39,272 nucleotides of DNA, from the NCBI GenBank assembly GCA_025355875.1, contig JANXYV010000067.1, positions 1 through 39,272 of the forward strand, written 5' to 3'. Of the stretch, positions 1 through 39,272 are shown one piece after another (positions within the stretch are counted from its first letter, which is position 1; the number at the start of each line of letters is the position of its first letter). The position numbers and the translations under genes are program-made. The stretch comes from Prolixibacteraceae bacterium. Lineage in GTDB: Bacteria; Bacteroidota; Bacteroidia; Bacteroidales; Prolixibacteraceae. The notes below the pieces were generated by a model. It was not told the DNA's origin. It saw nothing but the letters and a program-made list of their open reading frames with translations, and made no database searches.

Positions 1-936
1 GCAACGGGTAGCGTTGTTTTGAGTGGCTTACCATCCAGCGGAACCTGGACTTTGACCCGAAGTCCGGGAAGCACCACTACCGGAACCGGAACGAGCACTA
101 CGATTTCTTCACTTGCAGCCGGAACCTATACTTTCACGGTAACCAACGCTTCGGGCTGTGTTTCGCCAGCCTTGGCCAATGTGGTTATCACGGCACAACC
201 ATCATCACCCACAGCTCCAACAGTAGGAGTGATCACCCAACCGACCTGTGCTTTGGCAACGGGCAGTGTTGTTCTGAATGGCTTACCAGCCACCGGAACA
301 TGGACTTTGACCCGAAGTCCGGGAGGGACCACTACCGGAACTGGAACCAGCTCCACGATCAGTTCACTATCTGCAGGAACCTACACCTACACTGTAACCA
401 ATGCTTCGGGCTGTATCTCACCAGCCTCGGCCAATGTGGTGATCACCGCACAACCATCTTCGCCTACAGCTCCAACAGTAGGAACGATCACTCAACCAAC
501 TTGTGCTTTGGCAACGGGCAGCGTTGTTCTGAATGGCTTACCAGCCACTGGCACCTGGACAATCAATCCGGGAAACATTTCAGGCACCGGCACAAGTTCT
601 ACAATCAGCTCACTTGCAGCAGGAACCTACACATACACGGTGACCAATGCTTCGGGCTGTATCTCGACAGCTTCAGCCAATGTCGTTATCACTGCACAAC
701 CGTCTTCTCCTTCAGCCCCGGTAGTTAGCAACATTACCCAGCCAACCATTGCATTACCGACTGGGAGTGTCGTCTTAAGTAGCTTGCCTGCAATTGGCAA
801 TTGGATAATTAATCCGGGAAATATTTCCGGAACCGGCACGAATTTTACATTAAGCTCGCTTTCTCCAGGAACTTATAACTTTTCAGTAACCAATTCTGCC
901 GGTTGTATATCAGCACAATCAACGAATGTACTTATC
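1..936 (+). repeat. Four tandem 85-residue SprB-like units inside the adhesin gene
   Basis: Units begin at 1, 256, 511 and 757, giving periods of 255, 255 and 246 bp. The third period is shorter because TRSPGGTTTG is replaced by NPGNISG. The units share ATGSVVLNGLP, GTYTYTVTNASGC and VVITAQPSSP. The first three are nearly identical in DNA, while the fourth is clearly diverged, so the copies upstream are probably recent duplications. More copies are expected outside the window. Confidence 0.9.
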
Positions 937-3900
937 AACAGTCAACCAATAGCGAACTCTGGTGCAGATCAATCTGTCAATGAAGCGGCTCTGGTGACGC
1001 TCGATGGAACAGCTTCTTCAGACCCGAATAACGACGCATTGACTTATCTGTGGACCGCTCCGGTTGGGATTACGCTTAGTTCAGCAACCGCATCGAAGCC
1101 GACTTTCATCGCTCCGGAAGTTTTAGCAAATACAAATTATACTTTTTCGTTAGTGGTGAATGACGGAACAATCAATTCACCTCCTGATCTGGTTGTCGTT
1201 CAGGTGAAGCAAGTCAACAAAGCTCCGGTTGCGAATTCCGGAACAAATCAGACGGTCAATGAAAACAGTTTGGTTACCCTGGACGGTTCCGCATCTTCTG
1301 ACCCGGATAACGATGCCTTGACCTATTTATGGACAGCCCCTTCAGTTATTACCTTGAGCTCAAATACAGTTGCCAGATCAACTTTTACAGCTCCTGAAGT
1401 GAATTTTAATGCAAATTATACTTTTGTTTTAGTTGTAAACGATGGAATGATCAATTCAGCTCCTGATCAGGTTGTCATTCAGGTTTTGCAGGTCAACAAA
1501 GCTCCGGTAGCTAATGCAGGGGCCGATCAATCTGTCAATGAATCAACACTGGTTACCCTTGATGGAACAGGATCAACTGATCCGGATAATAATACGTTGA
1601 CGTATTTGTGGACTGCACCAGACGGGATTATTTTAAGCTCAGCAACTTCACCCAAACCAACTTTTATCGCTCCGGATGTAGCTGTAGATACTAATTATAG
1701 TATTTCGCTGGTTGTGAATGATGGAACGGTTAATTCGGTGGCCGACCAGGTTGTCATTCAGGTAAAACAAGTAAACAAAGCTCCCGTGGCAAATGCCGGA
1801 GTCGACCTGACAGTCAACGAAAACAGTCTGGTTTCGTTAGATGGTTCAGGATCTTCCGATCCTGATAATAATGCGATAACCTATTTATGGACAGCTCCTG
1901 CTGGGATCACACTCAGTTCTAATACGGCTTCAAAACCGACCTTCATTGCTCCAGAGGTCGCAATCAATACCAGTTTTACTTTTTCGTTAGTCGTGAACGA
2001 CGGTGCCCTAAATTCAACTGCGGATCAGGTGGTTGTTTTGGTCATGCAGGTCAATAAAGCTCCGGTCGCAAATGCAGGGATTGATCAGGCGGTGAACGAA
2101 AACAGTTTATATACGCTCGACGGTTCGGCTTCCACGGATCCGGATAACGATGCACTTACTTACCTCTGGATGGCTCCATCCGATATTACCCTGAGCTCAA
2201 ACACCGTAGCCAAGCCTACTTTTATTGCTCCGGAAGTTTCGGTAAATACAAATTATACATTTTCGCTGATTGTAAACGACGGAAGTTTGAATTCGCAGGC
2301 CGATCTCGTTGTGATAACAGTGAAACAAACCAATAAGGCTCCAATAGCCAATGCTGGTGCCGATCAACTGGTAAATGAAACAGATTTGGTAACACTTGAC
2401 GGAACGGCATCGAGTGATCCGGATAAGGATGCGTTAACTTACCTTTGGACAGCACCCCAAGGAATCGTGCTCAGTTCCACTACAGCAGCGAAACCGAGTT
2501 TTACTGCTCCGGAGGTTTCAGTGAATACCAACTACGTTTTCTCCTTAACAGTCAACGATGGAACGGTCAGTTCAGTTTCTAGCCAGGTCATTGTTCAGGT
2601 GAATCAGGTTAACAAACCTCCGGTTGCCAATGCCGGGGCCGACCAGTCGGTAAATGAAGGAGTTGTGGTAACTTTGGATGGAACATCTTCTTCGGATCCT
2701 GACAACAATAACCTTACTTATTTATGGACCGCACCTGTCGGGATTGTACTGAGTTCTAACTCTGCGTCCAAACCAACTTTTACAGCTCCGGAAGTGACAG
2801 TTAATACCGATTACGCTTTCACGTTGGTGGTGAACGACGGAATGGTCAATTCGATGGCTGACCAGGTTGTTGTTCAGGTGAAACAGGTGAATAAAATTCC
2901 GGTTGCCAATGCCGGAAACGATCAGTCGGTCAATGATGGTGATGTCGTTGTTTTGGATGGAACGGCATCGGTATTTCCGGAAGGGAGTTCACAAACCTAC
3001 TTATGGACGGCACCTGCAGGAATTACTTTAAGCTCAAATACAGCTTCAAAGCCTACTTTTACTGCACCTGATGTATTGGTAAACACGGACTATTCTTTCT
3101 CTTTGACAGTTAATGACGGAATCATCAGTTCAGCAGCAGATCAGGTCACAGTTCAGGTAAAACATGTGAGAAAACCTCCGGTGGCGGACGCCGGGATCAA
3201 CCAACTTATCAACGAAAATACTTCGGTTACACTCGATGGTTCTGGCTCATATGATCCTGAAGGAAGTAATCTGACCTACTTGTGGACTGCACCTGCCGGG
3301 ATCACACTTAGTTCAACGACGGTACCTAAACCTACATTTACCGCCCCGGAAGTGTTGGTGAACACAAATCTCATCTTTTCACTGGTGGTGAATAACGGAA
3401 TGACAAGTTCGAGCAAAGATCAGGTTGTGATTTTGGTTCAACAAGTAAATAAAGCTCCGGTTGCCAATGCTGGAATTAACCAGACGGTAAACGAAAATTC
3501 TTTGGTCACCCTGAATGGCTCAGCTTCGTCCGATCCGGATAATAATCCATTAACCTATTTATGGACTGCACCGGCAGGGATCACACTCAGTTCCACTAAG
3601 GCTGCCAGTCCGACCTTTGTGGCTCCTGAAGTCTCTGAGGATACCAATTATACTTTCTCTCTAGTTGTGAATGACGGAGCGCTGAATTCAATGGCCGACC
3701 AGATCGTTGTACTCATCAAACAAATAAATAAAGCCCCGCTGGCCAATGCCGGTGCTGACCAGTCGGTGAACGAAAAAAGCCTGGTTACCCTGGATGGTTC
3801 CGGATCTTCAGATCCAGATGGAAATTCGCTGAGTTATTCCTGGATCGCTCCGCCAGGCATTGTTCTGAGCTCAGCAACGGTAGCTAATCCAACATTTACT

Positions 3901-6498
3901 GCACCTGAAGTTACCCAGGATACTAAATACATTTTCTTTCTGGTCGTAAACGATGGAATTGTCAGTTCGGCTACAGATCAGGTTGTTATTCAGGTTATCC
4001 ATGTTAAAAAGGCTCCGGTAGCGAATGCCGGAATGGATTTGTCAATTAATGAAGGGTCACCAGTCACTTTGGATGGTTCAGCTTCAATTGATCCAGATGG
4101 ATCGGTTTTGTCTTATCTGTGGACTGCCCCTGCAGGAATCACTCTTAGTTCAACTACTGCTCCAAGGCCAACATTTACTGCGCCTGAAGTAACAATGAAT
4201 ACGAATCTTACTTTTTCTTTGGTTGTAAACAACGGAACAGTTAGTTCAGCAGCAGATCAGGTTATTGTTCAGGTAAAGAATGTCAATAAAGCTCCGGTTG
4301 CTAATGCAGGCATTGATCAGTCAGTCAGTGAAAAAAGTGTGTTTGCCTTGGATGGTTCAGCCTCCACCGACCCTGACAATGATCCGCTTACCTACAAATG
4401 GACTGCTCCTGACGGTATTGTATTAAGTTCGAATACAATAGCTAAACCCTCATTTACCGCTCCGGCAGTGTCATCAAAAACAAATTTTACTTTTAGTTTG
4501 ACTGTGAATGATGGTTTCGTTGATTCGCAGCCCGATCAGGTTGTGGTAACAGTCAAAAAAAGCAATAATCCGCCAACTGCCAAAGCAGGTTTGGATCAGT
4601 TGGTCAATGAAGCGGACCTGGTTACTTTGGATGGTTCCGGATCATTTGATCCTGACAAAGATGTCCTGACTTATCTTTGGACCGCTCCTGAAGGGATACA
4701 ACTCAGTTCAGCAACCGCGGCCATGCCATCGTTTACAGCTCCAAAGGTTACTATGGATATGAACTATACTTTTTCTTTGATCGTGAACGACGGAACGGTC
4801 AATTCGGTTTCGGATGAGGTCATTGTTCAGGTAAAGCATACGAATAAACCTCCTGTGGCGAATGCAGGGATTTCCAGGTCGGTACCCGAAGATGTTTTAG
4901 TGACACTTGATGGGACTGCATCCAGCGATCCGGATAACAATGTGCTGACCTATTTATGGACTGCACCTGCCGGGATTACGCTTAGCTCAAAAACTGCATC
5001 CAAACCCACATTTACTGCCCCTGAAGTATCGGCGAATTCTGGTTATAGCTTTTCTTTGGTTGTGAATGACGGAAAAATCAGTTCCACTCCTGAAATGGTT
5101 GTCATTCAGGTGAAGCATCTGGTAGCCAATGCCGGAACCGACCAGTCGGTCAACGAAGGAGATCGGGTCATGTTGAACGGAAGTATTTCATCCTATCCGG
5201 GGGGCAATGCACTGACTTATATGTGGACGGCTCCTGATGGCATCCTATTAAGCTCAAATACTGCGGCCAATCCGACTTTCACAGCTCCCGAAGTTTTAGT
5301 GAATACGAACTATACTTTCACCTTAGTAGCAAATGATGGAACAGTAAGTTCGAAACCTGACCAGGTTGTTGTGCAGGTTAAACAGGTGAACAAGGTGCCG
5401 GTTGCCAATGCAGGTATTGATCAGTCAGTCAGCGAAAATACCTTCGTTTCTCTGGATGGGTCTGCTTCGACCGATCAGGACAAGGATGTATTGAGCTATT
5501 TATGGACCGCTCCGGAAGGAATCAAACTTAATTCTGCAACGTCAGCTCGTCCTACTTTTCAGGCTCCGGAAGTTTCGGCTGACACAAACTTTACATTTTC
5601 ACTGGTGGTGAATGACGGAACGGTTAACTCGACTGCTGATCAGGTGATCGTGTTGGTGAAGAATGTCAATAAAGCTCCGGTGGCCAATGCCGGAATTAAC
5701 AGGTCGGTCGACGAGAATAGTCTGGTTTTACTGGATGGATCTGCTTCTTCTGATCCGGATAATGATGCTTTAACTTATATATGGACTGCTCCGCAAGGAA
5801 TCACCCTCAGTTCCACTTCAGCGGTCAATCCTACGTTTACAGCGCCTGAAGTTTTAATGAATACAAACTATACTTTTACTTTAACTGTCAGCGACGGCAA
5901 GCTAACTTCAGCTATCAGTCAAGTGGTTGTTATGGTTTTGAATGTTGACCATGCTCCCTATGTGAAAAGTGCCATTGAAGATATTTCAGTGGAGAAAAGG
6001 GCACCGGACCAGAATATTGATCTGAATACCATTTTTGCCGACGACGATCAGGGAGATGTATTCAATTACCATGTTGAAATAATTACCAATGATAAGGTGG
6101 TACAGGCTCAAATTAATGGTTCAATTCTCACCTTGAGTTTTTCGGGTGAGAATACAGGGTTCTCTGAGATTACAGTCATTGCAATTACGAACGGGAAAAC
6201 GGTCAGCACTTCCTTCCAGGTCGAGGTAAAAATTCCGACTTCCATCGAAATCCCGAAAGAGGATGTGCATGTCCGGATTTATCCGAACCCCACCAAAGGT
6301 ACAGTTCAATTGAAGTTTTCAGATTTGCCTCCGTCAGGAACCTGGATTACCGTTTTTGACAGTTCAGGAAAGACAATAATGAAATATTTGGCAGGTAGTA
6401 TCGAAGAATTTCTTGATTTGACTGGAAATCCGCCGGGCTTTTATTTGATCAAAATTGACCTGAAAACACCGAAAACATACAAATTGATTCTGGAATAG
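1..6498 (+). CDS. Giant T9SS-exported repeat adhesin, 5'-truncated by window edge
   Basis: The frame is open from base 1, and its first residues are the middle of a repeat unit, so the gene begins outside the window. In order it has four SprB-like units of about 85 residues (1-936), eighteen PKD/K319L-like beta-sandwich units of 93 residues (937-5946), one cadherin-like domain starting DHAPYVK, and a type A T9SS C-terminal sorting domain with the IYPNPTKG motif ending in KTYKLILE. It has no catalytic motif. Proteins of this layout in Bacteroidota are exported by the type IX system and act as surface adhesins, in some species as gliding adhesins of SprB type. An adhesion role is inferred from architecture. 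The next gene is a short paralogue sharing the last PKD units, the DHAPY domain and the sorting domain. The signal peptide must lie upstream of the window. Confidence 0.9.
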   Translation, partial: ATGSVVLSGLPSSGTWTLTRSPGSTTTGTGTSTTISSLAAGTYTFTVTNASGCVSPALANVVITAQPSSPTAPTVGVITQPTCALATGSVVLNGLPATGTWTLTRSPGGTTTGTGTSSTISSLSAGTYTYTVTNASGCISPASANVVITAQPSSPTAPTVGTITQPTCALATGSVVLNGLPATGTWTINPGNISGTGTSSTISSLAAGTYTYTVTNASGCISTASANVVITAQPSSPSAPVVSNITQPTIALPTGSVVLSSLPAIGNWIINPGNISGTGTNFTLSSLSPGTYNFSVTNSAGCISAQSTNVLINSQPIANSGADQSVNEAALVTLDGTASSDPNNDALTYLWTAPVGITLSSATASKPTFIAPEVLANTNYTFSLVVNDGTINSPPDLVVVQVKQVNKAPVANSGTNQTVNENSLVTLDGSASSDPDNDALTYLWTAPSVITLSSNTVARSTFTAPEVNFNANYTFVLVVNDGMINSAPDQVVIQVLQVNKAPVANAGADQSVNESTLVTLDGTGSTDPDNNTLTYLWTAPDGIILSSATSPKPTFIAPDVAVDTNYSISLVVNDGTVNSVADQVVIQVKQVNKAPVANAGVDLTVNENSLVSLDGSGSSDPDNNAITYLWTAPAGITLSSNTASKPTFIAPEVAINTSFTFSLVVNDGALNSTADQVVVLVMQVNKAPVANAGIDQAVNENSLYTLDGSASTDPDNDALTYLWMAPSDITLSSNTVAKPTFIAPEVSVNTNYTFSLIVNDGSLNSQADLVVITVKQTNKAPIANAGADQLVNETDLVTLDGTASSDPDKDALTYLWTAPQGIVLSSTTAAKPSFTAPEVSVNTNYVFSLTVNDGTVSSVSSQVIVQVNQVNKPPVANAGADQSVNEGVVVTLDGTSSSDPDNNNLTYLWTAPVGIVLSSNSASKPTFTAPEVTVNTDYAFTLVVNDGMVNSMADQVVVQVKQVNKIPVANAGNDQSVNDGDVVVLDGTASVFPEGSSQTYLWTAPAGITLSSNTASKPTFTAPDVLVNTDYSFSLTVNDGIISSAADQVTVQVKHVRKPPVADAGINQLINENTSVTLDGSGSYDPEGSNLTYLWTAPAGITLSSTTVPKPTFTAPEVLVNTNLIFSLVVNNGMTSSSKDQVVILVQQVNKAPVANAGINQTVNENSLVTLNGSASSDPDNNPLTYLWTAPAGITLSSTKAASPTFVAPEVSEDTNYTFSLVVNDGALNSMADQIVVLIKQINKAPLANAGADQSVNEKSLVTLDGSGSSDPDGNSLSYSWIAPPGIVLSSATVANPTFTAPEVTQDTKYIFFLVVNDGIVSSATDQVVIQVIHVKKAPVANAGMDLSINEGSPVTLDGSASIDPDGSVLSYLWTAPAGITLSSTTAPRPTFTAPEVTMNTNLTFSLVVNNGTVSSAADQVIVQVKNVNKAPVANAGIDQSVSEKSVFALDGSASTDPDNDPLTYKWTAPDGIVLSSNTIAKPSFTAPAVSSKTNFTFSLTVNDGFVDSQPDQVVVTVKKSNNPPTAKAGLDQLVNEADLVTLDGSGSFDPDKDVLTYLWTAPEGIQLSSATAAMPSFTAPKVTMDMNYTFSLIVNDGTVNSVSDEVIVQVKHTNKPPVANAGISRSVPEDVLVTLDGTASSDPDNNVLTYLWTAPAGITLSSKTASKPTFTAPEVSANSGYSFSLVVNDGKISSTPEMVVIQVKHLVANAGTDQSVNEGDRVMLNGSISSYPGGNALTYMWTAPDGILLSSNTAANPTFTAPEVLVNTNYTFTLVANDGTVSSKPDQVVVQVKQVNKVPVANAGIDQSVSENTFVSLDGSASTDQDKDVLSYLWTAPEGIKLNSATSARPTFQAPEVSADTNFTFSLVVNDGTVNSTADQVIVLVKNVNKAPVANAGINRSVDENSLVLLDGSASSDPDNDALTYIWTAPQGITLSSTSAVNPTFTAPEVLMNTNYTFTLTVSDGKLTSAISQVVVMVLNVDHAPYVKSAIEDISVEKRAPDQNIDLNTIFADDDQGDVFNYHVEIITNDKVVQAQINGSILTLSFSGENTGFSEITVIAITNGKTVSTSFQVEVKIPTSIEIPKEDVHVRIYPNPTKGTVQLKFSDLPPSGTWITVFDSSGKTIMKYLAGSIEEFLDLTGNPPGFYLIKIDLKTPKTYKLILE
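937..5946 (+). repeat. Eighteen tandem PKD-like units with a 279-bp period
   Basis: Each unit reads roughly NKAPVANAG-DQ-VNE, then VTLDGSASSDPDN, LTYLWTAP-GI-LSS, PTFTAPEV and SLVVNDG. Anchor positions at 937, 1216, 1495, 1774 and onward are exactly 279 bp apart. The array length to the DHAPYV domain at 5947 equals seventeen units of 279 bp plus one of 267 bp. The short spacing is at the unit starting about 5119, where the NKPP linker is missing. The copies differ at many synonymous and non-synonymous sites, so the array is older than the SprB-like one. Confidence 0.93.
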
Positions 6499-6577
6499 AA
6501 ATTAACAGTATGTAATATAACTTACTTATTATTAATTTGTTAAAACAATCTAAATCTTTGGCAAATTGATCCGTCAG

Positions 6578-6609
6578 TTTGGTTGATGAAGTATTTTTGA
6601 GTTATTTTG
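6578..6609 (+). promoter_or_regulatory. Candidate Bacteroidota promoter for the short adhesin paralogue
   Basis: TTTG at 6578-6581 is followed after 20 bases by TTATTTTG at 6602-6609. This matches the Bacteroidota primary sigma consensus (TTTG, about 20 nt, TAnnTTTG) with one mismatch in the -7 box. The expected transcript would start about 25 nt before the GTG at 6642. A second -7-like box, TATTTTTG at 6592-6599, has no well-spaced -33 element. Confidence 0.45.
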
Positions 6610-6641
6610 CTCTAAATTTATAGGGAAAAATAATCTATCGG

Positions 6642-8204
6642 GTGAAAAGATGTATTTATTTGGTCGCAATTCTATTCCTGGCAGCAAATAGTTTTGGTCA
6701 GGGGCACTTTGTCCTTGCATTCTCCGGAAATGGACAAGATCAGATGAACATTAATATTGTTTCGGCCAGTATCGCAGGGATTTCTCTTGAATCCGGTGAT
6801 GAAATTGCTGCATTCGACGGAACGGTATGTTGTGGCAAGATAATCCTGAAACAACCTATTGATAATTTAGATCCCAATACGTTTGTGTCCATTGCTGCTT
6901 CAAGAAAAGATGATGGAATTTCCAACGGGTATACTATTGGCGATCCAATCTCGATCAAATTCTGGGATTCAAGTAAAGGCCTGGAAATATCCGGAGTGAA
7001 AATTGATTTTCTTAATCTGGCGGGTATCTTAACTTCAACAACTTATGAGATATCCGGATCAGCCTTCATGAAATTATCAACTGATATAATAGTGAATAAA
7101 ATCCCGATTGCCAACGCCGGTACTGATCAGTCGGTAAACGAGGGCGTAACTGTGTTTCTGGACGGATCGGCTTCTTCAGATCCTGATGGAAAAATGCTGA
7201 CCTTTTCATGGACAGTTCCTCAAGGAATCATACTTAGTTCAACTACTGTATCCAACCCGAGTTTTACGGCTCCTGAGGTTTCGATTAGTACAAACTTCAC
7301 TCTGTATTTGATGGTAAGCAACGGAATAGTCAGCTCAGTTACCGATCCGGTTGTAATTCAGGTGAACCAGGTCAACAAAACTCCGGTTGCCAATGCAGGA
7401 AATGACCAATCAGTGAATGAAGGCTCAGTTGTGACCTTGACCGGAAAAGCTTCCAGCGATCCCGACAATAATTTCCTGACATATTTATGGTCCGCTCCGG
7501 CAGGGATTACGCTCAGTTCGACCAAGACTTCAAATCCAACCTTTACTGCCCCGGAAGTGAATGTTGATACCCAATATACTTTTTCCCTCGTTGTAAACGA
7601 TGGCAAGGTTAATTCGCCTGCAGATCAGGTTGTGATTACAGTTTTTAATGTGGACCATGCACCTTATCTTAAAAGTACCATTAAAGATGTTATCGTTGGA
7701 AAGAATGCACCAGACCAGAGTATTGACTTGAATACAATTTTTCAGGATGATGATCAGGGAGACCATCTTACTTTTCTGGTCAGTTCGAGTGATAATGATC
7801 AGGTCGTTCAGGCAAGCATAAGCGGTTCATCGCTGATATTGAGCTTCTCTTCCGGGAACACCGGGTCTTCAGATATTACAATTACTGCGTCTTCAAATGG
7901 AAAACAAGTCCAAACCTCGTTCAAGGTAGATGTCAGTCTTCCAACCGTTTTTGATTTGATTAACGAAACTCCTCAGGTTCAGATTTATCCAAATCCAACA
8001 AAAGGCTTGGTTCAGATCAAATTTCCAAATGTTCCTGTAAAGAAATCCTGGATCAATGTTTTCTATAGTTCCGGAAGTTTGATTCTAAGATCATTGGCCA
8101 CCAAAAGTGAAGAAATGCTGAACCTTGCTGGATATAAACCCGGGTTATATTTCATCAGGATTGGTGAACAGAATTCCAAAACCTACAAACTTGTTCTGGA
8201 ATAG
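6642..8204 (+). CDS. Short T9SS-exported PKD-repeat protein, paralogue of the giant adhesin
   Basis: This 520-residue protein starts at GTG 6642. The upstream in-frame stop at 6621-6623 leaves no ATG choice, and the GTG opens a good signal peptide (MKRCIYLVAILFLAANSFGQ). Residues about 20-150 form a secreted beta domain with the motif SGDEIAAFDGTVCCG, a pattern seen in T9SS cargo of unknown function. Two PKD-like units of 93 residues follow (7095-7652), then a DHAPYLK cadherin-like domain and a sorting domain with IYPNPTKG ending KTYKLVLE. The last two domains align closely with those of the preceding gene, so the two arose by duplication and differ in repeat number (2 against at least 18) and N-terminal domain. 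It is probably exported to the cell surface or released. The ligand is unknown. No terminator is obvious on either side. Confidence 0.88.
   Translation: MKRCIYLVAILFLAANSFGQGHFVLAFSGNGQDQMNINIVSASIAGISLESGDEIAAFDGTVCCGKIILKQPIDNLDPNTFVSIAASRKDDGISNGYTIGDPISIKFWDSSKGLEISGVKIDFLNLAGILTSTTYEISGSAFMKLSTDIIVNKIPIANAGTDQSVNEGVTVFLDGSASSDPDGKMLTFSWTVPQGIILSSTTVSNPSFTAPEVSISTNFTLYLMVSNGIVSSVTDPVVIQVNQVNKTPVANAGNDQSVNEGSVVTLTGKASSDPDNNFLTYLWSAPAGITLSSTKTSNPTFTAPEVNVDTQYTFSLVVNDGKVNSPADQVVITVFNVDHAPYLKSTIKDVIVGKNAPDQSIDLNTIFQDDDQGDHLTFLVSSSDNDQVVQASISGSSLILSFSSGNTGSSDITITASSNGKQVQTSFKVDVSLPTVFDLINETPQVQIYPNPTKGLVQIKFPNVPVKKSWINVFYSSGSLILRSLATKSEEMLNLAGYKPGLYFIRIGEQNSKTYKLVLE
7095..7652 (+). repeat. Two tandem 279-bp PKD-like units
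   Basis: Units start at 7095 and 7374, and the following DHAPYL domain starts at 7653, so both are exactly 279 bp. They are the same repeat family and period as the 18-unit array upstream. This makes unequal exchange between the two genes possible. Confidence 0.9.
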
Positions 8205-8291
8205 GCAATCATGAAGGTAAAAGCTAAAATTCTTAATTTTTACATCCCAATAACAAGCTCCGGAAGTCATCCCAAATACGGCGAAAAAATA

Positions 8292-8323
8292 TTTGCAATT
8301 TGCCATCAAATTGCTTATATTTG
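8292..8323 (+). promoter_or_regulatory. Full-consensus Bacteroidota promoter upstream of the BspA-like gene
   Basis: TTTG at 8292-8295, 20 bases, then TATATTTG at 8316-8323 exactly fit the Bacteroidota -33/-7 consensus. Transcription would begin near 8329. The first plausible downstream start codon is 8668, so the transcript would have a leader of about 340 nt. Confidence 0.65.
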
Positions 8324-8427
8324 GTTATGATCCTGTTTTTGAGAAGAATATCTATTGATTCAGACTCAAAACATGCTTTATGTCAGTAGCTGAAAAATCG
8401 TGACTCCTGGGTTTTGAGCAGATTTCG

Positions 8428-8447
8428 ATAAGATGACAGCATCTTAT
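8428..8447 (+). other. Small leader hairpin
   Basis: ATAAGATG and CATCTTAT form a perfect 8-bp stem with the loop ACAG, located about 100 nt into the inferred leader. There is no U-run after it, so it is not a simple terminator. It may be a leader structure or chance. Confidence 0.3.
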
Positions 8448-8667
8448 ATACAGCCACCCTTATTCTCCATTACTGACATTTGTAACTTACATCTTCTTCC
8501 GGTTTTACGCCCTGTTCCCGTATTTGAAGTACGGATTGCTTTCTCTTCCAGTTGCTCTGTCCAGCCTCTCGCTGATTCTTTAGATTTTTCAGATAACCAA
8601 TTCTTTCTCAACCTTCTTCCGTTCTCAGTCAATAATTCAAAGAATAAAAACCCAAAAACAAAACGAT

Positions 8668-9507
8668 ATGAAAACAATCTTTTTACTTTTCATCAGCCTG
8701 TTTATTACAATTACATTACAGGCACAAGTTTTTAAAACAGCAAATGTTACTCCGGGACATTTAAGAGTAGTTCTTACAGCTGAAGAACTTGCCACAGTTA
8801 CGAACCTCACTCTTTCCGGCACCATCGATGCGCGGGATTTTAAAACCATGCGTGATGATATGCCAAACCTGACTGAAATTGATTTAAGCAGGACAACCAT
8901 TGCCGAATATACCGGGACAGAAGGAACAACAAGCAGATTCGGCGAAAGCAGCACTTATTATGCAAATGCTATTCCGGCAAATGCATTTTGTAATGAAAAG
9001 ACAGAAAAATGGAATACCAGTTTAACCACATTTGTATTTCCTCTAAATGTTACTTCAATAGAGTGGCATGCTTTTTTGCACTGTACTGGTCTAAACTCTA
9101 TAAATATTCCATCGTTAGTAACTTCGATAGGAGAAGGCAGTTTTGCTTCATGCACAGGGTTAAAATCATTAAACATTCCTTCCTCAGTTATTACGATTGG
9201 AACTGCTGCTTTTATGGATTGTAGCAATTTAACTTCAGTTATAATTCCTCCATCAGTGACTTCAATTGGGGCAGTTGCTTTTGCAGGATGTGCAAATTTG
9301 ACTTCAGTTAACATCCCTTTCTCAGTTACAAATATTGGCTGGGCTCCATTTGAGGGTAGTGGAACTATAATTAATGTAGATAATAATAATCCCAATTATT
9401 CCAGTATTGACGGAATTTTGTTTAATAAAGTATTAACAGATTTACTTCAATTTCCTTCAATTTCCTTCGTCACGAACTGGGAATTTCGTTATTCCTTCTA
9501 TGGTTAA
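8668..9507 (+). CDS. BspA-like leucine-rich repeat protein, N-terminal fragment before a frameshift
   Basis: This fragment of 279 residues has a clear signal peptide (MKTIFLLFISLFITITLQAQ), then a cap module with LTAEELATVTNLTLSG and TIDARDFKTMRDDMPNL, then BspA/LRR_5 repeats (LTSVNIPFSVTNIG and similar) and the segment SSIDGILFNK. From residue about 263 the sequence (ISFVTNWEFRYSFYG, then stop) no longer fits the family. The expected continuation, FVIPSMVNSIRKHAFGGC, is in the next frame and belongs to the fragment starting at 9500. Removing one copy of a 10-bp duplication at 9445-9464 restores a continuous frame reading LLQFPSSRTGNFVIPS, which matches the same position in later modules. As written, this product would be secreted but would lack the sorting domain. 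Confidence 0.85.
   Translation: MKTIFLLFISLFITITLQAQVFKTANVTPGHLRVVLTAEELATVTNLTLSGTIDARDFKTMRDDMPNLTEIDLSRTTIAEYTGTEGTTSRFGESSTYYANAIPANAFCNEKTEKWNTSLTTFVFPLNVTSIEWHAFLHCTGLNSINIPSLVTSIGEGSFASCTGLKSLNIPSSVITIGTAAFMDCSNLTSVIIPPSVTSIGAVAFAGCANLTSVNIPFSVTNIGWAPFEGSGTIINVDNNNPNYSSIDGILFNKVLTDLLQFPSISFVTNWEFRYSFYG
9445..9468 (+). repeat. 10-bp tandem duplication that breaks the BspA-like gene
   Basis: CTTCAATTTC occurs at 9445-9454 and again at 9455-9464, followed by CTTC (2.4 copies). Ten extra bases shift the frame by one. Deleting one copy in silico joins the 8668 and 9500 frames into one gene of about 2054 codons, with correct family sequence across the join. Confidence 0.9.
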
Positions 9508-12500
9508 TTCTATCAGGAAACACGCATTTGGTGGATGCACCAATTTAACATCAGTTACAATTCCTTTGTCGGTTGATACTATTGAAATTGGTGCTTTTAT
9601 CAACTGTCGCGGGTTGTCATCCGTTAGCATTCCTTCTTCAGTTAATTCAATTGGAGAATATGCTTTTGCTTATTGTAATGGATTGACATCCATTTATACA
9701 AATTCAAGTTATCCTCTGAAACTAAATTCTTCTCCATCTGTTTTTTCTGAAGTTGATAAAGCAAACTGCATATTGCATGTCCCTTATGGTTCAAAAACTG
9801 CATATCAGATAGCCAACCAATGGAAAGACTTTGTCAACATTATGGAAATGCCTGGCATCAAACTTTCTGCAACAACTGTAAATCTAAAGGCACAACGAGG
9901 TAGTACCACCTCAGTGAATCTTACTTCCAATACGAGTTGGGCAGTAAGTTCCGATCAACCCTGGATTACCATATATCCAACTTCGGGGTCAGGAGACCAA
10001 AAAATCACTTTCACCGCTGAGGAAAACACAACAGATGCAGTTCGTAAAGCTACAGTAACCGTTTCGGCAACTGGAGTCGAGTCCCAGACGATTCTGGTCA
10101 CACAAGCCACATCCCATATTACTAAAAATGTTGCTGCAGGCGGATTAAAAACAAGTTTAACAGCTGAGGAACTTGCAACAATAACAAAACTTACGATTTC
10201 CGGCACCATTGATGCGCGGGATTTTAAAACCATGCGTGAAGATATGCCTTTGCTGGCTGAAATTGATTTAAGCGGGGTAACTATTGCGGAATATACCGGC
10301 ACGGAAGGAACTATAGGTACAAACAACATTACTTATCCAGCAAATGCAGTTCCTGATATTGCCTTTGCAAACTCCTTGCAAGGAAAGCTTAGTTTGAAAG
10401 CGATTTTACTTCCTTCCTCGGTCAATGCGATAGGATACCTTTCCTTTTCTGGCTGTAGTAATTTGTCATCGATAAACATTCCTTCACCAGTAACATTTAT
10501 TGGTATGTATGCTTTTTATGGGTGCACTAGTCTGAACTCTGTTCGCATTCCGTCGTTAGTAAATTTTATTGGAGGATATGCTTTCTGGAGCGTTGCCGGA
10601 CCTTTTTCGGTCGTTGAAGGCAATTCCTATTTCTCAAGTATGGATGGTGTTCTGTTTAATAAAGCGCGTTCTATATTAATACAATGCCCAACTTCAAAAA
10701 CAGGAATTTATGAGATTCCTTCTACGGTAACATCTATTCAGGGCGGAGCATTTTTTGGATGTAAAGGATTAAATTTCATCGCAATTCCAACATCAGTCAC
10801 ATCTATTGGAGGTTATGCTTTTTATGGCTGTAGTGGTCTTAATTCAGCTTCTATTCCTTCGTCAGTTACTTCCATTGGATGGAATGCTTTTGATGGTTGT
10901 GCCGGATTGACCTCAGTAAAAATCCCTTCCTCAGTATCCTATCTCGGAGGGAATTCATTTTCAGGTTGTATTGGATTGACTTCAATTTATACTACTGCAA
11001 ATATTCCTATCGGATTAAATTCTTCTCCAGAGGTTTTTCTGAATGTTGATAAAACCACTTGCAAATTATATGTACCTTATGGAACAAAAAATCTTTATGC
11101 CACAGCAGACCAATGGAAAGATTTTAGTTCTATCATTGAAGAAACCAATGGATTTATGGTTGATGCATCTTTGCTTATGCTTTCTGGAGAAGAAGGTAGC
11201 AATGCATCTGCAAATATTAAGGCAAATATAGGTTGGACAGCAAGCTCAGATCAGTCGTGGCTAAGCATAAATCAGTCAGCTGGCAATAGTGACCAAACCC
11301 TTGTATTTACTGCTAAATCCAATAATTCGGTAGGAACGCGAACTGCAAAAGTGACTGTTTCTTCAGCCGGGAGTCCCTCTCAGATAATTACAGTAATTCA
11401 GGATGGGACAATACCCGCAGTGACTATCCCAATTGCCGATTTTCCACTATCAAGTAATGGGGTTGATATTACCGGTAATAACGATGCAATGACATTAACA
11501 AATACTCCATTTCAAAAGGGCGGGATTTACTGCAATGGGGTATATGATCTGAGCAGGCTTCCTAATTCGTGTAAAGCATTAACGCCATCGATCAGAAACT
11601 TTAATTTCAATTCATTTTCTGTCAGTGTCGATTTTTTAGTCGAGGAGTATATGACTCAGCCCGTCTTAGTTCTTGGAAGCTGCAGATGGTTGGGATTTTA
11701 TCTGAAAGCTGACAGTACCGTTGACCTATATTATAATAACTTCAGGCATTTGTCCAGTACGAAAAAATATACTAAAAATGAATGGCATAATGCGAAAATA
11801 TTATACGATGGAGTGACCGCAAAGATATTCCTCGATGATGATTTGGCATGTTTTATAAACACTCAGCTGGATAATCCTTGTGGAGATTATAGTAATGAAA
11901 TTGGCCCAACCAACTATGGAAATGGTTCGGTTTTAAAGGGTTATATAAAGAACTTGAAAGTATACAATTGTTTTGCACCAGAACTCAAGCTTTCGGCTAA
12001 TTCAGTAAACATTGGAGCCAAACAAGGGAGCATTGCCACTGTAAAAATTACATCCAATACTGCCTGGTCAGTCAGTTCCGATCAGTCATGGCTCACGACA
12101 AGCAGTCCTTCTGGTAACAACGACCAAATACTTTCTTTTACAGCTGATGAAAATACCACAGATGAAGCCCGCACAGCCAATGTGACCGTTTCAGGTGCAG
12201 GATTCGATCCTCAAACGATTTCAATTTTACAGCCTAAATCCATTGCAACTTTAAATGTATCAGCTGGCGGATTAAAGGTAAGTTTACCAGCGGAGGAACT
12301 TGCCACAATCACCAAACTCACAATTACCGGCACCATAGATGCCCGGGATTTTAAGACGATGCGCGATGATATGCCAAACCTGACTGAGTTGGATTTGAGT
12401 GGAGCAACGATTGCGGAATATACCGGTACCGAAGGAACTTATTGGGAACAGGGTTCAATCATAACCTATCCGGCAAATGAAATTCCGATCTTTGCCTTTC

Positions 12501-14842
12501 AAAATGAAGAATCCGTTAATAACACTTTGGTTTCTGTTATTTTGCCGTTAAATGCTACCTCTATTGGATGGGATGCTTTTTGTTTAGTTACAAAGTTAAC
12601 ATCCATAGTTATTCCTCCAACCATTACCAATATTGGTGTTGCTGCATTTGCTGGTTGCCCTTTCTCAACGGTTACGATTCCATCTTCGGTAACACAGATT
12701 GATGTAGTTGCATTTAGTGGTTCTGGCTATATCAATGTGGAGACCGGCAATCCGAATTATTGCAGCATCGATGGTGTTCTTTTCAATAAAGACAAGACTA
12801 CCATTATGCAAGTTCCTTATTCAAAAACCGGAACTTACGCCATTCTTCAATCGGTTACCAGGATCGATGATCATGCTTTTGAGTATTGCCGGGATTTGAC
12901 TTCAATCGACATTCCTTCTTCCATTACTTCTATCAGTCATTTTGCATTTCTGGCTTGTACAAGCTTAAGTTCCATTTCTATTCCACCTAAGGTTACTTTT
13001 CTGGGAGACTGGGCTTTTTCTGATTGTACTGGCCTGACATCCATATACAGTCGTACTTTGGTTCCGGTAGATTTAAGCCATTCAAAAGAGGTTTTTCTAA
13101 ATGTCGACAAAACCAACTGTACCCTGTATGTACCCTATGGCACGAAGAAGCTTTATGCTGCAGCCAATCTTTGGAAAGATTTTGTCAATATTCTGGAGAT
13201 GCCAGGATTCATGCTTTCCGAGACTACTGCTAATCTGGCCGCTAAACAGGGGAGCTCAGCCAGTGTAAATATAACTTCCAACCTCAACTGGACAGCCAAC
13301 TCCGATCAAAGCTGGCTCAAAATAAATCCTGCTTCCGGTGCCGGAGTTAAAACTCTGACTTTTACAGCCGAAGCCAACCCATCGGTTCTTGCCCGAACAG
13401 CAATCGTGACGGTTTCGGCAACGGGTGCCGATTCTCAAACCATTTTGGTTACTCAGGAAGCATCTTCTGCAGCGGTTACTGCAGGCAGTTTAAAAACAAT
13501 TTTATCTGCGGAAGAACTCAGCTCGGTAACCAAACTCACATTGACCGGCTCTATTGATGCCCGTGATTTTCAAACCATGCGGGATGATATGCCAAATCTG
13601 ACAGAAATAGATTTAAGCGTCGCTACCATTCTATCTTATACAGGAACAGAGGGAACTTTGATTTCGAGCGACATCACTTATCCAGCCAATGAAGTTCCAC
13701 AATTCGCATTTTATAACTTAAATACACAATTGGGTAAAAACAGTTTATCCAGGATTTCTCTGCCAAAATCAGCCGGGAGTATTGGCTACTATGCTTTTCA
13801 AGGCTGCACTGGCCTGGAGACATTTACCATTCCAATTTCGGTGAGCGCTATTCTTGACGGTGCATTTTTTGGTTTTTCCGGCACATTCCAAGTGGATGCT
13901 GGCAATAACAGTTTTTCGTGTTCTGATGGCGTATTATTCAATAAATCCAAATCAAGTATTATCCAATGTACTTCTTCAAAAACAGGAAATTATGAAATAG
14001 CTTCCTCAGTCACTTCCATTGGAAATGGTGCTTTTTTATTCTGTGGTGGAATTTCGACGTTAAACATTCCTTCTTCAGTTTCAGCCATCGGAAGTTGGGC
14101 ATTCCAGCAATGCAATGGTCTGACATCAATAAAGGTGAATTCTATTACGCCAATTGACCTGAATTCTTCTTTGGATGTCTTTTATGGGGTTGACCAAACC
14201 ACTTGCACACTGAAAGTTCCTTATGGAACAAAGAAACTTTATTCCGAAGCCAACCAATGGAAAGATTTTACCCAAATTGTTGAAATGCCGGGCTTCTTGC
14301 TTTCAGGTTCAGAAGTTATGGTTCCAGCCTATCAGGGAAGCAGTGTGACCCTGAATATTATTTCCGATATCAAATGGACGGCAAGTTCTGATCAAAGTTG
14401 GCTCACCGTAAATCCGGGTTCGGGCACAGGAATTCAGACACTTATTTTTACTGCTGAAGGCAATCCAGTTATTGCTATTCGAACTGCAATTGTAACCATT
14501 TCGGCAGATGGTATCGAGCCACAAACCATTACCGTTACTCAAGAAAAATGGCCTACTGGAATGGATGACTTATCCGAAAACTCAACCCAAATCAAATGCT
14601 ACCCGAATCCATTTACCTATGAAATATCCATCGAAATCCAGAATCCAAAACGGGCTGAAATCTCGGTGGATATCTACAATCTGGCCGGAGAACGCATCAA
14701 AAACTTGGCAAACAAAAGAAACGATGAAAAGCTGGATTTGAAATGGAATGGCACCAACGATTCAGGGCAAAAGGTTGTGCCGGGAGTGTATATCTGTAAG
14801 GTGAATAATCAAGCTAAACGGCTGACTTATCAAGGGAAATGA
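9500..14842 (+). CDS. BspA-like LRR/BACON surface protein with T9SS sorting domain, main fragment after the frameshift
   Basis: These 1780 residues continue the 8668 fragment; the ATG at 9500 is an internal Met of the repaired gene, not a natural start. The whole protein has four modules. Each has a cap (IDARDFKTMRDDMP), LRR_5 repeats, a segment like NVDKTTCKLYVPYGTK with QWKDF, and a BACON domain (SDQSWL, then PxSG and VTQ). BACON domains lie near 9852-10110, 11153-11400, 11988-12230, 13207-13455 and 14290-14545. Between the second and third, 11420-11985 encodes a LamG/concanavalin-like domain (residues about 640-828). The C-terminus has CYPNPF and a FlgD-like WNGTNDSGQKVVPGVY, a T9SS sorting domain. 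Such proteins bind host or polymer ligands at the surface, and BACON is a proposed carbohydrate- or mucin-binding domain. The precise ligand is unknown. Alone, this fragment lacks a signal peptide. Confidence 0.88.
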   Translation: MVNSIRKHAFGGCTNLTSVTIPLSVDTIEIGAFINCRGLSSVSIPSSVNSIGEYAFAYCNGLTSIYTNSSYPLKLNSSPSVFSEVDKANCILHVPYGSKTAYQIANQWKDFVNIMEMPGIKLSATTVNLKAQRGSTTSVNLTSNTSWAVSSDQPWITIYPTSGSGDQKITFTAEENTTDAVRKATVTVSATGVESQTILVTQATSHITKNVAAGGLKTSLTAEELATITKLTISGTIDARDFKTMREDMPLLAEIDLSGVTIAEYTGTEGTIGTNNITYPANAVPDIAFANSLQGKLSLKAILLPSSVNAIGYLSFSGCSNLSSINIPSPVTFIGMYAFYGCTSLNSVRIPSLVNFIGGYAFWSVAGPFSVVEGNSYFSSMDGVLFNKARSILIQCPTSKTGIYEIPSTVTSIQGGAFFGCKGLNFIAIPTSVTSIGGYAFYGCSGLNSASIPSSVTSIGWNAFDGCAGLTSVKIPSSVSYLGGNSFSGCIGLTSIYTTANIPIGLNSSPEVFLNVDKTTCKLYVPYGTKNLYATADQWKDFSSIIEETNGFMVDASLLMLSGEEGSNASANIKANIGWTASSDQSWLSINQSAGNSDQTLVFTAKSNNSVGTRTAKVTVSSAGSPSQIITVIQDGTIPAVTIPIADFPLSSNGVDITGNNDAMTLTNTPFQKGGIYCNGVYDLSRLPNSCKALTPSIRNFNFNSFSVSVDFLVEEYMTQPVLVLGSCRWLGFYLKADSTVDLYYNNFRHLSSTKKYTKNEWHNAKILYDGVTAKIFLDDDLACFINTQLDNPCGDYSNEIGPTNYGNGSVLKGYIKNLKVYNCFAPELKLSANSVNIGAKQGSIATVKITSNTAWSVSSDQSWLTTSSPSGNNDQILSFTADENTTDEARTANVTVSGAGFDPQTISILQPKSIATLNVSAGGLKVSLPAEELATITKLTITGTIDARDFKTMRDDMPNLTELDLSGATIAEYTGTEGTYWEQGSIITYPANEIPIFAFQNEESVNNTLVSVILPLNATSIGWDAFCLVTKLTSIVIPPTITNIGVAAFAGCPFSTVTIPSSVTQIDVVAFSGSGYINVETGNPNYCSIDGVLFNKDKTTIMQVPYSKTGTYAILQSVTRIDDHAFEYCRDLTSIDIPSSITSISHFAFLACTSLSSISIPPKVTFLGDWAFSDCTGLTSIYSRTLVPVDLSHSKEVFLNVDKTNCTLYVPYGTKKLYAAANLWKDFVNILEMPGFMLSETTANLAAKQGSSASVNITSNLNWTANSDQSWLKINPASGAGVKTLTFTAEANPSVLARTAIVTVSATGADSQTILVTQEASSAAVTAGSLKTILSAEELSSVTKLTLTGSIDARDFQTMRDDMPNLTEIDLSVATILSYTGTEGTLISSDITYPANEVPQFAFYNLNTQLGKNSLSRISLPKSAGSIGYYAFQGCTGLETFTIPISVSAILDGAFFGFSGTFQVDAGNNSFSCSDGVLFNKSKSSIIQCTSSKTGNYEIASSVTSIGNGAFLFCGGISTLNIPSSVSAIGSWAFQQCNGLTSIKVNSITPIDLNSSLDVFYGVDQTTCTLKVPYGTKKLYSEANQWKDFTQIVEMPGFLLSGSEVMVPAYQGSSVTLNIISDIKWTASSDQSWLTVNPGSGTGIQTLIFTAEGNPVIAIRTAIVTISADGIEPQTITVTQEKWPTGMDDLSENSTQIKCYPNPFTYEISIEIQNPKRAEISVDIYNLAGERIKNLANKRNDEKLDLKWNGTNDSGQKVVPGVYICKVNNQAKRLTYQGK

Positions 14843-14899
14843 GAAAATGTATGGGAAATAAACTGATTCCGGAATACTTCCAATCAGTCCAAAGTCAAA

Positions 14900-14931
14900 A
14901 ACCTCTTTCAGATCAATGTCTGACGGAGGTT
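14900..14931 (-). terminator. Terminator overlapping the end of the VanZ-like gene
   Basis: Read on the minus strand, AACCTC pairs with GAGGTT and TCAGA with TCTGA around a CATTGA loop, with a 2x2 internal mismatch. A TTTTTG run follows directly. The hairpin includes the last codons and stop of the VanZ-like gene. The convergent + strand gene ends at 14842, so the structure may also stop that transcript, though its U-run on the + strand is poor. Confidence 0.55.
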
Positions 14932-15311
14932 CTTGATTTCAGCGAAGCTAATACATAAACCAGCACTCCGGTGACCACGCCAAAACAGTTGGCCAATATA
15001 TCGTTTGGATCAAAGGAACGACCCAGATGCATCCGAAATTGCATGAATTCCATGAAGACGCCCCATCCCATGGTCACAGGAATGATGAGCCACAACCAGG
15101 TATAATTAAACTCAGCTTTTACGCTCCAGCAGGAAAGCAGAGAAAAAATAAAATACATGATGATGTGTACTAATTTATCGATTCCGGGAAACATCGGAAT
15201 TTTAGGAAAATCCTGGGGTGGAAGCAAGGATAAAACTGCAATACATCCGACATACAAGATGACTAGAAGAAATCGAACTGGCTGTTTTACCTTTAACAAA
15301 AATGATATCAT
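14913..15311 (-). CDS. VanZ-like family membrane protein
   Basis: The protein has 132 residues and about four hydrophobic segments: residues 13-30, 44-62, 70-88 and 105-125. VanZ-family signatures visible are GIDKLVHIIMYFIF and the later E-F-Q then SFDPNDILANCFGVVTG. VanZ in enterococci gives low-level teicoplanin resistance, but most homologues, including short Bacteroidota ones like this, have no assigned function. The gene stands alone, convergent with the BspA-like gene and 126 nt downstream of the TolC gene on the same strand. The ATG at 15309-15311 is the only sensible start. Confidence 0.85.
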   Translation of the reverse strand: MISFLLKVKQPVRFLLVILYVGCIAVLSLLPPQDFPKIPMFPGIDKLVHIIMYFIFSLLSCWSVKAEFNYTWLWLIIPVTMGWGVFMEFMQFRMHLGRSFDPNDILANCFGVVTGVLVYVLASLKSRTSVRH

Positions 15312-15370
15312 ACAAATAGATTACGTGCTTTTTTCGAATCCTAAAACGCAGGAACAGGAAATATGTTTAT

Positions 15371-15378
15371 CAAATATA
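15371..15378 (-). promoter_or_regulatory. Possible -7 box for the VanZ-like gene
   Basis: On the minus strand the sequence is TATATTTG, a full -7 match, about 60 nt before the VanZ-like start. No TTTG lies at the usual 19-21 nt spacing, so this is tentative. Confidence 0.3.
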
Positions 15379-15437
15379 GGCAGATTTTCAGGTCAATTAC
15401 TTTCTGTCAGAATCTTTTAACCCAAATTTAAAACTCG

Positions 15438-16772
15438 TCACAAAGCAGCTATCAATTGTCTGAGCCTGGTTTCGGCAACCTTTAGGTTATATTTGAAGTT
15501 GATAAGGCGTGTCATCGAATCTTCAAAACTTTGCTGTGCCTGTCTGACTTCCAGCGCGGTGGTTTGCCCATACCGGAGCCTTTGCAGCGAGATCTCAAGG
15601 TTTTCCTTTACGAGATTCGTGTTTTCCTGCTCGATCTCAAGTAAGCTTTGCTGATTCTCAAAATCTGTCAAAGCATTCTGAAGTTGGGTATTCACCTGGA
15701 TTTTCGCATTTTCAAAATTGTATTCAGCCGATTGAACACGGATTTTGGAAGTTGCAATCAATCGGTTATTATTTCCTCCAAGGTAAAGCGGAAAAGAGAT
15801 ACTTCCGCCAATCATGGGTCCGTAGGTTTGGTTGAATAAGGTTGTACCGTAGGTATTGGTCGAGGATTGAAAGTTATACCCGCCTAACAAATTCAGTTGA
15901 GGTAAGCGGTTCGCTTTTAGCTCGTCGACGCTAAGCCTGGCAATTCCGATTTCTTTTTGAAGCGATAATAAGCTGGTATTGTTGGTGTAAATCTGCTTTT
16001 GTAATTCTTCCTGATTGGGTTTGTAATTCAAAGGAATTGAATCAATTACATCATAAGATACCGAGTCAATGCTGAGGCTCAGGACCTCATTCAGGTTACG
16101 CTTTCCTGAAATGATCAGGTTTTGCTGAGTGATGGCGTTTTCCTTCGAAACATTCAGGTCGATTTTGGCCTGGAGCAAGTTGTTCTTAGCGGTAGAACCG
16201 GCGTTAAAGCTGGTTTGCAGAATATTTACCCTTTCCTGATTAAATAAAATCACCTTGTTGATAGAACCCAGCTGCTGCTGCTGCCTCACGACATTAAAAT
16301 AGGCTGCAATGACATTATAAACGGTTTGAAGCACCTGATCGCGGAATTGAATTTCTCCCAAAGCCTGAATTTCGTTCAGTTTGTTTTTAGTGACAAACAT
16401 TTTTCCACCGTCGAACAAGGTCCAGTTCAATGCCACACCGGCAAGTATCGCATTGGTTCCATTATTGGTATAGTTAATCTGGATATCCTGCGACTGGTTG
16501 ATCGTTGAGTTGTTAATCGAATATTTATCGGAACCAGTCAATACAACCGAGGGTAACATGCCTGCGTTTCCGGCAGTATTGTTCATTTTGGCAATGGTGG
16601 CATCGTTTTTTGAGAGCAGGATGTCATAACTGTTCTTCATGGCGATTGCAACCGCGTCATCAGCAGTGATCAGCCGCTGTGCGGATACGCCAGGAATCAA
16701 GGCGGTCGCCAGTATGAGAATTAGAATTCCTTTCTTCATGTATGTTAAAACTTGTTTTACAGGTCGAATCAT
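15438..16772 (-). CDS. TolC-family outer membrane efflux protein
   Basis: This 444-residue protein has a signal peptide and the two long helical repeats of the outer membrane efflux family (A-R-LSVDELKANRLPQLNLLGGYNF, then LRYGQTTALEVRQAQQSFED near the C-terminus). It forms the outer membrane channel of the RND pump encoded just upstream. The start at 16772 overlaps the RND stop by 4 nt (ATGA), as does the other junction of this operon, and gives an N-terminus MIRPVKQVLTYMKKG. An ATG 33 nt later (16739) would give a more ordinary signal peptide, MKKGILILILATALIPGVSA. Both are possible. The end shows no strong terminator. Confidence 0.92.
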   Translation of the reverse strand: MIRPVKQVLTYMKKGILILILATALIPGVSAQRLITADDAVAIAMKNSYDILLSKNDATIAKMNNTAGNAGMLPSVVLTGSDKYSINNSTINQSQDIQINYTNNGTNAILAGVALNWTLFDGGKMFVTKNKLNEIQALGEIQFRDQVLQTVYNVIAAYFNVVRQQQQLGSINKVILFNQERVNILQTSFNAGSTAKNNLLQAKIDLNVSKENAITQQNLIISGKRNLNEVLSLSIDSVSYDVIDSIPLNYKPNQEELQKQIYTNNTSLLSLQKEIGIARLSVDELKANRLPQLNLLGGYNFQSSTNTYGTTLFNQTYGPMIGGSISFPLYLGGNNNRLIATSKIRVQSAEYNFENAKIQVNTQLQNALTDFENQQSLLEIEQENTNLVKENLEISLQRLRYGQTTALEVRQAQQSFEDSMTRLINFKYNLKVAETRLRQLIAAL

Positions 16773-19700
16773 ATTTCGGATGGTTTAATGCTAATCACTT
16801 CATTTTCAACAAAATTATCTTCCAGCTTTTTGTCAGCCATCAAAACGTACATGGTTGGAATAACAAAAAGCGTAAGAATCAACGCAAAAAACAAACCTCC
16901 AACAACTACAATTCCCAGAGGAACACGGCTAGATGCTCCCGCACCCAATGCCAGGGCGATTGGCATTGCCCCGAAAATCGTTGCCAGTGAGGTCATCAGG
17001 ATGGGGCGCAAACGGGCAACAGCCGCCTCGAAGGCTGCTTCCGAAATTTTCAGGCCTTGTTTGCGTTTTTGATTGGCAAATTCAACGATCAGAATTCCGT
17101 TTTTGGTGACCAGTCCAATCAGCATGATGATTCCGATTTCGGAGAAGATATTCAGTGTTTTTCCGAAAATCCAGAGCGAAAGCAAAGCTCCTGCAATCGC
17201 CAGCGGAACCGTGAGCATGATAATGATCGGATCGCGGAAACTTTCGAATTGGGCTGCTAAAATCAGGTAAATCAGGACCAGCGCAAATACCAGCGCAAAC
17301 GAAATATTTGAACTGCTTTCAGCAAAATCACGCGATGAACCTGCCAGATCGGTATGAAAGGATTCGTCCAGTATCTTTTTTGAAATTTTATCCATTTCGG
17401 CAATTCCTTCACCCAGAGTTCTACCATCGGCGAGCGAAGCCGAAACTGTTGCTGACTTGTAGCGGTTAAAATGGAAAAGTGTTGGAGGACTGCTGTTTTC
17501 TTCCATTTTTACAAGATTGTCTAATTGAATCAGTTGCCCGGTTCCATTCCTGACATATAAAGATGTCAGATCGGTAGGCATGTTTCGTTCAGGGCGTTCA
17601 ACCTGCCCGATAACCTGATATTGTTTCCCGTTCCGGAGAAAGTAATCGTACCTGCGCCCGCTGAGTGCCAACTGTAAAGTGTTCGAAACATCAATTTCGT
17701 TCACACCGAGATTGGTGGCTTTCAGGCGGTCAACCGTCAGGTTTATCTCAGGTTTATTGAACTTCAGGTTCACATCCACATTACTGAAAACCGTATCTTT
17801 TCTGGCTTCATCAAGGAACCTGGGCAACGCTTCCTGAATTTTACTGAAATCCAGGTTTTCAATTACGTACTGAACCGGCAGCTGACCTCCACCGCCAAGC
17901 GATGTTGTAATGGTCTGTTCCTGACTGGGAATGATTCGTGCATCGGAAATCCGTTTGAACATTTTCCCCATCCTCTCATAGATTTGTTGCTGGGTGGCCT
18001 TGCGCTGGTTGGGTTCGAAGAGGAAAACATTTACCCCACCGGTGTTCGTACTTCCTCCTCCTCCAAAACCTCCAAGTCGGGCAAAAACAAGCCTTGCTTC
18101 AGGAATACTGTCCATGACCTGCTGAGCGATGCCATCCAGTAAATTTGACGTAACATCGAAGTCAGTTCCTTCGGGGGTAGTGATTGAGGTTCGAACGATG
18201 CTGTGATCTTCCAGCGGCGCCAATTCGGTTTTGATGACTCTCGAAAACAGAAAGATCAGTACAAAACATATTGCCAGAATGACAAATGAAATCCATTTGT
18301 GTTTCATAAAACGGCCCAGAAATTTCCGGTAACCTTGATCGAGTCCTTCAAAAAATGGTTCTGTACGGTAATAAAACCTGGAATGGGTGGTTTTCGATCC
18401 GCCAAGTTTTATATTGAGAACCGGGGTGAGTGTGAGTGACACAAACGCAGAGATCAGGACAGCACCGGCAAGAACAATTCCAAATTCACGGAACAGTCGG
18501 CCGGTGAATCCTTGCAGGAAAATGACCGGAATAAAAACCACTGCTAAAGTCAGCGAAGTTGAAATAACGGCGAAGAAAATTTCGCGGGTTCCGTAAAGTG
18601 CGGCATTCCATTTGTCCATGCCCTGTTCCCGCTTCTTGAAAATATTTTCGGTAACAACAATCCCATCGTCGACCACCAATCCGGTTGCCAAAACAATGGC
18701 CAGCATCGTGAGCACATTGATGGAAAACCCAAATATGTACATAAAAAAGAACGAACCGATGAGCGAAACGGGGATGTCGATCAACGGACGAAGTGCGATA
18801 ATCCAATCTCTGAAAAAGAGAAAGATGATGATTACCACCAATAGAATTGCAATAAATACAGTTTCGGTAACGTCCTGAACCGACTGCCTTACAAATTTTG
18901 ACCGGTCAAAACCGACATCGATGATTAATCCTTCAGGAAGATTTTTATTGACTTCCTTGAGTCGCAGAAAAAATTCATCGGCAATTTGAATGGCATTTGC
19001 CCCGGGCAAAGGAATCAGCGCCAGAGAGATACCGTCGCTTCCATTCAGTTTGACTCCGGTTTCTTCATTTTCAGGTCCAAGTACTGCATAACCAATGTCG
19101 CTGAAACGGACCACCTGATCATTGACCTGTCGAATTATCAGGTCGTTAAAATCTTCTTCCGAAACCAGACGGCCATAAGTCTTAACAATCAATTCAGTTG
19201 AATTACCCCTGATTTTTCCTCCGGGCAACTCCACATTTTCTTTGTTGACTGCTGAGAAAATATCCTGAGCGGTAATGCCATAGGCAATCATTTTATCTGG
19301 ATTGAGCCAAAGCCGCATGGCAGGGCGTTTTTGCCCAAACAAAGCCACAGAACTGACGCCTGGAATAGTCTGGAATTTTTCCTGAAGCACATTTTCAGAA
19401 TAATCACTCAACTCAAAAGCATTCATTGTCGAACTCTGCACGGCAAGAGTGATAATTGGGTCGGAGTTGGCATCAGCCTTGCTCACAACCGGAGGTGCAT
19501 CGATGTCCATAGGCAAACTTCGGGCAGCCAGTGCAGTCTTGTCGCGCACGTCGTTTGCCGCTTTTTCAAGATCGGCTCCCACATTAAATTCGACGGTGAT
19601 ATTGCTGCTTCCGATAGCCGATCCGGATGAAATGGATTTGACACCTTCAATCCCGTTGATCGCTTTTTCGAGGGGTTCGGTGATTTGCGATTCCATGATT

Positions 19701-19870
19701 TCAGGATTGGCCCCGGCATACGAAGTTTGTACACTGATGGTTGGCGGATCGATGGCCGGATAAAGACGAACTCCAAGAAAGTTAAATCCGACGACTCCAA
19801 AAAGAATGATAATCAAACTCATCACGATGGAAGCAACCGGTCGCTTGATCGAAAAATCGGATAGGTTCAT
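16769..19870 (-). CDS. RND efflux pump, inner membrane transporter (HAE-1/AcrB-like)
   Basis: The length of 1033 residues is typical for hydrophobe/amphiphile RND transporters. The N-terminus (SIKRPVASIVMSLIIILFGVVG) is the first transmembrane helix. Proton-relay residues are in place: the pair D401-D402 in GLVVDDGIVVTEN and K923 in GLVTKNGILIVEFANQ. Two large periplasmic porter loops separate TM1-2 and TM7-8. It takes substrates from the periplasm or inner leaflet and passes them, driven by protons, to the TolC channel. The substrate cannot be told from sequence. It overlaps both neighbours by 4 nt (ATGA), so translation is likely coupled across fusion protein, pump and channel. Confidence 0.96.
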   Translation of the reverse strand: MNLSDFSIKRPVASIVMSLIIILFGVVGFNFLGVRLYPAIDPPTISVQTSYAGANPEIMESQITEPLEKAINGIEGVKSISSGSAIGSSNITVEFNVGADLEKAANDVRDKTALAARSLPMDIDAPPVVSKADANSDPIITLAVQSSTMNAFELSDYSENVLQEKFQTIPGVSSVALFGQKRPAMRLWLNPDKMIAYGITAQDIFSAVNKENVELPGGKIRGNSTELIVKTYGRLVSEEDFNDLIIRQVNDQVVRFSDIGYAVLGPENEETGVKLNGSDGISLALIPLPGANAIQIADEFFLRLKEVNKNLPEGLIIDVGFDRSKFVRQSVQDVTETVFIAILLVVIIIFLFFRDWIIALRPLIDIPVSLIGSFFFMYIFGFSINVLTMLAIVLATGLVVDDGIVVTENIFKKREQGMDKWNAALYGTREIFFAVISTSLTLAVVFIPVIFLQGFTGRLFREFGIVLAGAVLISAFVSLTLTPVLNIKLGGSKTTHSRFYYRTEPFFEGLDQGYRKFLGRFMKHKWISFVILAICFVLIFLFSRVIKTELAPLEDHSIVRTSITTPEGTDFDVTSNLLDGIAQQVMDSIPEARLVFARLGGFGGGGSTNTGGVNVFLFEPNQRKATQQQIYERMGKMFKRISDARIIPSQEQTITTSLGGGGQLPVQYVIENLDFSKIQEALPRFLDEARKDTVFSNVDVNLKFNKPEINLTVDRLKATNLGVNEIDVSNTLQLALSGRRYDYFLRNGKQYQVIGQVERPERNMPTDLTSLYVRNGTGQLIQLDNLVKMEENSSPPTLFHFNRYKSATVSASLADGRTLGEGIAEMDKISKKILDESFHTDLAGSSRDFAESSSNISFALVFALVLIYLILAAQFESFRDPIIIMLTVPLAIAGALLSLWIFGKTLNIFSEIGIIMLIGLVTKNGILIVEFANQKRKQGLKISEAAFEAAVARLRPILMTSLATIFGAMPIALALGAGASSRVPLGIVVVGGLFFALILTLFVIPTMYVLMADKKLEDNFVENEVISIKPSEI

Positions 19871-20925
19871 ATTGAATCTCTTTTAACTTTCGAATAATTC
19901 AGGATTGCACCTGGTTTAAGGAAAAGGATTCCGGTGGTGATAATGGTATCGCCGGGATTGATTCCTTCGACGACATCAATCCGAGAAGCTTTCCGGATAC
20001 CTGTTTTGACGACCACCATCTTTGCTTTGCCATGGTTGGCAACAATCACTTGCTTGTTTTTCTCTTGAGGAATAATTGCCTGAGTCGGGATCAGGAGCGC
20101 CCTCTCAATCTGCTTCAGGCGCAGTTCGACGGTTGCAAATGCACCTGGTACAAGCTCAGGGGATGGATTTTGCACAATTGCACGTGCTTTCAGGTTTCGG
20201 GTGGTGGCATCGATTCCTTGTTCAGAAGCCAATACCTCTGCATCATATTTCTGATCACCGCCCTGAATGGTGAATTGAACCTTGGCGCCTGGTTTAATTT
20301 CACTGGAATATTTCTCCGGAACGCTGAAATCCAGCTTTAGTTTGTCCACTTCCCGAAGCGTAACCAGTGCGGTAGTGGTGGATACCTGTGCACCCAGGCT
20401 CACATTTCGCAAGCCAACGGTGCCATCAAAAGGAGCTTTTATTTTGGTTCGTCCAATCTGAACATTTAACACTTCGATATCGGCGGTGATTGCTTTCACC
20501 TGCAACTGTGCCTGATCGTAATCCGATTGACTGATGCCATTCACTTTAATCAGTTCGTTTTGGCGTTTCAGGTTTTCTTCGGCAATCTGAAGCTGTGCCT
20601 GCGATTTTCTCAACTGAGCCTTTAAATCTTCATTAAACAGCTCAACCAAAACGGTTCCGCGTTTCACGGTTTTACCTTCCTCCAGATTGATGGAAACAAC
20701 ACGTCCGGCAACTTCAGGCATGATCACCGTTTCTTCAAAAGGTTTGAGAGTTCCGGAAATGGTAATAGATTGATCGAGAACGGAGGGCTTTACAATAAAG
20801 GCTTCCACTTTGAGGCTGCTGAGTTGTTGTTTGGCGCTCTTGGTTTCAGGAGCTTTTGAATGACAGGCAACCATTGCAAATGCAAGAAGTAGCATGACTG
20901 ACGGAAAAGTTGGTTTAAATTTCAT
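19867..20925 (-). CDS. RND efflux periplasmic adaptor (membrane fusion) lipoprotein
   Basis: The 352-residue protein has a lipoprotein signal (MLLLAFAMVAC, lipid-modified Cys at 21), a split barrel-sandwich/lipoyl domain (GTLKPFEETVIMPEVAGRV and later IKAPFDGTVGLRNVS), a helical hairpin between them, and a beta-barrel domain (LDFSVPEKYSSEIKPG). This is the adaptor that links the RND pump to TolC. It is the first gene of the operon, and its stop overlaps the RND start by 4 nt. No regulator is adjacent; the divergent neighbour is a SpoIID-domain gene. Confidence 0.95.
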   Translation of the reverse strand: MKFKPTFPSVMLLLAFAMVACHSKAPETKSAKQQLSSLKVEAFIVKPSVLDQSITISGTLKPFEETVIMPEVAGRVVSINLEEGKTVKRGTVLVELFNEDLKAQLRKSQAQLQIAEENLKRQNELIKVNGISQSDYDQAQLQVKAITADIEVLNVQIGRTKIKAPFDGTVGLRNVSLGAQVSTTTALVTLREVDKLKLDFSVPEKYSSEIKPGAKVQFTIQGGDQKYDAEVLASEQGIDATTRNLKARAIVQNPSPELVPGAFATVELRLKQIERALLIPTQAIIPQEKNKQVIVANHGKAKMVVVKTGIRKASRIDVVEGINPGDTIITTGILFLKPGAILNYSKVKRDSI

Positions 20926-21244
20926 ATTGTAATCTGAAAGGACTAAAATTCAGGACAAAATTAATCTTTTATACCAGCTATTGACTGCGCACTTTGAAAA
21001 TGGATTAATTAAGTTTTGAATAAATATTTTCAGGAAGGCGCCAAAAAATCGGAACTGAATGGTGCGTTGCTCAATAAGAATTGCTATGTTAGTCATTTAT
21101 AAGGATAGATAGACCCTTTCGGAAATGACAGGTTTAAAATCATATTAAAAGCCAGTCATGGTGCACGTTGAATTTTCCTAAATCCGAATACTTGAGATCA
21201 GAATCCCTTGAGCAAACAGACTTGAAACTTTAAACATATTCAAT
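20926..21244. other. 319-bp divergent intergenic region
   Basis: This separates the efflux operon (minus) from the SpoIID-domain gene (plus). It contains a candidate -7 box for the operon at 20956-20963. I see no gene, strong inverted repeat or complete promoter for the plus-strand gene. Confidence 0.7.
20956..20963 (-). promoter_or_regulatory. Candidate -7 box of the efflux operon
   Basis: The minus strand reads TAATTTTG, a full match to TAnnTTTG, about 30 nt before the adaptor start. No TTTG lies at the expected -33 position, so the promoter may be weak or activator-dependent, or this may be chance. Confidence 0.3.
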
Positions 21245-22576
21245 ATGAAAGAACCACATTTACGCATCGGAATCATGTACGAGCAGGAAATCATTTTCAG
21301 GTTAAACGAAACCTATTTGCTTTCTCCTCATGGTATTCCGTACGAACGAATTCATAAAGTGAATTACCGGGATGGTAAAATCATGTTGAACAACGAGATT
21401 CAGCACCATGAAAGCCTTCTCTTCGAACCAGTCCGTTATCATGAAGCTTCTTTTGAATTGAATGATGTGTCGATCGGGATCAATTTTCATTGGGAGCGCA
21501 AGGAAGATCAGCAATTCAAAGGTTCTTTGGAGTTCATTGTCGAAAACGAAAAATTGACCGCAATAAACATTCTGCCGCTGGAGGATTATCTCGAAAGTGT
21601 CATTTCATCGGAAATGAGTGCGGCAAGCAGCCTGGAACTATTGAAAGCACATGCCATCATTTCCCGTTCGTGGCTGATGGCACAAATCCGGAAAGGCCAT
21701 GAACTGAAAAGTGTAGCCGGAAATTATCAGAGCGCTTCCGAAACCAATGGAGAATTCATTCGTTGGTACGACCGTGAAGATCATCTCAATTTTGATGTTT
21801 GCGCCGACGACCATTGCCAGCGTTATCAGGGAATTACCCGCCAGTCGACCGAACTGGTGAAACAGGCTGTTAGTGAAACCCGCGGGATGTTCCTGATGTC
21901 TGAAGGAAAAATCTGTGATGCACGTTTTTCAAAGTGTTGCGGCGGGATTACCGAAACTTTTGAAAATGTTTGGGAGCCGGAAGTTCACTCCTATCTGCAA
22001 TCTGTCGTCGATCATTCAGAAAGCCCCCGAGGTTTCGAAACCAATCTGAGTGACGAATCAGCTGCTGAAGAATGGATCAGGAATACACCGGAAGCCTTCT
22101 GCAATAACGAAGATAAGGAAATTCTATCTCAGGTTCTCAATGACTACGATCAGGAAACCCATGATTTCTACCGGTGGAAACGTCCATATCAGCAAGCTGA
22201 CCTGGCTGAATTAATTTCCAGAAAAACAGGCCGGGATTTTGGAGACATCCTCGATCTGATTCCGGTTGAGCGCGGCAAGTCGGGACGGATAATTAAGTTA
22301 AAAATTGTCGGATCAAAACTGACGCTTGTAATTGGGAAAGAAATTGAAATTCGTAAAACACTTTCTGAATCACATTTGTACAGTTCTGCATTTGTAGTTG
22401 ATAAACTCAATGTAGCTGACGGTGTTCCCGGTGAATTTGTACTGACTGGCGCCGGTTGGGGGCATGGTGTTGGCCTTTGCCAGATTGGAGCAGCCATAAT
22501 GAGTTCCAAGGGTTGCCGTTACGACGAAATTCTAAATCATTATTTCCGGGGAGCTGAAATCTTGAAGGAATATTAA
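21245..22576 (+). CDS. SpoIID/LytB-domain protein without signal peptide
   Basis: This 443-residue protein carries the SpoIID core: LPLEDYLESVISSEMS (E123 is the likely catalytic acid by analogy with SpoIID), LKAHAIISRSWLMAQ, CADDHCQRYQG, FSKCCGGITE and a C-terminal GWGHGVGLCQIGA. SpoIID is a lytic transglycosylase that cuts peptidoglycan glycan strands lacking stem peptides. H180, C186, H190 and C191 resemble the metal site reported in a clostridial SpoIID. The N-terminus (MKEPHLRIGIMYEQ) is not a signal peptide, so the product is predicted to be cytoplasmic unless exported in another way. The next gene is an AmpG-like permease, which suggests a role in handling imported muropeptides. That link is inference. 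The ATG at 21245 is the first in frame and gives a family-like N-terminus. Confidence 0.88.
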   Translation: MKEPHLRIGIMYEQEIIFRLNETYLLSPHGIPYERIHKVNYRDGKIMLNNEIQHHESLLFEPVRYHEASFELNDVSIGINFHWERKEDQQFKGSLEFIVENEKLTAINILPLEDYLESVISSEMSAASSLELLKAHAIISRSWLMAQIRKGHELKSVAGNYQSASETNGEFIRWYDREDHLNFDVCADDHCQRYQGITRQSTELVKQAVSETRGMFLMSEGKICDARFSKCCGGITETFENVWEPEVHSYLQSVVDHSESPRGFETNLSDESAAEEWIRNTPEAFCNNEDKEILSQVLNDYDQETHDFYRWKRPYQQADLAELISRKTGRDFGDILDLIPVERGKSGRIIKLKIVGSKLTLVIGKEIEIRKTLSESHLYSSAFVVDKLNVADGVPGEFVLTGAGWGHGVGLCQIGAAIMSSKGCRYDEILNHYFRGAEILKEY

Positions 22577-22579
22577 GTA

Positions 22580-22719
22580 GTCATTTGTAGTTATTTGCTT
22601 CGCGTCATTTGTGGTCAATTGCTTCGCGTCATTTCAAAGTCGCCGGGAATTGCGATAAATAACTGAATGACAATCAATGGCAATCAATGACAATCAAAGA
22701 CCATAAATGACCACTGAAT
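22580..22719. repeat. Patch of two short tandem arrays able to pair with each other
   Basis: A 24-bp direct repeat occurs at 22580-22603 and 22604-22627 (3 mismatches), with a third start at 22628 (GTCATTT). Then five 10-bp units resembling GACAATCAAT run from 22669 to 22719. TCATTTGTGGTC at 22605-22616 pairs with GACCATAAATGA at 22699-22710 along 12 bp with one G-U. The patch fills the gap between the SpoIID and AmpG-like genes. Confidence 0.75.
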
Positions 22720-22755
22720 GCCTTTTAAATGACCAATATCCAAAACAACCGATAG

Positions 22756-24630
22756 ATGCCAGAAACCACCGGAACTCCAAAACAAAGAAACCCCTGGACA
22801 TGGATTCCAAGTCTTTATTTTGCTGAAGGAATTCCCTATGTGGTTGCTATGACGGTGGCGGTCATCATGTTCAAACGGTTCGGGATTTCCAATACCGATA
22901 TCGCGCTTTACACCAGTTGGTTATACTTGCCATGGGTAATCAAGCCGTTATGGAGTCCGGTAGTCGATTTGCTTAAGACTAAACGGTGGTGGATTGTCAT
23001 CATGCAATTGATTATCGGAGCTGCATTGGGTGGGGTTGCCTTGTCTATTCCACTGCCCGGATTTTTTAAGATTACTCTCCTTTTTTTATGGCTTCTGGCA
23101 TTTAGCTCTGCAACCCACGATATTTCGGCCGATGGTTTTTATATGCTTGGACTCGACCAGCACCAGCAAGCCTATTTTGTTGGCATTCGAAGCACCTTTT
23201 ACCGGATTGCCATGATTACCGGCCAAGGTTTATTGATCATCCTCGCTGGCTTTTTTGAAACCTCGACCGGACTTCAGCCAATTGAGATCATGGTTTCGGC
23301 TGGTCCAGGTTTTTCAAATGTGATCGGCTTGTCCGATGAGAAGCAATCAAATCCGAAATCCGAAAACAATACATTCTTTGCTGTTTTCCCTCATCAAGCT
23401 GAATTCTCGAGCCAGAGTATTTCTGCCGTAAAACTGGACTCCATCCGGAAAGTTGTTTCCGAAAATAATCAGAAAAATGGCTTTGTATCGATTCAGTCTG
23501 AAAACAAATCAGAGGTTACTGCCCGGAGAGAAAGGTCTTTATGGGCAAAATTGATTTCTGATCCATTGAAGAATTTCCTGATAAAACATTTTCATGAAAA
23601 GGGAAAAGGGAGTTCAGGAATTGCTGGGGTAGGAAACGTAGCAGTAGTTTCCGTCAGGCTAACCAAAAAACCGGATGAAAATCAGGAAATGGTGCTCAAT
23701 ACCAAATTCAGGAGTGGAGACAACAGCCTATGGCTGATTGAAGGAGAACGACTCACTTTCAATTCGGCGAATCAGGATAAAACGGCCTATTTGCTTTTTC
23801 AATGCGACCCGAAGCTGAAAGGTTCTGCTCAGGCTGTGTTCAAAGGAACATCAGGAAACATCCATTTGGCATGGAGTATTACCTTTCTGATTTTGGCGGT
23901 CCTATTCGTACTTCTTTCATTTTATCACCGCCTGATGCTTCCGCATCCAAAATCAGATTCCGGGATGGTTGGTCAGGATCAAAATCTAATGAAAGAGTTT
24001 TTCCGGACATTTGCGTCTTTTTTCCGGAGAAAAGATATTGGTGTAATCCTTTCGTTCCTGATACTTTACAGGGTAGGAGAGGCACAACTAATCAAGATGG
24101 CTTCACCGTTTATGCTCGATCCCAGACAGTTGGGCGGGCTTGGACTAACCACTGGCGAAGTTGGACTGCTCTACGGAACCTTTGGAATTCTGGCGCTTAC
24201 CGCAGGAGGAATTCTGGGTGGAATCGCAGCCTCACTCAAAGGTTTTAAATATTGGCTCTGGTGGATGGTGCTGGCCATCAACATGCCTCATTTGGCGTAT
24301 GTTTATCTTTCGTTTGCCCAGCCCGAAAATCAACTGATTGTTGGAGTCTGTGCGGCAGTTGAGCAGTTCAGTTACGGTTTTGGGTTCACAGCATACATGT
24401 TGTACATGATCTATATCTCAGAAGGGAAAAACAAAACGGCGCATTTCGCCATTGCGACAGGATTCATGGCCCTCGGAATGATGCTGCCCGGAATGTTTTC
24501 AGGTTGGCTTCAGGAAATAATCGGGTATAAAAACTTTTTCATTTGGATCATGTTGTGTATGATTCCGGCCATGATCCCGGTTTTCTTTATCAGGGTAAAA
24601 CCTGAATTTGGCATGAAGAAACAGGAATGA
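22756..24630 (+). CDS. AmpG-like MFS permease with a large periplasmic insertion
   Basis: The 624-residue protein matches AmpG-type transporters in SLYFAEGIPY, SWLYLPWVIKPLWSPVVD and ATHDISADGFYM, the second bearing the usual basic/aromatic motif before TM3. AmpG imports anhydro-muropeptides (GlcNAc-anhMurNAc-peptides) into the cytoplasm for recycling. Hydrophobic segments place TM1-TM5 before residue about 168 and TM6 at about 370-392 (HLAWSITFLILAVLFVLLS). The roughly 200 residues between them are hydrophilic, with some beta-like stretches, and by MFS topology face the periplasm. This makes the protein longer than ordinary AmpG. The second half (TM7-TM12) is normal. It follows the SpoIID-domain gene, fitting cell-wall turnover. 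Substrate is inferred from family only. Confidence 0.82.
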   Translation: MPETTGTPKQRNPWTWIPSLYFAEGIPYVVAMTVAVIMFKRFGISNTDIALYTSWLYLPWVIKPLWSPVVDLLKTKRWWIVIMQLIIGAALGGVALSIPLPGFFKITLLFLWLLAFSSATHDISADGFYMLGLDQHQQAYFVGIRSTFYRIAMITGQGLLIILAGFFETSTGLQPIEIMVSAGPGFSNVIGLSDEKQSNPKSENNTFFAVFPHQAEFSSQSISAVKLDSIRKVVSENNQKNGFVSIQSENKSEVTARRERSLWAKLISDPLKNFLIKHFHEKGKGSSGIAGVGNVAVVSVRLTKKPDENQEMVLNTKFRSGDNSLWLIEGERLTFNSANQDKTAYLLFQCDPKLKGSAQAVFKGTSGNIHLAWSITFLILAVLFVLLSFYHRLMLPHPKSDSGMVGQDQNLMKEFFRTFASFFRRKDIGVILSFLILYRVGEAQLIKMASPFMLDPRQLGGLGLTTGEVGLLYGTFGILALTAGGILGGIAASLKGFKYWLWWMVLAINMPHLAYVYLSFAQPENQLIVGVCAAVEQFSYGFGFTAYMLYMIYISEGKNKTAHFAIATGFMALGMMLPGMFSGWLQEIIGYKNFFIWIMLCMIPAMIPVFFIRVKPEFGMKKQE

Positions 24631-24682
24631 AAACTTGGCGATATTTGTATGAAATGATTTAATAATCAATAATATAACTTTT

Positions 24683-25381
24683 ATGGAAACTTTTAAAAGT
24701 GATCTGTCAGGAATTGAATTCCCAACTTCTCAACGGGTTTTAGGTCAATCGGTCCGTCCCTCTGTTTTTGAATTAATCAAACAGGAAAATCCGGAGTTTA
24801 CTACTAGTAAATATTTATCGGTGAGTGAATTGCATAGTTACCGCGATAAATACATTGAAGGTTTTCTCTCGAAACAAGTCGGAGATATGAAGGATCTGGA
24901 CCGGATTGTACTTGATTCGTTTAAAGACCACAGCACCCTGACCGACAAATTGGATGGCGAGGATTCAATGCCAATGACCTTTGGTCAGCGCATTGCCGAT
25001 AAAGTCGCAGCGTTCGGTGGAAGCTGGACGTTCATTATTTCATTTGCAAGTTTCCTGCTGATTTGGATGTGTCTCAACATATATTGGCTTGGAAACAAAG
25101 GGTTTGATCCATATCCGTTTATTTTGCTTAACCTGATTCTATCGGCACTGGCAGCTATTCAGGCGCCGGTGATCATGATGAGCCAGAACCGTCAGGAGGA
25201 AAAAGACCGGGAAAGGGGCAAAAAAGATTACATGATCAACCTGAAATCGGAACTTGAAATCAGGATATTACATGAGAAACTGGATCACCTGATTATAAAC
25301 GAACAGCAAGAGGTGATTGAAATACATAAAGTTCAAATCGAGATGTTGAATGACATTCTTAAACGGATTGAAAAAACCTGA
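24683..25381 (+). CDS. DUF1003 membrane protein
   Basis: This 232-residue protein shows the DUF1003 core: GQRIADKVAAFGGSWTFI, then two transmembrane helices (about 114-131 and 147-166, with NLILSALAAIQAPVIMMSQNRQ between and after) and a charged RQEEKDRERGKKDY segment. The C-terminal 50 residues are a predicted coiled coil rich in E, I and L. Function of the family is unknown; some members are called cyclic nucleotide-binding-associated or magnesium-related without firm evidence. It lies 52 nt after the AmpG-like gene on the same strand and may be co-transcribed. Confidence 0.88.
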   Translation: METFKSDLSGIEFPTSQRVLGQSVRPSVFELIKQENPEFTTSKYLSVSELHSYRDKYIEGFLSKQVGDMKDLDRIVLDSFKDHSTLTDKLDGEDSMPMTFGQRIADKVAAFGGSWTFIISFASFLLIWMCLNIYWLGNKGFDPYPFILLNLILSALAAIQAPVIMMSQNRQEEKDRERGKKDYMINLKSELEIRILHEKLDHLIINEQQEVIEIHKVQIEMLNDILKRIEKT

Positions 25382-25537
25382 ACACCTGATTCTGGATCAA
25401 TATTCGTGATGGTTAATACTTATAAGTTTCTGTAGTTGAAGTGTTTTAAAATATATACAGAAATAGTCGCCGAAAAAAGTAGGGTAGAATGGTTGGGTTT
25501 CGGATATAAGGTAAATTAATGTTTAATTTCAAAAACA

Positions 25538-26512
25538 ATGAGAAACATGAAAACGACAATTAAAGCTATCCTGGTTATCACCACCATCGCATTTTTTGGC
25601 TGCAATAAATCGGACAATCCCTCCGGAGTTGATAATTCTATCACTGATTTGACTGCGCCGCAATTAAAATCAGCTTCACTTGCAGTGAACGATATTGCGG
25701 TTGAAAGCACTGCCGCTGACGTAAATTTTGAGAGCGATTTTTATTCGGATTACGCTGAAGTACTGCGCCATCTTGCCCAAATCAAAGGCGGAAAAGGAAA
25801 TTTGCTTGCTGGTCAGGGTTACTTCCATTATGAAAAAGGTCAACTGCCCGCAGTTTCAATTACTAATGGAGCTGGGACTGGGTATCCGATGACCATTGTG
25901 GTCGATTATGGCACCGGAATCAAAACAAAAAAGGGTAAGGTGATTTCAGGAAAGGTAACAGTTGAACTTTCAGGACCAAAAAACACCGATGGAAGCATAC
26001 GCACGGTTACTTATACTGATTGTGCTATTGATACCGTCAAAATCAATGGAGTCAGCACCGAAACATTTAACGGCGTTGATTTAGTATCCCGAAAAATCAC
26101 CTCGGTGAGCAATGTCACTTTCGCTTTGGCAAATGGAACTGTTCTTGGTTGGGTTGGAAACAATATTCGTGAATGGATCAAAGGATTAGATACTCCGAAA
26201 GAAGATGACGACGATATGATCCAAATTACTGGCAGGATTGATGTTACAAGTAATCAGGTCACCGACAACTATGCACGGGTAATTGCCAAACCATTGATCA
26301 GACTAGGAGACTGCAAATATCCGGTCGAAGGAACTATCGAGTTTCAAAAGGATAATGTGGCTTTTTCTACCGTGGATTATGGAGATGGTACCTGTGATAA
26401 TCTGGCTACTCTTACCACCAATGGGGCCACCGTTGATATCGTTTTAAAAGATCAAGGTATGCCAAAGGCAAAAACGGAAGGAAAACACAAAGGCCAAAAG
26501 AAAAACCATTAG
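25538..26512 (+). CDS. Conserved Bacteroidota lipoprotein of unknown function
   Basis: The 324-residue product begins with a lipoprotein signal (ILVITTIAFFGC, Cys at 22 from the first Met; an alternative ATG at 25547 is equally good). It resembles a family of Bacteroidota lipoproteins I recognise only by pattern: MTIVVDYGTGIKTKKGKVISG, then GSIRTVTYTDCAIDTVKINGV, and near the end GDCKYPVEGTIEF with VDYGDGTCDNLATL. These look like beta-rich domains and carry no enzyme motif. The end is charged (KTEGKHKGQKKNH). A strong terminator at 26586 separates it from the sigma-factor operon, so it is its own unit. A link to that operon, as a regulated target or partner, is only suggested by position. Confidence 0.75.
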   Translation: MRNMKTTIKAILVITTIAFFGCNKSDNPSGVDNSITDLTAPQLKSASLAVNDIAVESTAADVNFESDFYSDYAEVLRHLAQIKGGKGNLLAGQGYFHYEKGQLPAVSITNGAGTGYPMTIVVDYGTGIKTKKGKVISGKVTVELSGPKNTDGSIRTVTYTDCAIDTVKINGVSTETFNGVDLVSRKITSVSNVTFALANGTVLGWVGNNIREWIKGLDTPKEDDDDMIQITGRIDVTSNQVTDNYARVIAKPLIRLGDCKYPVEGTIEFQKDNVAFSTVDYGDGTCDNLATLTTNGATVDIVLKDQGMPKAKTEGKHKGQKKNH

Positions 26513-26585
26513 AATAAGTTATTTGGATGGTAGATTTGTGTGGAAACAAACGGCTCAACTAAATCATATCAATCAATCAAATCGG

Positions 26586-26613
26586 AAAAGAGCCGCAATC
26601 TGCGGCTCTTTTT
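26586..26613 (+). terminator. Rho-independent terminator of the lipoprotein gene
   Basis: AAAAGAGCCGCA and TGCGGCTCTTTT form a perfect 12-bp stem with the loop ATC, ending in a run of T. It lies 74 nt after the lipoprotein stop and just before the sigma-factor gene. The A-tract before it means it could also work on the other strand. Confidence 0.9.
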
Positions 26614-26617
26614 AAAC

Positions 26618-26647
26618 TTTCAAATTAGAACTTTTCATCTATCTTTA
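26618..26647 (+). promoter_or_regulatory. Candidate promoter of the sigma/FecR/receptor operon
   Basis: TTTC at 26618-26621, 18 bases, then TATCTTTA at 26640-26647 match the Bacteroidota consensus with one mismatch in each box. The predicted start point is about 18 nt before the TTG start of the sigma factor. It sits directly behind the terminator. Confidence 0.35.
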
Positions 26648-26670
26648 CAGACGGTGAAAACGTTGAAACA

Positions 26671-27225
26671 TTGAAAAAAGAAGAATTCAAAACCTTGTTC
26701 GACAGCTATTTCGAGGATGTAAGAAGATATTTGATCTACCGCTCGGGAAACGAAGAAATAGCTACCGATATTGCCCAGGATACTTTTCTCAGGATATGGG
26801 AAAAGCAGATGCTGATTGATCCAAAAACCGCAAAAGGTCTTCTCATTAAAATCGCAGGTGATTTATACGTTTCCCATTACAGAAAAGAAAAAGTTGCCTT
26901 TAATTTCTTTACCACATTTCAACCCAATCATAAAAGTACGACTCCGGAAGATGAAATCTACTTTCAGGAACTCCAATCAGCCTATGATGCAGCTTTAAAA
27001 TCGATGCCTGAAAAGCAACGAACCGTATTCCTGATGAACAGGATTGACGAATTGAAATACAAAGATATTGCCGATCAATTGGAAATCAGCGTAAAAGCCA
27101 TTGAAAAGCGGATGAGCCAGGCACTCGACCATTTGAAAACACATTTAAAAGACAAAATATCGGGCTTGATTTTATTCTTCCTGGGGTTTCGTTTAAACCG
27201 GAACAAAACTGAATATACCAAGTGA
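26671..27225 (+). CDS. ECF-family RNA polymerase sigma factor
   Basis: The 184-residue protein has region 2 (FEDVRRYLIYRSGNEEIATD, then IAQDTFLRIWEK) at residues 13-50 and region 4 (SMPEKQRTVFLMNRIDELKY, then KDIADQLEISVKAIEKRMSQ) at 112-155. It starts with TTG at 26671; there is no in-frame ATG between the stop at 26626 and this point, and MKKEEFKTLFDSYF fits the family start. It would direct polymerase to a small regulon once released from the FecR anti-sigma encoded next. Genes overlap (GTGA at 27222-27225). The C-terminal tail is hydrophobic then basic (GLILFFLGFRLNRNK). Confidence 0.93.
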   Translation: MKKEEFKTLFDSYFEDVRRYLIYRSGNEEIATDIAQDTFLRIWEKQMLIDPKTAKGLLIKIAGDLYVSHYRKEKVAFNFFTTFQPNHKSTTPEDEIYFQELQSAYDAALKSMPEKQRTVFLMNRIDELKYKDIADQLEISVKAIEKRMSQALDHLKTHLKDKISGLILFFLGFRLNRNKTEYTK

Positions 27226-28094
27226 AAGAGAATACGGAACATATGGAACTGAGTGCAATCGACCAGCAAAGCAGAACGTTTTTCTCTGGAGGCAAATTCT
27301 CCTGGTCGAGGAGTCAGGCAGATATTTGGTTAGCTCTCGAAGCGAAGGTTGACGCTCAGCCTGCCGGGCGTTCCTTAAGATTCAGTTTTAACTTTTCGAA
27401 AATTGCAGTGGCTGCAAGTATTCTGATTTTCTTCAGTGTCGTTGGTTTTCTCCGTTATTATTCCATCAAGGTCGAAACTTCAGCCGGTCAGCATCAGTTG
27501 GCTGAACTGCCCGATCATTCAAAAGCAGAGCTGAACGCCGACAGCAAAATTACCTATTATCCATATTGGTGGCGGGTCAGCCGAATCGTCAAACTGGAAG
27601 GCGAAGCATTTTTTGAGGTTGAAAAAGGCAGGAAATTCACCGTGAATTCAACCAAAGGGACTACTCAGGTTTTAGGAACTACGTTCAACATTCTCAGCCG
27701 TGATGAGGTATATAAGGTAACTTGTATTTCAGGAAGTGTAAAAGTCAAATCTGAAAAAGGTTCCGAAGTAATCCTGAGCCCAAATAGCAAAGCTGAGATC
27801 GATAACAAAGGAAAAATTAATGTTCTAACAGGTATTGAAACTTATCCTGAAATTTCGTGGAAGAAGAATATCTTTCTATTTACGGCCACTCATTTGCAGA
27901 AGGTGTTTTACGAAATCGAAAGACAATATGGTGTGAAGATTGAAGCTCCGGTCGACAATTCGATCCTTTATACCGGAAATTTCTCCAGAGATAAGAATGT
28001 GGAAGAGACCTTGAATTATATATGTCCGGCACTCGGTTTAAAATATATCCGCAAATCGAACGTTCAGTATATAATCATGCGGGAGAATGAATGA
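27222..28094 (+). CDS. FecR-family anti-sigma factor
   Basis: The 290-residue protein has a short cytoplasmic part with FSWSRSQADIWLALE, one transmembrane helix (about 61-80), a periplasmic FecR domain (VKLEGEAFFEVEKGRKFTVN, then GTTFNILS and VTCISGSVKV) and a C-terminal DUF4974 domain (HLQKVFYEIERQYGVKIEAP). FecR binds the ECF sigma in the cytoplasm and the STN domain of the receptor in the periplasm. The GTG at 27222 overlaps the sigma stop. An ATG at 27243 is the alternative. The end overlaps the receptor start by 4 nt. Confidence 0.93.
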   Translation: MKENTEHMELSAIDQQSRTFFSGGKFSWSRSQADIWLALEAKVDAQPAGRSLRFSFNFSKIAVAASILIFFSVVGFLRYYSIKVETSAGQHQLAELPDHSKAELNADSKITYYPYWWRVSRIVKLEGEAFFEVEKGRKFTVNSTKGTTQVLGTTFNILSRDEVYKVTCISGSVKVKSEKGSEVILSPNSKAEIDNKGKINVLTGIETYPEISWKKNIFLFTATHLQKVFYEIERQYGVKIEAPVDNSILYTGNFSRDKNVEETLNYICPALGLKYIRKSNVQYIIMRENE

Positions 28095-30712
28095 GCAGGC
28101 GAATTAAGATACTAGTCTTTTTTACAGCGTTTTCAATTCTTGGATTGGCGCAAACCAAACCCATCCGGATTGAAGCCAATAACCAACCTCTGAGTGCAAT
28201 CCTGCTTCAATTGCGCAACCAGTATGAATTTCAGTTCTCATACAACGAGAGACAGTTGTCGCAATATAAAATCACCATTTCAAAAACCTTTTCCTCGCAG
28301 GATGAAGCCATGCAGTATCTGCTCAAGGATCTTCCCCTGCACCTTAAAACCATGGACCATGTGTACATTATCATTCCGGATAAAAAGAAAAAGAAAACGG
28401 AGGATGGAAAAATCCTGACTCAGATTGCCGGACAAATTGTGGAAGCCGGTTCGTATGAGCCTCTGCCTTTTTCGTCGGTCATGATTAACAATCATCCGAT
28501 GATTGCTGATGTGACCGGCAACTTTAATTTTACCACAATGGCTGATAGCGCGTACCGGGTCCGCATTTCGCATTTAGGTTATTATGTATATGATACACTG
28601 GTGTATGCCGGCATTGATCAGCAGTTTAGACTTGTTCCAAACTCGGTAAAACTTCCGGAGATCACTGCAAAACACAATTTGGTAGAAAACGCCACCATCG
28701 TGGGTGAAAGCACGGGTAAAATATCCATCAACCATTACATCGCCCGTTTTATGCCGGGACAAGGCGATAATTCGGTATTCAATATGGTTCGTCTCATGCC
28801 GGGTGTTCAGGCTGCTGGTGAACAGTCGAACGATTTGCTCATTTGGGGCAGTTATGAGGGACAAAGCCTGATTACTTTGGATGAATTTACGCTTTTCGGA
28901 TTAAAGAATTACAGCGATAACATCAGTGTAGCCAATCCGTTCCTGGTTAAGAAGATCGAAATCTATAAAGGAGCTTTCGATGCAAGGTTTGGCAACCGGG
29001 TTGGCGGAATAATTAATATGATCGGAAAAAACGGAAATGTGACAAAGCCGGTTTTCAGCCTGAATATCAGTAATACTACGCTCAACGGAATGGCTGAAAT
29101 CCCATTGTTCAAAAGGTCGTCGCTGCTTCTGGCTTACCGGCAAACCTTTTACAACCTGTACAATTCAGGTGACTTCAATATTTTTGCTCCAACCAAACCT
29201 GTTCCTAAAAATCAGGGCAAAGCGGCACAGCTTAAGAATATCAACTTCGACCTGAATGTTTACCCCGACGATTACCGGTTTAACGACCTGAACCTGAAAT
29301 ATACCTGGAACTTTGATAATGGCGACCAGTTTTATGTGAGTTTGTATGGCGGGAGCGACCATTTTAGTCTGGCCACCGATGCCATTGTCACCCGCGAAGT
29401 AAAAGGAAAACGCAACACACGAACCATCACTGATTTGTCGGTAAATTTGATGAACAACGAAGATAACAGGCAACGGGGCGGATCAGTCTTTTACCATAAA
29501 ACCTGGAGTAGCCAGCTGGTTTCGAAGTTTGTGCTCACCCATTCCGACTTTTCCAAGCAATTATCCGAACAGGTTGAGTCTGTAAACAAGGCCAATGCGA
29601 GTATTTACAGTCAGGATCGGGTCAAAACCGGAAACACCGCGAATGAGAATTCGATACGGATCGAAAATGAACTCAATTTGTTAAACGGTCAAAAACTCGA
29701 ATTTGGCTGTGGATTTTATAACAACGAGGCAGGCATTTCTACAAGAATAAATTTGCGTGACACCTTATCGATTGATAGCCTGAACTCATTCAGGAATGAT
29801 CGGGCTTTTGCCTATGCACAGCTTGATTTGCCTCTTGCCGAACGATTGATTCTGACTGCCGGTGCCCGAATCAACATGACGGTACCAAATGCCGATTTCT
29901 ATTTCGAACCTAGGCTGAGTGCGGGCTACCAGGTAAATGAACAATTGAAACTGAATGCCAGCTTCGGACGATTCCATCAGTTTATGTCAAAGATTGCCAG
30001 TGTTGACAAGGATCTGAACTACACCTACCTTTGGGTTACCAGTAACGAGCATATTCCGGTGCAGGATGCCACACAAACTGCGGTCGGTATTAATTATTTC
30101 CGGAACAATTTTACCTTCAACGTGGAAGCCTACTACAAATTTACACAGCATCTTACTGAACGGAAATTCGAAAGCCGGACTGTCGGACACAAGGTCGTTG
30201 ACGGATACTTCCCGTATTTTGGCGATGCAAAATCATATGGACTCGATTTTTTCGCTAAAAAGGATTTTGGGAACCATTCAGTTTGGGCTTCCTATACCTT
30301 AAGCCATGCATTGGAAAGTCTGGCGCCATTGAATAAAAAATTACCCGATTTTACACCGGCACCTCAGGATCAGTTGCACGAATTAAAGCTTGCGGCCATA
30401 TTCAATTTCGGGCATTTTTATCTTTCTTCGGATTATGTCTATGGCTCAGGACTTCAAATCCTGAAGGAAGTATTTAAGGATGAAAACACGGATGTTTCAT
30501 ACAGCAGAGTTGATGCAGCGGTAACGTATAAGTTTACACCAAGACGGGTTTCAGGAGAAGTTGGACTCTCCGTCATGAATCTGTTTGATACACAAAACCT
30601 GAAATATGCCAACCTGAAAACCATTATGTTGTCGCCCGAATTTGGCAGTATTCGGGTTTATTCCAATGCGGTGGCATTCACGCCCATAGCATTTCTGAAG
30701 CTGGTATTTTAA
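28091..30712 (+). CDS. STN-containing TonB-dependent outer membrane receptor
   Basis: The 873-residue protein has a signal peptide (ILVFFTAFSILGLAQ), an STN signalling domain (residues about 20-110), a carboxypeptidase-like regulatory domain (about 112-190), a plug (PGVQAAGEQSNDLLIWG, DARFGNRVGGIINMIG) and a beta-barrel ending in LKLVF with a terminal Phe. It imports a ligand in a TonB-dependent way and signals to FecR. No SusD gene is adjacent, so this is more like a FecA-type uptake-and-signal receptor than a polysaccharide locus. The ligand is unknown. The ATGA overlap at 28091 couples it to FecR. Only 3 nt separate its stop from the convergent aldolase gene. Confidence 0.93.
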   Translation: MSRRIKILVFFTAFSILGLAQTKPIRIEANNQPLSAILLQLRNQYEFQFSYNERQLSQYKITISKTFSSQDEAMQYLLKDLPLHLKTMDHVYIIIPDKKKKKTEDGKILTQIAGQIVEAGSYEPLPFSSVMINNHPMIADVTGNFNFTTMADSAYRVRISHLGYYVYDTLVYAGIDQQFRLVPNSVKLPEITAKHNLVENATIVGESTGKISINHYIARFMPGQGDNSVFNMVRLMPGVQAAGEQSNDLLIWGSYEGQSLITLDEFTLFGLKNYSDNISVANPFLVKKIEIYKGAFDARFGNRVGGIINMIGKNGNVTKPVFSLNISNTTLNGMAEIPLFKRSSLLLAYRQTFYNLYNSGDFNIFAPTKPVPKNQGKAAQLKNINFDLNVYPDDYRFNDLNLKYTWNFDNGDQFYVSLYGGSDHFSLATDAIVTREVKGKRNTRTITDLSVNLMNNEDNRQRGGSVFYHKTWSSQLVSKFVLTHSDFSKQLSEQVESVNKANASIYSQDRVKTGNTANENSIRIENELNLLNGQKLEFGCGFYNNEAGISTRINLRDTLSIDSLNSFRNDRAFAYAQLDLPLAERLILTAGARINMTVPNADFYFEPRLSAGYQVNEQLKLNASFGRFHQFMSKIASVDKDLNYTYLWVTSNEHIPVQDATQTAVGINYFRNNFTFNVEAYYKFTQHLTERKFESRTVGHKVVDGYFPYFGDAKSYGLDFFAKKDFGNHSVWASYTLSHALESLAPLNKKLPDFTPAPQDQLHELKLAAIFNFGHFYLSSDYVYGSGLQILKEVFKDENTDVSYSRVDAAVTYKFTPRRVSGEVGLSVMNLFDTQNLKYANLKTIMLSPEFGSIRVYSNAVAFTPIAFLKLVF

Positions 30713-30715
30713 TTG

Positions 30716-31666
30716 TTATTCAAGCAATTCGTAATCGTGCATTTCCTTCATAAACGAAACAAAATCGTCTTTCCGTTCCGAATCCATCCAGGCCATGGCG
30801 CTGCGCGGATGTTCGTTTAAGGCTCCGGTAATCAGGTAGGGGACATGGTAACCCCAATCGATTTTTCGATCCCAGGGCAGAACCTGTTCCTGAATGACTT
30901 TCAGTAACGGCAACAACCGGTATTTTGGATTTTTCAGGAAAGCAATCAGAATTTCGACCGGACAATTGCCTGCGCCACGGCCCATTCCCAGCAAAGTTGC
31001 GTCGAGATATGTAGCTCCGCCCATGAGTGCAGTGATGGTATTCGACATGGCCAGCTGCATATTGTTATGTGCATGGATTCCAATCTCTTTTCCCGGAAGT
31101 GCTTCCTGATATTTTTTAAGGAGGTGTTGAGTGGTTTCGCAATACATACTGCCAAAACTGTCGACCAGATAGATGATCGGAACCCTTGATTTGGCGCAGT
31201 CCATGAGAGCTTCATCCAAATCGCGTTCGTTCACTTTCGAAACTGCCATCAGGTTAATGGTAGCTTCATAACCTTTATCCATGCAGTGATGAGCCAGTTC
31301 AACGGCTTTATCCATTTGATGAACATAACATGCAATCCGCATCATGTCGATCACGCTGTCAGAGGCATTTGGAATATCATCAAAATCAATGCGGCCAATG
31401 TCAGCCAATGCAGATAATTTCAGTTTTGTATTATTGTCACCGACAATTCTCCTCAAATCCTCTTCGGCACAAAATTTCCATGGCCCTACTTCCTTTCGGC
31501 TAAAGGCTTTTTCGCTGCTTTTATAACCAATTTCCATGTAGTCGACTCCGGCTTCGACACAGGCATCGTATACACTTTTTACAAATTCGTCGCTGAACTG
31601 CCATTTGTTCATTAACCCGCCATCGCGCACCGTGCAATCAACTACTTTAATATCTTTATTATACAT
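30716..31666 (-). CDS. DRE-TIM (HMGL-like) aldolase-family protein
   Basis: The 316-residue protein shows the DRE-TIM start motif VVDCTVRDGGLMNKW (R14 and D15 as catalytic and metal-binding) and the metal ligand pair in GIHAHNNMQLA (H198, H200), followed by DATLLGMGRGAGNCP. The family includes HMG-CoA lyase, isopropylmalate synthase and 4-hydroxy-2-oxovalerate aldolase. Members with the CT-RDGG start are often labelled aldolase catalytic domain protein with no known substrate. It has no LeuA-type C-terminal regulatory domain. It lies 21 nt after the PchB-like gene, in one operon. Confidence 0.88.
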   Translation of the reverse strand: MYNKDIKVVDCTVRDGGLMNKWQFSDEFVKSVYDACVEAGVDYMEIGYKSSEKAFSRKEVGPWKFCAEEDLRRIVGDNNTKLKLSALADIGRIDFDDIPNASDSVIDMMRIACYVHQMDKAVELAHHCMDKGYEATINLMAVSKVNERDLDEALMDCAKSRVPIIYLVDSFGSMYCETTQHLLKKYQEALPGKEIGIHAHNNMQLAMSNTITALMGGATYLDATLLGMGRGAGNCPVEILIAFLKNPKYRLLPLLKVIQEQVLPWDRKIDWGYHVPYLITGALNEHPRSAMAWMDSERKDDFVSFMKEMHDYELLE

Positions 31667-31687
31667 CCGTAACTATTTTTTATTGGT

Positions 31688-31996
31688 TTAAATTCTGATC
31701 TTCTCTTCACCCCTAAATAATTCCATTTCCCTCTTAACGTTCCAGTTTATCAGGGTTTTGTATATTTCTTCAAACAAGTCGGGGTTCAGCCTATATTTTT
31801 CGGCCCATTCCCTTCTATTCCGAAAGATCTCTTGCTGACGCTCCCTGGCAACAATTTCATCCTGGTCTGATTTGAATTTGACTATCTCGTTCACATACTC
31901 CATTCGCAAGGCAAATGATGCAATAATCTGGTAATCAATTTCATCAATGCAATTTCTGATGTCCAGAATGTCAGTGCATTCTTCAGCTTTCTTCAT
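31688..31996 (-). CDS. PchB-like chorismate mutase-fold enzyme (possible isochorismate-pyruvate lyase)
   Basis: The 102-residue protein aligns without gaps to the PchB sequence as I recall it: ECTDILDIRNCIDEID, FALRMEYVNEIVKFK, then REWAEKYRLNP. R14, R31 and K42, all active-site residues of PchB, are in the same positions, while Q90 is Glu here. PchB makes salicylate and pyruvate from isochorismate and has weak chorismate mutase activity. An AroQ-type chorismate mutase is the alternative. No isochorismate synthase gene is in view. It is first in an operon with the DRE-TIM aldolase, which is unusual for salicylate synthesis. Confidence 0.78.
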   Translation of the reverse strand: MKKAEECTDILDIRNCIDEIDYQIIASFALRMEYVNEIVKFKSDQDEIVARERQQEIFRNRREWAEKYRLNPDLFEEIYKTLINWNVKREMELFRGEEKIRI

Positions 31997-32012
31997 TAGT
32001 TAAATTTTGTGG

Positions 32013-32020
32013 CAAAAATA
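32013..32020 (-). promoter_or_regulatory. Candidate -7 box of the PchB-like/aldolase operon
   Basis: The minus strand reads TATTTTTG, a full -7 match 16 nt before the ATG of the PchB-like gene. No -33 TTTG is found at normal spacing, so this is tentative. Confidence 0.35.
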
Positions 32021-32139
32021 ATGATCTAAAGCAAATTATCTACTAATTGTGTTAATTTATAATCAATGACTATGAAAATTGTGATATTTGAAACAGATTC
32101 GCTATAAATATTTACTACTTCAAAATGGACTAAGATTTT

Positions 32140-32217
32140 TCATATACCCCATGCATACGAAAGTTTTACAGCTTTCCGGTTGAACTCGTTGACATACTTT
32201 TTCCGATTTTGTTTCCT
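32140..32217 (-). pseudogene. Possible remnant of an IS3-type OrfA transposase N-terminus
   Basis: A 25-codon stretch on the minus strand reads RKQNRKK followed by YVNEFNRKAVKLSYAWGI and a stop. This resembles the start of IS3-family OrfA proteins (basic residues, then a Y-x-x-EF-x-x-x-AVKL helix). The codon before it is ATC, where an ATG might once have been. There is no recognisable continuation or inverted repeat. The match rests on memory of the family and is short. Confidence 0.4.
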
Positions 32218-32367
32218 GATCGTAAGTTAGTGCTTTATAGCTTAACTCACCATCCTGTCAAATGTAGCAATTCCAAAATTCCGATAGTTCGATATTTGGA
32301 TGATGCGAAAGAAAATGTTCACAATTTCGTGGCATTTACTTCAAAATCGTAAGATCAAACCAAAAGA

Positions 32368-32399
32368 TTTGAACAACTGTTATAAGAATTGTATCTTTG
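32368..32399 (+). promoter_or_regulatory. Full-consensus promoter of the DUF4160-DUF2442 pair
   Basis: TTTG at 32368-32371, 20 bases, then TATCTTTG at 32392-32399 exactly match the Bacteroidota consensus. The transcript would start about 10 nt before the ATG at 32416, leaving almost no leader, which is normal for this phylum. Confidence 0.75.
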
Positions 32400-32415
32400 A
32401 ATAAAATGATCTGAT

Positions 32416-32682
32416 ATGCCAACGATTTCAATGTTTTTTGGAATTATCATCAGGATGTATTATGCACCTAAAGAGCACAATCCGCCTCATGTATATGCCT
32501 ATTTTCAAGAATCAAGGATTACAATACAAATTAAGGATTGTGAAATAATTGAAGGCAAAATGCCAATCCGTCAACTAAGAATGATTCAAGCGTGGATAGA
32601 GATTCGCAGAGATGAATTATTGGCCGATTGGGAATTGTGCCAAAATGGGGAAAAGCCATTTCAAATAGAACCTTTGAAATAA
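32416..32682 (+). CDS. DUF4160 protein
   Basis: The 88-residue protein fits DUF4160: MPTISMFFGIIIRMYYAPKE at the start, HNPPHVYAYF, then a W-ELC-xG ending. DUF4160 genes are nearly always next to DUF2442 genes and the pair is often listed as toxin-antitoxin-like, though the activity has not been clearly shown to my knowledge. It has its own consensus promoter and is followed after 5 nt by the DUF2442 gene. Confidence 0.88.
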   Translation: MPTISMFFGIIIRMYYAPKEHNPPHVYAYFQESRITIQIKDCEIIEGKMPIRQLRMIQAWIEIRRDELLADWELCQNGEKPFQIEPLK

Positions 32683-32687
32683 CGAAT

Positions 32688-32927
32688 ATGTATCTCTCAG
32701 TTAAAGATGTAAAACCACAGGAAAATTATCTTTTACTCCTTACATTCGAAAATGGAGAAAAAAGGCAATTTGATATGAAACCGTATCTTCATCTGGGAAT
32801 ATTTCAGGAATTGAAAGATTTGGAAATGTTCAAAACCGTGAGGACAAGTTTTGATTCCATTGAATGGGCTAACGAAGCTGACCTTGATCCGGAACTTCTG
32901 TATCAGGAAAGTCTAAGAACAGAATAA
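32688..32927 (+). CDS. DUF2442 protein
   Basis: The 79-residue protein (MYLSVKDVKPQENYLLLLTF, then NGEKRQFDMKPYL, FDSIEWANEADLDPELLYQE) is a typical DUF2442 protein. The frame is open further upstream to 32628, but the ATG at 32688, 5 nt after the DUF4160 stop, gives the usual family length. It is presumably the partner of DUF4160. The stop is only 5 nt from the end of the convergent flavoprotein gene. Confidence 0.88.
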   Translation: MYLSVKDVKPQENYLLLLTFENGEKRQFDMKPYLHLGIFQELKDLEMFKTVRTSFDSIEWANEADLDPELLYQESLRTE

Positions 32928-32932
32928 ATAGC

Positions 32933-33505
32933 CTATCCAAGTTTCTTCAACAACCAGGCCATGTTCTCGCCCAATGTTCGCATAGTTCGCATACCTTCCT
33001 CGTCTTTGAGAACATCGCCCGGAGCGCCACCAAAAGCAAAATTCCAATAGCTCGATCCGGGAACGATCATTTGGTTGATCAGGAAGAAATTATTGATTGT
33101 CTCGAAAGCATGCAATGCACCACCACGGCGTTCAACAATTACAGCAGCACCTACTTTCCGGCGGAGTCGGTGTCCATTTGCACGGGTCACATAACCGGAA
33201 ACATCGATCAGGGCCTTCATTTCAGTGGTGATATCGGCAAAATAGACTGGTGAACCCAGAATTATTCCATCGGCAGCGACCATTTTAGCAATCACTTCAT
33301 TCAGGAAGTCGTTTTTGATATGGCAACGACCATCCTGAATTTCACGGCATTTCATGCAGGCGGTGCAACCGTGAACCAATTTTCCACCCAGTTGGATCAA
33401 CTCAGTTTCAATGTCTTCACTTTCCAGTTCCTGAAACACGGTTTTGATCAGGATATCAGTATTTCCATGTCTGCGAGGGCTTCCGTTAATGCCAATGACC
33501 TTCAT
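32933..33505 (-). CDS. Iron-sulfur flavoprotein / NADPH-dependent FMN reductase-like protein
   Basis: The 190-residue flavodoxin-fold protein has the FMN phosphate loop GSPRRHGNT (8-16), GSPVYFADIT (FMN contact), and a cysteine set C47-x2-C50-x2-C53-x7-C61 (HGCTACMKCREIQDGRC) as in iron-sulfur flavoproteins, which would bind a 4Fe-4S cluster. Such proteins transfer electrons to small redox-active compounds; the substrate is unknown. Its ATG is 5 nt after the CotH-protein stop, so it is likely at the end of that transcript. A functional tie to a secreted protein is not obvious. Confidence 0.9.
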   Translation of the reverse strand: MKVIGINGSPRRHGNTDILIKTVFQELESEDIETELIQLGGKLVHGCTACMKCREIQDGRCHIKNDFLNEVIAKMVAADGIILGSPVYFADITTEMKALIDVSGYVTRANGHRLRRKVGAAVIVERRGGALHAFETINNFFLINQMIVPGSSYWNFAFGGAPGDVLKDEEGMRTMRTLGENMAWLLKKLG

Positions 33506-33510
33506 GTTAA

Positions 33511-36500
33511 TTATCTGTTTATCAATACCTTTTCGGTAACAGTTCCTAGTTTAAGCAGATAAATTCCATTGGACCAGGTTGAAACATCGATGGTCGCTCC
33601 ACCGTTTTGGTCGAGTCTGAATTGATGAATGAGCTGTCCGGTTGATGAATATATTTCTCCGTATAAATTGGACTGATCCTTGAATGTTATCTTGATTTTA
33701 TCATTCCCGGGATTTGGATAAACTGTTAATGATTTATTTTTCAAAGTTGCCGGAACTCCTACCATCTGGTCAATCGCCAGAATCTTCCAGTATTCGCCAA
33801 AATGGTTGTCAACATCGAAACGGGTCAATGAAATTCCCTGTTTCGAGTTTTGCGGCACCGGCCAAGGATCTTTGATGCCATAAATGACCTGATCTATCAC
33901 CTTTCCATATCGGTTTACCAGTTGAACCTTTTCCCCGGAATCGGACAGGTGACCGCTTTCCCACTGATACACCACTGCGCCCTTTCCATTCCAAAATGCA
34001 GAAGCGGCATTCGAGCTGATATAGATTTTCTCCTTCGAACTGATGGAGGATTCTTTGGGAAATGTAAATTTTATTCCACTCGCAAACGCGCAACTATCCA
34101 AGGTAATTTTTGAATCTGACGGATTATACAATCCTATAAATTCAAGATCTTCAGCGCCAGGATCGGTTACGTAAGCGATGTCGGTAATCATAACAGATAG
34201 CGGGATAACTGGTAATTTCAAATTGGCTCCTAAGGTTTTTCCATCCGTTCCAGCATCAATGAGCGGTGAACCTGAGACTAACGAAAAGTCGTAGACAACA
34301 GGATTTATAAACAGCGGATTCGTGTTCAGGTTGTTTTTACCATCAGGTAATTTTTCCGTATCGTCAGATGAGTTTGAAATACTAAGGGCCGAAAATTCGT
34401 CGCTAAAATAACCCAATTCGTACGAGTTTGAAAGGATTGAATTCGTTACTACCAAATTTGAGCCGGCATCACCGGCATGCTTTTGATAGTTGGCCAGCGC
34501 ATAAAAATTCCCGTAATACGTACAATGATCGATTTTTACACTGCTCGAATCTTTCATTCCGGCACCCATTCCGCAGTTGATAAAAACTGAATTGGTGATT
34601 TTGGTTGACGAGCGTTGCCCAATCGAAACACCCTTGTCGTTAATATTGTAGGCAATTATATTGTCGACAATCACATTTTTAGCGTGATCGCCCAAATCGA
34701 CTGCATCGGCGTTAAACCCGTCAAAGTCGTGAAAATAGCTATTCTTGACAATGCTGTTTCCTTCTGACATCTCGCCAAAATCGAGGGCATCAGTATCGAC
34801 CCCGGTATTCCCAATAAATTCACAACGATTGATAATAATCTTGCCTCGTTTGATATTTATCTCGTCGCAGCCCGCATAATCAGAATGTATCCGGCTGTTA
34901 CTTATTGTAGTCTGACAATTATAAACGTTGATTGGGTTTTTATAAACGTCCACAACGGTTATACTGTCGAGCATAACGGTCGAATTATCAACCGCCAGCG
35001 CGGCAATATCCCGGACCGGATTTGACCCTTCCGAACCATTTTCAATGATTACATTCTTAAACCAGATGGTATCCTTTGCATTCTTAATATGGATTAAACC
35101 CCATTTTTTTCCGGCGTCTTGCGGATTGCTCCTGAAAATAATTGGTTCCGACTTGGTTCCCTTTGCCAGAATGGTCGCTGCTGAGAAAATGGAAATCCCG
35201 TCCGACATCCAGATTTCAACACCGGGTTCAATAATCAGTTTCCCGGTTGAGGTAATGTTCACATTATCAGGAACAACATAAGGAGAGCAGGATTTTGAAA
35301 GAGTTACTTCGGTTGTAATTTCTGCCGGTAGTATACATTTTCCGTCGCCTTCAAAAACTGCGGTAAGGTTCAGCGCCGATTGAGGGCTGACAATCAGTTC
35401 TTTGGCTGTAGAAAGGTAATTTCCAACACCATTCATTGTGGCCGACAACTCCAGGTCGAAACTCACATCGCTGCTGTTAGCCGCATTCTGGTGAACTTCA
35501 ACAGCTACCACATTATTTCCTGTTATCAGAGATCCTGCACCAATGGCGAAGGTATGAAAATCAGACTCATCAGCTCCTGAAATGTTTGTTGATGCCAATG
35601 TTCCAAATCCAATAGTTCCGGCTGGCATGTTATATCGTTGCATCTCTTTTCCATTGAGGTAAATAACTGCACCATCATCACATTTCAGCAGCAAGGACAA
35701 TCCGGATACATTTTGTTTATTATTCAGGACAAAGCTTTTCCTGAAATAGGATGTGATCTGTTTATTATTCGCATCGTTACCATAGTTTATCACGGTTTTT
35801 TCACCACCATCGCCATAACCCAACTCTGCCTGACCTGATTTCCAGGTAGCATCGTTATAGTTTGACGGTATCCAGGAAGTTCCAAGATCGGTTCCTGTAT
35901 CGGAATATTTCCATGTCTGTTCCTTACCGATTAAAAGTGAATCTCCATTAGTTTTCCAACCCTTGAAATTGTACCCGTCTTTTGCTTCAGCAGTTAATTT
36001 AATGGTTTCACCTTTTGGATAGCCTCCGTTACAAACATCGACAGGGATTTTCAATCCGTTGAATGTCAAATTTCCCGCTTTTGCCGGAACTGTTGAAACC
36101 GTAACAGGAACCTGGCTTTGAAAACCGTAATTGGTTAAATCGTTCAATATTACACCCGGCCTTGCATGAGCAAATGTTTTCAGCTTTTCAACTTCTGAGA
36201 GCCAATAGTCAAACGAGGGAATAGGATTCCCGTAACTTGAATGAGTACCAGCCCAGCGGGCAATATGAGCTGGAATATCGGCTGCAATTGCTTGCTTATG
36301 GGCTTCAATCCTTGCAATCATCCGGTCGGGATTAAAGCAGGTAAAAAGCAGATCGGCCAGCCTTCGTCCAAACTGTTTTTTATAATCTGAATTGTTCATC
36401 AAACTCTTAAATGGCCAGGGACTTCGACCATCTGAATTGGTATAATTCATATAAAAACTGATCAGATTTCCATTGGTGTCAAAAAATCCACGGTCAAGAT

Positions 36501-38091
36501 CCATAAGAAGCCACTTCCATTTTCCGGAATCCTTAGGTTTCCATGCCTCTACATTATGGCCAATCGACCCGTTTGCAGAATATACTTCGGTACAAATCAG
36601 ATCAGTAAAATTAACGATATCCATATCTGCTGCTAAAGCATCATAGTTTGCCTGGTTTGTTAGATCTTTTGATGCAAGGTCAAATAAATGTTTGTATTCA
36701 ACTACATTCGGATCTCCTACATCACCGACGGGTTCCGTATCAGTTTCCAACACCATGTTAAAAGTTCCTGCTTTCTCTCCATGGTTTTCGACGATGTAAT
36801 CTTCATCGTATTTTTCGCGAATGTTGTGGATACCCAGAAATTCACCATTGAGATAAACCACGCTGGCACGAAATCCCAATATGTCGAAGTTGGTGTAACC
36901 CACTGTCGCCGTTTGTTGCATCCCGTCTCTGAAAAGGGTATTACTCCAGTCGCTTCCGGAAGCCCTAAGCGCAAAATCTTTATAAGAAGTTCTCGATTTG
37001 TCTAATATCCATGGGTAATCGAGCTTAGTTGACTCATATGCCTTTTTGAAATAGATTCCAAGCATTTTTTGAGGCAATTGCCAGGATAATAAACCATTTA
37101 CTTTTACCCCTGCCCGCTTGTTAAATGCAGCTTTAGTCCTGCCATCATTCTCATAAAGTTCAATATTAACGGGGACCTCCCAATCGGGTTTAAAATTTCG
37201 CATCACATAAATTCCTGAATCAGCTGCCCAAAAATTGTCTGGTGCTGTTGATAAACAAACAATTGGCAGCTTGTTGATTTTATTATCAATGTCGATCAGG
37301 TAAGTATTCGTACTGACCAAACCGGGAATCTGTCCTGGTTTAAAAATCCGAGCTCTGACAACTGTATTTTTAGTAATACTGATCGGGTCTAATGCAATTG
37401 GTGACAGTTCATTAGGTTCTGTCCCATCAAGTGTGTAGCGCACATCGCCCCCAAATATTGTATTAATTTCAAGAGAAATGGAGTTGTGGTAAACACCACC
37501 GGAAGGCGAAAAATCAGGATCGCTTTTTACAATATCCGAATAACCTGTTGTAGTATTTGATTTACCAGGAGTGGGTGAGGTAAACAATACCCAGTCACTG
37601 CTTCCGTCGGGTTTTCTTCCCATCGAAACATTTGGATCGGGAACCCCCAATAGAGTCGAATCGAGCACAGTTATTGAACCTGCGCCATAGTTATAGAGGT
37701 CAGAATTTTGAACCCCATAAACAACCGAATCAATCAACGCTCCGGACCGGTCTGAAAGCCCGATCTGCTCTCCTGAAGCCGAAAGTGCAAAACTGGTGTG
37801 ATTGGCCGAATCTTTATTGTCTGCCCAGAAAAGTGCGAATCCTTTTGCAGCAATGGTCATTTGGTTGATTTTCCACTTTTGAGGTTTTTTCAAATTGTCG
37901 GTCAGGAAATAACCATCCAGAATTACCGGCGAAGTTCCATTGTTATACAACTCAATCCAGTCGGCACTTTGTTTGTAATCAGGATCGAGGATCGTGTTTG
38001 TATTCGAGGCCATGAATTCGTTGATATACAACTGACTATAGCCTGCTGTTGAAATAAACAGAAGAATTGTTAGAAATTTGAAACGGTTCAT
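33511..38091 (-). CDS. T9SS-exported multidomain CotH/lamin-tail/beta-helix protein
   Basis: The 1526-residue protein has a signal peptide (FLTILLFISTAGYSQ), a lamin-tail domain (about 20-130), a chitobiase/hexosaminidase-type C-terminal domain (about 190-265, VRYTLDGTEPNE), a CotH kinase-like domain (about 275-640) with MDLDRGFFD (D531, D533), an InlB-like repeat (GYNFKGWKTNG, about 690-720), a galactose-binding-like domain (about 730-910), a right-handed beta-helix (about 960-1240), a second lamin-tail-like domain (about 1275-1400) and a T9SS sorting domain (VYPNPGNDKIKITF). CotH is a protein kinase in Bacillus spore coats; in Bacteroidota, CotH proteins are secreted and their substrates are unknown. 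Lamin-tail and beta-helix parts suggest binding to surfaces or glycans. An iron-sulfur flavoprotein gene follows 5 nt later. Confidence 0.92.
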   Translation of the reverse strand: MNRFKFLTILLFISTAGYSQLYINEFMASNTNTILDPDYKQSADWIELYNNGTSPVILDGYFLTDNLKKPQKWKINQMTIAAKGFALFWADNKDSANHTSFALSASGEQIGLSDRSGALIDSVVYGVQNSDLYNYGAGSITVLDSTLLGVPDPNVSMGRKPDGSSDWVLFTSPTPGKSNTTTGYSDIVKSDPDFSPSGGVYHNSISLEINTIFGGDVRYTLDGTEPNELSPIALDPISITKNTVVRARIFKPGQIPGLVSTNTYLIDIDNKINKLPIVCLSTAPDNFWAADSGIYVMRNFKPDWEVPVNIELYENDGRTKAAFNKRAGVKVNGLLSWQLPQKMLGIYFKKAYESTKLDYPWILDKSRTSYKDFALRASGSDWSNTLFRDGMQQTATVGYTNFDILGFRASVVYLNGEFLGIHNIREKYDEDYIVENHGEKAGTFNMVLETDTEPVGDVGDPNVVEYKHLFDLASKDLTNQANYDALAADMDIVNFTDLICTEVYSANGSIGHNVEAWKPKDSGKWKWLLMDLDRGFFDTNGNLISFYMNYTNSDGRSPWPFKSLMNNSDYKKQFGRRLADLLFTCFNPDRMIARIEAHKQAIAADIPAHIARWAGTHSSYGNPIPSFDYWLSEVEKLKTFAHARPGVILNDLTNYGFQSQVPVTVSTVPAKAGNLTFNGLKIPVDVCNGGYPKGETIKLTAEAKDGYNFKGWKTNGDSLLIGKEQTWKYSDTGTDLGTSWIPSNYNDATWKSGQAELGYGDGGEKTVINYGNDANNKQITSYFRKSFVLNNKQNVSGLSLLLKCDDGAVIYLNGKEMQRYNMPAGTIGFGTLASTNISGADESDFHTFAIGAGSLITGNNVVAVEVHQNAANSSDVSFDLELSATMNGVGNYLSTAKELIVSPQSALNLTAVFEGDGKCILPAEITTEVTLSKSCSPYVVPDNVNITSTGKLIIEPGVEIWMSDGISIFSAATILAKGTKSEPIIFRSNPQDAGKKWGLIHIKNAKDTIWFKNVIIENGSEGSNPVRDIAALAVDNSTVMLDSITVVDVYKNPINVYNCQTTISNSRIHSDYAGCDEINIKRGKIIINRCEFIGNTGVDTDALDFGEMSEGNSIVKNSYFHDFDGFNADAVDLGDHAKNVIVDNIIAYNINDKGVSIGQRSSTKITNSVFINCGMGAGMKDSSSVKIDHCTYYGNFYALANYQKHAGDAGSNLVVTNSILSNSYELGYFSDEFSALSISNSSDDTEKLPDGKNNLNTNPLFINPVVYDFSLVSGSPLIDAGTDGKTLGANLKLPVIPLSVMITDIAYVTDPGAEDLEFIGLYNPSDSKITLDSCAFASGIKFTFPKESSISSKEKIYISSNAASAFWNGKGAVVYQWESGHLSDSGEKVQLVNRYGKVIDQVIYGIKDPWPVPQNSKQGISLTRFDVDNHFGEYWKILAIDQMVGVPATLKNKSLTVYPNPGNDKIKITFKDQSNLYGEIYSSTGQLIHQFRLDQNGGATIDVSTWSNGIYLLKLGTVTEKVLINR

Positions 38092-38213
38092 TTGGTTTAG
38101 TTATTAGTAACCAGAATATTACTTCAGTCCTGGTTCAAAATGATTAGTTTGAAAATTGTTCTGGTTATAAAGGCTTGCAATTTAGTTCAAAGTTTGATTC
38201 TAATAAAGCGAAA

Positions 38214-38230
38214 TTCTAATTAAATTAGAA
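38214..38230. repeat. 17-bp perfect palindrome upstream of the CotH gene
   Basis: TTCTAATT, A, AATTAGAA form an 8-bp perfect inverted repeat with one central base, about 120 nt before the CotH-gene start and between two co-directional minus-strand genes. It could be a regulator site or chance in AT-rich DNA. Confidence 0.4.
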
Positions 38231-38287
38231 AAACTCAGTTTACCTGCTCTTTATCTCCGGGTCAGGTAGCTTTTTGACTTTCCATAT

Positions 38288-38992
38288 CTACTGATTAAAG
38301 ACCAACGAAATGATGTTTGCTCCCATTTGTAAAGCTTTCTGGCGAACATCTTCCGGATCGTTATGTACCGAGCGGTCTTCCCAACCGTCGCCCAAATCGC
38401 ATTCATAATCATAGAAACAAACCAGACGCCCTTTATAAATCAAGCCAAAACCCTGAGATGGTTTTCCATCATGTTCATGAATCTTGGGTAACCCGTTCGG
38501 GAAAGGGTACTTTTGATGATAGATGGGGTGTTCGAAAGGAAGTTCAATGAAATCAATTTCAGGGAAGACTTTTTTCATTTCCCTCCGGATAAACTTGTCA
38601 ATTCCGTAATTGTCGCTGATGTGCAGAAAACCTCCTGATTCCAGGTAGGTTCGAAGGTTGGCTGCCTCTGAATCTGAGAAAAATACATTTCCGTGTCCGG
38701 TAATGTCGACCAAAGCAAAATTAAACAGATCCACACTTCCCGGCTCGACTATTCCCGGTTCCGGATCAATGTCGGTTTTCAGGTTTTCGTTGCAAAAGGT
38801 GATCAGGTTTCCAACCGAGGTCGGATTGGCATACCAATCGCCGCCGCCGTTGTATTTCATCACTGCAATCCGTACCGAATGCGTTTGGGAAAAGGTTATT
38901 CCCGGCAAAATCACAAGCAACAGTATCCCAAGTTTCCTGATTTCAGGAAAGAGGAAAAAGGAGAGAGGAAAAGTTTTCTGACCTGATTGCAT
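38288..38992 (-). CDS. Secreted DUF4159 protein
   Basis: DUF4159 motifs are RIAVMKYNGGGDWYANPTSV, then HGNVFFSDSEAANLRTYLES and GGFLHISDNYGID, EHPIYHQKYPFPNGLPKIHE, and GRLVCFYDYECDLGDGWED. The family has a glutamine amidotransferase-like (flavodoxin-like) fold and is common in Bacteroidota near secretion or surface genes, with no defined activity. The start is uncertain: a TTG at 39052, an ATG at 39025, or the ATG at 38992 used here, which puts the hydrophobic segment LGILLLVILPGITFSQ closest to a signal peptide. The TTG lies inside a likely -7 box (39050-39057), which argues against it. The gene lies about 200 nt upstream of the CotH gene on the same strand. Confidence 0.85.
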   Translation of the reverse strand: MQSGQKTFPLSFFLFPEIRKLGILLLVILPGITFSQTHSVRIAVMKYNGGGDWYANPTSVGNLITFCNENLKTDIDPEPGIVEPGSVDLFNFALVDITGHGNVFFSDSEAANLRTYLESGGFLHISDNYGIDKFIRREMKKVFPEIDFIELPFEHPIYHQKYPFPNGLPKIHEHDGKPSQGFGLIYKGRLVCFYDYECDLGDGWEDRSVHNDPEDVRQKALQMGANIISLVFNQ

Positions 38993-39049
38993 GAAAAATG
39001 GTCCATTCTTTTTGAATTTTAACATTGCCTGCCATTTTTTGGGATCGGT

Positions 39050-39057
39050 CAAAGGTA
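39050..39057 (-). promoter_or_regulatory. Candidate -7 box of the DUF4159 gene
   Basis: The minus strand reads TACCTTTG, a full match to TAnnTTTG. No clear -33 TTTG is at 19-21 nt. It overlaps the TTG that would be the longest possible start of the gene, favouring a downstream ATG. Confidence 0.35.
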
Positions 39058-39272
39058 AAAATATTCAGAGTTTTTAAGGTTTACCATTTGAACGAATGAT
39101 TATATTTCTGAAATTAATGCCAATTTTACCAATTGAAGTTTCCCACATATCTGAAGCCCGATAATAGGGCATTTTAAGTTTCATAATTATCTGTTCAGTA
39201 GTTGACTAATCGACACGCTATCAGGCTACTGCCTGACAGTTGACAGTTTCGTTGCTATTTTGGCAATTATCT

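Follow-up and report, generated by a model that had tools for sequence, protein, structure and literature searches.

The stretch of DNA analysed here, referred to as the window, comprises 39,272 nucleotides (contig C29, 1–39272) of a Prolixibacteraceae bacterium whose draft genome of 230 contigs and 5.18 Mb is listed as 97.93% complete. On its forward strand lies a BspA-like gene that is divided between two reading frames (Table 1). As the first-pass annotation had claimed, the frames begin at 8668 and 9500 (279 aa and 1780 aa) and an exact 10-bp tandem duplication lies at the break, where CTTCAATTTC stands in two adjacent copies (9445–9454 and 9455–9464) and the period continues to 9468; the joined length that it gave, 2054 codons, agrees with arithmetic on the coordinates. 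From stop to stop the open frames cover 8584–9507 upstream and 9437–14842 downstream, and because they overlap only at 9437–9507 the frame change must lie there, with the duplication inside. The LRR_5 homology on the two flanks is read in different frames (DNA 9013–9360 and 9464–9709). Tandem Repeats Finder calls the tract at 9440–9468 with 2.9 copies and 94% matches, the lag-10 match continuing leftward with one mismatch.

Table 1. Features of the split gene and its hinges, in window coordinates
Feature	Position	Strand	Remarks
Upstream ORF	8668–9507	+	279 aa; signal-peptide-like start (by eye), BspA-type LRRs; residues past the tract out of frame
Downstream ORF	9500–14842	+	1780 aa; seven LRR_5 and five BACON stretches, weak match to Laminin_G_3, T9SS tail; signal peptide not found
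Overlap of the two open frames	9437–9507	+	71 bases; sole possible site of the frame change
Downstream ATG overlapping upstream TAA (ATGGTTAA)	9500–9507	+	possible re-initiation site, judged from sequence
Period-10 tract, perfect, 24 bases	9445–9468	+	CTTCAATTTC twice, then CTTC; 2.4 copies; frame-breaking duplication
Module 1 hinge (DGILFNK onward)	9409–9530	+	only one of 27 hinges to leave its frame
Module 2 hinge	10643–10755	+	in frame
Module 3 hinge	12770–12882	+	in frame
Module 4 hinge	13925–14037	+	in frame
T9SS C-terminal sorting domain (Por_Secre_tail)	14600–14824	+	Pfam 32.8 bits (cut-off 27); TIGR04183 30.4 bits (cut-off 23)

Domains and export signals of the split gene

The LRR_5 scores of the upstream and downstream ORFs (114 and 366 bits, against a curated cut-off of 27.7) qualify the gene as BspA-like, and the Laminin_G_3 match in the downstream ORF stays below its cut-off (21.2 vs 27.6 bits). 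The tail exceeds its family cut-off, and the genome holds a 2696-bit match to SprA, a component of the type IX secretion system (T9SS). The design of the product is best explained as that of a four-module BspA-like protein in which LRR modules alternate with BACON and which would be built for T9SS export. The BspA of Tannerella forsythia is similar in combining BspA-type LRRs with a T9SS C-terminal domain and is listed as T9SS cargo (PMC5445135); the window gene differs from it in alternating LRR modules with BACON and in being split. Immediately upstream, in window 1–8204, lie two further T9SS-tail ORFs of 2165 aa (open at the window start) and 520 aa, in both of which long internal repeats of a shared kind can be seen by eye, the second scoring as PKD-like.

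Two signals are found on T9SS cargo, a classical signal peptide and a conserved C-terminal domain (PMC5445135). In the split gene the signal-peptide-like start and the tail lie in different frames and are not found on one polypeptide, which bears out the first-pass annotation on their separation. The upstream product would be exported as a fragment of some 260 LRR residues that lacks a sorting tail, and the downstream product, if made at all via re-initiation at 9500, would have the tail but no signal peptide, so that neither piece would be displayed on the surface. Because the T9SS requires both signals, here placed on separate products, surface display should fail in the gene as sequenced; the earlier statement that the duplication would switch display off is thus sound, since it follows from the separation of two signals that T9SS cargo carries together.

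The module 1 hinge among its siblings and relatives

Each LRR module contains a hinge of the type DGVLFNKxxxxLIQCPxSKTGxYxIPSSV, and the break lies in the hinge of module 1. In a DNA alignment of nine hinges, module 1 is 10 bases longer than each of the other eight, which were taken from modules 2–4, from contig C61 of the same genome (one) and from the same genus (three from L069, one from L059). The MAFFT gap occupies columns 30–39, corresponding to window 9438–9447, and overlaps the start of the tract, its exact placement being ambiguous. The match to the sibling modules that had been proposed for the joined sequence holds at the level of protein and also of DNA, where all eight other hinges share the 10-column gap.

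The hinge motif was looked for in the window, C61, C127 and 20 same-genus regions and gave 19 hits, four of which (window 1621, 5236 and 21058; L066 5859) were dropped as not being BspA hinges; of the remaining 15, 14 read on and module 1 does not. Another 12 hinges, from 19 named relatives' loci, are all in frame, so that 26 of 27 are intact at the site of the break, a total that counts hinges recognizable by the left half of the motif and misses any spelt otherwise. The only intragenic change of frame in the BspA homology of the 20 same-genus regions falls at an N gap in L060. Across 261 kb of BspA loci, including the window, other out-of-frame tracts overlapping an ORF of at least 100 aa occur in L053, L060 and L070, none of them at a BspA frame change. 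A same-genus contig with a BspA gene (L054, G006:C14:1-12000) carries at 11470–11741 four close tandem repeats of 10–11 bases, outside ORFs of at least 100 aa.

The comparison collections hold one genome per species. DNA matches were found in 18 of 60 relatives, in pieces of 32–551 bases at 63–94% identity, and the 19 named loci show 36–56% protein identity. The latter come mostly from metagenome bins labelled Prolixibacteraceae or other Bacteroidales, together with three bins of Clostridia type and a single cultured strain, Maribellus maritimus. These affiliations suggest, although not with certainty, that the bacterium is of environmental origin.

Tandem tracts and T9SS tails across the genome

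The window contains eight exact tandem tracts of period 7–60, and only the one at 9445–9468 has a period of at least 10. Among Markov-simulated sequences of window length, none of 60 at order 2 and 1 of 60 at order 3 contained a tract with a period of 8–30 and at least 14 matched bases. Short exact duplications are nevertheless not rare in the genome: 24 exact tracts (period 5–60, at least 10 matched bases) were counted in 582 kb, made up of the window, the BspA stretches and the T9SS-tail stretches and amounting to about a tenth of the genome. Eighteen of the 24 overlap an ORF of at least 150 aa, and in 12 of those 18 the period is not a multiple of three. Two of the 11 such tracts besides the one in the split gene have a period of 10. 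None of the 11 looked like a split gene (ten were viewed in three frames, L088 was judged from ORF and tail coordinates): five are crossed by an open frame (window 23349, L122 4022, L132, L145 and L171), three lie at or upstream of a start (L110, L122 6322 and L141), and three lie at an ORF 3′ end or between ORFs (L149, L151 and L088), with one ORF ending in the L149 tract and another perhaps beginning there.

Several repeats deserve mention in their own right. In L141 (G000:C157:33486-38768), a perfect 8-base repeat of 3.25 copies lies on the minus strand at 3260–3285, at the 5′ end of a 1044-codon T9SS-tail ORF, and every unit contributes an ATG, each in a different frame, shortly ahead of the signal peptide; it is a better-placed candidate for start-site switching than the duplication at 9445–9468. 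In L171 (G000:C229:5240-9124), three copies of GGAAAAA, a unit not divisible by three, stand at 2099–2119 inside the open frame of a 578-codon T9SS-tail ORF, where they closely precede the hydrophobic part of a signal-peptide-like segment, and in L088 (G000:C54:1-8061) GTAAA is repeated 4.4 times at 4719–4740 between two adjoining T9SS-tail ORFs. The window itself has two imperfect intergenic repeats upstream of the ORF at 22756: a 24-base unit in 2.3 copies (22580–22634) and the 10-base unit AATGACAATC in 4.6 copies (22666–22711).

Genome-wide, 146 Por_Secre_tail matches were obtained at E up to 0.01, perhaps a lower bound as 150 of 163 candidates were scored, and 138 of them exceed the family cut-off. 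A lenient hydrophobicity test applied to M starts within the first 80–120 residues found a signal-peptide-like start in 126, some of which may be false passes, and missed it in 20. By eye, seven of the 20 do have such a start (C73:37072, C160:33767, C42:16836, C127:2156, C167, C108:8728 and C229); four reach the edge of the examined stretch (C65:2445, C62:794, C29:6277 and C127:12270, the C127 frame being 2851 aa long); three start close to a contig end, at a distance of about 135 bases or less (C106, C203 and C43:30312); and five are ORFs of at most 150 aa (C43:29655, C81:7502, C14, C179:19154 and C211, the C14 and C211 matches containing stops). The one that remains is the split gene; at 1801 codons, it is the sole long ORF lying away from contig ends in which a signal peptide was not found. 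The surroundings of the other 145 tails showed no second split by tandem duplication. A recurrent class within the genome was accordingly rejected, neither the 146 tail matches nor the 582-kb scan having given a second case in a survey that covered T9SS-tail genes.

One other T9SS-tail gene looks split (C179; L153, G000:C179:17009-19465, about 2014–2191): a 379-aa ORF with a signal-peptide-like start overlaps the tail-bearing frame, whose tail, at 24.2 bits, is below the cut-off. A search of this junction for two full copies with at least six matched bases found no tandem repeat. Gene breakage thus occurs in this genome without any switch.

Readings of the duplication

Three readings of the duplication had been put forward by the first-pass annotation: an on/off switch, a fresh loss-of-function mutation and an assembly artefact. 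We consider it likely that the gene is an ordinary, not ancient loss-of-function allele produced by a single 10-base tandem duplication, from which reversion is possible and probably rare. The unit has the 4-base repeat CTTC at both ends, an ordinary seed for slippage. In this gene, 4-base matches occur at 15–36 positions per lag over ten lags, with 33 at lag 10, about a third of which come from the tract itself. Replication slippage is the probable cause: strand slippage between short direct repeats would have produced one spontaneous 10-base duplication in module 1 and shifted the frame. An old pseudogene should show further stops or frameshifts downstream, and none was found in 1801 open codons. 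As 687 of the 16,209 possible single-base changes would create a stop, the 95% upper bound, with indels ignored, is 71–96 neutral substitutions, or 1.3–1.8% per site, the range reflecting the assumed transition bias. The open frame of 1801 codons means that the duplication is not ancient. Thus, a single loss-of-function duplication fits best of the three readings, whereas its freshness is bounded only by that 1.3–1.8% per site. Two observations count against a plain loss of function: a gene that frequently returns to the on state could likewise have an intact downstream frame, and the product, a BspA-like surface protein, belongs to a gene class with known phase variation (PMC5476646). That reversion is rare is, moreover, an assumption, because tandem repeats in Mycobacterium tuberculosis promoters are reported to vary in copy number at 1e-2 to 1e-3 per chromosome (PMC12817950).

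We infer that the duplication is biological and not technical in origin. An assembly or sequencing artefact, in which the true copy number differs from the assembled one, is rather unlikely. The draft state of the genome, in 230 contigs, would accommodate such an artefact, and sequencing error is named among the causes of unclustered frameshifts (PMC3711429), but other large annotated ORFs of the window are unbroken, including a 1033-aa AcrB-type and a 1526-aa CotH-type ORF, and the 24-base tract is shorter than common short reads and lies in a region that is unique in the genome. An exact 10-base duplication does not resemble the usual homopolymer error.

The proposal of a slipped-strand switch holds that the 10-base unit is gained and lost, so that display goes off and returns in a fraction of the population, and that selection maintains this. 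Such a switch would be in keeping with a tandem unit that is out of frame and sits in a surface-protein gene whose downstream frame has not decayed, and there are precedents in the pneumococcal capsule-gene duplications (PMC4022640) and in the BspA-like genes of Candidatus Mycoplasma girerdii (PMC5476646). The tract has only 2.4 copies, however, and for insertions of up to 9 bp reversion is expected at a frequency of at most about 1e-5 (PMC4022640). A survey of frame transitions associates phase variation with clusters of five or more together with repeats, and takes cases outside clusters to be probable indel mutations or sequencing errors (PMC3711429). Set against this survey, the split gene has the repeat, the length of the tandem unit at its frame change not being a multiple of three, and lacks the recurrence: one of 27 hinges is affected, and neither the 26 other hinges nor the 20 same-genus regions nor the surroundings of the other 145 T9SS tails showed a further case. 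With 26 of 27 hinges reading straight through, no second split and 2.4 copies, the duplication is not supported as an evolved on/off switch, and we regard this proposal as improbable.

It is very unlikely that both frames yield useful products, whether as a pair of coupled genes or through programmed frameshifting or re-initiation. The stop/start overlap ATGGTTAA does have the layout of translational coupling, a class recognized in the same survey (PMC3711429), but the boundary cuts a conserved hinge that is continuous at 26 of 27 sites, the scripted test gave no signal peptide for the downstream piece, inspection of 9437–9507 by eye revealed no familiar shift motif, and the exact duplication already accounts for the split. 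An invertible promoter was rejected, as 8150–9600 yielded no more than two inverted pairs, both weak, the first lying upstream of the gene (8387–8399/8583–8595) and the second inside it.

The closest known case is that of the spontaneous tandem duplications in pneumococcal capsule genes, described for the type 3 locus (Waite 2001) and for cap8E and tts (Waite 2003), as cited in PMC4022640. There, as in the split gene, a short tandem duplication within the reading frame inactivates a surface-related gene, and it can revert; the capsule variation, however, was observed in culture, whereas the split gene is one assembled sequence in which no variation was seen. In Candidatus Mycoplasma girerdii, BspA-like surface proteins are likewise truncated by repeat-length frameshifts and are often "off" in the majority sequence, but the repeats are dinucleotide arrays of at least five units in several genes, with variants counted in reads (PMC5476646), as against one gene with 2.4 copies of a 10-base unit in an assembled sequence. 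Tandem duplications, three of 26–116 bp, are also found among spontaneous loss-of-function mutations in Xenorhabdus lrp; there, no genetic reversion was seen in eight tested isolates with distinct lrp mutations, which were judged to be plain mutants and not phase variants (PMC6786866). Our search of the literature, largely outside subscription journals, found no report of tandem-duplication switching in T9SS cargo or in Prolixibacteraceae. A two-copy 8-bp case in a Pseudomonas regulator has reportedly been described.

Caution is warranted in treating one locus as a system, because, among the 146 T9SS-tail matches, the split gene is alone in being a long ORF away from contig ends in which a signal peptide was not found. 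There is a slim prospect that a low-copy 10-base duplication in the hinge of a BspA-like T9SS protein constitutes a rare, reversible off state, that is, a contingency switch that would need no pre-existing repeat array, would arise from ordinary 4-base seeds and would operate in a host outside the usual pathogens. If it is a switch, it would extend phase variation by tandem duplication to surface proteins exported by the T9SS in a bacterium of probably environmental origin; taken as it is, the locus provides a clean example of a frame-breaking duplication that is not ancient.
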